DNA from: Novosphingobium sp. FKTRR1
GTDB lineage: Bacteria > Pseudomonadota > Alphaproteobacteria > Sphingomonadales > Sphingomonadaceae
Assembly (NCBI RefSeq): GCF_020404405.1
Contig: NZ_JAIZDA010000011.1
Location: 62,001 to 126,000, forward strand
Length of the DNA: 64,000 nt
Direction of reading: 5' to 3'
The notes beneath the pieces are model-generated. The model made no database searches, was not told the DNA's origin, and saw only the letters and a program-made list of their open reading frames with translations. Shown in pieces: positions 1 through 64,000 of this stretch (position 1 is the stretch's first letter; each line of letters begins with the position of its first letter). The position numbers were made by a program, and so were the translations under genes.

Positions 1-2
1 AT

Positions 3-692
3 CGTCGCCAGATGCGCGCGGCCGTGAAGCTGGGCTTTCCGATCTTGCGCTACCAATTCGCCACGCCGCCGTCGCTGGTCCGCGAACTTGCGCCCTATGC
101 CGAGGATCTGGGTCTGAAACTGGGGCTTGAGGTGCATGCACCGGCCCATGCGCACCATCCGCTCGTGCTCGCCTATCGCGAGGTCTACGAGCAGGTCAAC
201 TCGCCCGCGCTGGGCTGGATACCCGACTTCGGCGGCACGGCAGAGCGCCTTCCGCAAAGCTTTCTGGACGCATCGCGCGCGCGGGGCGTGCCCGAAGGCC
301 TTATCGCGCTGTTGCTCGAGATCTGGCCGGAGCCGGGCGAATCGCACGTCCGCGCGGGCAAGTTGCGCGAGATCGCCACTCGCGATGGCCATGCGTCCGA
401 GCACATTCAGGCCGTCAGCCTCATCTTCTTCATTCTGGCCAAAAACGATCCTCGTGGCTGGTCCGAACTGGTCGATCGCACCATCCACATCCACGGCAAG
501 TTCTATGGCGTCGATGCCGATGGCCGCGAAGAGGCGATCGATTACGACACGATCCTGCCGATCTTCCGCGATGGCGGGTTTTCCGGCACGATTTGCAGCG
601 AATGGGAAGGCCACGCCTACATGGTCGCCGACGCCTTCGACAAAGTCGCCGCGCATCAGGCGATGTGCCGCCGCATTCTGGACGCGGCGTGA
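3..692 (+). CDS. Sugar phosphate isomerase/epimerase-like TIM-barrel protein, 5' end cut off
   Basis: The reading frame is open from the window edge, so the N-terminus is missing; the first Met visible (base 12) is probably internal. The 226 visible residues fit the C-terminal two-thirds of a xylose-isomerase-like/AP-endonuclease-2-like TIM barrel: a strand ending in GLEVHAP, a GWIPDFGG segment, a histidine strand IHIHGKFYG and a closing CSEWEGHAY segment, all placed as metal- or substrate-binding strand ends in this superfamily. These enzymes usually isomerise or epimerise sugars or inositols, but the substrate cannot be read here. It converges on a GH1 glycosidase gene 72 bases downstream, which would suit a carbohydrate locus. 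Family fairly sure, function unknown. Confidence 0.7.
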   Translation, partial: RRQMRAAVKLGFPILRYQFATPPSLVRELAPYAEDLGLKLGLEVHAPAHAHHPLVLAYREVYEQVNSPALGWIPDFGGTAERLPQSFLDASRARGVPEGLIALLLEIWPEPGESHVRAGKLREIATRDGHASEHIQAVSLIFFILAKNDPRGWSELVDRTIHIHGKFYGVDADGREEAIDYDTILPIFRDGGFSGTICSEWEGHAYMVADAFDKVAAHQAMCRRILDAA

Positions 693-720
693 CGCATTAG
701 AGGCGGTGCCGATGGTCATG

Positions 721-749
721 AAGGCCCGGGACAGAGGTTCCCGGACCTT
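721..749. terminator. Candidate bidirectional terminator hairpin between convergent genes
   Basis: An 11-base arm AAGGCCCGGGA pairs with its downstream partner with one mismatch and a short loop. It lies between the stop of the isomerase-like gene and the stop of the convergent glycosidase gene. No T-run follows on either strand, so termination is inferred from stem and position only. Confidence 0.45.
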
Positions 750-764
750 CGTCGAGCGGTCGCT

Positions 765-2102
765 CTACAACGAGTTGCGGCGGGCAATGTCGGCCAGCAC
801 CGCAGCGCTTGGCTTGGCGGTCCGGCGGAAGGTCTGGCGGTCGAGCGTATGCAGCCCGAAGTGGATGCGATAGCCGAACAACCATTCGAAGTTGTCGATC
901 AGTGACCAGTGGACATAGCCCAGCACCGGCACGCCTTCGTCGATGGCAACCTTGAGTTCGCGCAAGGCGGCGGGGATCAACCAGGCGCGGATCGTGTCGT
1001 CATCGGTGCCGACGCCATGTTCGGTCACGATCACCGGCACTTTCGCCACCGCGTGCGCATGGCGGACTGCGCCAGCCAGCGATCCGGGCCACACTTCTGC
1101 GCCCATCGTGTTGCGCCGGGCATCCGACGGCGCGGGGAGCAGGCCCTTGCTGCTCCACACCTTGCGTTCGTAGTTCTGCACGCCGACGAAGTCGTCAGCC
1201 TGCGCCGCGCGCAGCCATTCGCCATAGAACCGTTCGCGCATCGCATCACGCAGCGAGTTCGGCCCAACCGCCTGATCGTCCATCATGGCCAGGCTCACCC
1301 CCACGGGAAGATCGCCGCGCACCGCCTTGATCGCCGCGCGCCCTGCCTTGTGTCCGGCGATCTGGTTGGCGCGGAAGCGTGCAGGGTCGGCGACGTACAG
1401 CGAACTGCCCGCGCTGAAGCGGTCAGAGCCCATCGCGCGCGCGGCGGCTTCCTGCGTGGCCTTGTCTGCCGCAACAAGGTCGCCAGGCAGCAGTTCGCCC
1501 AACAGGCCCGCCAGATTGGGCTCATTCAGCGTCGTGGCACGGCTGATGCCGCCTGCCAGATGGCGCGCCGCGCGGTCGCAATAGCGGGCGAACAGCGACG
1601 GGGCGTCAGGGTGATGCCACCCGCCTTGGCCCGCGAACCAGCGCGGAGTGGTGAAATGGTTGAACGTGACCATCGGCGCGATACCGCGCTCGCGGCACCC
1701 TTCGATCATCGCCTTGTAGTGATCGAGCATGGCGATCGAGAACTGGCCCGGCTGCGGCTCGATTCGCGCCCATTCCAAGCTGAAACGATAGGTGTTGAGG
1801 CCCAGACCCTTCACCAGATCGAGGTCGGTCCGCCACAGTTCGAAGCTGTTGGCCGCATCGCCCGAAGGTTCGGCAAAGGTGGTCGGTTTTACGTTCTCCA
1901 TCAGCCAGATGTCGGCGTTGACGTTGTTGCCTTCGACCTGATGACCCGCTGTTGCAGCGCCCCACAGAAAATCCTTGGGAAAGGCGGGTACCGGACCTGT
2001 GCCCGACTTCACTGAAAGCGCAGCGGCCAAAGCCGGTCTGGGCAAGGCGGAACCCGCGCCAAGCGCAGCGGCGGCGGCCAGCATCGTGCGACGATCGATC
2101 AT
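765..2102 (-). CDS. Glycoside hydrolase family 1 (beta-glucosidase-like), secreted
   Basis: A 445-residue GH1 enzyme, the usual size. It hydrolyses beta-linked glucosides or galactosides by a retaining mechanism. The general acid/base is in TLNEP (about residue 192) and the nucleophile in VTEHG (about residue 358), a slight variant of the common TENG motif. The frame opens 24 bases earlier, but I start at base 2102 because GGAGGGGAG lies just upstream and the protein then begins MIDRRTML followed by an Ala-rich segment, a twin-arginine-like or Sec signal peptide ending near ALAA. Export to the periplasm is therefore likely, which is uncommon for bacterial GH1 enzymes. Substrate not determinable. 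Confidence 0.85.
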   Translation of the reverse strand: MIDRRTMLAAAAALGAGSALPRPALAAALSVKSGTGPVPAFPKDFLWGAATAGHQVEGNNVNADIWLMENVKPTTFAEPSGDAANSFELWRTDLDLVKGLGLNTYRFSLEWARIEPQPGQFSIAMLDHYKAMIEGCRERGIAPMVTFNHFTTPRWFAGQGGWHHPDAPSLFARYCDRAARHLAGGISRATTLNEPNLAGLLGELLPGDLVAADKATQEAAARAMGSDRFSAGSSLYVADPARFRANQIAGHKAGRAAIKAVRGDLPVGVSLAMMDDQAVGPNSLRDAMRERFYGEWLRAAQADDFVGVQNYERKVWSSKGLLPAPSDARRNTMGAEVWPGSLAGAVRHAHAVAKVPVIVTEHGVGTDDDTIRAWLIPAALRELKVAIDEGVPVLGYVHWSLIDNFEWLFGYRIHFGLHTLDRQTFRRTAKPSAAVLADIARRNSL

Positions 2103-2232
2103 GCAACGTCTCCCCTCCGACCACATCTAACTACGGCCGATTAATAGAATTCAAATTCTATTATGAAGGGTCATCTGGCTGGATGCAACAGGCAGAGCAA
2201 AGCCACGAATGCTAAGCTCGAAAAAGGCGGAG

Positions 2233-2467
2233 CGCCCGCCAATAGCCGAGGGGGTTCAAACTTGCGGGGAGGGGAACTGGTGCCGGCTGAGGGATTTGAA
2301 CCCCTAGCGCAGCCGCTTGCGGCGAAGCGCTTGCCAATAGCCGAGGGGGTTCAAACTGGCGGGGAGGGGAACTGGTGCCGGCTGAGGGATTTGAACCCCC
2401 AGCGCAGCCGCTTGCGGCGAAGCGCTCGCCAAGAGCGAAGGGGGTTCAAACTGGCGGGGAGGGGAAC
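2233..2467. repeat. 95-bp tandem repeats carrying tRNA-Thr 3' ends
   Basis: The segment GGGGAACTGG followed by the 3' end of the adjacent tRNA-Thr (CCA end, acceptor strand, T-loop) starts at 2271, 2366 and 2461, exactly 95 bases apart. The third copy is the real tRNA; the first two hold only about 27-28 bases of it (2278-2304 and 2373-2400). Each unit also contains a GGGGGTTCAAA arm (2250, 2345, 2440) that pairs with TTTGAACCCC(C) at 2295, 2390 and 2485, making an inverted repeat of 10-11 bp. There is no credible gene in this stretch. Confidence 0.9.
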
Positions 2468-2542
2468 TGGTGCCGGCTGAGGGATTTGAACCCCCGACCT
2501 TCGGTTTACAAAACCGCTGCACTACCACTGTGCTAAGCCGGC
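2468..2542 (-). tRNA. tRNA-Thr (anticodon TGT)
   Basis: On the minus strand the sequence folds into a 75-nt cloverleaf: acceptor GCCGGCT pairs with AGCCGGC, then A73 and an encoded CCA end at base 2468. The D-arm stem is GCAC/GTGC with an AGTGGTA loop. The anticodon loop TTTGTAA gives TGT (threonine), and the T-arm has the TTCAAAT loop. The first anticodon-stem pair is a G-A mismatch and the T stem has a G-T pair; otherwise regular. Confidence 0.95.
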
Positions 2543-2634
2543 CCATCCGCAAGGCCCCATGCCGCAAACCGCGCCCGGCGTCCAGACCCTGTAACTGCAC
2601 AAGGTCGGGACGAAAGGATCGCGGCCCGGATCAA

Positions 2635-4359
2635 TCAGAACAGCGCGTGTGGCGCGTCTTCCTTGAGCATAGTCTGGCGGATCAGCGGGATCGGCGGGCC
2701 GCCGAACGACAGGAACCCATCGTGGAACGCGCGCCAGCTTGCCCGGCCACCACGCGTGGCGGTCCAGTCGGTGCGCAGGCGGCGGATCATCAGCTTGCCC
2801 AGCGTGTAGTTGAGGTAAGCCGGATCATACGTGCCGCGTGCCGATTGCTGGTCGGCGTTGCCTTCATCCTGAAAGCATTGTTCGCGGAACAGCGCCTTGG
2901 ATTCCGCCACGGTCATGCCGCCGGTGTGCAGGCCGATGGCCGACAGCAGGCGGCAATCGCGCAGCAAGGCGTTGGAAAGCTGGCCGATGTGCACTTTGGG
3001 ATCGCCATTGCCAAGGCCCGCTTCCCACATCATCTCTTCGGTGTAGTGCGCCCAGCCTTCGGCAAAGGCATAACCGACGAACAGCCGTCCGACAGGCGAT
3101 GCGGCACGGTTGGAATGGAGGAACTGCAGGAAGTGGCCGGGCATGACCTCGTGCACGGTGGTGAACATCAGGTCTGCGACACCGGGGATGTAGGCGTCCT
3201 GCTTTTCCTTGGGCCAGCTCGGATCGGGCGGGCTGATGTAATAGATCGACGGCAACCCCTTATCGAGCGGTCCGGCCGGATCGATATAGGCGCTGTTCTG
3301 CGCATTGTAGGGCGGGCTGGGACGCACGAGCGCCTTTTCGGTGCCGGGAATGCTTACCAGATCGTGCGAGCGGACAAACGCCTCAAGATCGGGGATCTGC
3401 CGGGTCGCCTCGGCCACCGGGCCACCGACCGGTTTTTCGGCATTCATCTTGTCAACGCAGGTGGGCACGTCCTTGCCCGGGGCAAAGGCGGCGCAGGCCT
3501 CGACCAGCGCGGCGCGGTTGCGTTCAAGGTCGGCCTTGCCTGCTGCCGCGATGGTGGCGACCGGAGCATCCACGGCCTCTGTCGCTGAGAGCATGCGGGC
3601 AAAACGATCGGCGCCAAGCGCGTAGTCGCCGCCGGCCTTCTGCGTCTTGAGCCATTCGGCCAGCCCCTTCATCGCGGCGCTGGCGCGAAGCGACGAGGCC
3701 TTCATCTGTGCCTGCAGCTTTGCGTCCTTCACGTCGGCAAAGGCGCGCGGGGCATCGTTGGCATAAGCATCGGCAAAGCCGCTGAACCCGGCGATCCCGT
3801 AATACAGGAAGGTTGCGGGCAGCGGCTGGTTCAGGTTGGTGCGGATTTGCGTGGCAGCGCGCGGCACGGCATCGAAAAAGCGGATCAGCGCCTTCATCCG
3901 TACCGCAGGCGGCGCATAGTCGCGCGACAGGTAGACGTTGGGATCAAGTCCGCCGCCGACATAGAACGAGGGGTTGCGGTGCGGCGTGTCGGCATCGGTG
4001 AGCCAGAACAACTGCCCCTTGGCCACTTGCACCAGATAAGCGCGTTCGAAGCGCTGCGCCTCGGTCAGCTTGCCAAAGGTGCCCGCGCGCGCGATCACAC
4101 CCTTCAGGAACGTCGCCTTGCGGTTGAGGCCAGCGGCGCTCCAGTCGGGCAACTGACCGTCATACTGGTGCGCACCCTGATAGACCGCAGTCGACGGATC
4201 GATCACGAACCAGCGCTCGACGGTCTGTTTGACAAAGCCATCCCAGTCGGCCTTGGGCTTTGGTGCGGCGGTCTTTGCCGCAGCAGGCGTTGTCGTGATC
4301 GGCAGGGTCAGCAGGGCTGAGGCGAGCAGCGCGAGCGCGCTGGCAGCGGTTCTGGGCAT
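2635..4359 (-). CDS. DUF885 family secreted protein, probable zinc metallopeptidase
   Basis: A 574-residue protein, the normal size of the DUF885 family. It starts with a Sec-type signal peptide (MPRTAASALALLASALL to about PAAA). The metal-binding motif HEVMPGH (HExxH with a further His) lies near residue 401, followed by a Tyr/Glu-rich helix (EGWAHYTEEMMWEAG) that often supplies a third ligand in gluzincin-type folds. DUF885 proteins are thought to be periplasmic or lipoprotein carboxypeptidase-like enzymes; the substrate is not known. AAGG sits about 8 bases before the ATG. It lies alone between the tRNA and a separate gene. Confidence 0.85.
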   Translation of the reverse strand: MPRTAASALALLASALLTLPITTTPAAAKTAAPKPKADWDGFVKQTVERWFVIDPSTAVYQGAHQYDGQLPDWSAAGLNRKATFLKGVIARAGTFGKLTEAQRFERAYLVQVAKGQLFWLTDADTPHRNPSFYVGGGLDPNVYLSRDYAPPAVRMKALIRFFDAVPRAATQIRTNLNQPLPATFLYYGIAGFSGFADAYANDAPRAFADVKDAKLQAQMKASSLRASAAMKGLAEWLKTQKAGGDYALGADRFARMLSATEAVDAPVATIAAAGKADLERNRAALVEACAAFAPGKDVPTCVDKMNAEKPVGGPVAEATRQIPDLEAFVRSHDLVSIPGTEKALVRPSPPYNAQNSAYIDPAGPLDKGLPSIYYISPPDPSWPKEKQDAYIPGVADLMFTTVHEVMPGHFLQFLHSNRAASPVGRLFVGYAFAEGWAHYTEEMMWEAGLGNGDPKVHIGQLSNALLRDCRLLSAIGLHTGGMTVAESKALFREQCFQDEGNADQQSARGTYDPAYLNYTLGKLMIRRLRTDWTATRGGRASWRAFHDGFLSFGGPPIPLIRQTMLKEDAPHALF

Positions 4360-4397
4360 CGCAACCTTCTTGTGGTTTCAATTGCGACCTCTGTGGA

Positions 4398-5285
4398 TCA
4401 CCGCGCGCCGAACGTCCACCCCTCGGTACGGGCAATCGCGGGGGTCAGCCCATCGGGCTCCCACAACGCGGGATCGTGCGCCACGGTGCGCAACCACGCG
4501 GCGGTCAGGATGGCGTCGGTGCGATGATCGTCGATCGGGCCTTCATGCCTCGCCGGTCCGCTGCCTAGTGCCGCCAGCGCGGCGTCAAGCTCTGCGCCCT
4601 GGCGGATCTTTGATCGACCCGCACTGCGTCCCCCTGCCATTGCGGCGATGGTCGTGTAGATTTCGCAGGCGACCGACCCATGCGCAGGCAATGGGTCGAC
4701 CGGCCAGACCGGCAGATGCCCACGCAGTTCATGCAGCACGCGCATGCCCGAAAGGCTCGACTTGCCGACTTGCGCCGCGCCGACAAGGTTGAAGTTGGAG
4801 GTTGGTTGGCAGCCCATGCGCTGTTGCGCCAGTTCGGCCACCCGCATCCGCCCGCGACCGCCGCCGAATGCGGCTCCCTCGCGCCCGCCATGACGGCGGA
4901 AATAAGCGGAAAGTTGGTCGTGGTCGACAAAAGCGCTGACACCGAAGTGTGGCTCGTGCTGGCAGATCTGCTCGATCAGCGCCCATAGCGCGGGTGCATC
5001 GGTTGGGCTGTCGCCCCAGCCGGGAAAGAAGGCCCCTTCATCGGCGAACGGTAGCGAAATGCCAAGGTCCATGCCCACCAGCGTTGCGTCGGGCAGGTCA
5101 TGCGCCAGCCAGTCGCGCACTTCGGCACGGCTCCAGCGATGAGCGGGACGGACCAATTCGGGAGCGGCATCTCCTGCACGACACAGCGCCACGGCGATTC
5201 CGGCGTGACGCTCGCCTGCCGCGCCCGACCAGTCGATTGCGGCAAAGTGCCGGAACCTGCCGGGCCGCATAGCGCTTGCGCTCAT
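4398..5285 (-). CDS. Conserved hypothetical protein, RNase H-like fold (DUF429-type)
   Basis: The frame is longer, but I start at base 5285 (MSASAMRPGRF), where the ATG overlaps the rarA stop in an ATGA arrangement; this gives 295 residues. FAAIDWSGA near the N-terminus and a second acidic strand (VGMDLGISLPF) resemble the first strands of RNase H-like/DUF429 proteins. A late DDHRTDAILTAAWLR helix carries the conserved Asp-Ala pattern of that group. No enzymatic role has been shown to my knowledge. Coupling to rarA could suggest nucleic-acid metabolism, but this is only positional. Confidence 0.6.
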   Translation of the reverse strand: MSASAMRPGRFRHFAAIDWSGAAGERHAGIAVALCRAGDAAPELVRPAHRWSRAEVRDWLAHDLPDATLVGMDLGISLPFADEGAFFPGWGDSPTDAPALWALIEQICQHEPHFGVSAFVDHDQLSAYFRRHGGREGAAFGGGRGRMRVAELAQQRMGCQPTSNFNLVGAAQVGKSSLSGMRVLHELRGHLPVWPVDPLPAHGSVACEIYTTIAAMAGGRSAGRSKIRQGAELDAALAALGSGPARHEGPIDDHRTDAILTAAWLRTVAHDPALWEPDGLTPAIARTEGWTFGAR

Positions 5286-6604
5286 CCCTCGCGCCGCTCG
5301 CGCCGCTTTTTGTCCCACCAGTCGAGCCGTTTGGCCACCTCGCGTTCGAAACCGCGTTCGACCGGGCGGTAGAAGCTGCGCGGAGGCAGGTCGTCGGGCC
5401 AATAGTTCGCGCCCGAAAACCCGTCTTCGGCATCGTGGTCATAGGCGTAGCCCGCGCCATAGCCGATGTCCTTCATCAGCTTGGTCGGCGCGTTGAGGAT
5501 GCTGGAGGGCGGCATCAGCGAGCCGGTCTCGCGCGCGGCCTTCCACGATTCCTTGAATGCCACATAAGCCGCGTTCGATTTGGGCGCGGTGGCCAGATAG
5601 AGGCAGGCCTGCACGATCGCCAGTTCGCCTTCGGGACTGCCGAGAAACTCGTAGGCGTCCTTTGCCGCGAGGCATTGCACCAGCGCCTGCGGGTCTGCCA
5701 GACCGATGTCCTCGCTGGCAAAGCGCACCAACCGACGCAGAACATAGAGCGGTTCCTCACCTGCCGTCAGCATCCGCGCCATCCAGTACAGCGCAGCCTG
5801 CGGGTCCGATCCGCGCAAGGATTTGTGCAGCGCCGAGATCAGGTTGTAATGCCCGTCGCGATCCTTGTCGTAGACGGCCATGCGTCGCATCAGGAACTTC
5901 GACAGCGCTTCGGGATCGAGCGGCGCTGGCAGCGACACGTCGAACAGCATCTCGGCCTGGTTGAGCAGGAAACGCCCGTCGCCGTCAGCCGCTGCGATCA
6001 GCGCTTCGCGCGCTGGCGGGGTCAATGGCAGGCGCAGGCCGGTCAGTTCCTCGGCCCGCGCCAGCAGTTCGCACAGCGCGGCGGCATCAAGCCGATGCAG
6101 GATCAGCACTTGCGCGCGGCTGAGCAGCGCTGCGTTGAGCGCGAAGCTGGGGTTCTCGGTCGTTGCACCCACCAGCGTGACCACGCCTTTTTCGACAAAC
6201 GGCAGAAAGCCATCCTGCTGCGCGCGGTTGAAGCGGTGGATCTCGTCCACGAACAGCAGCGTCTTGCGCCCGGCCAGCGCCATCGCCTCGGCTTCCGCAA
6301 AGGCCTTTTTCAGGTCGGCCACGCCCGAAAACACCGCGCTGATCGACACGAAGCGCAAGCCCACCGCATCGGCCAGCAGCCGCGCGGTGCTGGTCTTGCC
6401 GGTGCCCGGCGGTCCCCACAGGATCATCGAGGACAGTTTGCCCGCCGCCACCATCCGCCCGATCGCGCCGTCGGGGCCGGTCAGGTGCGACTGGCCGATG
6501 ACGTGCGACAAGTCGCGCGGGCGCAACCGGTCGGCCAGCGGGGCATCTTCGGAAGCGGTGGACCGCGGGGATTCCTGCGGGGGCGGAGCAAACAGATCGA
6601 CCAT
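5282..6604 (-). CDS. rarA: Replication-associated recombination protein A (AAA+ ATPase)
   Basis: 440 residues from the start MVDLFAPPP, the usual length of RarA/MgsA. A clamp-loader-like AAA+ ATPase acts at stalled replication forks. Visible: Walker A GPPGTGKTS (about residues 64-72), Walker B LLFVDEIHRFN, sensor 1 GATTENPSF, followed by the SSB-interacting and tetramerisation C-terminal half (DGRFLLNQAE, YDKDRDGHYNLISALHKSLRGSDP). The frame runs far upstream of 6604, but those residues overlap the divergent padR gene and are low-complexity, so I reject them. The downstream gene overlaps by 4 bases. Confidence 0.93.
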   Translation of the reverse strand: MVDLFAPPPQESPRSTASEDAPLADRLRPRDLSHVIGQSHLTGPDGAIGRMVAAGKLSSMILWGPPGTGKTSTARLLADAVGLRFVSISAVFSGVADLKKAFAEAEAMALAGRKTLLFVDEIHRFNRAQQDGFLPFVEKGVVTLVGATTENPSFALNAALLSRAQVLILHRLDAAALCELLARAEELTGLRLPLTPPAREALIAAADGDGRFLLNQAEMLFDVSLPAPLDPEALSKFLMRRMAVYDKDRDGHYNLISALHKSLRGSDPQAALYWMARMLTAGEEPLYVLRRLVRFASEDIGLADPQALVQCLAAKDAYEFLGSPEGELAIVQACLYLATAPKSNAAYVAFKESWKAARETGSLMPPSSILNAPTKLMKDIGYGAGYAYDHDAEDGFSGANYWPDDLPPRSFYRPVERGFEREVAKRLDWWDKKRRERREG

Positions 6605-6664
6605 CGCGGACCAAGATAGGCGCATGCGGAAAAAAATGCAGGCCCCTCTTGAAGAGACTGCATA

Positions 6665-6676
6665 AAGATATATCTT
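6665..6676. promoter_or_regulatory. Palindromic operator candidate for the PadR regulator
   Basis: AAGATATATCTT is a perfect 12-bp palindrome 28 bases before the padR start. A second AGATATAT half occurs at 6698-6705, overlapping the padR ribosome site and start codon, 32 bases (three helical turns) further on. A plausible promoter (TTGAAG at 6649, TATCTT at 6671) overlaps the palindrome. Autoregulation is inferred. Confidence 0.55.
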
Positions 6677-6703
6677 AGAGCCATCGAATCGAAAAGGAGA
6701 TAT

Positions 6704-7390
6704 ATGCGTTTCGACATCAACCGGCCCGGGAAGGGCCACAAGCGTGCCCTGTGGGGCGCATTCGAGGCCGGCGAAACCGGTCGTGGTCATCGGTCGTTTG
6801 GCGGTGGCGGATTTGGCGGTGGCTTTGGCCGAGGTTTCGGTCACGGCCGGGACGGTGAAGGCGGCCGGCACGGTGGTTTCGGCGGGCCCGGCGGCTTTGG
6901 CGGTGGTCGGGGTGGCCCGGGCGGTCGCGGTCGGCGGATGTTCGCACAGGGCGAACTGCGCTTGCTGCTGCTCGACCTGTTGGGTGAGGCCGATCGGCAC
7001 GGCTATGAACTGATCAAGGCGATCGAGGATCTGACCGGCGGGCAATACGCGCCCAGTCCGGGGGTGGTCTATCCGACGCTGGCGCTTTTGGTCGACGAAG
7101 GCCTGATCGCAGAAGTACCCGGAGAAGGGGCGCGCAAGGCGTTCACTCCGACCGACGAAGGCAAGGCCGAAGCGATGAGCAACGCCGATGCGATTGCGGC
7201 GATCAAGGCGCGGTTGCAGGGTCTGGCCGATGCCTCCGCCCGCGAAGCCAGTCCGCCGGTGATGCGCGCCATGGCCAACCTCAAGCTGGCGCTGGGCGGT
7301 CGCATCGGTGTGGCCGGATTCGATACCGCCACCGCGCACCAGATCGCCGACATTCTTGACGAAGCCGCACGAAGGATCGAACGTCTGTGA
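6704..7390 (+). CDS. PadR family transcriptional regulator with Gly/Arg-rich N-terminal extension
   Basis: 228 residues. Residues about 30-78 are an unusual run of Gly, Phe, Arg and His (FGGG/GGRGG type). They precede a PadR winged-helix domain (ELRLLLLDLLGE, HGYELIKAIED, PSPGVVYPTLALLVDEGLI) and a C-terminal helical dimerisation part. PadR proteins bind palindromes near their own promoter and usually repress genes for membrane or stress functions in response to small ligands. AAGGAG lies just before the ATG. The stop overlaps the GTG start of the DUF2218 gene, so the two are translationally coupled. The Gly-rich head may bind metal or nucleic acid; this is a guess. Confidence 0.88.
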   Translation: MRFDINRPGKGHKRALWGAFEAGETGRGHRSFGGGGFGGGFGRGFGHGRDGEGGRHGGFGGPGGFGGGRGGPGGRGRRMFAQGELRLLLLDLLGEADRHGYELIKAIEDLTGGQYAPSPGVVYPTLALLVDEGLIAEVPGEGARKAFTPTDEGKAEAMSNADAIAAIKARLQGLADASAREASPPVMRAMANLKLALGGRIGVAGFDTATAHQIADILDEAARRIERL

Positions 7391-7716
7391 CCCAAGTGAT
7401 CTTCACCAGCACCGCCAAGGTGCCGACCGCCAGCGCAAGCCGTTATTTGCAGCAAGTCTGCAAACACTGGCAGCACAATCTGGACGTGACGTTCGACGAA
7501 CAGCACGGCCGTATCGTGTTCCCACGCGATGCGCGCGGTGCATCGTGGGCTGGCGAAGCGGTGGTGACCTTCCAGGCAACCCCCGAAACGCTCGATTGCA
7601 CGATCACGGCTAGCGAAGCGGGCCAGCTTGATGGTCTGAAAGGGGCGGTCGCCCGCCACATCGACCGCTTTGCCTTTCGCGAGGCACCGCTCGGCTATCC
7701 ATGGGTCGATGCCTGA
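7387..7716 (+). CDS. DUF2218 domain protein
   Basis: 109 residues with a GTG start overlapping the padR stop. The sequence matches the DUF2218 family in outline: TSTAKVPTASASRYLQQVCKHW at the N-terminus and a C-terminal GAVARHIDRFAFRE segment. DUF2218 proteins are small and often encoded beside siderophore or metal-related genes; no biochemical function is established. Coupling to padR suggests it is part of the same regulated unit. Confidence 0.8.
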   Translation: MTQVIFTSTAKVPTASASRYLQQVCKHWQHNLDVTFDEQHGRIVFPRDARGASWAGEAVVTFQATPETLDCTITASEAGQLDGLKGAVARHIDRFAFREAPLGYPWVDA

Positions 7717-7782
7717 TCCTTGTCGGGCAGCGCCGCCGGGTGTATCTTCCTCCCGATCCTGATGGGTCGGGGGATCGGTGCC

Positions 7783-8217
7783 ATGGATGACGTTGCCCGC
7801 AAGAAACTGCCGCTTCACCTGCTGCTGGTCGGCGCGGTCGGCCTGCTGTGGAACGCCTTTGGCGCTTACGACTACCTGATGTCCGAACTGACGCCGGCAT
7901 CGTATCTGGCGCAAATGGGACTTGGGGCGGACAGTCTGGCCTATCTTCGTGCCATGCCCGCATGGCTCACTGCGTTCTGGGCGCTGGGCGTATGGGCATC
8001 ACTGGTCGGGTCGATGCTGCTGCTGGCGCGCTCACGCCACGCGGTCACCGCGTTCGCGCTATCGTTGCTGGGACTGGCGGTGGCACAGGGATACCAATGG
8101 TTTGTCGCTCCCCCGCCAGTCCTGCCACCAGCGGGCATCGAACTGGCGATCTGGACGGCATTGCTGCTGCAAATGGGCTATGCCTGGCGACAGGCGCGCA
8201 AGGGCTTGCTGCGCTGA
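7783..8217 (+). CDS. Small four-helix integral membrane protein
   Basis: I start at MDDVARKK, which puts basic residues before the first membrane helix; the frame is open 63 bases earlier but has no better start. 144 residues with four hydrophobic segments (about LLLVGAVGLLWNAFGAY, AWLTAFWALGVWASLVGSMLLL, AVTAFALSLLGLAVAQGY, GIELAIWTALLLQMGYAW). The WNAFGAYDY motif is found in small sphingomonad membrane proteins of unknown role. It follows the padR-DUF2218 pair by 66 bases and may belong to that transcript. Confidence 0.7.
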   Translation: MDDVARKKLPLHLLLVGAVGLLWNAFGAYDYLMSELTPASYLAQMGLGADSLAYLRAMPAWLTAFWALGVWASLVGSMLLLARSRHAVTAFALSLLGLAVAQGYQWFVAPPPVLPPAGIELAIWTALLLQMGYAWRQARKGLLR

Positions 8218-8220
8218 ACG

Positions 8221-9423
8221 TCAGCGCGCCGTGCGTTTTTGGCGGATCAAACGCAAATAGGTTTCGGCAACCGCCTGATTGATCGCGTCCCAGCTGAAGT
8301 CGAGACTGCGCGCTTCACCCGCCGCGCCATGGCTTGCCCGCAAGGCGGGGTCGGCCAGATAGCTGCGCAGCGCCTCGGCAAACGCGTGGACCGCACCGGG
8401 CCTTACAAGATGGCCGTTGACCCCGTTCGCAACCAGACTTTCGCTGCCGGTCGCCTCTGCCGCCACTACCGGCACAGCGCAGGCCATCGCCTCAAGCGTG
8501 ACATTGCCAAAGGTTTCGGTGATCGAGGGGTTGAACAACACGTCCATGCTGGCGACAGCGCGGCCCAGATCGGCGCCACCCTGAAAGCCCACGAAAACCG
8601 CATCGGGCAGCCGAGCCTCGAACCACGCACGGGCGGGGCCTTCGCCCACCACCAGCACTTTGTAGGCAAGGCCGCGCCGCTTCAACTCGTCGATGCTGTC
8701 GGCAAAGACATCGAGCCCCTTTTCCATCACCAGCCGACCGAGGAAGCCGATGGCGACCTCATCGTCGGCAATGCCGAAGCTGCGCCGCCATTCATGATCG
8801 CGGCGTCCGGGGTTGAATATCGTCCGATCGACCCCGCGCGACCACAGCGAGATGTCATAGTTCATCCGCTGGTCGCGCAGCACTTGCGCCATCGATTCGC
8901 TTGGCGCCACCAGCGCGTCGCAGCGGCGATAGAACCGGCGCAGCAGCGCGGTCAGCACCGGCTCGATCCACGCCATGTTGTAATAGCGCGGATATGTGTC
9001 GAAACGGGTATGTACGCTCGACAGCACCGGCAAGCCGCGGCCGCGCGCCCACGTCACCGCGCGATGGCCCGCGACATCGGGCGAGGACACATGGATCACG
9101 TTGGGGGCAAAAGCCTTCAGATCGCGCCGCGCGCGCCGGCCCAATGCCATCGGGACACGGTATTCGCTGCGGCCTGGAACTGCCAAAGCGGGCACGTTGA
9201 CCATGTCGCCCGTGGCGGCAAAGGCGGGTTTGGCCACGATCGGGCTATAGACCCGCACTGCCGCGCCCTGCCGCAACAGGTAACCGACCAGCCGGTTGAG
9301 CGCTTGATTGGCGCCATCGCGGACATAGTTGTAGTTGCCGCTGAACAATGCCACGCGCAAACCCGAAAGGTCGGGGCCGGGGGCTGCGGAATAAGGCACG
9401 GGCGTTTGGGGCAGTTCGGTCAT
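8221..9423 (-). CDS. GT4-family glycosyltransferase
   Basis: 400 residues with the two-Rossmann GT-B layout. The N-terminal donor-side domain starts LRVALFSGNYNYVRDGANQALNRL, typical of the group that includes GDP-mannose or UDP-glucose dependent mannosyl/glucosyl transferases acting on glycolipids. The nucleotide-sugar half has GFLGRLVMEKGLD, VVGEGPAR and the E-x7-E motif in PSITETFGNVTLEAMACAVPVVA. It probably acts at the inner face of the cytoplasmic membrane on a lipid acceptor, but acceptor and donor cannot be read. It converges with the small membrane protein gene, 3 bases apart. Confidence 0.87.
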   Translation of the reverse strand: MTELPQTPVPYSAAPGPDLSGLRVALFSGNYNYVRDGANQALNRLVGYLLRQGAAVRVYSPIVAKPAFAATGDMVNVPALAVPGRSEYRVPMALGRRARRDLKAFAPNVIHVSSPDVAGHRAVTWARGRGLPVLSSVHTRFDTYPRYYNMAWIEPVLTALLRRFYRRCDALVAPSESMAQVLRDQRMNYDISLWSRGVDRTIFNPGRRDHEWRRSFGIADDEVAIGFLGRLVMEKGLDVFADSIDELKRRGLAYKVLVVGEGPARAWFEARLPDAVFVGFQGGADLGRAVASMDVLFNPSITETFGNVTLEAMACAVPVVAAEATGSESLVANGVNGHLVRPGAVHAFAEALRSYLADPALRASHGAAGEARSLDFSWDAINQAVAETYLRLIRQKRTAR

Positions 9424-9904
9424 GTCGCCGCCGCTTTAGCGACCAGTGGCCCGCTTGGCGAGAGTGCCGGCAACCCCGCGCTGATGATAGACGTCGACCA
9501 CATCCTTTTTTGGGGGAGGTGATGTTTGGCTGCGGCGAACACGTGATCGCTCTGGGGTTGGTACGTGCTGCCACGGTTGGGCCGACGCACGTGCAATTTC
9601 CGTCTTGAGCGGCTGGAACGCCCTAGGTCGTCGGCACCATGTCCAGTGCGAACGCGGGCAAGATCACCAGCAGTCCGCAGCACAAGGGCGGGCAGACGCG
9701 GCCTTTTGGGCGTACTGCCAGTTGTTCATCCAGCGATGGTCCGCCGCTCCATATCGGTAATCGCGGCACCCGGAGTGGGGGCGTGATTGCCAATTCGTAT
9801 GACTTCCAGCGCTGCCGCATGGTGCTGTTCGGCTTCATCCGGCCCTAAAACCGGAACCGAGGTCAGGCCAGTTGGGATAAAGTGCCCGATCATGCACAGG
9901 CAAA
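9424..9904. other. Stretch of about 480 bases without a convincing gene
   Basis: Only short frames (up to 73 codons) occur on either strand. None has a good ribosome site, hydrophobic pattern or recognisable motif. The sequence probably holds the promoter of the glycosyltransferase gene at its left end and otherwise shows nothing I can name. It could be a decayed gene. Confidence 0.5.
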
Positions 9905-9935
9905 GATCCGGGCAGGGGGAAGGCCTGCCCGGATC
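9905..9935 (-). terminator. Candidate terminator of the Arg/Glu-rich secreted protein gene
   Basis: GATCCGGGCAG (9905-9915) pairs perfectly with CTGCCCGGATC (9925-9935) around a 9-base loop, 16 bases past the stop codon at 9952. On the minus strand a short TTT follows the stem. Confidence 0.6.
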
Positions 9936-9951
9936 AGCCGGTTAACCTGCG

Positions 9952-10368
9952 TTACCAGCCGCGATGACCCCAGCCATCGCCATGTTCATAGCGCTCGTGT
10001 TCGCGCCATTCGTGTTCGCGGCGCTCGCGTTCGCGCCACTGGCGTTCACGCCATTCGCGCGCGCGCCAGTCATCCTGGTAATATCCGCCGCGCACGACCG
10101 GGTAGTAGCCGCGGTTGTAATAGCCCTGATTGTACGATCCACCGGCGTAATAGCCGTCATCACGACGATGATGGTCAGATGCGATGGCGGCACCGATGGC
10201 CAGACCGACGATCCCCGCGCCCACGGCGATGGCCGCGCCATCCCCGCCGCCACGATGGCGGTCATAGTCGCGCGCTTGCGCCGGGGCGGCCGAAACGATG
10301 GCGCTGGCTGCCAAAGTCGCGGCAAGCAGGGCCTTGGCAGTCCTTGAAAGATTGGTGGCAACAGTCAT
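9952..10368 (-). CDS. Secreted glycine-zipper protein with Arg/Glu/His-rich tail
   Basis: 138 residues. A Sec signal peptide (LLAATLAASAIVSAAPAQA) precedes a short hydrophobic Gly-rich segment (AIAVGAGIVGLAIGAAIAS) like the glycine zipper of small envelope proteins. A Tyr/Gly part follows (GGSYNQGYYNRGYY), then a tail of repeated REW/RER/EHE tripeptides (WREREWRE-like) ending HRGW. No enzyme motif is visible. Similar proteins in sphingomonads are annotated as hypothetical or RcnB-like; a role at the outer membrane or in metal or stress response is only a guess. A hairpin terminator follows the stop. Confidence 0.75.
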   Translation of the reverse strand: MTVATNLSRTAKALLAATLAASAIVSAAPAQARDYDRHRGGGDGAAIAVGAGIVGLAIGAAIASDHHRRDDGYYAGGSYNQGYYNRGYYPVVRGGYYQDDWRAREWRERQWRERERREHEWREHERYEHGDGWGHRGW

Positions 10369-10586
10369 GGCGGTTCTCCAGTCCCCCCTTGCCGGGCCGT
10401 TCGTTGCGGCCGGGCTTGGTTCGATGAAAGTCCTTCTGCCCGAGTCGGCCTGAATTGTTGCTGAAGGCCGCGTTCAGCTTCGTTCAGCCTGGGAATTGCG
10501 CGGCGTCGTGGCCAAAGTGATGCCAGTCACGCGCGCGGGACCGGGAATCGGCTATTGTTGCCCAAGTCAGGCGTTGGGGACCAATC

Positions 10587-11303
10587 ATGACGATCAAGGA
10601 CATTCAGCAAGCACTTGCACGTGCCGGTTTTGCGACCGGGCCGATTGATGGCATCTGGGGGCGCGCGACGATCGCGGCGGTCAAGGCCTTCCAGAAGCAG
10701 AAGGGGCTGGCGGTCGACGGGATCGCCGGTCCGCAGACCGTTGCCGCGCTTGGCGCCGCATCCCCCGCAGCGCCGGGCGAAGCACCGACCACCGGACGGA
10801 CGGTGCCGCTCGTGTGGCTTGAGGAAGCCAAGCACCTGCTCGGGTTGAAGGAAGGACCGGGGGCGATCGACAACCCGGTCATCCTCGACTGGGCGAAAGA
10901 TCTGGGACAAGGCATGTACAAATCCGACGACATCGCATGGTGCGGTCTGTTCGTCGGCCACTGCATCGGCGCCACACTGCCCGAAGAACCACTGCCCGGC
11001 GGGCTGTTGGGCGCACGTTCGTGGGAGCGCTTCGGCCATGCCACGCAGCCGACGCCGGGGGCGGTCATCGTGTTCTGGCGGGTGTCGCCCGCCAGTGGCA
11101 AGGGCCACGTCGGGTTCTATCTGGGCGAGGATGATGACGCCTATTGCATCCTTGGCGGCAACCAGTCCGACCGGGTGTCGGTCGCCTGGGTCAGCAAGGC
11201 GCGCTTCGTCGCTTCGCGCTGGCCCGCAACCGTGGCGCAAGCGACCACCGGTGCGGTCAGGTTGGCCAACAATGGTCAGCCGCTGTCGGTGCGTGAGGCC
11301 TGA
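10587..11303 (+). CDS. Peptidoglycan-binding plus CHAP-like (TIGR02594 type) hydrolase
   Basis: 238 residues. Residues 1-58 form a PG_binding_1 domain (IQQALARAGF, GPIDGIWGRATIAAVKAFQ, LAVDGIAGPQT). After a Pro/Ala linker comes a TIGR02594/CHAP-like cysteine amidase domain with the catalytic segment DDIAWCGLFVGHC and the histidine in GKGHVGFYLGED, then ILGGNQSDRVSV. Such proteins cut peptidoglycan and are found as prophage or gene-transfer-agent endolysins and as stand-alone chromosomal genes. No other phage genes are nearby and there is no signal peptide, so its export route is unclear. A strong hairpin follows the gene. Confidence 0.85.
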   Translation: MTIKDIQQALARAGFATGPIDGIWGRATIAAVKAFQKQKGLAVDGIAGPQTVAALGAASPAAPGEAPTTGRTVPLVWLEEAKHLLGLKEGPGAIDNPVILDWAKDLGQGMYKSDDIAWCGLFVGHCIGATLPEEPLPGGLLGARSWERFGHATQPTPGAVIVFWRVSPASGKGHVGFYLGEDDDAYCILGGNQSDRVSVAWVSKARFVASRWPATVAQATTGAVRLANNGQPLSVREA

Positions 11304-11320
11304 CGGCCATTCATGAAGGT

Positions 11321-11349
11321 ATCCCCCGGTCCTTGGCGGACCGGGGGAT
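11321..11349. terminator. Strong hairpin between convergent genes
   Basis: ATCCCCCGGTCC (11321-11332) pairs perfectly over 12 bp with GGACCGGGGGAT (11338-11349), loop TTGGC. It lies between the CHAP gene and typA, which converge, so it likely ends both transcripts. The A-run on the right gives T residues only before the stem in the typA direction. Confidence 0.75.
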
Positions 11350-11355
11350 GAAAAA

Positions 11356-13200
<1,845 letters not shown>

Positions 13201-13376
13201 GGGAAACTTTCGACAGGGGCGGGCATCTACAGGGGCGATCAGGTGCGCCGAAAGTCAGTCAGACCTGTTGCGCGCACAAAGAATCGCCGGGCCCTTACCT
13301 GCAATTGTGCGTTGCGGCAAGGACTCGTCGCGTGCTGTCATGCTCACGCTGCCCCAAACGGGATCAAAAAGCGACA

Positions 13377-13412
13377 GGAAACCGCCAAAGCATTGCCAAT
13401 GTGGCGGTTTCC
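13377..13412. repeat. 11-bp perfect inverted repeat in the typA/TonB divergent region
   Basis: GGAAACCGCCA (13377-13387) and TGGCGGTTTCC (13402-13412) are exact reverse complements around a 14-base spacer that itself contains CATTG/CAATG. It is 165-177 bases upstream of typA and about 95 bases upstream of the receptor gene, so it is more likely an operator or leader structure than a terminator. The remaining 13201-13507 shows no gene. Confidence 0.6.
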
Positions 13413-13507
13413 CATTGTTCACAGAGGTTGAGGCTTTTACTAGAGCGGCGAACGGTTGCTGGCCGCATTGGCGCGAGTACGCCAGGTGGCCGTTGAGAAG
13501 ATCAGGG

Positions 13508-16228
13508 ATGGGGTTGCAGATGGCACGATTTGGTGAACGCAGCAGGGTGATTCTGGCGCAGCAATGCGCCACGGTTGCGTTCATCCGCCCCTGCCTGACA
13601 GCCGCCGCGCTCGCGTTTGCCATGGCTGATCCGGCATTGGCCGCGGCGCAGGACGTGCCTCCGCCCCCGCTTGAGGAAGCGCAGCCCGCGCCCGAGGAAG
13701 CGTTACCGGCCACCGGCGCCGACGCTGCGCCCGAGGCCGTCGGCAATGCCATCGTGGTCACCGCCAACAAGCGCGAACAGACCTTGCAGTCGGCGCCGGT
13801 GGCGGTTTCGGTCACGTCGGCCCAGACGCTGGAGCGCGCGCAGATCCGCGACATCAAGGATCTGACCAGCGTGGTGCCCTCGCTGCGCGTCACCCAGTTG
13901 CAAAGCTCGGCCAACACCAACTTCATCATCCGTGGTTTCGGCAACGGCGCCAACAACGCGGGGATCGAGCCGTCGGTCGGCGTGTTCGTCGACGGCGTGT
14001 ACCGTTCTCGTTCGGCCGCGCAGATCGGCGACTTCCCCGACGTCTCGCGGATCGAGGTGCTGCGCGGGCCGCAATCGACGCTGTTCGGCAAGAACGCTTC
14101 GGTCGGCGTGATCTCGATCGTCACGCAAAAGCCGCAGTTCCGCTGGGGTGGCAATGTCGAGGCGAGCTACGGCAACTACAACGCGCTCGTCGCCAAGGGC
14201 GTGATCACCGGGCCGATTGCCAAGGACGTGGCGTTCAGTCTGGCCGGTGGCTACAACCGTCGCGACGGCTATGTCGACAACCCCGGCACCGGAGGCAAGG
14301 ACAACGACCGCAACCGCTGGTTCGCGCGCGGGCAACTGCTGTGGGAGCCGGCTGGCGGCTTGCGCGTCCGGCTGATCGGCGATGTCAGCCGGATCAATGA
14401 GAACTGCTGCGCGGTGGTCAACTTGCAGCCCTCGGCCGCCACGGCGGCGGTGCGGGCGCTGGGTGGTCAGGTCAACACCGTCGACCAGCGCTTTGCCGAC
14501 CTGACCTATACCAACCGGCCGTCGACCAACGACATTCGCAACTTCGGTCTGTCGGGCCAGATCGACTATGATCTGGGTCCGCTCACTTTCACTTCGATCA
14601 CCGCCTATCGCGGGGTCAATGCCAAGACCGATCAGGATTCGGACTTTACCAGCGCCGACCTGCTTGGCCGCAACTATCAGGATCAGCGCATCCGCACGTT
14701 CACGCAGGAACTGCGGGTGGCGACCAACATCGACGGACCGATCGGGCTGCTCGCCGGGGTGTATTACTTCAACGAGAAGATCGATCAGGCCAACCAGATC
14801 AGTTGGGGCAAGGCTGCGCGCAGCTATGCCGATCTGCTGGTGCAGGGCGCATCGGGCGGAGCGTTCAACCTTGCCGGGCTGGAAAGCACCTTTGGCGCGC
14901 TGTCGGGTCGCAACTATGCCGGGCAGTTCTTTGCCGAAGGGCAGGGACTGAACGAAAAGTACCGGCTGAAGGATGCGGCGTTCTCGGTTTTCGGACAGGC
15001 CGATTTCAAGATCAACAGCCGCGTCACGCTAACCGGCGGGGCCAACTATACCCGCGATACCAAGCACTTCAGCGCCAACGCGCAATCGACCGACGTGTTC
15101 AGCGGGCTGGACATTCCGGCTTTGCGCAACAGTGCGACGCAGTTCGGGGTGGCGCAGTACATCGGGCAGACGTTCTTTGGCGTGCCCCTGGCCTCGGCGG
15201 CACAAGTGGCCGGCGTGGCGGCGGCCAACCCGGCGGGCTTTGCCCAGATCCGCAGCGCGGCTGCGGCCAAGACCGCGCCACTGTTGGGGCTGACACCCTT
15301 GCAATATTTCCCGGCGTTCCTTGGGCTGCCCAACGTCGTGGAGCCGGGCCGGACCAGCGATGGCAAGCTGACCTGGGTGGCGCGGGTGGCGTTCGACTTG
15401 TCGCGCAAGCTGAACCTCTATGCCAGCTACGCCACCGGCTTCAAGGCCAGCTCGATCAACCTGTCGCGCGACAGCCGCCCGTTCGAAAGCGACCGGGGCG
15501 CACTGGCGGCAGCCGGGCTGGAGCAGGTCAACCAGACGTATGGCACCCGCTTTGCAGGACCAGAAAACTCGCGGGTCTATGAGATCGGGTTGAAGGGCGA
15601 TTTCGGCATAGCCACGGCCAATATCGCGTTGTTCCAACAGGAAATTCGTGGCTTCCAGTCCAACGTTTTCACCGGCAAGGGTTTCGTGCTGGCCAATGCC
15701 GGCAAGGAAACGGTCAAGGGCTTTGAGTTCGAAGGCAGCCTGCGCCCCGGCCATGGATTGACCCTGAACGGCGCGTTCACCGTACTCGATGCCAAATACG
15801 ACAGCTTCCTGTTGTCGGCGGTTGGCGACCTTTCTGGCACCAAACCTGCAGGCATTCCGGGCTTTGCCAGCACCATCGGCGCGACCTGGGATGTGGCGGT
15901 GGGCAAGGGCGGCCACCACCTGATCGTGCGCGGCGATTTCCACTATGAATCGCCGCATTCGCTGGAAGAGGGGCTTCCCGCCTTCCTCGACATCTCGACC
16001 GCCGCCGCCGTTGCAGCCGCCGAGCCTTTCCGCGCCGAGATCAAGGAAGTGAACGGCTCGCTGACGTGGGTGATGCCAAGCGGCTTGGAAGTGACCGCAT
16101 GGGGCCGCAACATCACCAACCAGCGCTATCTCGTGAACATCTTCGACAGCCCTGCGCAGATCCACTCGATCTCGGGCTACACCAACCAGCCGCGCACCTG
16201 GGGCGGGACGGTGCGCTACCGCTTCTGA
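13508..16228 (+). CDS. TonB-dependent outer-membrane receptor
   Basis: About 906 residues from the ATG at 13508 (a second ATG at 13520 is equally possible; the frame is open far upstream but that part overlaps typA and is not protein-like). The N-terminus has a hydrophobic signal segment ([15 protein letters not shown]), then a Pro/Ala/Glu linker and a TonB-box-like [12 protein letters not shown]. The plug domain contains [43 protein letters not shown] and [15 protein letters not shown] 22-strand barrel follows, ending in Phe (TVRYRF), as expected for Omp85-dependent insertion. It would import an iron chelate or other nutrient across the outer membrane; the substrate is not evident. Confidence 0.9.
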
Positions 16229-16357
16229 ACTTTCGCGAAGCCCCGACACCTGAATGATGTGAGCGGACGCACACCACTTTCGCTTGCAGGCGCCATGCTT
16301 TCGTGGCTCAATCCTAGGGCGCGCCGGGGCAATTGGCGCTTCAATTGGGGACACGAG

Positions 16358-16804
16358 ATGGAATGGATGCTGCTGCCGTTTCGGCGTTATGCAGAGTTTG
16401 CGGGCCGTTCGTGCCGCCGCGAATACTGGATGTTCGCGCTGTTGAGCGGGGTCGTCTACGCGCTTGCAGCGATCCTGATGTTTGCCGGTGGCCTGTTCGG
16501 TCTGGCGCAAAACACGGCAAACTTCAGCAGCCTTACCCCGCTGTTCTACCTTGGATTAGCGATCGCCATCATCTTTTTTCTGGCCGCTTTGGTCCCATCT
16601 ATCGCGGTCACCGTGCGCCGCCTGCATGACCGCAACCTTTCGGGATGGTGGTATCTGGGCGTGATCGTGCTCGGTCAGATTCCCTATCTGGGGTTCCTGA
16701 TCAATATCGCCTTCCTTGTGTTCATGGTCATGCCCGGCGACAATGGTCCCAACCGGTTCGGCGCGGACCCTCTTGACCCTTCACGCGTAGATGTGTTCGC
16801 CTGA
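16358..16804 (+). CDS. DUF805 membrane protein (first of a tandem pair)
   Basis: 148 residues from ATG 16358; the frame opens earlier but without a good start. It shows the DUF805 signature: RYAEFAGRSCRREYWMF at the N-terminus, a central VRRLHDRNLSGWWYL motif and a C-terminal PGDNGPNRFGADP. It has about four membrane helices. DUF805 proteins are small inner-membrane proteins of unknown function. The next gene, 24 bases on, is a paralogue. Confidence 0.88.
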   Translation: MEWMLLPFRRYAEFAGRSCRREYWMFALLSGVVYALAAILMFAGGLFGLAQNTANFSSLTPLFYLGLAIAIIFFLAALVPSIAVTVRRLHDRNLSGWWYLGVIVLGQIPYLGFLINIAFLVFMVMPGDNGPNRFGADPLDPSRVDVFA

Positions 16805-16828
16805 TCCATCAGCCTTGAGGACGCGCCG

Positions 16829-17248
16829 ATGTTCGACTGGATGACTTCGCCCTATCGCCGATACGCCGACTTTGCCGGGCGGTCGCGGCGCAAGGAGTAC
16901 TGGAGCTTCGCGCTGTTCTATTTCCTCGTCATGGTGGTGCTGAACGCGGCGTTCGGCACCAATGACTACACCAGCGTGCGCGGCGCGTTCGTCTATGGCA
17001 GCAGGCTGGTCGGGCCGGGCAACTGGCTGGCGAGCGGGTTCTGGCTGGTCAGCCTGATCCCGGCGCTGGCGGTCAGCGTTCGGCGGCTGCACGATCAGGA
17101 CCGCTCGGGCTGGCTGCTGCTGCTATCGCTGATCCCGTTGCTCGGCTGGTTTGCGCTGCTGGTGCTGATGCTGCTCGAAGGGACCAATGGCCCCAATCGC
17201 TATGGCCCCGATCCCAAAGCGCCTTATGATACCGGGGCGTTCCGGTAA
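16829..17248 (+). CDS. DUF805 membrane protein (second of a tandem pair)
   Basis: 139 residues with the same landmarks as the preceding gene: RYADFAGRSRRKEYWSF, VRRLHDQDRSGWLLL and GTNGPNRYGPDPK. The two proteins share layout but differ clearly in the membrane segments, so the duplication is not recent. Probably co-transcribed with its neighbour. Function unknown. Confidence 0.88.
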   Translation: MFDWMTSPYRRYADFAGRSRRKEYWSFALFYFLVMVVLNAAFGTNDYTSVRGAFVYGSRLVGPGNWLASGFWLVSLIPALAVSVRRLHDQDRSGWLLLLSLIPLLGWFALLVLMLLEGTNGPNRYGPDPKAPYDTGAFR

Positions 17249-17257
17249 CGACGCCTG

Positions 17258-19812
17258 TTACAACTCGCGCAAGGTTCGCGCCGGGCGGGTGCTGAGCACC
17301 CCCCACGATCCAGCGAGCGCAAGGCCCAGCACCAGCGCAACCCCGGTGCCCAGCACGCCGAGGATGCGCCCCCAGCCGGGCAGCCATTCAAAGCCGAACA
17401 GTTGCGTCACCACCCCCCACGCCACGCCCGTGCCCAGCAGCAGCGCCACCGCCGCCAGCAGCGCGCACAGCAGCGCGTATTCGCTCAGCAGCAGCGCCAG
17501 CAACTGCCCCCGGCTTGCTCCCAGCACGCGCAGGATCACGCTGTCGTACTGCCGCCGCTCGCGCGCAGCGGCGATCGCGCCTGCCAGCACGGCAAGCCCG
17601 GCAAGGATGGCTACCGACGCTGCGGCCAATACCGCCGTGCCCATCTGCGACAGCAAGATACGCGCCTGCGCCAGCACCGGCCCAACCTCGATCACCGAGC
17701 TTGAAGGCAGCGCGCGGACCAGTCCGGACAGGATTGCGCGGCGTACCTCCGGCCCCTTTTCGTCGGCGGGCAATTCGACGGTGGCCGCCAGATTGTGCGG
17801 TGCATCGGCGATGGCGTTCGGGCTGAACACCAGCACATAGTTGAAACCGAACGATTCCCAGTCGATCCGCCGGAACGAGGCGATGGTCGCGGTCCGCTCC
17901 ACGCCCAACAGGCTGATCGTGATTCGGTCGCCCAGCTTCAGGCCGAGCACATTCGCCAGCTTGTCGTCGACCGAGACCAGCGGCGGCCCGGCATAGGCCT
18001 GTGGCCACCACGTCCCGGCGGTAATCTGGTTGCCCTCGGGCACGGTGGCGGCATAGGTCAGCCCACGGTCGCCGCGCAGCGCCCAGGCATCGTCGGGAAT
18101 GGTCTTGAGGTCGGCGACGCGGATCATGTGGTCGGCCGGGCCGAACGCCAGAATCGCGCCGCGCATGCTGGGAACCGAGCGGATCGCGGCTTTGGGCGCG
18201 GCATGGCGGACCAGCGCTGTAAAGTCGGCCGCCTTGTCGCGCGGCAGATCGAGCACGAAGTAATCCGGGGCGCGGGCAGGAACGCGGGCGGCGATGTTGG
18301 CATCAAGGCTCGTCTCGACTGCGGCCAGCAGCACGAAGGCCGACAGGCCGAAGCCAAGCGCAACCACGAGCGCTGAGGTCGCCGCGCCCGGTCGGTGCAG
18401 GTTGCCCAGCGCCATGCGCGCAATCGCCCCGCGTGGCCGGGGCAGGCGCGCGGCAAGCCGGGTAAGGCCCGCTCCCAGGCCTGCGAGAATGGCGAACACT
18501 ACCGCCGCGCCGCCCAGAAAACCAAGCGCCAGCAGTGGTTGCCGCGCGGTCAGTACCGCCAGCGCGACGATCCCGGCAAGGCCTGCACCCACCGGCAGAA
18601 CGATAGCGCGCCAGCGGGTGGTGAGCGGCGTGACACGGGCGCGCATCAGCGCCATCGCCGGAAAGTCGCGGGCGCGCAAAAGCGGCGGCGCGGCAAATGT
18701 CAGCGCGATCAGCAGGCCATAGGCAGCGGCGGTCGACAGAGCAGGCGCATCGATCACGAAACCCGCCCGCACCGGCAAAAGCCCCGCCAGCGCCAGCCCG
18801 AGCAGCGGCGTGACGGCCACGCCGATGGCCAGCCCCAGTGCGATCGCAAGCGTGCTGGCAACCAGCAGTTGCAGGAGGAAGATGCGCGCGATGTCGCTGC
18901 TGGTGGCGCCCAGGATCTTGAGCGTGGCGATGCTGGTTCGCCGGGCTTCAAGGTAGGATGTCACGCCGTTGCCGATCCCGATCCCGGCGATGGCTAGCGC
19001 GGCCAGCGCGACCAGCATCAGGAACTGGCCCATGTTGGCGACGAAGTTGTCGATACCCGGCGCGGCCTTGTCACGGGTGCGGAACACGAAGCCGGAATCG
19101 GGAAAGCGCGTCTTGAACCGGTCGATCACCGCGTCGGGCGCGGTGGTTGGCGCAAGCCGCACGCGATACTTCCACTGCGCCATCGAGCCCGGCTGGACCA
19201 ATCCGGCGGCATCGAGCGCCTGTGGTGAGAGGATCACCGTCGGCCCGAGCGCGAAGCCTTCGCTCAGCCGGTCGGGTTCGTCGGCAATCACGCCAGCCAC
19301 GATCAGCGTGGCCGAACCGATGCGCAAAGCATCGCCCGGATGCACGCCCAGCCGGTCGGCCACGCCCGGCGCGATCCATACGGCCATGTCCTGCGGCGCA
19401 CCCGCGCTGCGGCCACCGGCCAGCGTCAACGTGCCATAGAGTGGCCAGCGTGCATCGACGCTCTTGAGTTCGACCGGGGCGGCGCTGGTGTCGTCGCCCG
19501 GTTTGCGCGCCATAGCCTGAAGCCGCACGCCACCCGACACCGTGCCAAAGTCGCGCAGCTGTGCCAGTTCGGCTGGGCTCGCTGGCCGCCCGGCGATGGT
19601 GAACTGCACGTCGCCGCCCAGCATCGCGCGCCCGCGTGTCGCCAGTTCGCGGTCGATCGTGGCGGTCAGCGTGCCGATCGCGGCGAGCGCTGCCGTACCC
19701 AGCACAAGGCACACCAAAAGTAGGCGCAGGCCCTTGAATTTCCAGTCCAGCCCGCGTCGGGCAAGCTGCCAGACGGTGCGCCAGTCGAGATGGCCGTTCG
19801 TGGCGGTGCGGC

Positions 19813-19816
<4 letters not shown>
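17258..19816 (-). CDS. ABC transporter permease, YbbP-like (MacB/FtsX class)
   Basis: 852 residues. A first membrane helix near residues 28-50 (LRLLLVCLVLGTAALAAIG) is followed by a periplasmic domain, then a first FtsX-like cluster of helices (MLVALAALAIAGIGIGNGVTSYL onwards), a central cluster, a second periplasmic domain and a final FtsX cluster (AAASVAILAGLAVLAGAIAAA, LLSEYALLCALLAAVALLLGTG). This two-FtsX plan matches YbbP. It overlaps the ATPase gene by 4 bases, forming a complete exporter; TesA-like genes commonly lie divergently next to this pair, as here. Proposed to move lipids or lipoproteins; the cargo is not established. Confidence 0.9.
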
Positions 19817-20562
<746 letters not shown>

Positions 20563-20593
20563 ACCGTTGCCCGAAAAGCCCCAAAAGGATGCC

Positions 20594-21322
20594 ATGCGCA
20601 CCAGTTTGCCCGCCCGCAACTTACCGATCCGTCTGCTTTTGACTTCGTTGGCCGCAATGGCGATGGGTGCGTGTTCGCGCGGGACCGCTCCGGCTGCGCT
20701 CGAAACGCGTGAGGCTGCCGAAAATCCGGCCAAGGCGGCGCCAGCGCCCGCCGACGCCCCGGTGATTTTGGCGTTCGGCGACAGTCTTTATGCAGGGTAT
20801 CGGCTGCAACCGGGCGAAAGCTACCCGGCCAAGCTGGAGGCGGCCCTGAACCGCGCCGGAGTGAAGGCGCGGGTGGTCAACGCCGGGGTTTCGGGCGACA
20901 CCACGGCGGCTGCGCGCGAGCGGCTGGTGTTCACGCTCGATGGGCAGGCGGCCAAGCCGGTGCTGGCGCTGGTCGGGCTGGGCGGCAACGACATGTTGCG
21001 CGGGTTGCCGCCAGCCCAGACCCGCGCCAATCTTGAGGCGATCGTGGCGGAGCTTGAGCGTCGCAAGATCGCGGTGATGCTGACCGGAATGCTCGCCGCG
21101 CCCAACTTGGGTGCCGATTATGCCAAGGCTTTCAATCCCATCTGGCCCGAACTTGCCAAGGCGCACAAAGTGCCGCTGGTGCCGTTCTTTCTCCAGCCGG
21201 TGATCGGCAACGACAACTTGCTGCTCGACGACCATATCCACCCCAATGCGCAGGGTGTCGACCGCATCGTGGCCGCCACTCAGGGCGAGGTGGTGCAGGC
21301 GCTGAAGGCGGCGGAGAAATAG
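20594..21322 (+). CDS. tesA: SGNH-hydrolase: arylesterase/thioesterase TesA-like
   Basis: 242 residues from ATG 20594, preceded by AAAAGGA. SGNH blocks: LAFGDSLYAGYRL (nucleophile Ser), NAGVSGDTTA (Gly oxyanion), VGLGGNDMLRG (Asn) and DDHIHPNAQG (catalytic Asp and His). The N-terminus is a signal peptide ending AMGACSRG, which may be a non-ideal lipobox, so the protein is periplasmic or lipid-anchored. Known relatives hydrolyse acyl-CoA and aryl esters. It is divergent from the ybbA/ybbP-like pair, the same arrangement as in enterobacteria. Confidence 0.9.
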   Translation: MRTSLPARNLPIRLLLTSLAAMAMGACSRGTAPAALETREAAENPAKAAPAPADAPVILAFGDSLYAGYRLQPGESYPAKLEAALNRAGVKARVVNAGVSGDTTAAARERLVFTLDGQAAKPVLALVGLGGNDMLRGLPPAQTRANLEAIVAELERRKIAVMLTGMLAAPNLGADYAKAFNPIWPELAKAHKVPLVPFFLQPVIGNDNLLLDDHIHPNAQGVDRIVAATQGEVVQALKAAEK

Positions 21323-21326
21323 GGCT

Positions 21327-22400
21327 TCAGGCTCGCTCGACCGTGCCGTCGCGGACCTGCCAGATGGCGGCCGCGGCGGAAAGGCCGTCGAACGGGGCGA
21401 GTTCGGTGCCGGTCATCCACACTTGCGCGCCCGATGCGCCCAGCCGCTCGTAAAGCGCGGCGCGGCGCAGCGGGTCGAGGTGCGCGGCGATCTCGTCAAG
21501 CAGCAGCAGGCGCGGCCGATCACCGGCTGCTAGGGCTGCATGGGCCAGGACGATGGCGATCAGCATGGCCTTCTGTTCGCCGGTCGAGCAATCGGCAGCC
21601 GGGGCTGCCTTGGCCGAAAGGATCACGTGCAGGTCGTCGCGATGCGGGCCGTTGAGGGTCCGTCCTGCGGCGCGGTCGCGTCGGCGGTTCTGGCGCAAGG
21701 CGTCGCGCAAGGCGTCGGCCATCGGCGGCAGTTCGGCGGCATAAGTGAGCGTCGGACGGGCAAACGGCGCGTCGGGCTGCGCTTCCAGCCCCGCACCCAG
21801 CGCCGCAACCATCGCGCTGCGCGAGGCTGCGATGGTGCTGCCGGTTTCGGCCAGTTGCGCCTCCAGCGCGTCGAGCCAGGCGGGGTCGGGCTCGACCGGA
21901 TCGGTCAGCAGGCGATTGCGTTCGCGCAATGCGGTTTCATAGCGCGCAGCGGTGCGGGCATGGCCTGGCTCGATGGCCAGCACCAGTCGGTCGAGAAAGC
22001 GCCGGCGGCCGCTCGCGCCCTCGCTGAACAGGCGGTCCATCGCCGGGGTCAGCCAGGTCAGAGCGAGCCATTCGGCGAGCCGCGTGGCCGGACCCTCAGC
22101 GCCGTTGATCCGCACGGTGCGGCGGCCCGGCGCTTGCGGACTGGTGGCGGTGCCGATGGCGATTGCGCCGTGCTCGAGTTCGGCAGCCACGGCAAAGCCG
22201 CCGTCGCCTGTGTGACCGGCCATCTCGGCGGCCTGTGCCCGGCGCAAGCCCCGGCCCGGTGCCAGCAGGCTGATCGCTTCAAGGATGTTGGTCTTGCCCG
22301 CGCCATTCTCGCCGACCAGCACATTGAAACGCGCGGTGTCCTCTAGCCGGGTGGCGGCGTGGTTGCGAAAATGGCGCAAGGTCAGGCGGGTAAGGGCCAT
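21327..22400 (-). CDS. recF: DNA replication and repair protein RecF
   Basis: 357 residues, standard length. SMC-like ATPase: Walker [10 protein letters not shown] near residue 31, signature region ([18 protein letters not shown]) and Walker [15 protein letters not shown]-terminus [12 protein letters not shown] is typical. It loads RecA at gaps with RecO and RecR. Here it is not next to dnaA-dnaN or gyrB, unlike in many bacteria. A 29-base gap separates it from pspF upstream in the same direction. Confidence 0.95.
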
Positions 22401-22429
22401 GGGCGGGATTTTGTCTGAAGTGCCGGGCG

Positions 22430-23521
22430 TCAGGCGCTGGCAGCGCGGTCGAGCAAGCCATGCTTTTTCAGGCAGTGGCGCAACTGATCGTAAGTCAGCC
22501 CCAAGCCTTTGGCGGTCTGCCGCTGGTTGAAGCGGTTGCGCGCAAGGTGGTGCTCCAGAATGGCGCGCTCATGCCCGTCGACCGCGCTGCGCAAGTCCTC
22601 GATTGCGTCGAAATCGTGGGTGGGGCCGGTCGATGGGGCAGGTGTCTGTTGGGGCGCCGCAGGCTCGGGCGGAGCGGGCCGCAGGTCGGCCGCCGGGGAG
22701 GCGTGCGGCTGGTCGGGCTGGGCGCCGCGCATCGACGCGGTGGGCTTCCAAGGGCTGTCGAAGGGATCGAATTGCACCGCGCCGACCGGAGCGTCAGGGT
22801 TGTCCCAGCGATAGACCGCGCGCTCCACCACATTGCGCAATTCGCGCACGTTGCCCGGCCATGGCCATGTTTCGAAGGCATCCTGCACGGCGTCGGAAAA
22901 ACCGGGCCAGCGGTCCCACTGCAGTTCGGCGGCCATGCGTCGGCCAAAGTGGTTGGCCAGCACCGCCACGTCACCTTCGCGTACCCGCAGCGGGGGCAGG
23001 GTGATGACCTCGAAACTCAGCCGGTCGAGCAGGTCGGCGCGAAACCTGCCCTGTTCGGCAAGGCGGGGCAGATCCTCGTTGGTGGCCGCCACAATCCGCA
23101 CATCGACCCGCAAGGGGCGGCTGGCGCCGATGCGGGTGACCTCGCCATATTCGACCGCGCGCAGCAAACGCTCCTGCGCGCCCATCGACAGGTTGCCCAG
23201 TTCGTCAAGGAACAGCGTGCCCTTGTCGGCTTCCTCGAACCGACCCGCGCGCGCGCGGGTGGCGCCGGTGAAGGCGCCCGCCTCATGCCCGAACAGTTCC
23301 GCCTCGATCAGGGTTTCGGGCAAAGCGGCGCAATTGAGCGTGACCAGCGGCTCCTGCCAGCGGGTCGACAGGCGGTGGAGCCGTTCGGCGATCAGTTCCT
23401 TGCCGGTGCCGCGCTCGCCGATCACCAGTACGGGGCGGCGCATGGGCGCGGCGCGGCTGGCGCGCTCCACCGCATCGAGGAACGCACCCGATTGTCCGAT
23501 GAACTGGGCTTCGCGATCCAT
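22430..23521 (-). CDS. pspF: Sigma-54 enhancer-binding activator PspF
   Basis: 363 residues. It has no N-terminal sensory domain and begins directly with the AAA+ domain, as PspF does. Visible: Walker A GERGTGKE, sigma-54 contact loop GAFTGA, Walker [11 protein letters not shown], and the arginine finger region in [12 protein letters not shown] Pro-rich linker (about residues 265-305) leads to a Fis-type helix-turn-helix ([28 protein letters not shown]). It drives the divergent psp operon; GGAGGGA precedes the ATG. In the known system PspA binds and inhibits PspF until envelope stress releases it. Confidence 0.93.
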
Positions 23522-23636
23522 CCGTCCCTCCGTTGTACCAACGTGTAGCGTAATCCGCCAAGGTTGCGCAAGAATTCCCAGCCATATTCGCCGAGCTTAT
23601 GGGCTGAAATGGCGGAAATCCGTGCTTTCGCAGGTT

Positions 23637-23652
23637 TGGCACACCCTTTGCT
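23637..23652 (+). promoter_or_regulatory. Sigma-54 (-24/-12) promoter of the psp operon
   Basis: TGGCAC, five bases, TTGCT: an exact match to the sigma-54 core, with GG at 23638-23639 and GC at 23650-23651. It is divergent from pspF, which encodes the matching activator. A TCCGCCA/TGGCGGA pair (23554 and 23610) upstream is a candidate PspF enhancer site. The first downstream gene starts at 23710. Confidence 0.9.
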
Positions 23653-23709
23653 ATACCATGGGCAACACCACTGGACGCCGCCTTCGAGCGAAACCCACGG
23701 AGACCGACC

Positions 23710-23883
23710 ATGTACACCGCCCGCTTCTTTTCGACCCCGCTTGGCCGCGCCGCGCTGGTCAGCATCCTCGCTCTGGCGGCGCTCAACTGCATCGCGCTCA
23801 CCCGCCAGATCAACAATGGCCAGATCGACCTCGTGCCGCATGTCTATGCTTCGGCCGCAGCGATCACCGGCGAGCCCGCTTGA
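23710..23883 (+). CDS. 57-aa single-helix membrane protein, first gene of the psp operon
   Basis: ATG 23710 is preceded by GGAG at 8 bases and lies 58 bases after the sigma-54 promoter. The product begins MYTARFFSTPLGRAAL and has one hydrophobic helix (ALVSILALAALNCIAL) with a short polar tail ending HVYASAAAITGEPA. I do not recognise a family. Position directly behind the sigma-54 promoter and ahead of pspA makes it a stress-induced inner-membrane peptide. It was easy to miss because of its size. Confidence 0.7.
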   Translation: MYTARFFSTPLGRAALVSILALAALNCIALTRQINNGQIDLVPHVYASAAAITGEPA

Positions 23884-24029
23884 CCATGGTGCTCGAACCC
23901 GTATCCAACGGGGGTCGCCCCCATTCGCGCTTCGACAGCGAAGTCGAGGGGCTGCGCCAGAGGGCCGAGTTTTCCACTTCACCGGGTGCGACCGGCCAAT
24001 CGCGCCCCACCACGTACGGAGTCAACCTG

Positions 24030-24716
24030 ATGGGCATCTTCTCGCGGACGCGCGACATCATTGCCGCCAATTTCAACGACCTGCTCGACAAGGCGGATGA
24101 TCCGTCCAAGATGATCCGGATGATCATCATGGAGATGGAAGAAACGCTGGTCGAAGTTCGGGCCTCGGCGGCGCGCACCATTGCCGACCAGAAGGAGATG
24201 CTCCGCCACGTCGCCAAGCTGCAAGGACTGCAGGCCGACTGGTCGGACAAGGCGCAACTGGCGCTGTCCAAGAACCGCGAGGATCTGGCGCGTGCAGCGC
24301 TGGTCGAGCGCCAGAAGGCGACCGACATGGCCGACCAGCTCAAGTCCGAAGTGACGGTGCTGGATGATGCGATGCGCGCCTATGAGGCCGACATCGAAAA
24401 GTTGCAGACCCGTCTGCGCGAAGCTCGCAGTCGGCAGACCGCCATCGCCGCCCGGCTCGAAAGCGCCGAGAACCGCGTGCGGCTGCGCAGCCTGCTGACC
24501 AATGAGCGGGTGGACGAGGCGCTGGCCCGCTTCGACCAGCTCGAACGTCGGGTGGACTATGCCGAAGGTCGCGCCGATGCGTTGAACCTGGCTGAAAAGT
24601 CGACGCCGTCGCTGGCCGATGAGATCGCCGCGCTGGCCGGGCAGGACAAGATCGACGAGGAACTGGCCGCGATGAAACGTGCGCTGGGCAAGTCCGACCA
24701 GAACGGGGAAGGCTGA
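24030..24716 (+). CDS. pspA: Phage shock protein A (IM30/ESCRT-III family)
   Basis: 228 residues from the ATG at 24030 (MGIFSRTRDIIAANFND), preceded by ACGGAG; the longer open frame upstream is not used because the MGIFSR start is the family's. Nearly all helical with long coiled coil: the amphipathic N-terminal helix, DPSKMIRMIIMEMEETLVEVR, and heptads through SAENRVRLRSLL to the end. PspA assembles on damaged inner membrane and also restrains PspF. Followed 3 bases later by pspB. Confidence 0.95.
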   Translation: MGIFSRTRDIIAANFNDLLDKADDPSKMIRMIIMEMEETLVEVRASAARTIADQKEMLRHVAKLQGLQADWSDKAQLALSKNREDLARAALVERQKATDMADQLKSEVTVLDDAMRAYEADIEKLQTRLREARSRQTAIAARLESAENRVRLRSLLTNERVDEALARFDQLERRVDYAEGRADALNLAEKSTPSLADEIAALAGQDKIDEELAAMKRALGKSDQNGEG

Positions 24717-24719
24717 GCC

Positions 24720-25043
24720 GTGGAGGACATTCTTGTTCCGATCGGCGTCACGGCCATGCTGTTCGTCGCGCTGCCGTGGGTCATCCTGCATTACGTCACG
24801 CGCTGGAAAACCGCCGCCACCCTGACCTCGGGCGATGAGGCGCTGCTGGAGGAGCTGTATCAGCTTGCTCGCCGCCTTGACGAGCGGATGGACACGGTCG
24901 AGCGGCTGGTGGCGGCCGACAACCCGGACTTCCGCCCGGCGCGCGTGCTGGCCGACAAGGATACCGACAATCAGAAGCTGCGCGAGCTGGACCGTCTGCT
25001 CGCCGAGACACGCCTGGCCGACAAAGGGGGGATCAGCAAATGA
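24720..25043 (+). CDS. pspB: Phage shock protein B-like bitopic membrane protein
   Basis: 107 residues with GTG start, 3 bases after pspA. One N-terminal helix (VPIGVTAMLFVALPWVILHYVTRW) is followed by a cytoplasmic helix with LARRLDERMDTVERLVAADNPDFR, close to the PspB C-terminal pattern. An extra 30-residue tail makes it longer than enterobacterial PspB (about 74 residues). It acts with PspC to sense envelope stress and recruit PspA. Stop overlaps the pspC start. Confidence 0.85.
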   Translation: MEDILVPIGVTAMLFVALPWVILHYVTRWKTAATLTSGDEALLEELYQLARRLDERMDTVERLVAADNPDFRPARVLADKDTDNQKLRELDRLLAETRLADKGGISK

Positions 25044-25414
25044 GCGCTGTGCGGACGCGGTTCTATCGCGACAAGGTCAATGGCAAGTTCATGGGCGTGT
25101 GCGCCGGGATTGCCGACTACACCGGGATCGATGCCTTGTGGGTGCGGCTGGGGTTCCTGATCGCCGCCTTCTCGATGGGCTGGCCGTTCCTGATCTACTT
25201 CGCCTTTGGCATGCTGGCGGACAAGAAGCCCGCTTCGTTGTACGGCGACCGGCAGGAAGAGCGTTTCTGGCAAGGCGTGCGCCAGTCACCGGCGCGCACC
25301 GCCCGCGAAGTGCGCTCCAGTTTCCGTGACATCGACCGCCGTCTGGCCGAAGTCGAACACTTCTATGTTTCGGGCAATCCGCGCCTTTCGGCCGAGATCG
25401 AAAAGCTGCGCTGA
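25040..25414 (+). CDS. pspC: Phage shock protein C
   Basis: 124 residues. PspC domain at the N-terminus: FYRDKVNGKFMGVCAGIADYTGIDALWVRLGF, then a membrane helix (LIAAFSMGWPFLIYFAFGMLA). The C-terminal half is a cytoplasmic or periplasmic helical tail (SFRDIDRRLAEVEHFYVSGNPRLSAEIEKLR) of the leucine-zipper type known in PspC. ATGA overlap with pspB indicates coupled expression of the BC pair. Confidence 0.92.
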   Translation: MSAVRTRFYRDKVNGKFMGVCAGIADYTGIDALWVRLGFLIAAFSMGWPFLIYFAFGMLADKKPASLYGDRQEERFWQGVRQSPARTAREVRSSFRDIDRRLAEVEHFYVSGNPRLSAEIEKLR

Positions 25415-25470
25415 ACCCCGGGTCGCCGGGGCAAAAATGGCCAAGGGCTTGGCCGACAGGGGAAATCACC

Positions 25471-25761
25471 ATGGACCACGGTACATTGGCGCTGCTGATA
25501 CCGCTTGCGCCGTTCATGCTGGGGGGCTTTGCCATCTGGATGCGACACCAGCGCAAGATGGAAGAGATCCGCGCCCGCTCCACCGTCGACATCGCCGGGC
25601 AACATGCCCTCCAGACTCAGGCGCTCGAAGAGCGGGTACGGGTGCTGGAACGCATCGTCACCGACAAGGGTTACGACGTGGCGGCACAGATTGAGGCTTT
25701 GCGCGATGTGCGTCGGCTCGATGATACCTCGGCCACTGAGCAGAGCGGGAGGGTGCAATGA
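25471..25761 (+). CDS. PspB-like small membrane-anchored coiled-coil protein 1
   Basis: 96 residues with good ribosome site (AGGGGAAA). N-terminal membrane helix (LALLIPLAPFMLGGFAIWM), then a charged helix with EERVRVLERIVTDKGYD and QIEALRD. The motif ERxxxLERIVTD plus IEALR recurs in the next three genes and resembles the pspB segment DERMDTVERLVAADNP. It is 56 bases after pspC and overlaps the next gene by 4, so the set is probably the distal part of the psp operon. No function is established. Confidence 0.75.
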   Translation: MDHGTLALLIPLAPFMLGGFAIWMRHQRKMEEIRARSTVDIAGQHALQTQALEERVRVLERIVTDKGYDVAAQIEALRDVRRLDDTSATEQSGRVQ

Positions 25762-26102
25762 GCCTGCCTGCTGAAGTGATCACGCAATTGCCGCTGGTCG
25801 GCATCGGTATCGTGGTCGCCCCCCTGGCGTGGGTGGCAGGGTGGGTCCATCTGACCCGCATGCGCATCAAGCACGGCTATCCGCTTGATGGCGTTTGGGG
25901 GCAGGCGCTCCATCCCAAGGGGCCCGATGTCGCAACGCAGGAACGGCTGGCGCTGCTGACCGGCGAGAACGCCCAGTTGCGTGCGGAACTGGGCGCGGTG
26001 AAGGACCGGCTCGCCAATGTCGAACGCATTGTCACCGACAGCGGCTATTCGCTGACCCGCGAAATCGAGGCGCTGCGGCTGGGCGGAGGTGCCCCGCAAT
26101 GA
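25758..26102 (+). CDS. PspB-like small membrane-anchored coiled-coil protein 2
   Basis: 114 residues. N-terminal helix (LPLVGIGIVVAPLAWVAGWVHL), a middle segment rich in Gly and Pro (HGYPLDGVWGQALHPKG) not present in the other paralogues, then a coiled coil with KDRLANVERIVTDSGY and EIEALRL. ATGA overlap on both sides ties it to its neighbours. Likely inner-membrane, with the coiled coil in the cytoplasm by analogy to PspB. Confidence 0.72.
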   Translation: MSLPAEVITQLPLVGIGIVVAPLAWVAGWVHLTRMRIKHGYPLDGVWGQALHPKGPDVATQERLALLTGENAQLRAELGAVKDRLANVERIVTDSGYSLTREIEALRLGGGAPQ

Positions 26103-26398
26103 GCCCGGTTGAGCTGCTGGCGCTGGCGTTCATCGTCGTCGGGCTGCCGGTGACGCTGGGCATCGGCGGCGATGTCTACAAGCGCCGCCTGGCCTTCAAG
26201 GAGCGGCAACTGGACATGCTGTCGCGCCAGAACGCGGCGCAGGCCGCGCAAGCGGCGGCCCACACCGAACGGCTTGAACAGCGGCTGCGCGTGCTCGAAC
26301 GCATCGTCACCGACCGCAGCATGGGACTTGCCGCGCAGATCGAGGACTTGCGCGAACCGGTCGCAGAGCATCGCGCAGAGGATCTCAAGGTCAATTGA
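26099..26398 (+). CDS. PspB-like small membrane-anchored coiled-coil protein 3
   Basis: 99 residues. N-terminal helix (VELLALAFIVVGLPVTLGI) is followed by a Lys/Arg stretch and an Ala/Gln-rich helix (MLSRQNAAQAAQAAAHTERL) leading into EQRLRVLERIVTDRSMG and QIEDLRE. Starts in an ATGA overlap with the previous gene. Same architecture as its neighbours. Confidence 0.72.
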   Translation: MSPVELLALAFIVVGLPVTLGIGGDVYKRRLAFKERQLDMLSRQNAAQAAQAAAHTERLEQRLRVLERIVTDRSMGLAAQIEDLREPVAEHRAEDLKVN

Positions 26399-26441
26399 GG
26401 CCGCGTTTCGCGCGCGACCAAACGAGTTGGAGTTGCTGAAA

Positions 26442-26681
26442 ATGAGTTTCTGGACTGCTGTGGTCGCGATCGTTGCGATCATCGCCATCGCCAATTTGCG
26501 CCGCCATCGCCTGCAAGCGGGCTGGGACCGGACGCTGCCGGTCGCTGGAACGGACAATGTGGCGCTCGAACGCGAAGTGATCGAACTGCGCCGCCGGGTC
26601 GAAGTGCTCGAACGCATCATCACCGACCAGCGCGGCAGCCAGAAGCTGGCCGACGAGATCGAGGCGCTCCGCCAGAATTGA
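26442..26681 (+). CDS. PspB-like small membrane-anchored coiled-coil protein 4
   Basis: 79 residues, the shortest and closest in size to classical PspB. Start ATG 26442 with TTGGAG upstream; the open frame extends further 5' but that part overlaps gene 3 and lacks a start signal. N-terminal helix (FWTAVVAIVAIIAIANL), then RRRVEVLERIITDQRGS and DEIEALRQN at the very end. Separated from gene 3 by 43 bases. Confidence 0.72.
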   Translation: MSFWTAVVAIVAIIAIANLRRHRLQAGWDRTLPVAGTDNVALEREVIELRRRVEVLERIITDQRGSQKLADEIEALRQN

Positions 26682-26745
26682 AGGCAATGGGGGCAGTATG
26701 CGCCCCAAGGCTTGAGGCTGGGCGCGGCTCTGCTAAAGCCGCGCG

Positions 26746-27156
26746 ATGCGCAGCCTCGATGACATCCGCGAAGAATATGAATTCCTTGACGGCGATGAAC
26801 GCTATCGCCTGTTGATCGAACTGGGGCGCGAGCTGGAACCGATGCCCGATGCGCTGAAAACCGATGCCACACTGGTGCGCGGCTGTTCGGCCAGCGTCTG
26901 GGTCTATCCGGTCCAGCAGGCCGAGGCCGGATTGCACTTTCTGGCCGACAGCAATGCCGCGATCACCAAGGGCATCGTCGCGCTGGTGCTGGCCGCAGTG
27001 CAGGATCGCCCGGCGACCGAAGTCGCGCAGACCGATATCGCCGAACGGCTGGCTCCGTTCGACTTGAAGAACCAGCTTTCGTCAAACCGCACCCAGGGCG
27101 TGCCCAACATGATCGCGCTGGTCCGCGAACATGCGGCGCGGCTGGCCGCCGGGTAG
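26746..27156 (+). CDS. sufE: Cysteine desulfuration protein SufE
   Basis: 136 residues. SufE fold with the acceptor cysteine in LVRGCSASVWVYP (about residue 47), which takes the persulfide from SufS for Fe-S assembly, and the C-terminal NQLSSNRTQGVPNMI segment typical of the family. It stands apart from a suf operon here. No ribosome site is visible; an 8-bp GC hairpin (26722-26744) ends one base before the ATG and may end the upstream transcript or mask the start. Confidence 0.92.
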   Translation: MRSLDDIREEYEFLDGDERYRLLIELGRELEPMPDALKTDATLVRGCSASVWVYPVQQAEAGLHFLADSNAAITKGIVALVLAAVQDRPATEVAQTDIAERLAPFDLKNQLSSNRTQGVPNMIALVREHAARLAAG

Positions 27157-27168
27157 GCGCTGACGACG

Positions 27169-27516
27169 ATGCGCCCGCTCTGGACCCTTGCGGGCCTGAC
27201 CTTTGTCGGCATCGGCGCGGTGGGGGCGTTCCTGCCCTTGCTGCCGACGGTGCCGTTCCTGCTGCTGGCGCTGTTCTGCTTTGCGCGGGGCAATCCGGCG
27301 TGGGAGCAACGCTTGCTCGACCACCCCAAGTGGGGGCCGCCGCTGGTGGAATGGCGCCAGCGCCGGGCTATCCCGCGCCGCGCCAAGATCGCCGCGCTAT
27401 CGACGATGGCCGCTTCGGTGGCGATCACCGCGATCTCGCTGGGCTGGCCCTGGGTGCTGATCCCCGCCGGAGTCATGGCGCTGAGCGGATCATGGATATG
27501 GACCCGTGCGGAATAA
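27169..27516 (+). CDS. YbaN/DUF454 family membrane protein
   Basis: 115 residues with the DUF454 signature: VGAFLPLLPTVPFLLLALFCFARG, then LDHPKWGPPLVEWRQRRAIPRRAK, and C-terminal helices. Inner-membrane protein of unknown function. It follows sufE by 12 bases in the same direction and is probably co-transcribed. Confidence 0.88.
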   Translation: MRPLWTLAGLTFVGIGAVGAFLPLLPTVPFLLLALFCFARGNPAWEQRLLDHPKWGPPLVEWRQRRAIPRRAKIAALSTMAASVAITAISLGWPWVLIPAGVMALSGSWIWTRAE

Positions 27517-27531
27517 TGGGGGCGCACTGAA

Positions 27532-28338
27532 GTGGCCGGAATGAAGATCGCCGCGCTGTATCGCTATCCGGTCAAGTCGCTGGGTGCGCAGGAGCTGGCC
27601 GAGGTTGCGGTCACGCCGCGCGGGCTTGCGGCGGATCGCCGTTGGCTCGTGACCAATCCGCAAGGGCGCTTCGTCACACGGCGCGAACTGTCCGGCATGG
27701 CGCTGATCGGCGCGGAGCATGAAGATGGCGTGCTCATCCTGCGCGACAACCAAGGCGCCGCCTTGCGCGTGGCCGAACCCGTGGCGGACACCGCACCGCA
27801 GACAGTTACCGTCTGGCGCGACCCGGTCGCGGCCCTTCCTGCCGGGCACGACGCCGACGACTGGTTGAGCGAACGATTGGGGCGGCCCTTGCGCCTGTTC
27901 CATATGCCCGATGCATCGCACCGTGCGGTCGATCCCGACTATGGCGCTGCGGGAGACGAGGTCAGCTTCGCCGATGGCTTCCCGCTGCTGATCACCACGA
28001 CCGCCTCGCTCGCCGCGCTCAACGCGCGGCTGGACGATCCGGTGGAAATGGCGCGGTTCCGTCCCAACATCGTGCTTGATGGTGTGGATGAGGCTTTTGC
28101 CGAGGATGGCTGGCGGGCTTTGCAAATCGGCGGTTTGCGGTTGCGCGTGGTCAAGCCGTGCACCCGCTGCGTGGTCACCACGCAGCATCCGCTGACGGGC
28201 GAGTCGCTGGGCAATGAACCCTTGCGCACGTTGAAGGCGATGGGCCGGGTGTGGGAACGCCAGCCAATCTTCGGCCAGAATGCCATTCCCGATGGGGCAG
28301 GGCGCATCGCGGTGGGCGATGCGGTAGCCGTCCTCTAA
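27532..28338 (+). CDS. MOSC domain protein (YcbX/MOSC_N type)
   Basis: 268 residues from GTG 27532, which has GGGGGCG at a suitable distance; ATG 27541 is the alternative. The N-terminal MOSC_N barrel (ALYRYPVKSLGAQELAEVAV, GLAADRRWLV) is followed by a MOSC domain with the conserved cysteine in KPCTRCVVTTQHPLTGE and RPNIVLDG. MOSC proteins carry sulfur or reduce N-hydroxylated compounds with Mo cofactor (YcbX, mARC). Without a ferredoxin domain it would need a separate electron donor. The stop overlaps the convergent gene. Confidence 0.87.
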   Translation: MAGMKIAALYRYPVKSLGAQELAEVAVTPRGLAADRRWLVTNPQGRFVTRRELSGMALIGAEHEDGVLILRDNQGAALRVAEPVADTAPQTVTVWRDPVAALPAGHDADDWLSERLGRPLRLFHMPDASHRAVDPDYGAAGDEVSFADGFPLLITTTASLAALNARLDDPVEMARFRPNIVLDGVDEAFAEDGWRALQIGGLRLRVVKPCTRCVVTTQHPLTGESLGNEPLRTLKAMGRVWERQPIFGQNAIPDGAGRIAVGDAVAVL

Positions 28339-28754
28339 CCGCGTCGCGCTCGCATCGACGCGACGCCAAACGCCAGCGCAATGCCGACCGCAGCGCCCCA
28401 CAACACTGCCCCTGCGGCCAGTCGCACTTGCAGGTCATCCGTGCCGTACAGCGTCGGCCAGAACGCCACGGCGCTGCCATCGCAGAACATCGCGACCACC
28501 GTCGCCAGCGTATAGCCGGGCACGATCTGCGCGGGCGCAAGGCGCGCCAACCTTTCCAGCGCCAGAACGAAGGGCAGGGTGCCAGGTACTGTCAGCGCAT
28601 AACCGATGACCGAGGCGGTTCCGCCGAGCAGTCCGTGCGCGTTGAGCGTGCCCAGCAGCAACGCGGCGGCGAACCACACCACGATCCCGGCGACAGACAG
28701 GATCAGGCACTGTTGGCCTGACAGGCGAACGGCGGCAAGCGGATCTGCAGGCAT
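28335..28754 (-). CDS. Four-helix membrane protein divergent from a TetR regulator
   Basis: 139 residues from ATG 28754, with GGAGG 7 bases upstream. Four hydrophobic segments (CLILSVAGIVVWFAAALLLG, VIGYALTVPGTLPFVLAL, YTLATVVAMFCDGSAVAFW, GAVLWGAAVGIALAFGVA). I do not recognise the family. The shared operator region makes it the probable target of the TetR protein, so a transporter-like or stress role is possible. Confidence 0.72.
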   Translation of the reverse strand: MPADPLAAVRLSGQQCLILSVAGIVVWFAAALLLGTLNAHGLLGGTASVIGYALTVPGTLPFVLALERLARLAPAQIVPGYTLATVVAMFCDGSAVAFWPTLYGTDDLQVRLAAGAVLWGAAVGIALAFGVASMRARRG

Positions 28755-28774
28755 GGCATGTCCTCCAACGAATC

Positions 28775-28818
28775 TGTAGCACTCGCTACAGTTGTATACT
28801 CGTGTAGCGAGTGCTACA
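28775..28818. promoter_or_regulatory. Duplicated TetR operator in a divergent promoter
   Basis: TGTAGCACTCGCTACA (28775-28790) and TGTAGCGAGTGCTACA (28803-28818) are exact reverse complements, and each half is itself a TGTAGC-N4-GCTACA palindrome. A TATACT box (28795-28800) lies between them. The pair sits between the membrane protein gene and the TetR gene; two regulator dimers could bind and shut both promoters. Confidence 0.85.
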
Positions 28819-28826
28819 AGTCCCCC

Positions 28827-29378
28827 ATGGCAAAAAGAGAACATGCCCGCGATGCGCTGGAGCAGCGGCTGGCCGCGCACGTGCTGGCCCATGGCCTTGG
28901 CCAGACCAGCTTGCGCCAGTTGGCGGCGGCGGCGGGTACCAGCGACCGGATGTTGCTCTATTACTTCGCCGACAAGGCCGATCTGCTCGGCACGGTGCTG
29001 GCCCGGCTGGCGGCGGACATGTCGGCCATGCTTGAGGCGGCGCTGCCGACGGGGGCGACGCTTTCGGCAGGGGCCCTGTTTCGCCTGACCGCGCAGGCCG
29101 CGCTCCAGCCGACGCTGCGACCCTACATGGAGCTATGGGCCGAAATCGCCGCCGAGGCCGGGCGCGGCATCTCGCCGTTCAAGGCGATTGCCGATGCCAT
29201 CGCGCAAGGATTTCAGGCCTGGGCTGAGGCGCGGCTGGCCGAACCCGATCCGCAGCGCCGCGCGGAACTGGCGTCCTTGCTGATCGTCGCGGTCGATGGT
29301 GCGGCGCTGCTGGCTCCGCTCGATGATGGGCGGATTACCGCGCGTGCCACCGCGGCGCTGGCGGCGTTGCTGGATTAA
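28827..29378 (+). CDS. TetR family transcriptional regulator
   Basis: 183 residues from ATG 28827, directly after the operator (8 bases), so the leader is very short. N-terminal helix-turn-helix: LGQTSLRQLAAAAGTSDRMLLYYFADKADLL. The C-terminal ligand and dimer domain is Ala/Leu-rich. It probably represses itself and the divergent membrane protein gene. The effector is unknown. Its stop overlaps the crtZ stop. Confidence 0.9.
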   Translation: MAKREHARDALEQRLAAHVLAHGLGQTSLRQLAAAAGTSDRMLLYYFADKADLLGTVLARLAADMSAMLEAALPTGATLSAGALFRLTAQAALQPTLRPYMELWAEIAAEAGRGISPFKAIADAIAQGFQAWAEARLAEPDPQRRAELASLLIVAVDGAALLAPLDDGRITARATAALAALLD

Positions 29379-29881
29379 TCGACCGCTTCGCGCAACACGG
29401 CGATGCCGCGTTCGCGTTGCGACTTGAGTTCGCGCTTCAACACGGCGGGATCGCGCGCGAACACGAAGCCGAAGCTGACCCCGCCTTCCTTGCCGACGGT
29501 GGCGTGGTGCAGCTTGTGCGCCTGCACCAGTCGCTTGGCATAACCCCGCTTGGGCACCCAGTGGAACCAGCGGTGGTGGACCAGTCCGTCATGCACCAGC
29601 GTATAGATGATCCCGTAACCCAGCACGCCAAGGCCGATCCACGTGCCCGGCCACCATGCGGCAGCGCCACGTACCAGCGGGCTGCCGATGGCAAAGAAGC
29701 TGATCGAGATCGCCGCCCCGACCAGCGCATAGAGATCGTTCTTCTCGAAGAAGCGGTCGTGCCGTTCGTGATGGTCGCGGTGCCAGCCCCAGCCAAAGCC
29801 GTGCATGATGTACTTGTGGCTGGACCACGCGACGAATTCCATGGCCAGAATGGTGGCAAGAACGATGAGGGCTGCGATCAT
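29375..29881 (-). CDS. crtZ: Beta-carotene hydroxylase CrtZ
   Basis: 168 residues. Di-iron hydroxylase of the fatty-acid-hydroxylase superfamily with its histidine motifs in order: SSHKYIMH, WHRDHHERH, LVHDGLVHHRWFHW and AHKLHHATVG. Membrane helices lie between them. It adds 3-hydroxyls to the beta rings of carotenoids (beta-carotene to zeaxanthin), consistent with a yellow-pigmented sphingomonad. No other crt genes are in the window. Confidence 0.94.
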   Translation of the reverse strand: MIAALIVLATILAMEFVAWSSHKYIMHGFGWGWHRDHHERHDRFFEKNDLYALVGAAISISFFAIGSPLVRGAAAWWPGTWIGLGVLGYGIIYTLVHDGLVHHRWFHWVPKRGYAKRLVQAHKLHHATVGKEGGVSFGFVFARDPAVLKRELKSQRERGIAVLREAVD

Positions 29882-30050
29882 GCCGCGTCCTTAGCGCGTC
29901 GCACGGGTTTGGGCGACTCCTTCCGGACGCGCTTACCCGAGCAGGCAATCGCCGGTTGGGCTGGTTCCGGCAATTAAATTGCGCATTTCAGCAACGCAAG
30001 GCACAGCTTATGCCTTGAAAAGGCCGCGCGGCGCGCTTACCCCGCAGCCC

Positions 30051-31487
30051 ATGGCCAGCAACGACACCCCCCGCACGCTCTATCACAAGATCTGGGACGC
30101 TCACGTCGTCGAGAATCGCGACGATGGCACCAGCCTGATCTACATCGACCGCCATCTGGTGCACGAAGTCACCAGTCCGCAGGCGTTCGAGGCGCTTCGC
30201 CTTGCCGGGCGCAAGGTACGTCGCCCCGACCTGACGCTGGCGGTGCCCGATCATAACCTGCCCACCACCGCGCGCCGCGATGCTGCGGGCAAGCGCATTC
30301 CCATCGCCGACGCCGAAAGCGCGCAGCAACTCGATGCGCTTGAGCGCAATGCGCCCGCCTTCGGCATCCGCTACATCGGCGACGCCGACCGCGAACAGGG
30401 CATCGTCCACGTGGTCGGGCCGGAGCAGGGCTTTTCGCTGCCTGGCGCCACGATCGTGTGCGGTGACAGCCACACCGCCTGCCACGGCGGGCTGGGCGCG
30501 CTGGCCTTCGGCATCGGTACCAGCGAGGTCGAGCACGTGCTCGCCACGCAGACGTTGCTGCTCAAGCGCTCAAAGACGATGGAAGTGCGCGTCGAGGGCC
30601 AGATCGGTCCGGGCGTGACCGCCAAGGACGTGGTGTTGCACATCACCGGCGTACTGGGCGCGTCGGGCGGCACCGGCCATGTCATCGAATATACCGGGCA
30701 AGTGATCCGCGATTTGTCGATCGAAGGGCGCCTTACCGTCTCGAACATGGCGATCGAGCATGGCGCGCGCGCCGGGCTGATCGCGCCCGATGAAAAGACC
30801 TTCGCCTACGTGGAGGGCCGCCCCTTCGCACCCAAGGGCGAGGATTGGGACGCCGCCGTGGCGTGGTGGACCTCGCTGCGCAGCGATCCGGGGGCGACTT
30901 ATGACAAAGTCGTGGTGATCGATGCCGCCGACATCGCGCCCAGCGTCACCTGGGGCACCAGCCCCGAGGACGTGCTGCCGATCACCGGCATCGTGCCTGC
31001 ACCCGAGAGCTTTGCCGATGCCTCCAAGCAAGTGGCAGCGCAGAAATCGCTCGACTACATGGGGCTTGCCGCAGGCCAGCCGATCAGCGGGGTCGAGATC
31101 CAGAATGTGTTCATCGGCAGCTGCACCAACAGCCGGATCGAGGACTTGCGCGCCGCCGCCGCCGTGCTGCGCGGCCGCAAGAAGGCCGACAACGTGAAAT
31201 GGGCCATCGTCGTGCCCGGCTCGGGTCTGGTCAAGGCGCAGGCCGAGGCCGAAGGGCTCGACCGCGTGTTCATCGACGCCGGGCTGGAATGGCGCGAACC
31301 GGGCTGTTCGGCGTGCCTTGGCATGAATCCGGACAAAGTGCCTGCGGGCGAGCGTTGCGCCAGCACCAGCAACCGCAATTTCGTCGGCCGGCAAGGTCCG
31401 GGCGCGCGCACCCACCTCGTCAGCCCGGCGATGGCCGCCGCCGCTGCGGTGACCGGGCGCCTTACCGACGTGCGCGAACTCGCCTGA
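30051..31487 (+). CDS. leuC: 3-isopropylmalate dehydratase large subunit
   Basis: 478 residues from ATG 30051 ([18 protein letters not shown]). Aconitase-family [4Fe-4S] enzyme of leucine synthesis. The cluster cysteines are in [15 protein letters not shown] and GCSACLGMN, with substrate residues in [11 protein letters not shown] and [11 protein letters not shown]. The frame opens 72 bases earlier without a start signal; no clear ribosome site is seen before the chosen ATG. Its partner leuD lies 800 bases downstream, with two small genes inserted. Confidence 0.96.
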
Positions 31488-31495
31488 ACGCGTCT

Positions 31496-31990
31496 GTGCG
31501 CAAGACGGCGTTCGCGCCGGTTGTTACGCCGGATACGCGCGTGCTCGTGCTCGGCAGCCTGCCGGGTGAGGCGAGCCTTGCGGCGGGGCGCTATTATGCA
31601 CACCCGCGCAACCGGTTCTGGCACCTGATCGGCGGGGTGATCGACCGGGCGGACTTGCCCGCGCTCGATTATGACGCGCGACTCGCGGTCCTGCGCGCAT
31701 CGGGTATCGGGCTGTGGGACACGGTGCGCGCGGCCAGCCGCAAGGGCAGCCTCGATACAGCGCTGCGCGATGTCGAGCCGGCACCCTTGGCCGACCTCGT
31801 TGCCACGTTGCCCGCCTTGCGCGCGGTCGCATTCAACGGCGCTACAGCGGCGCGTCTGGGCATGCGGCAAATGGCCGGGCGCGACGATCTGGCCTGCGTT
31901 CATCTGCCGTCCAGCAGCCCGGCGTATTGCCGAATCTCGGCCGAAACGAAGCAGATTGCATGGGCTGATCTGCGGAAATTCCTCGGCTGA
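31496..31990 (+). CDS. DNA-deoxyinosine glycosylase (HUG/UDG family 6 type)
   Basis: 164 residues from GTG 31496, 8 bases after the leuC stop; no better start exists. The family motif VLVLGSLPGEASLAAGRYYAHPRNRFW is present, with Asn in the position used by family-6 enzymes, and a C-terminal LPSSSPAYCRIS segment. It removes hypoxanthine (deaminated adenine) from DNA as the first step of base excision repair. Why it sits in the leuCD transcript is unclear; probably convenience of co-expression. Confidence 0.85.
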   Translation: MRKTAFAPVVTPDTRVLVLGSLPGEASLAAGRYYAHPRNRFWHLIGGVIDRADLPALDYDARLAVLRASGIGLWDTVRAASRKGSLDTALRDVEPAPLADLVATLPALRAVAFNGATAARLGMRQMAGRDDLACVHLPSSSPAYCRISAETKQIAWADLRKFLG

Positions 31991-32065
31991 ATGTTGCAAT
32001 CGGCGCAGGGAGGGCCAAGATTGGGCCTGACAGGCGATCCCCGAAAGCCCGCAAAGGAGCGATCC

Positions 32066-32236
32066 GTGACGAAAAAGACCGAAGGCGCCAACTGGACCGG
32101 CAAGGCAGCACTGGCGGGGGCCGCAATCGGATCGGCAGCGCTTGCCGCCGCGCTGCTCTACACCTCGCGCCGCAAGGAACGTGCTGAAAAGGCTGCGCCC
32201 AAGCTGCCGCCGGTCGATCCGGTCGAAACCGACTGA
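32066..32236 (+). CDS. 56-aa single-helix membrane protein
   Basis: GTG 32066 has AAAGGAG at 7-8 bases. The product begins [16 protein letters not shown], has one helix ([16 protein letters not shown]), then [23 protein letters not shown] do not recognise a family. It lies between the glycosylase gene and leuD. The tail is charged and Pro-rich, so it is probably anchored in the inner membrane with the tail in the cytoplasm. Confidence 0.6.
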
Positions 32237-32288
32237 ATCCGCAACTTCGGGCGTTGCACGCGCCGTTTGCGCGGCTATAGCAACGCCC

Positions 32289-32885
32289 ATGGAACCGGTT
32301 CAGCAGATCGAAGGCCGCGCGTATCCGTTCGGCCAGAAGAACGTCGACACCGACGTCATCATCCCTTCGCATTGGCTCAAGACGATCACGCGCGATGGTC
32401 TTGGTCGCGGCGCGTTCGAAGCCTTGCGCAAGGATCCGGACAACCTGTTCGACAGTGCCGAGTTTTCGGGCTCGCCGATTCTGGTGGCGGGCGACAACTT
32501 CGGCTGCGGATCGAGCCGCGAACACGCCGCGTGGGCACTGCTCGATCTGGGGATCAAGGCGGTGATCGCGCCGTCGTTCTCCGACATCTTTTCGGGCAAC
32601 GCGTTCAAGAACGGCATCCTCACGGTCGTGTTGCCGCAGGAAGCGGTCGACCGGCTGGTCGAAGTGGCCAAGACCGATCCGATCCACATCGATCTGGAAA
32701 ACCAGGTCGTCAGCACGCCGTTTCAGGATCGCTTTCCCTTCGAAATCGACGCATTTCGTAAGCATTGCCTGCTCAACGGGCTTGACGAGGTGGGGCTGAC
32801 TCTGGCGCGCGACAGCCAGATCGCAACCTTCGAGGGCAAGGTCCGCGATGAACGGCCCTTCCTCGCCCGCGGCGTCGCCGCTTAA
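32289..32885 (+). CDS. leuD: 3-isopropylmalate dehydratase small subunit
   Basis: 198 residues from ATG 32289. Swivel-domain subunit with [31 protein letters not shown] and [15 protein letters not shown], all diagnostic for LeuD. It pairs with LeuC to isomerise 2- and 3-isopropylmalate. Length normal. Confidence 0.95.
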
Positions 32886-33000
32886 TCATTCAATTAAACG
32901 GGCTTCCCAAAGCCGCCGAAAATTGCTTCGTTGGTCGCCTGACCGGTCGGGTGCCCAAGCATCCTGCCGGATTCGCAAGAACTGACGCGGGAGAAATGAC

Positions 33001-33999
33001 ATGAAGGCCTTGCGCACCCACGCTGTGGGCGGTCCGGAAACGCTGGTGCTCGACGATCTGCCCGATCCGGTGGCAGGTCCGGGGCAAGTGGTGGTGCAGG
33101 TGAAGGCCTGTTCGATCAACTTTCCCGACACGTTGATGATTCGCGATCTCTATCAGTTCAAGCCGCAGCGGCCCTATTCGCCCGGCGGTGAGCTGGCCGG
33201 CGTGATCGCCAGCGTGGGCGAAGGCGTGACCGGATTTGCCGTGGGTGACCGGGTGATCGGCATGGTTGGCAATGGCGGGCTGGCCGAACAGGTCGTGGTC
33301 GAACAGGGCCGCCTGTTCCCCTTGCCCGAGGGCGTCGATTTCGACACCGGCGCGTCGCTGCTGATGACGTATGGCACGACCATCCACGGCTTCAAGGATC
33401 GCGGCCACATCAAGGCGGGCGACACCGTGCTGGTGCTGGGCGCGGCCGGGGGCGTCGGCTTGTCGGCGGTGGAACTGGCCAAGGCCTTTGGCGCGCGGGT
33501 CGTCGCGGCGGTATCGAGCGAAGAAAAGGCCGCCGTCGCGCGCGAGGCCGGTGCCGACGAGGTGGTCATCTATGGCCGCCCGCCGTTCGACAAAGTGCAG
33601 TCGAAGGAGCTGGCCGAGGCGTTCAAGGCCGCCTGCGGACCGAACGGGGCGAACATCGTCTATGACATCGTGGGCGGCGACTATTCCGAACCGGCGGTGC
33701 GCGCCATCGCATGGGAAGGGCGCTTTCTGGTGGTCGGCTTCCCGGCGGGCATCGCGCGCCTGCCGCTCAACCTGACGCTGCTGAAATCGTGCGACGTGTG
33801 CGGCGTGTTCTGGGGCGCCTTCACCGCGCGCGAACCAGCCAAGTTCAAGGCGCAAGTGGCCGAACTGTTCGACCTGCTGGCGGCGGGCAAGATTTCTCCG
33901 CGCATCTCGGCCCGCTTCCCGTTGGCGCGCGGGGCCGAAGCGATCGCGCAACTGGAAAACCGTCAGGCGTTGGGCAAAGTCGTGGTGACGATGGATTGA
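33001..33999 (+). CDS. NADPH:quinone oxidoreductase family (zinc-less MDR)
   Basis: 332 residues. GroES-like N-terminal domain (KACSINFPDTLMIRDLYQFKP, SPGGELAGVIASVGEGV) and a Rossmann domain with VLGAAGGVGLSAVELAKAFG. Structural zinc cysteines are absent, as in quinone reductase-like medium-chain dehydrogenases. It reduces quinones or enones with NADPH. GGGAG precedes the ATG. It stands alone; leuD ends 115 bases before. Confidence 0.88.
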   Translation: MKALRTHAVGGPETLVLDDLPDPVAGPGQVVVQVKACSINFPDTLMIRDLYQFKPQRPYSPGGELAGVIASVGEGVTGFAVGDRVIGMVGNGGLAEQVVVEQGRLFPLPEGVDFDTGASLLMTYGTTIHGFKDRGHIKAGDTVLVLGAAGGVGLSAVELAKAFGARVVAAVSSEEKAAVAREAGADEVVIYGRPPFDKVQSKELAEAFKAACGPNGANIVYDIVGGDYSEPAVRAIAWEGRFLVVGFPAGIARLPLNLTLLKSCDVCGVFWGAFTAREPAKFKAQVAELFDLLAAGKISPRISARFPLARGAEAIAQLENRQALGKVVVTMD

Positions 34000-34035
34000 G
34001 CGCGGTCATAATGGCCCATCGCGTTCGGCGGGCAA

Positions 34036-34692
34036 TCAGCTCCGCCGGGCGCGATAGGCCGGAATGGCGAGGTTCCAGCGGATTGCAGCGCCGCGCAGGC
34101 CGAACCCGGCGAGCGCGGACAGCGGCCACACCACCCCACGCGGCAGGTGCATCCATGTGCCCGCCGCGCACAGCGCGCTCGCCAGCGCTCCAGCGGTGAT
34201 ATAGAGTTCGGGGCGCATGATGATCGAGGGGCGGCCCGCCAGCACGTCGCGGATGACACCGCCGACGCTACCGGTGATCACCCCCATCAGCGCGGCCGGG
34301 ATCGGCGCCACGCCCCATGCCAAAGCCTTGGCCGTGCCCAGCACCGCATAGGCGCCAAGCCCGATCGCATCGGCCCATTCGAGCACTTTGCCTTCCCACC
34401 AGCGGTGCGGGGTGAACCAGGTCAGCAGCGCGACGGCAAGGCACAGCGGCGCCACCATCGGATCGCGCACCCAGAACACCGGCGCGCCGATCAGCAGGTC
34501 GCGCACCGATCCGCCACCGACTCCGGTGATCAGCGCAAAAAAGCTCATCGTCACGAACGTCTGGCGCAGCCGCGCCGCGAGAAGTGCGCCCGACAGCGCA
34601 TAGACGGAGATGCCCGCCAGATCGGCAAAACCGAGCAGGGCTTGCAGCTTTTCGGGCGGAATGGTTGCAGCGGCAACGAGCGGGGACGACAT
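34036..34692 (-). CDS. TRIC/UPF0126 family membrane protein
   Basis: 218 residues from ATG 34692. Two repeats of the UPF0126/glycine transporter-TRIC domain: LDLAGISVYALSGALLAARL-like and FALITGVGGGSVRDLLIG in the first, AIGLGAYAVLGTAKAL and GVITGSVGGVIRDVLAGRPS in the second. The GGGxxRD motifs mark the trimeric cation-channel fold. Seven membrane helices are expected. Bacterial members conduct monovalent cations or move glycine; which applies here is open. Confidence 0.87.
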   Translation of the reverse strand: MSSPLVAAATIPPEKLQALLGFADLAGISVYALSGALLAARLRQTFVTMSFFALITGVGGGSVRDLLIGAPVFWVRDPMVAPLCLAVALLTWFTPHRWWEGKVLEWADAIGLGAYAVLGTAKALAWGVAPIPAALMGVITGSVGGVIRDVLAGRPSIIMRPELYITAGALASALCAAGTWMHLPRGVVWPLSALAGFGLRGAAIRWNLAIPAYRARRS

Positions 34693-34777
34693 GCGCCGCC
34701 CCTTAATCGACCTTGGCCGTCTTGGCGAGAGGGGAGCGGCGGAAGCGGAAGCCCACGGGCCGCCGCTCCCCGCAAGC

Positions 34778-36175
34778 TCAGCCCAGCGCGGCCAGTTGCT
34801 CTGCCGAGGCTTCGAGCGCGGCGGCGATGATATCGACCAGCCGGTCGATTTCCTCATGCGTGATGACCAGCGGCGGGCTCATCACGATCGAATCGCGGAT
34901 GGCGCGCACCATCAACCCGCGCGCGATGCAGTGGTCGCGCACGATCGGGCCAGCTACGCCGCCCCCAACCCCGTCCTTCTGGCCGTGACGCTTGTTGGTG
35001 CCCGGTTCGGCCACGATCTCGACCGCGCCGATCAGCCCGAGCGAGCGCACCTGACCAACCAGCGGATTGGCGGTCAACCGTTGCAGCGCCTGCGCCAGAT
35101 AGGGCCCGGTATCGTCGCGGACCCGCTCGACAAGCTGTTCGTCCTCGATAATCTGGATGTTGCGCAGCGCCACGGCCGACGACACCGGATGTCCCGAGTA
35201 AGTATAACCGTGGACGAATTCCTCGCCCGAAGCGCGCAGCACTTCGACGATCTCGCTCGACACGCCGGTGGCCGAAATCGGCAGGTAGCCCGACGACAGG
35301 CCCTTGGCCATCGACACCAGATCGGGCGTGAAGCCATAGTGCTGGAAGCCGAACCACTGGCCCAGCCGTCCGAAACCGCAGATCACTTCGTCGGCGATCA
35401 GCAGGATGCCGTACTTGCGGCAGATCGCCTCGACCCGCGGCCAGTAACCGGCGGGCGGAATGATCACACCACCAGCACCTTGCACCGGCTCGCCGATGAA
35501 GGCGGCGACGTTGTGCGGGCCGACGGCAAGGATGCGTTCCTCGATGGCATTGGCGCAGCGTTCGGCAAAGGCGTCTTCGGTTTCATCGAAGCCTTCGCCG
35601 AAGTGATAGGGCTGCTGCACATGCTCGATGCCGGGGATCGGCAGGCCGCCCTGCACGTGCATGAACGTCATCCCGCCAAGGCTGGCCGAGGCGACGGTCG
35701 AGCCGTGATAGGCGTTGTGGCGGCTGATGAAGATCGTGCGGTCGGGTTCGCCCTTCAGCGCCCAGTACGTGCGCACGAGGCGGAACACGGTGTCGTTCGA
35801 TTCCGACCCCGAATTGTTGAAGAACACGTGTTGCAGGTTGCCGCCAAGCAGGCTGGCGACTTTGGTGGCCAGTTCGATCGGCGGGGGCGTGGCGGTGCGG
35901 AAGAACGTGTTGTAAAACGGCAGTTCTTCCATCTGGCGCGCGGCGACTTCGACCAGTTCGGGACGGCCATAGCCGACGTTGACGCACCACAGCCCGGCCA
36001 TGCCATCAAGGATGGCGTTGCCTTCACCGTCAAAGACCGTGCTGCCTTGCGCATGGGTGATGATGCGGCTGCCGCCCATGTCCTGTTGCAGCTTGTAGCT
36101 CGATTGTGCGGGCAGGTGGTGCGCGACATCAAGTTTGCGCAGCGCCGGGATATCGTAGTTGCGGACAGTAGCCAT
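34778..36175 (-). CDS. Class III aminotransferase (putrescine/beta-alanine--pyruvate type)
   Basis: 465 residues from ATG 36175 (MATVRNYDIPALRKLDVAHHLPAQ), chosen over an upstream ATG because this N-terminus is typical for the SpuC-like subgroup. PLP lysine in MAKGLSSGYLPIS, with ADEVICGFGRLGQWFG and NNSGSESNDTVFRLVR as cofactor contacts. It transaminates a terminal amine (putrescine, cadaverine, beta-alanine or omega-amino acid) with pyruvate. It is divergent from a polyamine-binding protein gene, which supports a polyamine substrate. Confidence 0.88.
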   Translation of the reverse strand: MATVRNYDIPALRKLDVAHHLPAQSSYKLQQDMGGSRIITHAQGSTVFDGEGNAILDGMAGLWCVNVGYGRPELVEVAARQMEELPFYNTFFRTATPPPIELATKVASLLGGNLQHVFFNNSGSESNDTVFRLVRTYWALKGEPDRTIFISRHNAYHGSTVASASLGGMTFMHVQGGLPIPGIEHVQQPYHFGEGFDETEDAFAERCANAIEERILAVGPHNVAAFIGEPVQGAGGVIIPPAGYWPRVEAICRKYGILLIADEVICGFGRLGQWFGFQHYGFTPDLVSMAKGLSSGYLPISATGVSSEIVEVLRASGEEFVHGYTYSGHPVSSAVALRNIQIIEDEQLVERVRDDTGPYLAQALQRLTANPLVGQVRSLGLIGAVEIVAEPGTNKRHGQKDGVGGGVAGPIVRDHCIARGLMVRAIRDSIVMSPPLVITHEEIDRLVDIIAAALEASAEQLAALG

Positions 36176-36386
36176 GGTGGTTTCGTCGATCCCTGGCAGA
36201 GCCACATGCGCCGCCATCTAAGATCACAGATAAGCCGGGTGCCCGCGTCCGTCAATCGTGAACAACGCAAACCGTGCCGCCCTAGTTTGAAGCGGCTTGA
36301 CGCAGCAAAGCGCTTTACCCGGCAACTGGCATCACATACGCCTGTAGCCAGCAACGCCCCTAAAGGGCCACGATCACGAGGTGCCG

Positions 36387-37478
36387 ATGCCGTTTTCCCC
36401 CAATTCCCTTTTGCCGAATCGCGGATCGCGACGCGGGTTCCTCGCGAGTCTGGGTGCGGCGGCGGTGGGCATCAGCTTTTCCGGGCTGGCCGGGTGCCAC
36501 AAGGGTTCGAAGAACGAGTTGAACCTGTACAACTGGGACACCTACATCGGCAAGAACACGCTGAGCGGCTTTGAAAAGCAAAGCGGCATCCACGTGAACA
36601 TGTCGCTCTATTCGAACAACGACGAACTGTTCGCCAAGTTGCGCGGCGGCAATCCCGGCTATGACGTGATCCTGCCGAGCCACGATTTCACCCGGCGCAT
36701 GGCGCAGGCGGGCATGCTGATGCCGCTCGACCATGCCAAGATCCCCAACATCAAGAACCTTCTCCCGGCGTTCGTCGATCCGCCTTACGATCCGGGTCGC
36801 AAGTTCGCGATGCCCTATACCTGGCTGGTAATGGGCATCGGCTATCGCAAGTCGAAGGTCGACGGCGTGCCCGACAGCTTCAAGTGGATGTTCGATTCGG
36901 ACCGCTACAAGGGCCGCATCGGTCTGCTGTCGGACGCCGCCGATTTGTGCCGCATGGTCGAGATCTATCTGGGCAAGGATCCCAACGTGTTCGACAAGGC
37001 GACCTTGCAGCAGGTCCAGCAGCTGCTGATCCGCCAGAAGAACAACGTGGCGGTGTTCCACGACGACAACGGGCAGGATCTGTTGCTGTCGGGCGATGTC
37101 GATCTGGTGATCGAATACAACGGCGACATCGCGCAAGTGATGAAGGAGGACAAGGATCTGGCCTTCGTCGTGCCCAAGGAGGGCAGCCTGATCCAGTCCG
37201 ACCAGTTGTGCATTCCCAAGGGCGCGCCCAACCCCGATGCGGCGCACGCCTACATCAACTATGTGCTGAGCGCCGAGGCGGGGGCCGACATTTCGCGCAC
37301 CATCTCGTACCCCACGCCCAACGCGGCCGCGCTGCAACTGATGGACCCGGCCTACCGCAACAATCCGGCGATCTTCCCGCCCGAAGCTGCCGTGGCAAAA
37401 TGCGTTTATACGCAATACCTTGGTGAAGAACCTTATCGCGCTTACGAAGAAGTGATGACACGGGTTCGCGCCGCCTGA
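36387..37478 (+). CDS. Polyamine ABC transporter substrate-binding lipoprotein (PotD/PotF-like)
   Basis: 363 residues from ATG 36387 (a GTG two codons earlier is possible). The N-terminus has a twin-arginine motif (GSRRGFLAS) followed by a lipobox GLAGC, so it should be a Tat-exported, lipid-anchored binding protein. LNLYNWDTYIGKNTLSGFEKQSGI and YDVILPSHDFTRRM are hallmark PotD/F segments. No permease or ATPase gene is adjacent, so it is an orphan here. Spermidine or putrescine binding is inferred from family. Confidence 0.88.
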   Translation: MPFSPNSLLPNRGSRRGFLASLGAAAVGISFSGLAGCHKGSKNELNLYNWDTYIGKNTLSGFEKQSGIHVNMSLYSNNDELFAKLRGGNPGYDVILPSHDFTRRMAQAGMLMPLDHAKIPNIKNLLPAFVDPPYDPGRKFAMPYTWLVMGIGYRKSKVDGVPDSFKWMFDSDRYKGRIGLLSDAADLCRMVEIYLGKDPNVFDKATLQQVQQLLIRQKNNVAVFHDDNGQDLLLSGDVDLVIEYNGDIAQVMKEDKDLAFVVPKEGSLIQSDQLCIPKGAPNPDAAHAYINYVLSAEAGADISRTISYPTPNAAALQLMDPAYRNNPAIFPPEAAVAKCVYTQYLGEEPYRAYEEVMTRVRAA

Positions 37479-37479
37479 C

Positions 37480-39036
37480 ATGGCGGGCTCGGTGCTGCGC
37501 GACCGGCTGGCGGCGGGTGACCTCGCCGGTTGCGCGGCAGAGGCGCGCGCGCGGCTGCAGCGCGATCCGCGCGATGCCGAGGCGCTGTTCGCGCTGGCCA
37601 TGGCGAGCGCCGAGGCCGGACGGGTGGGCGACGCGCTACGGCTGATCGAACCGGCGCGGCGGCTCGATCCGGCCAACGCCGAATATGCCGCGCAGACCGC
37701 GCGCCTGCTGATCCTTGCCCGGCAGGACGCCGCCGCCGCCGAAGCCGCGCAAGCAGCGGCGCAACTGCCGACCGGCGATGCCCGCGTGCTAGACACGATC
37801 GGCTGCGTCTTTGCGCGCCTGGGCGATCATGGCGCGGCGCTGCCGCTGTTTGCGCGGGCGGTCGATCTGGCGCCCGACGACACGGACTATCGCTTCAACT
37901 TTGCCACCTCGCTGGGCTTCTTCGGTCGCACGCACGAGGCTGCCGTGCAGTATGAGGCCGTGATCGCGCGCGAACCGCATTCCGGGCGGGCGCATCTGGG
38001 GCTTGCCGGGCTGCGTCGCCACACCCGCGACGACCACCATGTCGTGCGGATCGAGGCGGCGCTGGGCGTAGTGCGCGATCCCGACGAGCGGCTGCAACTG
38101 CACCACGCCGCAGCCAAGGAACTGGAGGATATCGGCGAGCCTGCCCGCTCGTTCGCCCACCTCAAGACGGCCAACAGCGCGCACAAGACGCGGCTGGGCT
38201 ATCGGCCGGAACAGGACGAGGCGCTGTTCGCCGCGATCCGCCATGCCTTTTCAGGGCCGCTGCCGCAGCCGTCGGACTTGCCCGATGCGCCGGTGTTCGT
38301 GGTCGGACTGCCGCGCACCGGCACCACGCTGGTCGAGCGCATTCTGGCCGCGCATCCCGGACTGACCGCCGCCGGAGAACTGCAGGCGATGCCGCTGGCG
38401 GTGAAGGAAGCGGCGGCGACGCGCTCGCGCCACGTGCTCGATCCCGAGACTGTGGCCGCCGCCGCTGCGTTCGATCCGGGCGCGCTGGGCAGGGCCTATC
38501 TGGCGCGCGCGCGGCAGAACGCTGGTGCGCGAGGCGGGCGTTTCATCGACAAGTTTCCGCTCAATTTCCTGTATGTCGGCTGGATCGCCATGGCGCTGCC
38601 CAACGCGCGGATCGTGTGTTTGCGGCGGGGCGCGATGGATGCGGTGCTGAGCACCTACAAGCACTTGTTCGCCGCGCATTCGAGCTATTACGCGTGGTCT
38701 TACGATCCGCTCGACTGCGCGCGCTATCTGGCGCAGCAACGTGCGCTGGTGACGTTCTGGCAGGAGCGTTTTCCCGGCCGCGTGCTTGACTTTTCGTATG
38801 AGGGGCTGGTCGCCGATCAGGAGGGGCAGACCCGCCGCCTGCTCGATCACTGCGGGCTGGAGTGGGACGAGGCCTGCCTGAATTTCCACGCGCAACAAGG
38901 CGCCGTGGCCACGCCGAGCGCGCAACAGGTGCGCCGCCCGCTCAATGCCGACGCCATCGGCCGCTGGCATACCCACGCCGATGCGCTGGCCGATGCGGCG
39001 GCCTTCCTGCAGGCGCAAGGGATCGCGCTCGACTGA
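37480..39036 (+). CDS. TPR-sulfotransferase fusion protein
   Basis: 518 residues. The first 250 are tetratricopeptide repeats (ALFALAMASAEAGRVGDALRLI, VLDTIGCVFARLGDHGAAL, and others). The rest is a sulfotransferase domain with the 5'-phosphosulfate loop VVGLPRTGTTLVERIL and the later RFIDKFPLNFLYVGWIAMALPNARIVCLRRGAMDA region holding the 3'-phosphate Arg. The group transfers sulfate from PAPS, but the acceptor is unknown. It begins one base after the stop of the polyamine-binding gene, so the two are co-transcribed. Confidence 0.87.
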   Translation: MAGSVLRDRLAAGDLAGCAAEARARLQRDPRDAEALFALAMASAEAGRVGDALRLIEPARRLDPANAEYAAQTARLLILARQDAAAAEAAQAAAQLPTGDARVLDTIGCVFARLGDHGAALPLFARAVDLAPDDTDYRFNFATSLGFFGRTHEAAVQYEAVIAREPHSGRAHLGLAGLRRHTRDDHHVVRIEAALGVVRDPDERLQLHHAAAKELEDIGEPARSFAHLKTANSAHKTRLGYRPEQDEALFAAIRHAFSGPLPQPSDLPDAPVFVVGLPRTGTTLVERILAAHPGLTAAGELQAMPLAVKEAAATRSRHVLDPETVAAAAAFDPGALGRAYLARARQNAGARGGRFIDKFPLNFLYVGWIAMALPNARIVCLRRGAMDAVLSTYKHLFAAHSSYYAWSYDPLDCARYLAQQRALVTFWQERFPGRVLDFSYEGLVADQEGQTRRLLDHCGLEWDEACLNFHAQQGAVATPSAQQVRRPLNADAIGRWHTHADALADAAAFLQAQGIALD

Positions 39037-39067
39037 GGCGAAGCGCGGCAATCGCACCGTCGTCATG

Positions 39068-39103
39068 AAAAACGCTCCGACCGGGTTTGAAACCGGCCGG
39101 AGC
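39068..39103 (-). terminator. Rho-independent terminator of the TonB receptor gene
   Basis: Arms 39074-39084 and 39093-39103 (GCTCCGACCGG against CCGGCCGGAGC) pair with one mismatch. On the minus strand the stem is followed by GTTTTT. It lies 35 bases beyond the receptor stop codon. Confidence 0.85.
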
Positions 39104-39137
39104 GAGGATGACGCGTTAAAACCTGCGTGAAAGCCGA

Positions 39138-41537
39138 TCAGAACTTGATCGTGGTCTCGATGCCGATCTTGCGAGGGCTGAGGATCGAGTTGGCATAGTA
39201 GCGCGACACGATACCATCGACCGTCACCCGCCGTGACAGGTCGTTGCTGACCGCGACGACCGCGAACTTGTCGAAGATGTTGTCGATGTACAGCCGCGTA
39301 TCGATCTTGCCGACGGTATAGCCGATCGAGGCGCGGTGGGTGGTGTAGGCCGGCAGCCGTTCGCCGAAACCGCGCGCGCCGACGCGGCTGAGGATGTCGC
39401 CGGTATAGCTCGTGGTCCAGTTGGCCGTGATCGTCTGGTCAAGACCGACTTCGTGCTCATACGTCACGCCGATGCTGCCCGAATTCTTGGTCGATCCGGG
39501 CAGGCGGTCACCCGCCTTGGCATCTTCCTCGCCATGCCGGAACTTGAGCAAGCCGGGAACGTCCTCGGTCAGGTGTGCATCGGTGTATGAGTACGAACCG
39601 TTGATGGTCAGGCCGCGCACCGGCTTGGCGGTGAAGTTCAGTTCCACGCCTTGCGAGATCGCCTTGCCGCCGTTCACGGTAATGCCGATCGCGCCGTTGG
39701 TGGTCAGGCCGTCAAGCTGGATGCCATCCCAGTCGACCTTGAAGATCGACAGGTTGCCGCGCAGCTTGCCACCGAACAGGGTATAGCGGATGCCCAGTTC
39801 CTTGTTCTTCACCGTGTCGGGGGTGTAGGTCAGTTCGTTGGGCAAGGCGCACAGGTTCTGGCCCGGCGGCAGCGGCAGCACGCAAGGCGCCACGCGGTTG
39901 ACGCCACCGATGCGGTAGCCCTTGCTGTACGTGGCATAGACCATCACGTCGGGGCTGAACTTGTACGAGGCGTTGAACTTCCACACCGTTCCGCTGTCCT
40001 TGGTCGCGCCCGTACGCGACCGGAAGTTGATCTGCGGATAGTCCTGGAACAGCGGCAGCGCCTGACCGCCATCGACGAACGCGTCGTACTTGTAATAGCG
40101 GCCACCGGCGGTGAACGACAGCGCCTTGATCGGCGAATAAGTCACTTCGCCGAACACCGCTTCTTCCTTGGTGTTCGATTTGACGTACGAGGCATATTCG
40201 ACCTGATCGGGCCGGTCGATGCCCGCCCACGCCGGGAAGCCGGGCACGATCTCGCGATAGGTGCTGTCGGTCTTCTGACGGTTGAAGAAGCCGCCCAACG
40301 TCCAGCTGAACGGGCCACCGTGCTTGGAGACGAGGCGCAGCTCCTGATTGAACTGGGTATTGCGCGCCTTCTGCTTGGTATAGCCCGAGAACTGCGGGAA
40401 CAGTTGATAGCCGTAATCGAGGTCGATCAGCAGGTCGGTCACGTCGACCGACGATGTGTTGTTCTGAAGGGTGAACGCGGTGGCCGATACCAGTTCGGCA
40501 ATGTCGCCCAGTTCGATTTCGGCTTCGGCGGACCACAAGTCGGTAACGCGGTTGGCCGGTTCGAGATAGCGCCAGGGTGCTTCGTACTTGCCGGTGCCGA
40601 ACACGCCGCCGCCGTTCGATTGGCGACCATCGGTGCTGGTTTCCTGATGCACGTACGACAGGTAGACCTTCACGCCTTCGGTCGGGAACAGGCCCAACTG
40701 GTTGCGGGTGGTGAAGGTCTTTTCGAAGTTCGCGTCCTTGACGCTGTGCAGATTGGCGGCAAGCTGATCGGGCGTGCCGAGCGATCCGAAGAACGACGAA
40801 GGCTGGTTGGGCTGCGGCGTCGATACCCCCGGCGTGTTGACCAGATAGTTGTAATCGATGAAGCCGGGGTCGTAATAGTAACCCGAAGCGGTGCGCAGCG
40901 CGATCTTGCCTTCGACGATCGGGAGGTTGACCGCCCAGTCGACCGAATAGCCCAGGCCATGCGAATGCGCTTCGGTAAAGGCGCGGGCGTGCAGGGTCGC
41001 TTCGAGCTTTTCGGGATCGGGCCGGTTGGGGATATAGCGGATCGCGCCCGCCATCGTGCCGACGCCGTAGAGCGTGCCTTGCGGCCCAAGCAGCACTTCG
41101 ACCCGGTTCATGTCGATGAACTTGAAGTCCTGATAAAGCGGAATTTCGCCAAGGTACGTGGCCAGCATGTTGTTGCCGTTATCGCCGAACGTGCTGCTGT
41201 CGCTGGCCGAAAGGCCGCGCATCACGATGGTGCCCGTTGCGCGCGGACCGGTGTCCTGAATGGTCAGGCCGGGAGTGAACGCGGCGAGCGAGCGGATATC
41301 GTCGACGCGCTGGTTTTTCAGGCTGTCGGCGGTCACTGCGGTGATGTTGACCGGCACGTCCTGCAGGCTGATCGCGCGGCGGGTGGCGGTGACGATGATC
41401 TCGCCGCTGTCGCCGCTGGGTGCGGGATCGGCCTGCGGAGCGGCGCTCTGCGCGAATGCCGGTGTCGCGGCAAGGCCGGTCGCAAGGCAGGCCATGGCCG
41501 AGGCGGAAAGCAGCAGAGTACGCGCTGGGATACGCAT
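39138..41537 (-). CDS. TonB-dependent outer-membrane receptor
   Basis: 799 residues from ATG 41537 (MRIPARTLLLSASAMACLATGLA, signal peptide to TPAFAQ). TonB box-like SGEIIVTATRRA and plug motifs (SLAAFTPGLTIQDTG, TIVMRGLSASDSSTFGDN, VEVLLGPQGTLYGVGTMAGAIRYIPN) are followed by a beta barrel ending KIGIETTIKF. It is divergent from a kinase/regulator pair, and a secreted amidohydrolase, permease and peptidase follow those, so it could bring in the substrate of that group. Substrate not readable. Confidence 0.9.
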   Translation of the reverse strand: MRIPARTLLLSASAMACLATGLAATPAFAQSAAPQADPAPSGDSGEIIVTATRRAISLQDVPVNITAVTADSLKNQRVDDIRSLAAFTPGLTIQDTGPRATGTIVMRGLSASDSSTFGDNGNNMLATYLGEIPLYQDFKFIDMNRVEVLLGPQGTLYGVGTMAGAIRYIPNRPDPEKLEATLHARAFTEAHSHGLGYSVDWAVNLPIVEGKIALRTASGYYYDPGFIDYNYLVNTPGVSTPQPNQPSSFFGSLGTPDQLAANLHSVKDANFEKTFTTRNQLGLFPTEGVKVYLSYVHQETSTDGRQSNGGGVFGTGKYEAPWRYLEPANRVTDLWSAEAEIELGDIAELVSATAFTLQNNTSSVDVTDLLIDLDYGYQLFPQFSGYTKQKARNTQFNQELRLVSKHGGPFSWTLGGFFNRQKTDSTYREIVPGFPAWAGIDRPDQVEYASYVKSNTKEEAVFGEVTYSPIKALSFTAGGRYYKYDAFVDGGQALPLFQDYPQINFRSRTGATKDSGTVWKFNASYKFSPDVMVYATYSKGYRIGGVNRVAPCVLPLPPGQNLCALPNELTYTPDTVKNKELGIRYTLFGGKLRGNLSIFKVDWDGIQLDGLTTNGAIGITVNGGKAISQGVELNFTAKPVRGLTINGSYSYTDAHLTEDVPGLLKFRHGEEDAKAGDRLPGSTKNSGSIGVTYEHEVGLDQTITANWTTSYTGDILSRVGARGFGERLPAYTTHRASIGYTVGKIDTRLYIDNIFDKFAVVAVSNDLSRRVTVDGIVSRYYANSILSPRKIGIETTIKF

Positions 41538-41827
41538 GATGAAGATGACCCCCCGTGTTGGTGTTGTCGTTCTGGGTTCGAAAGCCGCCGGGTTGCGACG
41601 CACAACAATTACCCGACGGGCACGCCGGTCCGGCATGCTGCACTGCACATAAACTGTCGGGGCGTGGGGGCTCTGCCTATGGGGCGTTTGACGTAGATTC
41701 CCGGAAGGGCACATCTGCAAGGCGGATCGCGTCCTTGTTCGGGACAGCGATTTCAGCGTCCGGCGGGCCGCAGCATACGCCGTTTCGCTCATGGGCGCGG
41801 GTGCGGCGCGGTGGCAGGGAGACAGGG

Positions 41828-41881
41828 ATGATCGCTGACCTGATCCATGCTCTGCCGCTGGCCATGCCGTTGGCCCGCTGA
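41828..41881 (+). CDS. Possible 17-aa leader peptide before the histidine kinase
   Basis: ATG 41828 has AGGGAGACAGGG just before it, the best ribosome site in this 350-base intergenic stretch. It encodes MIADLIHALPLAMPLAR and stops 6 bases before the kinase ATG, which itself has no ribosome site. Translational coupling is plausible; the frame is also open upstream, so this may be chance. The rest of 41538-41827 shows no gene or clear motif. Confidence 0.3.
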   Translation: MIADLIHALPLAMPLAR

Positions 41882-41887
41882 AACGCC

Positions 41888-43741
41888 ATGGCCAAGCGGG
41901 CGCACGCACTTGCTCTGACTCCGGGCGATTGGCGGCGACGGTGGGGTGCCTTGCGCTATCGCCTGTCGCTGCCGATCCACGCCGCCGCACAAATGCTGCG
42001 CGGCCTCCGCCAGCGCGCAACCCGATCGGCGGTGCAGCTTGTGGGCATGGTGGCGGCGTTCACGCTGGCGCAGGCGCTGATGCTGGAACTGATCGGCCAC
42101 GCCCATATCGAGCGCTTGCGGAACATGGCCGGGCCCGATCTGCGCGGGTCGTTCGACGCCAACCTGTTTGCGGTATTCCTGGTGTTTCTGGTGCTGTCGG
42201 TGCTGGGTGCCTGGCTGATCGCACAGGCGCAGGATACCAGCCGCGCCGCGCAAGCCGAAACCCGCGACCATCTGGCCGGGCTTGAAGCGGAAATCGCCGC
42301 CCACAAGGCAACCGCCGTTGCGCTGCAACGCGCGCGCGAAGCAGCCGACGCCGCCAATGCCGCGAAAAGCCGCTATCTGGTATCGGTCAGCCACGAGATC
42401 CGCTCGCCGCTCAATTCGATCTACGGCTATGCCCAGTTGCTCGAACGCGGCAGCGATCTGGCGCCGCAGACGGTCGGCAAGATCATCTGCCGGTCAAGCG
42501 AGCACTTGTCCAATCTGGTCGATGGCCTGCTCGATATCGCGCAAGTCGAAGCGGGCATGCTGCGGCTGTCGCACGATACCATCCGTCTGCCTGCCTTCGT
42601 CGAGCAACTGGCCGGCCTGATCCGGCCGCAAGCCAGCGCCAAGGGGCTGGCATTCCGGCTGGATATTGCGGCGCCGCTGCCCGAATTCGTGCGTGGCGAT
42701 CAGAAACGGTTGAAGCAGGTGCTGACCAATCTGCTGAACAATGCGGTCAAGTTCACCGCCAGCGGGACGGTCACCTTGCGCGTCGGCTGGCACGACGACA
42801 TGGCCACTTTCGAGGTGATCGACACCGGCATCGGCATTCCCGAGGCCGATCTTCCGCGCCTGTTCACCGCCTTTGGCCGGACGACCGCTTCAGGCTCGGC
42901 CGGGCAGCCGGGAATCGGCATCGGCCTTGCCATCATCGCCACGCTGGTCCGCGTGATGGGCGGCGAAATCAGCGTGGACAGCACGGTCGGCACGGGCTCG
43001 CGCTTTGCGGTGCGGTTGACGCTGAGCGAACCGGTGACGCAACCGGTGCAAGCCCTGCGCGCCGAGGCCGTCACCGGGTATCAGGGCGCGCGCCGGACGG
43101 TGCTGGTGGTTGATGACGATGCCGCGCAGGCCGGGGTGATCGAGACGCTGCTGCGGCCATTGGGCTTTGCCGTGCACGGCGCGCGCGATGGCGATACCGC
43201 GCTGGCGATGGCCCGCGCGCAGGCGCCCGATGTTGTGCTGCTCGACATTTCGATGCCGGGCCGCACCGGCTGGGACACGGCGCAAGCCTTGCGCGCGATG
43301 CATGGCGATGCCGCGCGCATCGTCATGGTTTCGTCCGACGCCCACCCGGCAGGTCCGGACGACCCCGGATGCGCGGCGCACGACGTGTTCCTGACCAAGC
43401 CCATCGAACTGTCCGCGCTGCTCGAAACGTTGGCCCGGTTGCTGGACTTGCGCTGGACCACCGACGAGGGCGCGACGGCAGCAAGGGCAGTACCAGGCCC
43501 GCCGCCAGTGCCGGACGAGGCCGACTTGCGCGTTCCGGAGCCCGCGCTGCCCTTCGTGGCCGAAATCGACGCGCTGGCGCGGATCGGCAATGTGCGCGGG
43601 GTGCAAGCCCGCCTTGCCGCGATGGAACAGGCTGCACCCGCTGCGGCGCCGCTCGTGACGCGCCTGCGCGAACAGCTCGACGCGTTCGATTTCAAGGGCC
43701 TGCGCGAAACCTTGCGCCGGGGTGCTGCCGATGGCTCTTGA
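41888..43741 (+). CDS. Hybrid sensor histidine kinase with receiver domain
   Basis: 617 residues. Two membrane helices (about 47-68 and 93-113) frame a short 25-residue periplasmic loop, too small for a ligand-binding domain. Then comes a coiled coil, the HisKA domain with H169 in VSVSHEIRSPLNS, and HATPase_c (LNNAVKFTASG, DTGIGIPEADLPRLFTAF, GIGLAIIATLVRVMGG). A receiver domain follows (VLVVDDDAAQ, phospho-Asp about residue 452 in VLLDISMPG, Lys in LTKPI). The last 100 residues are unassigned and might hold a helical phosphotransfer-like region. It overlaps the response regulator gene. Confidence 0.92.
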   Translation: MAKRAHALALTPGDWRRRWGALRYRLSLPIHAAAQMLRGLRQRATRSAVQLVGMVAAFTLAQALMLELIGHAHIERLRNMAGPDLRGSFDANLFAVFLVFLVLSVLGAWLIAQAQDTSRAAQAETRDHLAGLEAEIAAHKATAVALQRAREAADAANAAKSRYLVSVSHEIRSPLNSIYGYAQLLERGSDLAPQTVGKIICRSSEHLSNLVDGLLDIAQVEAGMLRLSHDTIRLPAFVEQLAGLIRPQASAKGLAFRLDIAAPLPEFVRGDQKRLKQVLTNLLNNAVKFTASGTVTLRVGWHDDMATFEVIDTGIGIPEADLPRLFTAFGRTTASGSAGQPGIGIGLAIIATLVRVMGGEISVDSTVGTGSRFAVRLTLSEPVTQPVQALRAEAVTGYQGARRTVLVVDDDAAQAGVIETLLRPLGFAVHGARDGDTALAMARAQAPDVVLLDISMPGRTGWDTAQALRAMHGDAARIVMVSSDAHPAGPDDPGCAAHDVFLTKPIELSALLETLARLLDLRWTTDEGATAARAVPGPPPVPDEADLRVPEPALPFVAEIDALARIGNVRGVQARLAAMEQAAPAAAPLVTRLREQLDAFDFKGLRETLRRGAADGS

Positions 43742-44678
43742 TCCGCGCGCCGATCCGGGGGTTGCCGACGCGGGTCGCGACACCATTCTGGTGGTCGATG
43801 ACAATCCGGAATCGCTGCATTTCCTGATCGAGACGATCGAGCGTGCGGGCATGACCGCGCTGATCGCCACCTCGGGCGACGATGCGCTCGAACTGCTGCA
43901 CCATGTGATCCCCGACCTGATCCTGATCGATGGCGTGATGCCCGGCCGTGACGGCTTCGAGACGACCCGCGCGATCAAGCGCGATGCGCGGCTGGCCGCG
44001 GTGCCGGTGATCTTCATGACCGGACTGACCGAAACCGAACACGCGGTGCGCGGGCTGGCGGCGGGCGGCATCGACTATGTGCGCAAGCCCGTCGATGTCG
44101 AGGAACTGCTCGCACGGATGGCCGTCCATCTGCACAATGCGCGGGTTTCAGCAGGCGGCCGCGCTGCACTCGATGCCACCGGACGGCACCTCATGGCGGT
44201 GGATCGCGATGGGGCGCTGCTATGGGCCACGCCGCATGTCGAACAACTGCTGGCCGCAGCGCAAGCTGCGGGCGAGGGCGAGGATCTTTCCGCTGCTCTG
44301 TCCCCAACGCTTGGCGCAGCGACCGCGCGGCTGGCGGCCCCGGCCGAGCGCACCGGGTCGCTGATCAAGCTGGAGGTCGGCGGGGTACCGGTCGAACTGG
44401 TGCTGGTTGCGCACTTGCGCGCGGGGGAAACGCTGCTGCGACTGAACTGGCAACGCGAGGGGGCCGAGATCGAGGCGCTGCGCGAACGCTATGGGCTGAC
44501 CCAGCGAGAGGCCGAGGTGCTGCTGTGGATCAGTTACGGCAAGCCCAACCGCGCCATCAGCGAAATCCTGGGTATCTCGCCGCGCACCGTGAACAAGCAT
44601 CTGGAGCAGGTGTTCCAGAAGCTGGGGGTAGAAACCCGCGCGGCGGCAGCGGCCTTTGCGGTGCGCACGCTCAACTGA
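43731..44678 (+). CDS. LuxR-type response regulator with divergent middle domain
   Basis: 315 residues from ATG 43731, overlapping the kinase stop by 11 bases. Receiver domain with VVDDNPES, phospho-Asp about residue 66 in LILIDGVMPG and Lys in VRKPVD. A central 100-residue part (AALDATGRHLMAVDRDGALLW onwards) looks like a small PAS-like sensor fold. The C-terminal LuxR helix-turn-helix (LTQREAEVLLWISYGKPNRAISEILGIS, RTVNKHLEQVFQKLGV) closes it. This layout fits regulators that control quinoprotein or aromatic catabolism in proteobacteria, though the target is not shown. Confidence 0.9.
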   Translation: MALDPRADPGVADAGRDTILVVDDNPESLHFLIETIERAGMTALIATSGDDALELLHHVIPDLILIDGVMPGRDGFETTRAIKRDARLAAVPVIFMTGLTETEHAVRGLAAGGIDYVRKPVDVEELLARMAVHLHNARVSAGGRAALDATGRHLMAVDRDGALLWATPHVEQLLAAAQAAGEGEDLSAALSPTLGAATARLAAPAERTGSLIKLEVGGVPVELVLVAHLRAGETLLRLNWQREGAEIEALRERYGLTQREAEVLLWISYGKPNRAISEILGISPRTVNKHLEQVFQKLGVETRAAAAAFAVRTLN

Positions 44679-44691
44679 CCGGCCAGAAAGG

Positions 44692-44730
44692 GTGGCCCGG
44701 AACGAGTGGCCCGGAAAGTGTGGCCCAGAA
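44692..44730. repeat. Three 14-bp tandem repeats (GTGGCCCGGAA core)
   Basis: GTGGCCCGGAA starts at 44692 and 44706, and GTGGCCCAGAA at 44720, an exact 14-base period. They fill most of the gap between the response regulator stop and the amidohydrolase start, about 95-135 bases before the latter. They could be iterated binding sites for the regulator. Confidence 0.75.
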
Positions 44731-44825
44731 AAGGTGGTGATGCCCGATTGCCAGCCGCCCGCCAGATGCTACCATCCCGGACAAGCGTCCTGAATTGCCC
44801 GAACTAGCGCCAATGGAGAGTGCCG

Positions 44826-46553
44826 ATGCGCCTGATGCTGTGTTCCGCTCTGGCCCTTGCGGTCGCCGCCGCTGCCACCCCCGCCTTGGCCAAGGAGCAG
44901 GTCGACCTGATCCTGCACGACGGCAAAGTGCTGACGGTGGACAAGGCGTTCAGCGTGCGCTCGGCCATCGCGGTGAAGGGCGAACGCATCGTCGCGACCG
45001 GCGGCGAGGATTTGCTGACCCGCTATGACGCGGCCAAAGTGATCGACCTCAAAGGGCGCACGCTGTTGCCCGGCTTCATCGATGCGCACCTCCACCCGTT
45101 CCCGGTAAAGCCCAGCGACATCGCCGTGGCCGAGGCGAAGTCCATCGGCGAGGTGCAGGACCAGCTGCGCAAAAAGGCGGCGCTGCTGGGGCCGGGCAAG
45201 TGGATCACCGGCTATGGCTGGCAGGAATCGAACTTCACCGAAAAGCGCAACCTGTCGCGCGCCGATCTGGACGCGGCAGCGCCGAACAATCCGGTCATGC
45301 TCGTACGCGCGGGGTCGCATTCGGCGGTGGCCAATTCGGCGGCGCTCAAGATTGCCGCCATCGACAAGACCACGCCCGATCCCAAGTCGGGGCTGATCGA
45401 GCATGACGCGGCGGGCGAACCCAACGGCGTGATCCGCGAACGCTTTGATCTGGTGGCAAAGTTCATCCCCCAGCCGACCTGGGCGGAAATGCGTGAGCCC
45501 AACATCGTTTGGCTCAAGAGCATCCTTGCGCTGGGCATCACCAGCTTCTGGGATGCCAGCACGACGATCGACGACGAACCCGTGGGCAAGGGCGGGGCGC
45601 TGCCCAGCAACGACGGCGCGCTGTTCGGTGGGGCGAACCTCAGCTGGGCGCGCGCCAAGGAGATCTACGCCACCCATGCCGCCGATCTGCCGCGCATCAC
45701 GTTCTATATCTCGTACCCCGGCGCCGAGCGGCTCAAGGCGTTCCCCTATAAATCGGGATATGGTGACAACCACTTGCGGCTTGGCGCGATCGGTGAAAAC
45801 GCGGTCGATGGCGGCTTTACCGGGCCGACCGCGTGGCTGCTGGCCGATTACAAGGGCCAGCCCGGTTTCCGGGGCAAGGGCCGCTATACCGATGCCGAAC
45901 TGCAGGACATGGTCGATACCGCCAATCGCCTTGGCTGGCAGATGGGGCTGCACTGCATCGGCGATGCCGCCATCGTGCAGACCATCGATGCCTATGTGAA
46001 GTCGCTCGATACCATCGCCGACCCGGCCCATCCGCAGGCCGACCGGCGCTGGTTCACCGACCACTTCACGATCATGCCGCCCGAAGCGACGATGGCCAAG
46101 ATGGCCAGCCATTCCATCGCCATCGCCCAGCAGCCCAACTTCCTCTACAATCTTGAGGACCGCTACATGCAGGTGCTCGATGACGAGCGGCTGGCGCACA
46201 ACAACGCGGTGGCCACGCCTGCGCACAAGTTCGGCATCTTCACCGCGTTTTCCAGCGACAACCTGCCGGTCGGGCCGCTGGTCGGGCTTTATGCCGCGAT
46301 CACCCGCAAGGGGCCGAGCGGTGCGGTGCACGGCGCGGACGAAGCCGTCAGCCGGGCAGAGGCGATCCGCAGCTACACCGCCAACGGCGCCTGGCTTTCG
46401 CGCGAGGAGGCCGAGAAGGGCACGTTGGAACCCGGCAAGCTGGCCGACATGATCGTGCTGCCGTTCGACCCGCTGGCCGCCGACCCCGAAGTCATCCTGA
46501 AAGGCGCGGTCGACATGACGTTCGTCGGCGGCAAGCTGGTGTTTTCGCGCTGA
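44826..46553 (+). CDS. Secreted metal-dependent amidohydrolase (YtcJ-like)
   Basis: 575 residues from ATG 44826, with GGAGAG 5 bases upstream. Signal peptide MRLMLCSALALAVAAAATPALA. Amidohydrolase_3 family: metal-binding LPGFIDAHLHPF, GLHCIGDAAI and WFTDHFTIMP, and a late FSSDNLPVGP. It is expected in the periplasm and cuts an amide or related bond of a small molecule. It leads a same-strand set with an amino-acid permease and a secreted aminopeptidase, suggesting breakdown of an amide or peptide nutrient. Confidence 0.9.
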   Translation: MRLMLCSALALAVAAAATPALAKEQVDLILHDGKVLTVDKAFSVRSAIAVKGERIVATGGEDLLTRYDAAKVIDLKGRTLLPGFIDAHLHPFPVKPSDIAVAEAKSIGEVQDQLRKKAALLGPGKWITGYGWQESNFTEKRNLSRADLDAAAPNNPVMLVRAGSHSAVANSAALKIAAIDKTTPDPKSGLIEHDAAGEPNGVIRERFDLVAKFIPQPTWAEMREPNIVWLKSILALGITSFWDASTTIDDEPVGKGGALPSNDGALFGGANLSWARAKEIYATHAADLPRITFYISYPGAERLKAFPYKSGYGDNHLRLGAIGENAVDGGFTGPTAWLLADYKGQPGFRGKGRYTDAELQDMVDTANRLGWQMGLHCIGDAAIVQTIDAYVKSLDTIADPAHPQADRRWFTDHFTIMPPEATMAKMASHSIAIAQQPNFLYNLEDRYMQVLDDERLAHNNAVATPAHKFGIFTAFSSDNLPVGPLVGLYAAITRKGPSGAVHGADEAVSRAEAIRSYTANGAWLSREEAEKGTLEPGKLADMIVLPFDPLAADPEVILKGAVDMTFVGGKLVFSR

Positions 46554-46678
46554 GCGTGGGGCCGTTGCGCCGCATCGACCCTGGCAGCGGCGCATAACCC
46601 CACCGAGGGCGTTGACCTTGGCGGCGGCTGTGGCATCACAGTGGTGCATTTGTCCTACCGCATTCCCAGGGGTATTTC

Positions 46679-48043
46679 TTGAGCGTTCACCACCAGCCGC
46701 GCGAAGGGGCTTCGGCCCTCAGCGCCTCGCTTCATTCGCGCCACGTTTCCATGATCGCCATCGGCGGCATCATCGGCGCCGGTCTGTTCGTCGGTTCCAG
46801 CACTTCGATCGCGCGGGTGGGGCCGGCGGTGGTGGTCAGCTATGCGCTGGCCGGGCTGGTCGTGATCATGGTCATGCGCATGTTGAGCGAAATGGCCAGC
46901 CAGCATCCGGCCGCAGGCTCGTTTACCGAACTGGTGCGGATCGGGCTGGGCGAGCGCGCGGGCTTTGTTGCCGGGTGGCTGTACTGGTATTTCTGGGTCG
47001 TCGTGGTGGCGATCGAGGCGATCGCGGCGGGCGGTATCATCAACGGCTGGACCGGCCTTCCGGTCTGGCTGGTCGGCACCGTGTTCGTGGCGGCGATGAC
47101 CGGGGTCAACCTCCTGTCGGCGCGCAGTTATGGCGAGTTCGAGTTCTGGCTCTCGTTCATCAAGGTGACCGCGATCATCGCGTTCATCGCGGTGACCGGG
47201 CTGTTTGCGGTGGGCGTGACGTCTCCGTCCGGGCCGACGTTCGGAAACCTTGTCAGCCATGGCGGCTTTGCCCCGTTCGGCTGGGGCGCGGCGCTGGCGG
47301 GCGTGACCAGCGTGATTTTCGCGCTGTGCGGAGCCGAAATCGCCACCGTCGCCGCAGCTGAGGCAAAGGAACCGGCGCGCGTCATCGCCAAGATCACCGG
47401 CAGCGTCGCGCTGCGCATCGTGCTGTTCTATGTGCTGTCGATCGGGCTGATCGTGTCGGTCATGCCGTGGAGCGACGTGGTGCCCGGCCACTCGCCGTTT
47501 GCCGCCGCGATGAACGCGATGAAGATCCCCCACGCTGCCGACGTGATGAACGCGGTGGTGCTGGTGGCGGTCACTTCGGCGCTCAATTCGGGCATGTATG
47601 TGACCAGCCGCGTGCTCTACGTGCTGGCGGACAAGGGCGATGCCCCGCGCGCATTGGTGCCGCTCAGCCGCCGCGCGGTGCCGTTGCGCTCGACGCTGGT
47701 GGCCAGCGGCTTTGCCTATGTCGCGCTGGCCTGCTCGGTGCTCTCGCCCGAAGTGGTGTTCAGCTTTCTGGTCAACGCTTCGGGCGCGATCATGATCTTC
47801 GTCTACATGAGCGTGTGCATTGCTCAACTGGCCATGCGCAAGCGCGAGACTGCCCCGGCGCCGATCCGCATGTGGCTGCACCCGTGGGGCAGCCTGATCA
47901 GCTTTGCCGCGATGGGCGCGGTGCTGGTGGCGATGGCGTTCAGCCCGGGGGCGCGCATCGAACTGGTCAGCAGTCTGGCCGTGCTGGCGCTGGCTTATGC
48001 CTGCTCGTTCATCGGCCGCAACCGCAGCGGCTTTCCCGGCTGA
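46679..48043 (+). CDS. Amino acid/GABA permease (APC superfamily)
   Basis: 454 residues with TTG start at 46679 (AGGGG 7 bases before). Twelve membrane helices; the first carries MIAIGGIIGAGLFVGSS, the AAT-family substrate-binding break. FALCGAEIATVAAAEAKEPARVIAKIT is typical of GabP/ProY-like carriers. It takes up an amino acid or amine with protons at the inner membrane; the specific substrate is open. The leader 46554-46678 shows nothing else. Confidence 0.9.
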   Translation: MSVHHQPREGASALSASLHSRHVSMIAIGGIIGAGLFVGSSTSIARVGPAVVVSYALAGLVVIMVMRMLSEMASQHPAAGSFTELVRIGLGERAGFVAGWLYWYFWVVVVAIEAIAAGGIINGWTGLPVWLVGTVFVAAMTGVNLLSARSYGEFEFWLSFIKVTAIIAFIAVTGLFAVGVTSPSGPTFGNLVSHGGFAPFGWGAALAGVTSVIFALCGAEIATVAAAEAKEPARVIAKITGSVALRIVLFYVLSIGLIVSVMPWSDVVPGHSPFAAAMNAMKIPHAADVMNAVVLVAVTSALNSGMYVTSRVLYVLADKGDAPRALVPLSRRAVPLRSTLVASGFAYVALACSVLSPEVVFSFLVNASGAIMIFVYMSVCIAQLAMRKRETAPAPIRMWLHPWGSLISFAAMGAVLVAMAFSPGARIELVSSLAVLALAYACSFIGRNRSGFPG

Positions 48044-48063
48044 CCGATCTGAGGGACATCACG

Positions 48064-49227
48064 ATGGCGCACAATCGCTTGAACAAGCGTCTGGCTTCAT
48101 TCCTCGCCGGCGCCGCAGCCGTGCTGGCAGCGGGTCCGGCCATTGCGCAGGACCGGACCGAGGCGCTGCTCAAGGATTTGAGCGAGGCCGCCGGGCCATC
48201 GGGTTTCGAAGAGCCGGTCCGCAAGATCATGGCGCCCCGGATGAAGGCGCTGGCCGACGATCTGCGATATGACGGGCTCGGCTCGGTCATCGCGCGGCAG
48301 GGCAGTAGCGGTCCGCGGATCATGCTGGATGCGCATATGGACGAATTGGGCGGCATCGTCCGGCGCGTCACCGGCGATGGCTTTCTGTCGATGCAGATGC
48401 TGGGCGGCTGGCTGGATCAGGCGATCGCCGGGCAGCGCTGGATCATCCTGGGCAGCAAAGGGCCGGTTCATGCGGTCACTTCGATCCGCGACATTCACCT
48501 CGTCCCGGCCGAGGAACGGACCCAACTGATCCGCCGCGATGCGGTGTTCCTCGATCTTGGCGCGCATGATGCGGCGGGCGTGGCGGCGCTGGGCGTGTCG
48601 CCGGGCGATCCGGTGGTGCCCGATAGCCCGTTTCAGGAATTGAACGGCACCGGCGCCTATGCCGGCAAGGCGTGGGACGACCGCGTCGGTTGCGCGGTCT
48701 TGCTGCTGGCGATGGAGCGGCTGAAGGCCAGCGGCCATCCCAACCAGATCTATTTCGTGGCCACCGTGCAGGAGGAGATCGGCTTGCGCGGCGCGCGCGC
48801 TTCGACCGCGATCGTCAAGCCTGACATCGGCATCGCGCTGGAAGGCGGGGTGACCGGCGATTCAGGCGGCGCGCGCGCCGAGGATTCGCAGGTGAAACTG
48901 GGCGCCGGGCCCGGCATGTTCCTGTTCGATACCAGCGCCTTGCCCAACCGCAAGCTGACCGCGCTGGTCCGCAGCGTGGCCAAAGAGCAGGGCATCCCGC
49001 TCCAGGTCGATCTGGTCAACGGCTATGGCGATGATTCCGCCGAGATGCAGACCGTCGGCGGGGGTGCGCCCACCGTCAATCTGGTGGTTCCGGCACGATA
49101 TACCCACGCCCACACGGGCATCATCACCCGGCGCGATTTCGATCAGACGGTTGATCTGGTGGTTGCGCTGCTGCGCAAGCTGGATGCGCCGACGGTGGCA
49201 AGACTGCGCGACTTCACGCCCGATTGA
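48064..49227 (+). CDS. M42 family metallo-aminopeptidase with signal peptide
   Basis: 387 residues from ATG 48064 (GAGGGA upstream). The N-terminus is a signal sequence (FLAGAAAVLAAGPAIAQ), unusual because M42 enzymes are normally cytoplasmic. Metal-site segments: IMLDAHMDELGGIV (His, Asp), GKAWDDRVGCAVLL (bridging Asp), VATVQEEIGLRGA (catalytic Glu) and RYTHAHTGIITRRD (last His). It would release N-terminal residues from peptides in the periplasm, fitting its place next to a permease. Confidence 0.9.
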   Translation: MAHNRLNKRLASFLAGAAAVLAAGPAIAQDRTEALLKDLSEAAGPSGFEEPVRKIMAPRMKALADDLRYDGLGSVIARQGSSGPRIMLDAHMDELGGIVRRVTGDGFLSMQMLGGWLDQAIAGQRWIILGSKGPVHAVTSIRDIHLVPAEERTQLIRRDAVFLDLGAHDAAGVAALGVSPGDPVVPDSPFQELNGTGAYAGKAWDDRVGCAVLLLAMERLKASGHPNQIYFVATVQEEIGLRGARASTAIVKPDIGIALEGGVTGDSGGARAEDSQVKLGAGPGMFLFDTSALPNRKLTALVRSVAKEQGIPLQVDLVNGYGDDSAEMQTVGGGAPTVNLVVPARYTHAHTGIITRRDFDQTVDLVVALLRKLDAPTVARLRDFTPD

Positions 49228-49239
49228 TGCGTTTACGCC

Positions 49240-49863
49240 CTAGTCGGCCTGGCCCAACTGGCGGGCCGCGCGGGCGAGGTCATCGGGCGTGTCGATATCA
49301 TGCTCGGCGCCGGGCGGCAGGGTAACGAACGGCGCATCGCGCAATAGCGCCCCCGCGCCGCGATCACCCAGCAAGACCTCCAGCGCAGCGAAATGGCGCG
49401 CGCCGAACAGCGCAGGCGGCATCGGCGTGCCAGCGGTGTCGCGGCTGGCAATGCGGTCGCCGTCGAAGGCTGAGACGAGCGCCGCGATGTGACTGGCAGG
49501 GACCAATGGCATGTCGGCCAGCGCCACCAGCACCGCCTGCGCGCCCACGCGCCGCGCTGCGGCAACCCCGGTTGCCAGTGAGCGGCTTTGCGGCGCGTCG
49601 GGCGGATCGAGCGGCAGGCAGGTGTAGCCGGGCAGGGGGGCGGGCGGGGGCGGGGTCTGTTCCCGCACAATGGCAAAGCGGTGCACGAACGGCAGCGCGG
49701 CCAACATGTCGGCGGCATGGCGCGCAACCGGCCGGTCGATGAGTTGTGCCGCCAACTTGTCCGCACCGAACCGGCTGGCCTTGCCCGCAGCCAGCAGAAC
49801 GAGTGCTATTCCCGAAAAATCAGGAGCCGAAAAATCAGGAGCCGAAAAATCAGGAGATGGCAC
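49240..49863 (-). CDS. mocA: Molybdenum cofactor cytidylyltransferase-like (MocA)
   Basis: 207 residues with GTG start, overlapping the xdhC stop by 14 bases. MobA/MocA NTP-transferase fold: ALVLLAAGKASRFGADKLAAQL (nucleotide loop), ALADMPLVPASHIAAL, and a late DIDTPDDLARA. It attaches CMP (or GMP) to molybdopterin; with an XdhC partner and a xanthine-oxidase-family enzyme nearby, CMP is the more likely. Oddly, the first 17 residues are three DFSAP-like repeats encoded by a 15-base DNA repeat. Confidence 0.85.
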   Translation of the reverse strand: MPSPDFSAPDFSAPDFSGIALVLLAAGKASRFGADKLAAQLIDRPVARHAADMLAALPFVHRFAIVREQTPPPPAPLPGYTCLPLDPPDAPQSRSLATGVAAARRVGAQAVLVALADMPLVPASHIAALVSAFDGDRIASRDTAGTPMPPALFGARHFAALEVLLGDRGAGALLRDAPFVTLPPGAEHDIDTPDDLARAARQLGQAD

Positions 49864-50749
49864 GGATGGTCGGGGCCCAGGCAGTGATGGTGGCGCTGGC
49901 CTGATAGTCCTGCACCACTTCGGCCAGGATCGAGAGCGCCAGCGTGCCGCAATCGCGGGTGCCCGGAATCAGCCCGATATTGCCGCGCAAGGCGTCGAGT
50001 TGGACGGCGGGCACGCCTTGCGCGCGCAAAGTGTCGATCCGGGCGCTGTGGGTGCGCCGACTGCCGACCGCGCCGCAATAGAACGAGGGCAGCCCCAGCG
50101 CCTGAGGCAGCAGGAACTCCTCCCAGTCGCGGTCATGGAACAGGAACACGATGGCGGTCCAGCGATCGGTCGCGAGCGCGGGCAGGCGGTCGCGCTGGGG
50201 CAGGGGGACGATGTCGAGCCCACCGGGCAGGTCGCTCGCCGGGGCAAAGGCATCGACCGTCAGGCCATAGGCGCGGGCGAGCGCGGCAAACGCGGTCAGA
50301 TCCTCGCCATGACCGAGCGCCACCACGCGCAGGGCGGGAGGATAGCGGCAGGTGAAGCCATCAAGCTGAAGTTCCGCCATCTCACGCCGGTCATGCGCGG
50401 CCAGCACGCGGGCCAGTTCGGCGGGTGGCGGGGTCGGGGTGAACAGCAAATCGATCCCGCCGCCGCAAGGCAGCCTGACATCGATATAGGGCGAACCGGC
50501 GCCATAGCGGACCGTGCGCGAACGGCCTTGCGCGAGTACGTCAAGCGCTTCGGCCTGCACCGCGCGTTCGATGCATCCGGCCGAAAAAGAACCCAGATGG
50601 CGGCCATCGGCGAGCACCGCCATGTGCGTGCCGATGGCGCGAGAGCTGGACCCTTCGATGCCGACCAGCGTGACCAGCGTGCCAGCAACGCCTTGCTCTG
50701 CGCCCTGAAGCAGCAGCCGCACGGCATCGATCGGCGCAGGCGCGATCAT
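49850..50749 (-). CDS. xdhC: XdhC/CoxI family Mo-cofactor maturation factor
   Basis: 299 residues, the usual length. XdhC N-terminal domain (VTLVGIEGSSSRAIGTHMAVLADG, GSFSAGCIERAV) and Rossmann-like C-terminal domain (FYCGAVGSRRTHSARIDTL, IPGTRDCGTLALSILAEVV). It binds molybdenum cofactor and hands it, sulfurated, to molybdenum hydroxylases. The start overlaps the cytochrome stop (ATGA) and the end overlaps mocA, so all three are translated together. The obvious client is IorB in the neighbouring operon. Confidence 0.92.
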   Translation of the reverse strand: MIAPAPIDAVRLLLQGAEQGVAGTLVTLVGIEGSSSRAIGTHMAVLADGRHLGSFSAGCIERAVQAEALDVLAQGRSRTVRYGAGSPYIDVRLPCGGGIDLLFTPTPPPAELARVLAAHDRREMAELQLDGFTCRYPPALRVVALGHGEDLTAFAALARAYGLTVDAFAPASDLPGGLDIVPLPQRDRLPALATDRWTAIVFLFHDRDWEEFLLPQALGLPSFYCGAVGSRRTHSARIDTLRAQGVPAVQLDALRGNIGLIPGTRDCGTLALSILAEVVQDYQASATITAWAPTIRAIS

Positions 50750-51309
50750 TTGGCGGTTTCACCCGGATAGAGCAGTTTGATCGAGTCGGGCGCGTGGCAG
50801 CGCTGTACCACCTGCTTGGCCAGCCGCAGCCGTTCGTCGGACAGCGAGCGGTCCGACAGCGCGAACTTGCGTTCATAGGCCACTTCTTCGGCGGTGAACG
50901 GCGGTGTGCCCGGCTTGACGCTGCCCTTGCCCAGCTCGAAGATCACATAGTTCATCATGTCGGCCAGTTGCGCATTGTCGGTGATGCGGCTGTTGGCGAC
51001 GTTGGGCAGGCGGATCAGATAGGCGCGCGCTTCGGGCGTGCACATGAACCAGCCGACGCGCCCCGCCAGTTCGGGCAGCTTGGCCGGAACCGTGCTGCCA
51101 TGCAGGCCGTGGCACCCGGCGCAATTCTCGACATAGTCGGCGCGCGCCTGCTCAGGGTCGACCATCAGCGGCCGGGGCGCGGCGTGAGGGTCGGGCGATG
51201 CCGAGAAAACGGGCGCCGACTGTTGCGCACGCACATCGATCCGCCAGCCACCTAGCCCGGCTGCAGCAACGATGGCCAGTGCGAGAACGACGCGACCAGA
51301 TTTCAGCAT
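50746..51309 (-). CDS. Periplasmic mono-haem cytochrome c
   Basis: 187 residues from ATG 51309. Signal anchor or signal peptide (VVLALAIVAAAGLGGW) followed by a single CxxCH haem site (C63, C66, H67 in ENCAGCHGLHG). A Met-rich LADMMNYVIFELG could provide the axial ligand. It starts 17 bases after aauA. Most likely the electron acceptor or transfer protein of the amine dehydrogenase. It is too short and has too few haems to be MauG, the di-haem enzyme that finishes tryptophan tryptophylquinone. Confidence 0.85.
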   Translation of the reverse strand: MLKSGRVVLALAIVAAAGLGGWRIDVRAQQSAPVFSASPDPHAAPRPLMVDPEQARADYVENCAGCHGLHGSTVPAKLPELAGRVGWFMCTPEARAYLIRLPNVANSRITDNAQLADMMNYVIFELGKGSVKPGTPPFTAEEVAYERKFALSDRSLSDERLRLAKQVVQRCHAPDSIKLLYPGETAK

Positions 51310-51326
51310 CACCCGACCCGGACCCT

Positions 51327-51869
51327 TTACGCTGCGCCGATCAGAACGGCGGTGGAGCAATGGTATTCCATGCTCTGCGTGCCGAAGCACCAGATGATAT
51401 CGTTGTTGAGCTGCGGCGTATAGATCTGCGTTTCGCGATCCGATCCGTTGCAGTTGCACTTGTTGCAGTACGCCTTGCCGCAGCAATCGCGGTAGGCGAT
51501 CAGATAGGCCTTGCCGTCCTCGGGATTGATGCAAGTGCCGACCCACGAGACCGGCGACGGTTCGGCGCCCGGCGGGCAAGTATGGATGCCGCCGCCGCAG
51601 CACGTGCACAACGCGCCGTCGATGGCGCAATAACGCCAATAGGTGCACTTGGTGTCATCGCTGGTCTGCGCGTTGCGCGCGAAGATGGTCTTGGTCTCGG
51701 GCGAGCGGTCGGGCTTGGCCGCTTCGGCACGGCTGACCGGCAGCAGCGGGAACACGGGCGCCGCAACCAGCGCCGCGCCAAGCCGCGCAAGGATGCCCCG
51801 GCGCGACGTACCACCGGCAAAGCGGCGCAGCATCTTTTCGCCAAGGCTGTCCGGATCGAACTTCTTCAT
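51327..51869 (-). CDS. aauA: Aromatic amine dehydrogenase light (TTQ-bearing) subunit
   Basis: 180 residues from ATG 51869 with AGGGG upstream. A long twin-arginine leader (TSRRGILARLG) is followed by a Cys-rich mature part with 14 cysteines after residue 70, as in MauA/AauA, which has six disulfides. W109 (SPVSWVGTC) and W160 (DIIWCFGTQ) would be crosslinked to tryptophan tryptophylquinone, and D128 (AYRDCC) is the probable catalytic base; these numbers coincide with those I recall for Alcaligenes faecalis AADH. The enzyme deaminates primary amines to aldehydes in the periplasm. Methylamine dehydrogenase is the alternative. Confidence 0.92.
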   Translation of the reverse strand: MKKFDPDSLGEKMLRRFAGGTSRRGILARLGAALVAAPVFPLLPVSRAEAAKPDRSPETKTIFARNAQTSDDTKCTYWRYCAIDGALCTCCGGGIHTCPPGAEPSPVSWVGTCINPEDGKAYLIAYRDCCGKAYCNKCNCNGSDRETQIYTPQLNNDIIWCFGTQSMEYHCSTAVLIGAA

Positions 51870-51944
51870 TGCCAAATCCCCTGTTGTCCGGTCCCCGGAT
51901 GGCCGCTGGTCGGGCCAGCGTCATCCGGTTGTGAAGCGATCGGC

Positions 51945-52547
51945 TCAGGCCACTTCGGCCGTGATGCCCTTGATGTAGTCCTGCACCGAACGCACGCCCA
52001 TTTCGTGGGCGACGATCAGGCTTTCGAGGTGTTCGCGGCTGTTGACGAGGCCCTTCGACAGCACCACGCCATCGGCATCGAGCAGCGCGGCATAAGGCAG
52101 CTTGCCCACTTCATAGGCCTGACCCACTTCCGGGCCATTGATGAACTGGTAGCCGTTGAGCCCTTGCTTCTCGATCATCGCGCGTTGCGCGGCCAGATCG
52201 TCATCGCCCACGAAGATCAGTTGCACGCGTTCATCGCGGGCAAAGCTCTTGGCCATGGGGATGAGGTTCTTGCACAGCGGGCACGACGGCGAGACGAACA
52301 TCAGCAGGCGCAATGCCGCGCCCGGAGCCGGGCCGCCGACATGGACGTGCGCGCCGTCGATGGTCGTCGCCTCGATCGCCTTGGTGGTCGAGCCGACCGA
52401 GGGGCCGCCCGCGGTGGTCAGCGCGCCAGCCGGTGCCACGCGCATGTGCAGCACGCCCACTTGCCGCGCCAGCGCCAGCAGCGCGAGGCCAAGAGCCAGA
52501 ATGACGATCCACGAAAGGACTTGTGCGACGATCAGAGTAGTCAGCAT
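51945..52547 (-). CDS. mauD: MauD-like thioredoxin-fold maturation protein
   Basis: 200 residues. One N-terminal membrane helix (LTTLIVAQVLSWIVILALGLALLALA) and a periplasmic thioredoxin domain with SPSCPLCKNLIP as the active-site pair. MauD with MauE forms or isomerises the disulfides of the light subunit; without them it is degraded. Placed between mauE and aauA, as in mau/aau clusters. 75 bases separate it from aauA. Confidence 0.93.
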   Translation of the reverse strand: MLTTLIVAQVLSWIVILALGLALLALARQVGVLHMRVAPAGALTTAGGPSVGSTTKAIEATTIDGAHVHVGGPAPGAALRLLMFVSPSCPLCKNLIPMAKSFARDERVQLIFVGDDDLAAQRAMIEKQGLNGYQFINGPEVGQAYEVGKLPYAALLDADGVVLSKGLVNSREHLESLIVAHEMGVRSVQDYIKGITAEVA

Positions 52548-52553
52548 TGGCGA

Positions 52554-53114
52554 TCACCTCCGCCCGGACGCCAGCGGCGAGGCCGACAGCGCTACGATGG
52601 CGTTGAACAACTGGTAAAGCAGAAACAGCATGAGCCCGGCCACGGCGGCAAGCGCAACAGCTTGCGCGCCGATCTCAGCCCCACCGGTCCGGAACGAACC
52701 AGCGCAGGCTGGCGCGAGCAGCGCGGCCATCACGAGATTGCGCAGCACCAGCGGCCATCCGATCGGTTGGCGCAATTGCGAACGCCCGCAACCGCAGTCG
52801 ATCTGCGTCCGCCCGCGCGCCACGTTGATCGCCATCGCTCCGGCAAAGCCGAGCAGCAGCGAGACCGCGACGAGGGCGGCGGCCATATCACCCGTGGCGG
52901 CCAGCACCAGTCCGAGCACGATCTCGAACGGGGGAAGTACCGCAGCGAGCGGGGCGACCAGCGCATCTGGCAGCAGCCGATAGTTGGCGATCACGCCGGG
53001 CAGCACGTCACGATGGCGCAACTTGGCGGCACCGGCCTGGACGAACACCAGACCGATCCCGATTGCCCCGGCCAGGCTGGCCACGGGGCCGAGCTGGAGG
53101 GCAAGGTCGCTCAC
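52554..53114 (-). CDS. mauE: MauE-like membrane protein
   Basis: 186 residues with about four to five membrane helices (GAIGIGLVFVQAGAAKL at the start, LGLVLAATGDMAAALVAVSLLLGFAGAM in the middle). DoxX/MauE-family pattern, including the FVQAGAAKLRH segment and a CGCG motif (TQIDCGCGRSQL) that may exchange electrons with MauD. Starts in an ATGA overlap with aauB. Needed for folding of the light subunit in known systems. Confidence 0.92.
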   Translation of the reverse strand: MSDLALQLGPVASLAGAIGIGLVFVQAGAAKLRHRDVLPGVIANYRLLPDALVAPLAAVLPPFEIVLGLVLAATGDMAAALVAVSLLLGFAGAMAINVARGRTQIDCGCGRSQLRQPIGWPLVLRNLVMAALLAPACAGSFRTGGAEIGAQAVALAAVAGLMLFLLYQLFNAIVALSASPLASGRR

Positions 53115-54310
53115 GGGTTTTCGACAACCGTGATCGGGCCCGAACCGGCTTCCTTGATGGTGTGTTTGATCGCCCCGGTCTTGAGGTCGATCACCCGCAA
53201 AGTGTCGCTGCCGCCGGCCAGAATCAGCTTTGGCTCAGCCTCTTGAGTTACTTCGACCGCTTCGGGCAGATCGGGCACGGCAATCCGCTTGACCACCTTC
53301 TTGGTCGCCAGATCGACTTCCCACACTTCGGTGGCGCCGTCCTTGTGCGTCCAGTATTCGCCGGGGTGCATCAGCACGAACAAGTGTCCGGTCGGGCGGT
53401 GCAGCGCCAGCGGCTGACCGCCGCCGGGGAACCAGTTGACTTCGAGCGGCTTGGTTTCGCCCTTGCGGATGCCGGCGGCTTCCTGGATCGAGAACGGCTC
53501 GCCGACCACCGGCTTGGCGCCCAGCGCGACGGTGTAGATCAGCCCGGTGTAGGTCAGCAGCACCGATTGCTTCTTCGCCTTGTCGGTGGCGTAGTTGTCG
53601 AACACCGGATCGGTGGTGGCGTTGAAGAACGGTGCGGTATGGGTGATCTCGGGCTTGGCGCCGGCAAGGGCGATGGTCGCGATCGAGCCATCGTTGCACA
53701 GGGCCGAGAGGCCAACTCCGGCCACGGTCACCAGATCGGCGCAACCGGGCAGTTCCACCGCCTTGACGAACTTGCGCTTGGTCAGGTCGATCACGTTGAC
53801 CGACGTGGCCGGGTTGTAATTGTAGACATAGGCGAACTTGCCATCGTCGCTGACGACGAAGTTGTTCTTGCGCCCGCCCACCAGCATCCGGCCGGGAATG
53901 TCGATATCGGCCTGAAAGTTCAGGGTCTTGGCATCATAGACCGTAACCATGTCCTGCCGGGTGCCGCGCGTGCGCTTGGTCCAGATGGTCTGCGCGACGT
54001 AATAGGCCTTGCCCGCAGGATCGAGCGCCATGTCGCCCAGCACCGGGGTTTCGACCTGGCCGAGCAGCTTGCCGGTGTTGCTGTCATAAATCGAGGTGCC
54101 GCCCAGTACGAACCCGCGCTGCACGAAGAACCAGCTCGCCTTGGGCGCCTCAAGCGTGTTCACGCCCGATTCCTCGGGCTCTACCGAGGCGGTGGCGGCA
54201 TGGGCTGCCGGCGCGGCGAGCATGGCCAGAGCCAGTGCCGCCGAGGCGACGGGCTTTCGAGCGATGGCTTGTCGGACGGCAGACTGTCGAACGATGGCGG
54301 CAAGTTTCAT
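53111..54310 (-). CDS. aauB: Aromatic amine dehydrogenase heavy subunit (beta propeller)
   Basis: 399 residues from ATG 54310; the frame opens 141 bases earlier but lacks a start signal. Signal peptide ending AAPAAHA. The rest is a seven-bladed WD-like propeller of the methylamine dehydrogenase heavy-chain family: FVQRGFVLGGTSIYDSNTGK, VVSDDGKFAYVYNYNPATSVNVIDL, LALHRPTGHLFVLMHPGEYWTHKDG, KLILAGGSDTLRVIDL. It packs against two AauA light chains and gates the active site. First gene of the operon; a conserved element lies 111 bases upstream. Confidence 0.92.
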   Translation of the reverse strand: MKLAAIVRQSAVRQAIARKPVASAALALAMLAAPAAHAATASVEPEESGVNTLEAPKASWFFVQRGFVLGGTSIYDSNTGKLLGQVETPVLGDMALDPAGKAYYVAQTIWTKRTRGTRQDMVTVYDAKTLNFQADIDIPGRMLVGGRKNNFVVSDDGKFAYVYNYNPATSVNVIDLTKRKFVKAVELPGCADLVTVAGVGLSALCNDGSIATIALAGAKPEITHTAPFFNATTDPVFDNYATDKAKKQSVLLTYTGLIYTVALGAKPVVGEPFSIQEAAGIRKGETKPLEVNWFPGGGQPLALHRPTGHLFVLMHPGEYWTHKDGATEVWEVDLATKKVVKRIAVPDLPEAVEVTQEAEPKLILAGGSDTLRVIDLKTGAIKHTIKEAGSGPITVVENP

Positions 54311-54420
54311 CTCGTCGGCCCCCTGATGGCTTTTCGGTGGAGCGAAATCTGTTCCGATCGCAAGCGGATACAGGCCGGACCTGTATCGTGTTGCCATGGG
54401 GTTGTTCCGCGTTTCGAGAG

Positions 54421-54451
54421 CAAGATTTGACGCCCGTCCAATTTTAGTCAA
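54421..54451 (-). promoter_or_regulatory. Shared regulatory element upstream of aauB
   Basis: Read on the minus strand it has TTGAC at one end, a centre GGACGGGCGTC and TCTTG at the other. It aligns with the element upstream of qhpA at 24 of 31 positions with a single gap. Arms TTGGAC and GTCAAA around four bases form an imperfect palindrome of TetR-operator size. The rest of 54311-54530 shows no gene. Confidence 0.7.
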
Positions 54452-54530
54452 GCGCCTTTGCGGCTTTTTCCAAGTTTGCGATGCAGCATGGCTTAAAAGG
54501 GTTGTGGTTCAATGATGCTGGTCGGCCGGT

Positions 54531-55208
54531 TCAGGACGAAAGTCCGGCAATCTCGTCCGGGGTGATCGAGCGGGCCAGTTCGACCAGATGGCGCGCGGCG
54601 ATGCGGGTGAGTGCGGGCAGTTCGCTCGCCCACGGTTTCTCGAACCCGGCAAACGGCGTTGCGCCCTCCATTGCGGCGCTGATGTACAAGGCCACGGTCC
54701 GCACTTCGGCGGGTGACAGCGCCGGGTTCAGTTCGGCCACGTATTCACCGATGAAATCGTGCACCCGCTGGTAGAACACCCGGACCCGCTCGGCGATGAA
54801 GGCGTTGTGGTTGCTCAGCGCCCACAATTCGGTGAACAGCCGGGTGGTGCGCTTGCCGCCGATGTCGTCAAGGCACATGACGATGATCATCCGCAGCCGT
54901 TCTTCGGGCAGAAGGTCGGGCCGCCGAACCTCTGCCTCAAGCAGCTTGTCATAGTTTTCAAGCAGCTCGTCGAGCAGGATCTGGATCAGCAGTTCCTTGC
55001 GCGGGAAGTGATAGCTGACGTTGCCGACCTTCATCCCGCAGGCGGTGGCGATGCGGCGGACGGTGAAGGCGCTGGCGCCCTCGTTGATCAGCACGTCGTG
55101 CGCGGCCTTCAGGATGGCGTCGACCGTTTCGGTTCCGCGCAAGTAGGTTCCCGGGCGCGTTGCCGCTGGCTGATCCTGTATCTGGGCCCCCGCCGTGTTC
55201 ACCGTCAT
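54531..55208 (-). CDS. TetR family regulator of the amine-oxidation island
   Basis: 225 residues with an N-terminal extension before the helix-turn-helix (GASAFTVRRIATACGMKVGNVSYHFPRKELLIQILL). The C-terminal ligand domain (LFTELWALSNHNAFIAERVRVFYQRVHDFIGEYVAEL) is of the AcrR/BetI-like length. It lies between two divergently arranged amine and aldehyde oxidation operons and is the only local regulator, so it is the best candidate to bind the shared elements. Amine or aldehyde as effector is a guess. Confidence 0.88.
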   Translation of the reverse strand: MTVNTAGAQIQDQPAATRPGTYLRGTETVDAILKAAHDVLINEGASAFTVRRIATACGMKVGNVSYHFPRKELLIQILLDELLENYDKLLEAEVRRPDLLPEERLRMIIVMCLDDIGGKRTTRLFTELWALSNHNAFIAERVRVFYQRVHDFIGEYVAELNPALSPAEVRTVALYISAAMEGATPFAGFEKPWASELPALTRIAARHLVELARSITPDEIAGLSS

Positions 55209-55296
55209 GCCCTTGCGCTATCATCTCCCCGCTGCCGAAGCGAGTCACCCCCGGCGCCCTTTATGCCGGATCGGACGCGAATAACGACGTTGCGTC

Positions 55297-55328
55297 TTGA
55301 CGCGATCCTTGAAGCCTGTCCTGAAATG
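55297..55328 (+). promoter_or_regulatory. Shared regulatory element upstream of iorA
   Basis: Begins TTGAC and contains CCTTGAAGCCTGTCC; it matches the qhpA element at 22 of 32 positions without gaps. The palindromic centre is less well kept than in the other two copies. It is 71 bases before the iorA start and 89 bases before the TetR gene, so it may serve both. Confidence 0.5.
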
Positions 55329-55398
55329 GTCGAAACGAGGCGGAGCGGAACCCAGCGTCAGTTCAAGGGTTGGTGCCGCGTCTGGATGGAGAAGTGCC

Positions 55399-55866
55399 GT
55401 GCCCATCGAATTGACCGTCAACCGCCGCAAGCGCGCCGTCACAGCCGAAGCGGACAAGCCGCTGCTGTGGGTATTGCGTGAGGATCTGGACCTGCCCGGC
55501 ACCAAGTTCGGCTGCGGCGCCGGACTGTGCGGGGCCTGCACGGTTCTGCTCGACGGGCAGGCGGTGCGCTCGTGCCAGACCCCGATCGGCGAGGCGGTGG
55601 GCAAGCACGTCACCACGATCGAGGGCGTCGCCGCGCTGCCGGTCGGCCGCAAGGTGGTTGAGGCGTGGGAGGCGATCGACGTGCCGCAATGCGGGTATTG
55701 TCAGGCCGGGCAGATCATGTCGGCCACCGCGCTGCTGACCGCCACGCCCAAGCCCGGTCCCGACGATATCGTCGGCGGGATGAACGGCAACATCTGCCGC
55801 TGCGCCACCTATGTGCGGATCGAGCGCGCCATCCGCGTTGCCGCCGGGCTGGAGGAAAAGGCATGA
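55399..55866 (+). CDS. iorA: Molybdenum hydroxylase [2Fe-2S] subunit (IorA type)
   Basis: 155 residues from GTG 55399 (GGAG 7 bases before); the longer frame upstream is rejected. Two [2Fe-2S] clusters: plant-type [22 protein letters not shown] plus a later Cys, and the helical-type [10 protein letters not shown] with NICRCATY. It passes electrons from the Mo subunit. Families: isoquinoline 1-oxidoreductase, nicotinate or aldehyde dehydrogenases. Stop overlaps the iorB start. Confidence 0.93.
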
Positions 55867-58076
55867 CCGCGCCGATCGTTGGTAAAACCCAGGTCGCCGA
55901 TCCCGCGCTCAGCCGCCGCTCGTTTCTGGTCGCCTCGCTGGCGGGCGGCGCGGCGCTGACGTTCGATGCGCAGATGGCGCTGGCCGCAGGCGTGGTCGCC
56001 CCGCAAGCGGTCGTGCTCAACGCCTTCATCCGCATCGCGCCCGACAACACGGTGACCATCGGCGCCAAGAATCCCGAGATCGGGCAGGGCATCAAGACGA
56101 TGCTGCCGATGCTGCTGGCCGATGAACTCGACGTGGCGTGGGAGCAAGTGCGGATCGAGCAGACCGACGCCAACGACAAGCTCTATGGCGTGCAGGTGGC
56201 AGGCGGCAGCACCGCCACGCCGATGAACTGGCTGCCCGCGCGTCAGGTCGGCGCGGCGGCGCGCGCCATGCTGGTGAGCGCGGCGGCGGCGCAATGGGGC
56301 GTTGCGGCCAGCGGGCTCAGGACTTCGGCCGGGCGGGTGATCGATCCCGCCAGCGGGCGCAGCGCCACTTATGGCGCGCTGGCCAGTGCGGCAGCGGCCG
56401 TGCCCGTCCCCGATCTGGCCAAAGTCACGCTGAAAAAGCCCGAGGAATTCCACATCATCGGCACCGCCAAGCGCGGCGTCGACACGCCCAAGATCGTGCG
56501 CGGCGAACCGCTCTATGGCATCGACACCCGCCTGCCGGGGATGCTCCACGCCGCGCTGGTCAAGTGCCCGGCCATCGGCGGTACGCTCGCCAGCCTTGAC
56601 GATGCCGCGGTCCGTGCGGCGCCCGGCGTGGTCGCGGTCGTACCGATCAGCAGCGGCCAGTGCGCCACCGGCAAGCACGATGCCGTCGCCATCGTCGGCA
56701 ATTCGTGGTGGACCGTGCAGAAGCTGCGCGACAAGCTGAAGATCACTTGGGATATCGCTGAACAACAAGCCTTTTCGACCGCGCTCTATGCCACGCAGGC
56801 GGCCGCCGCGCTGGGCAAGGCGCCCGACGCCACGGTGTTCAAGGCGGGCGATGCCGATGCGGCGCTGGCCCGCGCGGCCAAAGTCGTGACCGCCGACTAT
56901 TCCTATCCGTTTCTGGCGCACGCCACGTTGGAGCCGCAGAACTGCACCGCGCTGTGGCATGCGGACGGCAAGCTGGAATTCTGGGCGCCGACGCAGAACC
57001 CCGGATCGGGGCGCAAGGACGTGGCGACGATGCTGAACATCGCGCCCGAAGCGCTGACCATCCACATGACGCGGATCGGCGGCGGTTTCGGACGGCGGCT
57101 GATGAACGACTACATGGTGCTGGCCGGCCAAGTGGCCAAGGCGCTGCCGGGCCGTCCGGTCAAGCTGCTGTTCGACCGCACCGACGACTTGCGCAACGAT
57201 TACTACCGCCCGGCAGGCTGGCACCGGTTCACCGCCGGGCTTGACGCGCAAGGCGCGCTGGTGGCGTTCAAGGACCACTTCGTGACCTTTGGCGCCGGGG
57301 GCAAGCCGGTGCGCGCGGCGGAACTTCCGGCCAGCGAGTTTCCCGCCTCGGTGGTGCCCGACACGCACCTTGCCCAGTCGTTCCTGACCACCAACCTCAC
57401 CACCGGCTGGCTGCGCGCGCCGACCTCTAACGCGATGGCTTTCGTGTTCCAGGGCTTCCTTGATGAAGTGGCAGAAGCGGCGGGAACCGACTTGCCCGCG
57501 CTGATGCTGCGCACGCTGGGGGCCCCGCGCGAACTGCCGACCGACCGACCCGGCATCGTGTTCAACACCGCGCGTGCGCGCGCCGTGATCGAGCGCGTGG
57601 TCGCCTTCGCCGGGTGGACCGGCAAGTCCTCGTCGGTCGCCGGCAAGGGTCGCGGCTTCGGCTTCTATTTCAGCCATCGCGGCTATTTTGCCGAAGTGGT
57701 CGACGTGACGGTGACCGACGGTGCGGTGAAGGTCGACAAAGTGTGGATCGCAGGCGACATCGGCTCGCAGATCATCAACCCGCTCAACGCCGAACATCAG
57801 GCGCAAGGGGCCGCGATCGACGGGCTGGCGCAAGCGCTGGTCTGGCAGCCGGTGGTGCAGGAAGCAGGCGCGGTGCAGACGGTGACGTTCACCGACTTCC
57901 CGCTGCTGCGGCTCGATGCCAAGCCGGGCGAGATCGCGATAAGCTGGGTCAAGAGCGACTATCCACCGACCGGGCTTGGTGAGCCGACGCTGCCGCCGGT
58001 GATCCCGGCGGTTGCCAACGCCATCCGCGCCGCCACCGGCAAGCGGTTGCGCAGCCTGCCGCTGCAACTGGCTTGA
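55863..58076 (+). CDS. iorB: Molybdenum hydroxylase large subunit, Tat-exported (IorB/aldehyde dehydrogenase type)
   Basis: 737 residues from ATG 55863. A Tat signal ([16 protein letters not shown]) places the complex in the periplasm. Aldehyde oxidase/xanthine dehydrogenase large-subunit domains: [24 protein letters not shown]-like [32 protein letters not shown] and the C-terminal [18 protein letters not shown] with the active-site Glu. No FAD domain is present, as usual in IorAB-type enzymes, which use cytochromes. Given the neighbours, oxidation of amine-derived aldehydes to acids is the likely job; N-heterocycle hydroxylation is the alternative. Confidence 0.9.
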
Positions 58077-58078
58077 AC

Positions 58079-58107
58079 GGCCTGAACCGAACAGGCCTCC
58101 ACCCTTT
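58079..58107 (+). terminator. Candidate terminator of iorAB
   Basis: GGCCTG (58079-58084) and CAGGCC (58092-58097) form a 6-bp stem, followed by a TTTT run at 58105. It begins 2 bases after the iorB stop. The short stem makes it weak, so some readthrough into qhpA is possible. Confidence 0.5.
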
Positions 58108-58141
58108 TAGCGGGCATTACTCAAGCTTTAGTACAAAGCGT

Positions 58142-58173
58142 TTGACCAAATCTTGGACGCGTGTCCAGTCTTG
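58142..58173 (+). promoter_or_regulatory. Shared regulatory element upstream of qhpA
   Basis: Starts TTGAC, has the centre TGGACGCGTGTCCA (5-bp perfect arms around GCGT) and ends TCTTG. It is the best palindrome of the three copies, 59 bases before the qhpA ATG, in a good position for an operator over the promoter. Confidence 0.7.
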
Positions 58174-58231
58174 CATCTGACGCAAGGGCATCGAATCGGG
58201 GTGCCCGCATGGCTCAGGGGGTTTGACGCAG

Positions 58232-60040
58232 ATGGTCGTTCCGGTCGCCGCTACGGTTCCTTCGATGCCGCCTCGGTCGGGTGCCGCCCGTCGGCTTACC
58301 GGCCTGTTCCTGCTGGGGGCGGCGGGGCTGTTTTCGGCCACCGCGGTCATCGGTCAGTCGAGCCCGGGCGCAGCCGATGCCGAAACCGAAGAGGGCATTC
58401 CGGTCACCGATGCGCTGACCCGCGAAAAGTGCGGCGCGTGTCACACCGCCGATGCCAAGGGCAACCTTTCGCGCATCTCGTGGGTGCGTACCACGCCCGA
58501 AGGCTGGGATCAGGCGATCAAGCGCATGGTCCGACTGAACGGCGCGGCGGTCACCCCGGAAGACGCGCGGCACATCGTGCGCTATCTTGCGGGCAGTCAC
58601 GGTCTGGCCCCGGAAGAGGCCAAGCCGGTGTCGTACCTGGTCGAAAAGCGCGTGATCGACGAGACCAACATTCCCAGCGAATCGGTGCGGACGAGCTGCG
58701 CTGCCTGCCACGCCTTTGCCCAGCCGCTGTCCTGGCGGCGGTCGGCGCAGGAATGGAAGAACCTGCAGGACTTCCACGTCGCGCTCTATTCGCAGGCCGA
58801 CGCGCAGTATCGCCGCCCGGCGACCGACCGTCCCGGCGCGGTGTTCGGTGAGACCGAGCCGGTGGTCAACAAGCCGGGCGCGATTCCGGTGACGGCGGGG
58901 CAGGTCGCGCTTGAATATCTGCGCAAGGTCGCGCCGCTGCGCACCCCCGAATGGACCGCATGGGAAGCACGCAAGCAGGCACCCCGGCTGGCCGGCAAGT
59001 GGCTGGTCAGCGCGTGGCTGCCGGGCAAGGGCAAGTATTATGGCTCGTTCATCGTTGCGCCGGGCGCCACGGACGAGGAGTTCAAGACCTCGATCGCGCT
59101 GCGCTCGGTGACCGGTGCGGCGGGCCTTACCGCCACCGGCAACGGCGTCGTCTATGGCGGCTATGCCTGGCGCGGTCGCGTCACCTCGGGCGCCACGCCC
59201 ACCGCGCCCGACGCCATCGACCAGCCGTTCCGCAGCGCGCTGACGTTCTCGCCCGACCGCAAGAGCGCGAGCGGCCGCTGGTTCTGGGGCGACTATCAGG
59301 AATTCGGTTACGACGTCACGCTGACCCGCGCCGATGGCAGCCCGACGATCAGCGCGGTCTGGCCCGCCTCGATCAAGGCCGGAACCAAGGGCGCGCAGAT
59401 CCACGTCTATGGCGATGCGTTCCCCAGCGGATTGACCGCCAAGGACATCGATCTGGGCACTGGCGTCACGGTGACCAAGCTGGTCTCGGCCAGTTCGGGC
59501 GAGATCGTGGTCAGCGTCGACGCTGCGCCCGATGCCAAGGCGGCGGTGCATGACGTGTCGGTCGGCTCGGCGGTGCTGGCAGGCGGGCTGCCGCTTTATC
59601 GCAAGGTTGATTACCTGAAGGTCACGCCCGAAACCAGTCTGGCCCGGCTGGGCGAGGCCGGGGGCAAGCGCGGCATCGGCTATGCCCAGTTCGACGCATG
59701 GGGCTATGACAACGGCCCCGATGGCAAGCCGCACACTGCCGACGACGTGAAAGTCGGCGCGGTCGATGCCGACTTCAGCGTCGAGGAGTTTCAGGCGACC
59801 TGGTACGACGATGACGTCCACTACGTCGGCAAGCTGAGCAATGCCGGGTTCTTCAGCCCGTCCATCGACGGCCCGAACCCGCAGCGCAGCGGCAATCGCA
59901 ACAACTATGGCGATGTCTGGGTGGTGGCCAAGGCCAGGACCGAAAAGGACGCGCAAGGCCAGCCGCTGACCGCAAGGTCTTATCTGGTCGTCACCGTCCC
60001 GGCGTACAAGCGTTGGGACAATCCGGGGGTTTCCGAATGA
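58232..60040 (+). CDS. qhpA: Quinohaemoprotein amine dehydrogenase alpha subunit (di-haem)
   Basis: 602 residues from ATG 58232, with AGGGGG about 10 bases upstream. Signal peptide LTGLFLLGAAGLFSATAVIG. Two haem c sites: C67-x2-C70-H71 (EKCGACH) and C156-x2-C159-H160 (SCAACHAF). They are followed by the three beta-barrel/Ig-like domains of the family (APRLAGKWLVSAWLPGKG, ISAVWPASIKAGTKGAQIHVYGDAF). It takes electrons from the cysteine tryptophylquinone of the gamma subunit to a periplasmic acceptor such as cytochrome c or azurin. First gene of qhpADCBG. Confidence 0.95.
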   Translation: MVVPVAATVPSMPPRSGAARRLTGLFLLGAAGLFSATAVIGQSSPGAADAETEEGIPVTDALTREKCGACHTADAKGNLSRISWVRTTPEGWDQAIKRMVRLNGAAVTPEDARHIVRYLAGSHGLAPEEAKPVSYLVEKRVIDETNIPSESVRTSCAACHAFAQPLSWRRSAQEWKNLQDFHVALYSQADAQYRRPATDRPGAVFGETEPVVNKPGAIPVTAGQVALEYLRKVAPLRTPEWTAWEARKQAPRLAGKWLVSAWLPGKGKYYGSFIVAPGATDEEFKTSIALRSVTGAAGLTATGNGVVYGGYAWRGRVTSGATPTAPDAIDQPFRSALTFSPDRKSASGRWFWGDYQEFGYDVTLTRADGSPTISAVWPASIKAGTKGAQIHVYGDAFPSGLTAKDIDLGTGVTVTKLVSASSGEIVVSVDAAPDAKAAVHDVSVGSAVLAGGLPLYRKVDYLKVTPETSLARLGEAGGKRGIGYAQFDAWGYDNGPDGKPHTADDVKVGAVDADFSVEEFQATWYDDDVHYVGKLSNAGFFSPSIDGPNPQRSGNRNNYGDVWVVAKARTEKDAQGQPLTARSYLVVTVPAYKRWDNPGVSE

Positions 60041-61488
60041 CGACACTTCTGGCGCACCGCTATCGCCTTGGCGAAATTCACGAATTCCGGGCCGAAGGGG
60101 CCGACTTCATCTATCTGGTAACGGCAGGCGCGATCTTTGCCGCCGACGGGGCGACGCGCAAGGTGCTCGACCTGCTGGCGCAAGGTGAGTTGGACCATGA
60201 CGATCTGGTCCGCGCGCTGATCGGGGATGGCCTTTCCGCCGTCGATGCCGAAGGGCTGGTGCGCGAGCTGCGGCTGGCCCGCGCGATCGAGGCCAATCAG
60301 GTGGTGCAGGGGCTCACCCCCGCCGCCCCGCCCGCCGACTTCCCGTTGCAGGCGCTGGTGCTGAACGTCACCAACCAGTGCAACCTGGCCTGCACGTATT
60401 GCTACGAATTCGGCGCCGACAAGATCGCCACCCCGGCGGGCAAGCCCAAGTACATGACGGTGGAAACCGCCAAGTCCTCGGTCGATTTTCTGCTGGGCAG
60501 CGCCGGGCGGCGCGAGGCGGTGCACATCACCTTCTTCGGCGGCGAAACGCTGATGAACTTCCGCCTGCTGCGCGACGTGGTGCTTTATGCCGATGAGGCG
60601 GCGGCAGCGGCGGGCAAGCGCATCACTTACAGCCTGACCACCAACGCCACGTTGCTGACCGACGAGATCATCCAGTTCCTGTCGGATCATGCGGTCGGCG
60701 TCACCGTATCGATGGACGGTCCGCCCGAACTGCAGGATGCCCGCCGCGTCTACAAGAACGGCAAGGGCAGCTATGCGGTGATGGAGCCGCGGCTGCGCAA
60801 GCTGATCGCCGGGCACAAGACCCGCGCCGTCACCGCCCGCGTCACGCTGAGCGCCGGGGTCACCGACGTGAAGCGCATCTACCAGCACCTGAAGCACGAT
60901 ATCGGCTTTCATGAGGTCGGCTTTGCCCCGGTGACTTCGGCCGATGAGCGCGAATATTCGCTCAATGGCGATGCGATGACCGGCGTGCTCGCCGATTTCG
61001 AGGCGCTGGCCGACGAATGGCTGGACTACGCGCTGCAGGGCAAGGTCCACGGCTTCACCAACGTGTCCGAAACCTTGAGCGAACTGATCGCGGGCAGCAA
61101 CAAGTCGCATCCGTGCGGCGCGGGCCTTGGCCTGCTGGGGGTCAGTCCCTCGGGCGATCTGTCGCCGTGCCATCGCTTTACCGATGCCGACACGCACACG
61201 CTGGGGCACATCTCGACCGGGCTCGATCAGGAAAAGCGCGAGGATTTCCTGACGCGCGGGCATGTCGCGGCCAAGTACGAATGCACCAGTTGCTGGGCGC
61301 GGCCGCTGTGCGCGGGCGGGTGCCATCACGAAGCGTTCGTGCGCTATGGCGACACCGGCCACGCCAACCTGCATTACTGCGACTGGATCCGCCAGTGGAC
61401 CGATCGCTGCCTGCAAATCTATGGTACGCTGGCGCAGAAGAACCCCGAATTTCTCGAACGCTTCGCTGAACGAAAGGGCTTGCAATGA
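60037..61488 (+). CDS. qhpD: Radical SAM/SPASM enzyme QhpD
   Basis: 483 residues from ATG 60037, in ATGA overlap with qhpA. Radical SAM cluster C115-x3-C119-x2-C122 (NQCNLACTYCYEFG), FFGGETLMNF, and C-terminal SPASM cysteines (PCGAGLGLLGVSPSGDLSPCHRF, CTSCWARPLCAGGCHHEA, LHYCDW). It makes the three Cys-to-Asp/Glu methylene thioether bonds of the gamma subunit QhpC in the cytoplasm before export. The next gene is that substrate, again overlapping by 4 bases. Confidence 0.95.
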   Translation: MTTLLAHRYRLGEIHEFRAEGADFIYLVTAGAIFAADGATRKVLDLLAQGELDHDDLVRALIGDGLSAVDAEGLVRELRLARAIEANQVVQGLTPAAPPADFPLQALVLNVTNQCNLACTYCYEFGADKIATPAGKPKYMTVETAKSSVDFLLGSAGRREAVHITFFGGETLMNFRLLRDVVLYADEAAAAAGKRITYSLTTNATLLTDEIIQFLSDHAVGVTVSMDGPPELQDARRVYKNGKGSYAVMEPRLRKLIAGHKTRAVTARVTLSAGVTDVKRIYQHLKHDIGFHEVGFAPVTSADEREYSLNGDAMTGVLADFEALADEWLDYALQGKVHGFTNVSETLSELIAGSNKSHPCGAGLGLLGVSPSGDLSPCHRFTDADTHTLGHISTGLDQEKREDFLTRGHVAAKYECTSCWARPLCAGGCHHEAFVRYGDTGHANLHYCDWIRQWTDRCLQIYGTLAQKNPEFLERFAERKGLQ

Positions 61489-61814
61489 AGCACCTGAAGC
61501 CGCTCAACGCCAAGGCGCGCAAGATCGAGGCCGACATGGCCTCGATGGATGAGGATGTGGTCGCGCTGCAGCAGGCACCCCGGCCGCACGTGCCGGTCGG
61601 TTGTTCGCTGTCGTTCTCGCCGGGCTGGGAAGTCGACGCCAGCGGCGGCACCGCCGGGCTGTGCCAGCCGGTCGAACGTGACATCTATGACTGCTATGTC
61701 ACCTGTTTCTGGCCGGTGCAGATGGCCGACCATGTCAACTATTCGCCCGACTGGGCGAGCAACTGCGCCGCCGCGACCAAGGACTGGCGCAACCTCGACA
61801 TCGTCTTTCCCTGA
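61485..61814 (+). CDS. qhpC: Quinohaemoprotein amine dehydrogenase gamma subunit (CTQ precursor peptide)
   Basis: 109 residues; the N-terminal 28-33 are a charged leader (MKHLKPLNAKARKIEADM...), removed in known systems by the protease QhpE. Subtracting 33 aligns every modified residue with those I recall from Paracoccus: thioether pairs C40-E49, C60-D66 and C74-D82 (mature 7-16, 27-33, 41-49), and cofactor residues C70 and W76 (mature 37 and 43). D66 would also be the catalytic base. All key residues are present, so it should be functional. Confidence 0.96.
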   Translation: MKHLKPLNAKARKIEADMASMDEDVVALQQAPRPHVPVGCSLSFSPGWEVDASGGTAGLCQPVERDIYDCYVTCFWPVQMADHVNYSPDWASNCAAATKDWRNLDIVFP

Positions 61815-61878
61815 TCGCGGGGCGGGGACGCCTCCGCCCTGCGCCCGCTTGTTGTCCGCACCGATAAGGGACCACCGC

Positions 61879-62985
61879 ATGACCACGCTTGTCCGCAAGG
61901 CCGCCTTCGCCGTCTCTGCTCTGGCCCTTGCCGGGGGCGTTCCGGCCAGCGCCGGCACCTTGATGCTCGGCACTTATCCCGACAAGCTGTTCACGGTTGA
62001 CGAGGCGACCGGCGCGATCAAGGAGAAGATCCAGCTGGAAGGCGGGCTGCCGGTCTCGCTGCGGATCACGCCCGACCAGTCGAAGATTTTTGCCACCACC
62101 ATCACCAACAGCAGCGTGATCGTGATGGACGCCAAGTCGCACAAGATCCTGACGCAGTTCAACCTCAACACCCCGACCGAACGCTATCGCTTCAACGGCG
62201 GCGTGCCCGATCCCAGCGGGCGCTTTTTCTACACCACGCTGCTGCGCACCGACAAGCTGGTCGACCGCTGGAAGGTGGGCAAGCAGTCGTTCGCGGTGAT
62301 CGACATCGCTCAGAAAAAGGTCGTGCGCACCGCCGAACTGACGCCAGAGGACGATGCGCTCAACGGCGGCTATCGCGCGCCGGTGATGCTCTCGCCCGAT
62401 GGCAAGACGATGTACGTGTTCAAGGACAAGGTGCTGGTGGTCGATGTCGCCACGTTGAAGGTGGTCGACCGGATCGACGTGCAGAAGCCCGAGGCGACGG
62501 GGTATGAATCGGTGGCCTTTGGCGGCGGCGTCGAAGGGTTCCAAATGACCAATTCGAACGAACTGGTCTCGCTGTTCACCGCCGCCGACCCCTATGTGCA
62601 CAACAAGGTGTTTGGCCTCGGCAAGTTCGACCTCAATTCGCGCAAGTTCAGCTTCACCTCGATGGGGCCGATCACCACCGGCATTTCGGGGCTGGAGATC
62701 ACGCCCGACGGCAAGACCGGCTACACCGTGGTCACCAACGGCATGACCGGCAACAAGCGCTGCGAGTTCTGGAAGTTCGACATGGCCAGCCTCAAGCTGA
62801 CCGACAAGGCCGAATTCCACTGCCGTTCGCGCTTCACGCTGGGCATGTCGGGCGATGGCGCCAGCCTGTACATCTATGGCGCCAGCTACGACATCGAACT
62901 CTACAACGCGCAGACGCTGAAATACGAAAAGACCTATGACCTGGGCGCCGATGCGACCATGGCGGGCATGCTCGTCCTCAAGTAA
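61879..62985 (+). CDS. qhpB: Quinohaemoprotein amine dehydrogenase beta subunit (propeller)
   Basis: 368 residues from ATG 61879 (AAGGGA upstream). Signal peptide ending VPASAG. The mature part is a seven-bladed propeller with repeated blade motifs (KLFTVDEATGAIKEKI, SVIVMDAKSHKILTQF, TMYVFKDKVLVVDVATLKVV, SLYIYGASYDIELYNAQTL). It covers the gamma subunit and helps form the substrate pocket. Order A-D-C-B is that of known qhp operons. Confidence 0.95.
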   Translation: MTTLVRKAAFAVSALALAGGVPASAGTLMLGTYPDKLFTVDEATGAIKEKIQLEGGLPVSLRITPDQSKIFATTITNSSVIVMDAKSHKILTQFNLNTPTERYRFNGGVPDPSGRFFYTTLLRTDKLVDRWKVGKQSFAVIDIAQKKVVRTAELTPEDDALNGGYRAPVMLSPDGKTMYVFKDKVLVVDVATLKVVDRIDVQKPEATGYESVAFGGGVEGFQMTNSNELVSLFTAADPYVHNKVFGLGKFDLNSRKFSFTSMGPITTGISGLEITPDGKTGYTVVTNGMTGNKRCEFWKFDMASLKLTDKAEFHCRSRFTLGMSGDGASLYIYGASYDIELYNAQTLKYEKTYDLGADATMAGMLVLK

Positions 62986-63009
62986 CATGGCGCGCGGGGG
63001 CTTGCGGGC

Positions 63010-64000
63010 ATGACCGGATCGGGCGGCGCGGCCGTCCTGATCCGGGGGCGCGGCGTGGCAGCGCTGGCCGCGCAGCATACGCTGGCCGCTAATGGCGTCG
63101 GCTTCGCGGTCGAGCCGGGGCCTGCGCGCGGAGCGGCGCCGGTGGTCATGCTGGGCGAACAGGCACTGGCGCTGTTGCGCGACCTGTTTGGCCCATCCTG
63201 TTTCCAGCCATCCAGCGGCACCTTCAGCGGCGCGCATGCCATCGAGCGACGGATCGTGCGTTGGGGGCAGGGCGAGCCGGTGACTGTGCCGCACAACGCG
63301 GTGGCAGTGACCGGGGCAGAGTTGCTGTCCGGCCTTGCCCCCCCTGTACCAGCGCCCGCACCCGTCTGCGCGGAGGGATCGGCCCAGGCCTTTACCCTGT
63401 ATGCCGACACGGCGGTGCCCGAACCCGCGCTGCGGCTGTTTGGTGAGCGCGAGGCGGCGGCGGCTCCGGTCACGCTGGCCGCTGGCGCCGATGCCGCCGC
63501 CGTGCTGATCGAGGCCACGCCGCTTGGCTGGCTGTTCCTGATCCCGCTGGGCGCTACGCACGGCTGGCTGCTGGCGGTGGGGGCAGAGCCCGACGCGCTG
63601 CTGGGCCACAGCCGCCTTGTCGCGCCTGCGATCGCCAGCGCCGGGGCGGTTGAGGCGCGTTTTCAGACCGCGCCGCGCATGCTCGATCACCTGACCGGAC
63701 CCGACTGGCTGGCGCTGGGCAGCGGCGCGCTGGCGTTCGATCCCTTGTGCGGCGATGGTACCGCCACGGCGGCGCGCGGCGGCATTCTGGCGGCGGCGGT
63801 GGCCAGCGCGATTGCCGGGGACTGCGCGACCGAAAGCCTCGACCCGGCTCCGTTGTTGCGCCACTACCGCGCGATGCTGATCGCCGCGTTGCGCCGCCAC
63901 CTTGCCGCCTGCCTGCCGTTCTACCGCAATGGCGGATCTGGCGCGTGGTGGCGCGCACAGGCCGAGGCCACCGCCGCCGGCCATGACTGGTGCACGCAAA
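63010..64000 (+). CDS. qhpG: QhpG-like flavoprotein, 3' end beyond the window
   Basis: The frame from ATG 63010 is open to the window end, 330 codons. A degenerate N-terminal dinucleotide fold (VLIRGRGVAALAAQHTLAANG) and a later GSGALAFDPLCGDGTATAARGGILAA segment are typical of flavin monooxygenases of the tryptophan-halogenase-like class. The known QhpG dihydroxylates the Trp of QhpC during cofactor formation. It is 24 bases after qhpB. The call depends mainly on context plus the DPLCGDG motif; genes for QhpE protease and QhpF exporter are expected beyond the edge. Confidence 0.8.
   Translation, partial: MTGSGGAAVLIRGRGVAALAAQHTLAANGVGFAVEPGPARGAAPVVMLGEQALALLRDLFGPSCFQPSSGTFSGAHAIERRIVRWGQGEPVTVPHNAVAVTGAELLSGLAPPVPAPAPVCAEGSAQAFTLYADTAVPEPALRLFGEREAAAAPVTLAAGADAAAVLIEATPLGWLFLIPLGATHGWLLAVGAEPDALLGHSRLVAPAIASAGAVEARFQTAPRMLDHLTGPDWLALGSGALAFDPLCGDGTATAARGGILAAAVASAIAGDCATESLDPAPLLRHYRAMLIAALRRHLAACLPFYRNGGSGAWWRAQAEATAAGHDWCTQ

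Follow-up and report, generated by a model that had tools for sequence, protein, structure and literature searches.

An ordered array of small membrane proteins with PspC-like tails behind pspABC in Novosphingobium and its relatives

The window analysed here, a stretch of 64,000 nucleotides from Novosphingobium sp. FKTRR1, contains a psp locus in which pspA, pspB and pspC are followed by four short additional genes, referred to below as extra genes 1-4 (Table 1). Its pspA is 90% identical to that of Novosphingobium capsulatum. The four short genes that the original prediction had placed behind pspABC were all found as open reading frames on the + strand. Several overlaps of 4 bases had also been announced, and they occur between genes 1 and 2 and between genes 2 and 3, as well as between pspB and pspC, the remaining junction (3/4) being a gap of 43 bases. 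The four proteins have in common a core, R-x3-[LV]-ERI[VI]TD...IExLR, at the end of the coiled coil. It retains the ERI[VI]TD part of the proposed motif ERxxxxERI(V/I)TD, whereas the first glutamate of that motif is not general (the position is E, D, Q, R in genes 1-4), and the proposed EALR ending does not hold for gene 3, which has IEDLR.

Table 1. Features of the psp locus, in positions of the window
Feature	Coordinates	Strand	Remarks
pspF, sigma-54 activator	22430..23521	-	TIGR02974, 474.6 bits against a cut-off of 443.55; divergent
sigma-54 promoter TGGCACACCCTTTGCT	23637..23652	+	0 mismatches
small conserved ORF	23711..23884	+	57 aa, one hydrophobic stretch; between promoter and pspA
pspA	24030..24716	+	PF04012 and TIGR02977 over curated cut-offs
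pspB	24720..25043	+	PF06667 and TIGR02976 over curated cut-offs
pspC	25040..25414	+	PF04024 and TIGR02978 over curated cut-offs; C-terminal tail RRLAEVEHFYVSGNPRLSAEIEKLR
extra gene 1, class A	25471..25761	+	96 aa; membrane helix at about 6-24, coiled coil predicted cytoplasmic, PspC-like tail
extra gene 2, class B	25758..26102	+	114 aa; layout as gene 1, with a GYPL..WG insert after the helix
extra gene 3, class C	26099..26398	+	99 aa
extra gene 4, class D	26442..26681	+	79 aa; MSFWTA start, tail lengthened between ITD and EIEALR
sufE	26746..27156	+	PF02657 over cut-off; usual right-hand neighbour

A search with pspA alone yielded at least 545 loci, and the best 80 served as the relatives' loci for comparison; being the best matches, they are close relatives, yet they were not picked for the presence of the array. 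They include Novosphingobium, Erythrobacter, Porphyrobacter and Qipengyuania. The gene sufE, present in 74 of these 80 psp loci, is probably outside the psp system. The small ORF at 23711-23884 belongs to no Pfam or NCBIfam family and gave plain blastp matches in none of the 80 relatives; a profile built from the same loci in which the ORF was then counted matches in 77 of 81 loci, the window among them, and of the four loci without a match three lie at contig ends. Its relatives are about 50-70 aa long, the Novosphingobium form being typically MYTARFFST.LGRAAL.SI.AM. Possibly the psp operon begins with this ORF, as a gene that has been overlooked.

Genes of the array lie directly behind pspC in 79 of the 80 relatives' loci, with one to six genes each; the 80th (L015) ends at a contig edge just past pspA and was left out of the array counts. 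One gene is present in 1 locus, two in 6, three in 20, four in 27, five in 21 and six in 4. Since 79 of 80 psp loci hold such genes at the same place, the array is not due to chance. The class analysis covers 313 proteins, one of the 314 called genes (the second gene of L004, called at 209 aa) having been dropped; in L056 the fourth gene reaches the end of its contig. Four classes were obtained by clustering and then by class profiles, represented in the window by gene 1 (A), gene 2 (B), gene 3 (C) and gene 4 (D). Six proteins, four of them previously unassigned, moved in the first round of assignment and none thereafter, with a median margin of 68 bits for profiles made from the same proteins. 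Class A comes first in 79 of 80 arrays (window included), and class D is the last of classes A-D in all 72 arrays that have it; the commonest orders among the 80 arrays are ABCD (23), ABBCD (15) and ABD (12). A fifth class, E, of about 70-92 aa and with an end like LKERIRKLEAIASGV, follows 73 of 80 arrays at E <1e-15, the profiles of classes A-E having been built from the loci in which they were then counted. A class E gene was seen just behind the array in L009, L016, L038 and others; the array of the window lacks one. Gaps of -1 (108 junctions) and -4 (73 junctions) occur between the relatives' genes, counts which partly reflect the choice of starts, because the script favoured overlaps when setting the relatives' gene starts.

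In a quick tree of 106 rows, class A (SH-aLRT 92), class B (81), class D (99) and PspB (98) each form one side of a branch, class C needs 4 changes and the copies found elsewhere in genomes need 5; the deep forks of this unrooted tree are unsure because the alignment has 90 columns. No extra protein is placed inside the PspB branch. Judged by class order and tree, the array is an old and ordered one and not a recent expansion. Recent tandem duplication of pspB was considered and is rejected on the class order, the tree and the profile comparisons given below.

Hydropathy indicates a single N-terminal membrane helix in all four proteins. Lysine and arginine residues are more numerous after the helix than before it in 310 of the 313 extra proteins (mean 3.32 versus 0.05), the exceptions being two ties and one protein without a helix by the threshold used; the tail should therefore be cytoplasmic. 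For gene 1, AlphaFold2 (63-row alignment, monomer prediction) returned one helix spanning residues 3-94, with a mean pLDDT of 90 and a pTM of 0.44. The claim of one N-terminal helix and a coiled coil per gene is thus supported by hydropathy in all four proteins and by the AlphaFold2 helix for gene 1. Genes 1-4 have, by prediction, the layout of PspB, namely an N-terminal helix followed by a cytoplasmic coiled coil; the structural similarity to PspB on which the original prediction had staked itself is therefore supported as a predicted single-pass membrane coiled-coil layout. A sequence search of solved structures found no relative of PspB or PspC, the best matches of the family profile there being KcsA chains.

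A sigma-54 site is present upstream of pspA in 76 of 76 loci (window included), with agreement at 10 (22 loci) or 11 (54 loci) of 11 positions. Around gene 1 (650 bases, 75 loci) the best sigma-54 score is 9, reached in 2 of 75 loci and exceeded in none. Neither a sigma-70-type promoter nor a + strand terminator was found in 22400-27600 by a scan that is weak on alphaproteobacterial promoter types. Because the promoter is conserved in all 76 loci, no site as good occurs at gene 1, and the scan returned no sigma-70 promoter or terminator, genes 1-4 are likely co-expressed with pspABC from the PspF/sigma-54 promoter. The idea of a single gene row linked to sigma-54 accordingly survives, with a perfect promoter that is conserved in relatives, and the separate promoter before 25471 that would have spoken against it was found neither by sigma-54 scoring nor by the sigma-70 scan, with its poor coverage of alphaproteobacterial types. 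A hairpin in the gap between pspC and gene 1 (25439-25454) was also considered as a conserved element and set aside: the gaps of the 79 relatives fold at 0 to -12.1 kcal/mol, a GTCCTGAGGGGGAC-type hairpin is present in some, and no stem common to all of them was seen. A second perfect match to the sigma-54 consensus lies at 15541-15556, within long overlapping ORFs; it may be due to chance, because the whole window has 23 sigma-54 matches with at most 2 mismatches, fewer than the mean of 37 in shuffles.

With a family profile made from 63 members, a search of 246 genomes of the order gave matches in 227 at E 0.01. All 163 genomes of the own family (taken as GTDB Sphingomonadaceae) match at E 1.4e-11 or better, as do, at E 0.01, 64 of 83 genomes from other families of the order, 8 of which have a best match above E 1e-6 and may contain PspB alone. 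Ten genomes from these other families were re-examined and 7 have one or two strong matches; in G004, G007, G013 and G046 an additional weaker match is PspB itself. Copies in the other families lie behind pspC (L114, L124) or elsewhere (L115, L116, L117, L123). Among 289 genomes drawn from the class, 31 match, those outside the own family all at E 1e-5 or worse except G426 (E 2.4e-14); of three weak class-level matches examined, one (L141) is PspB itself, the other two (L140, L143) being additional PspB-like genes of a psp operon. One family from a different class of the phylum was also covered: of its 118 genomes, 91 gave between one and three matches. Three of 72,556 plasmid records (from Photobacterium, Pseudoalteromonas and Sphingomonas parapaucimobilis) match one such protein, with 33-37% identity, and since Photobacterium and Pseudoalteromonas are among them, the presence of Gammaproteobacteria among the outside relatives is supported. 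Class C is the best-scoring class for 35 of the 54 copies outside arrays, with a lead of at least 5 bits in 30 cases.

In a set of 299 genomes of the phylum, PspC (E 1e-10 or better) is encoded in 27 of the 30 genomes that have the family, compared with 44 of 299 overall (Fisher p 1e-23, relatedness ignored). The three genomes with the family and without PspC are weak matches (E 9e-5 to 1.5e-4), one being PspB itself. The family is absent from 17 of the 44 PspC-bearing genomes, so the Psp system works without it. Regarding expression of the outside copies, sigma-54-like sites at 10 of 11 positions are present upstream of 3 of 21 copies, with two more at 9. A second, overlapping set comprised 30 copies from a single family belonging to a different class; of these, 2 reach 10, as compared with 1 of 120 control windows, and 11 have no sigma-54 candidate. 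PspF control of the outside copies was therefore not retained as a general rule, few sites being at 10 of 11 and most copies having none. Upstream sigma-54-like sites at 10 of 11 were observed for L171, L172, L173, L251 and L268, an MN[LM]T.. subgroup from another class; judging from these sites, such copies would be unlinked PspF targets like pspG.

None of genes 1-4 is over any Pfam or NCBIfam family cut-off, those of PspB and PspC included, and none matches PF04024, the N-terminal PspC domain, at E up to 1. Gene 3 is the only one of the four to match PF06667 and TIGR02976 at E up to 1 (PF06667: E 0.0034, 17.8 bits, cut-off 25.6; TIGR02976: 15.9 bits, cut-off 51.7). Tail matches to TIGR02978, below its cut-off, were obtained for gene 2 (E 0.0011) and gene 3 (E 0.0015), and weak matches to NF006993 for genes 1 and 3 (13.1 and 15.3 bits, cut-off 90). 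Among the 63 family members, weak NCBIfam matches are to PspC (28 members), to PspB (22 and 21), to a second PspC model (7) and to other models (3 or fewer each); the commonest Pfam model is that of PspB (PF06667, 10 members, others 3 or fewer), the Pfam model of PspC covering the other end of that protein and not its tail.

Profile-profile comparison (hhalign) of the extra tails with the PspC tail gave 95.3% (E 2.4e-8, 37 columns, up to the tail end), and 96.6% (E 5.9e-10) when query and target were swapped. The comparison with PspB gave 82.8% (E 9.4e-6, 27 columns) and, exchanged, 81.4%. Neither the PspC-tail nor the PspB score was reached by any of 60 column-shuffled versions. Because shuffling breaks the coiled-coil repeat, real coiled-coil proteins were added as controls, with FtsB sequences from 27 of 30 loci and SlyX sequences from 10 of 12; in both directions they gave 24-26% (SlyX), 8-11% (FtsB/DivIC, which also has the layout of a helix and a coiled coil) and 6-8% (PspA). 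On these comparisons the tail of genes 1-4 is of the PspC type (95-97%, against 6-26% for the controls). PspB compared with the PspC tail gave 25% or 72%, depending on which was the query, and because of this dependence on direction one origin of all three tails is only weakly suggested. The family profile also matches KcsA chains at E 4.6e-4, which we read as an effect of composition, so that an E-value of about 1e-4 means little by itself for a protein with a helix and a coiled coil. In the psp loci, 79 of 79 PspC end in [EQKD]I[DEN]xLR, and the I[DEN]xLR end is carried by 308 of the 313 extra proteins, by none of the 54 copies outside arrays and by 2 of 24 other PspC rows, both (L201, L203) from genomes of the own family. 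Since this is one clade, the end shared by PspC and the extra proteins counts as one event; it would be the expected trace of co-adaptation to a shared partner or of common descent. Co-occurrence with PspC and the common tail end were each seen in few clades, and their instances do not count as independent. In another alphaproteobacterial psp operon (L143), two extra small genes lie behind pspC, the product of one having a helix and an end of the PspC type (ERYVTSPEFGLNRQFRDL) and that of the other an end of the PspB type (ERILDAEAPGWR), and it looks as if both tails moved as separate modules. The psp operon of L140 consists of pspA, pspB, a short PspC, an extra PspB-like gene and a second pspC.

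These comparisons bear on the possibility that the extra genes are duplicated and diverged copies of pspB, whose products pair with PspC and PspB as hetero-oligomeric sensors. The layout is that of PspB, with an N-terminal helix, a positively charged flank and a coiled coil encoded in the same operon; weak matches of family members to TIGR02976 (best E 2.3e-6) and PF06667 and the 81-83% score of the tails against PspB point the same way, and a 2024 survey mentions, in one clause, PspB duplicates in the psp operon (e.g. AOL22920.1; Ravi et al. 2024, PMC11237479). However, the PspC tail fits the extra tails better than PspB does, in both directions and over more columns, PspB forms a separate branch, other families of the order have relatives that are encoded away from pspB (G004, G007, G013, G046), and the order of the classes is fixed across genera. 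Furthermore, the extra proteins fall below every PspB cut-off and end like the PspC tail and not with the usual PspB ending (such as ILDAESPDWR). The original view of the array as expanded copies of pspB is therefore not supported, and it appears unlikely that the extra genes are diverged copies whose products pair with PspC and PspB. As for the claim that the extra genes are not part of the described PspABC system, they are indeed beyond the classical set, but extra PspB genes in the pspABC operon had been mentioned in the survey, whose passages considered here contain neither the classes and their order nor the PspC-like tail and the relatives elsewhere. Apart from PMC11237479, nothing on such extra genes was found in the open-licence PMC literature as far as it could be searched, and no prior description was found there of the class order, the PspC-like tail, the shared signature, the fifth class or the outside relatives.

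The closest known counterpart is a fragment of PspC. In brief, work on E. coli and Yersinia indicates, in the parts considered here, that the helix and tail of PspC suffice for PspA binding and, when overproduced, for psp induction. According to the sections of PMC3068692 concerned with this fragment, E. coli PspC40-119 (helix and tail), when overproduced, induces psp without PspB and without a lowered membrane potential; it interacts with PspA, the interaction being positive in one fusion orientation only, and its leucine-zipper mutant does not. The same sections report that the soluble tail PspC69-119 binds PspA only with PspB, that PspC fragments at low level give no support for pIV-dependent (stress-dependent) induction, and that the PspC tail is periplasmic in one topology (PMC3068692). 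The extra proteins resemble PspC40-119 in having one helix, a tail that matches the same profile and, probably, a sigma-54/PspF promoter; they differ from PspC in lacking its N-terminal domain and in occurring as several paralogous classes side by side.

We consider it an even call that the extra proteins are a distinct, old family of single-pass inner-membrane proteins with a PspC-type tail, made with PspABC and providing extra membrane docking for PspA (or binding for PspB). This reading builds on features obtained by computation, namely the genes, their order and conservation, the promoter, the tail similarity, the layout and the predicted topology. A docking or competitor model is proposed because PspC40-119 binds PspA and induces psp, and because the extra proteins share its layout. 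Genes 1-4 would be made together with PspABC from the PspF/sigma-54 promoter, presumably on a single transcript, and their tails, predicted to be cytoplasmic, would most likely bind PspA or the cytoplasmic domain of PspB that otherwise holds the PspC tail. The extra docking sites would then pull PspA off PspF and put it on the membrane; alternatively, the extra proteins would compete for PspB and so free the PspC tail. Either docking or competition would add an input to the PspA-PspF switch, and the class-specific helices and linkers might answer to differing membrane conditions or partners, with a division of sensing among the classes.

A serious rival, if an unlikely one, is that the extra proteins are purely downstream effectors, which anchor or shape PspA assemblies at the membrane without any signalling role. 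PspD and PspG are further products of the PspF regulon, as the extra proteins would be, and to our knowledge they are unrelated to them in sequence. The effector view agrees with the promoter probably shared with pspABC and with the existence of several classes, and it has a precedent in PspG, an inner-membrane effector under PspF control that is dispensable for psp induction, as presented in PMC3068692; against it, the PspC-like tail fits PspA binding equally, and nothing in the sequences separates an effector from a regulator. It is very improbable that the likeness to PspB and PspC is convergent, in small membrane coiled-coil proteins merely sharing the psp promoter: the KcsA match shows that composition can account for a hit between proteins with a helix and a coiled coil, but the FtsB, SlyX and PspA controls are far lower in both directions, the family is linked to PspC-bearing genomes (27 of 30) and the IExLR end is common to the PspC of the same lineage.

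Returning to the docking model, a wider form of it can be put forward more tentatively, as possible but short of probable: the free-standing family, a PspC tail on a membrane helix, could be a general Psp component in Alpha- and Gammaproteobacteria, and in Sphingomonadaceae it could have become an ordered series of as many as six or seven PspA docking proteins with the tail signature of PspC, which split sensing into channels feeding one PspA-PspF switch. The Novosphingobium lineage may have widened its membrane-damage alarm by means of extra docking proteins. A lineage with several natural versions of a helix and a PspC-like tail, kept in fixed order, offers ready-made variants of the switching element, with which the PspA-binding part and the sensing part could be told apart by direct comparison. 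Under the docking model, several small proteins without a name in a large bacterial family, and the related ones elsewhere, would also gain a suggested function.
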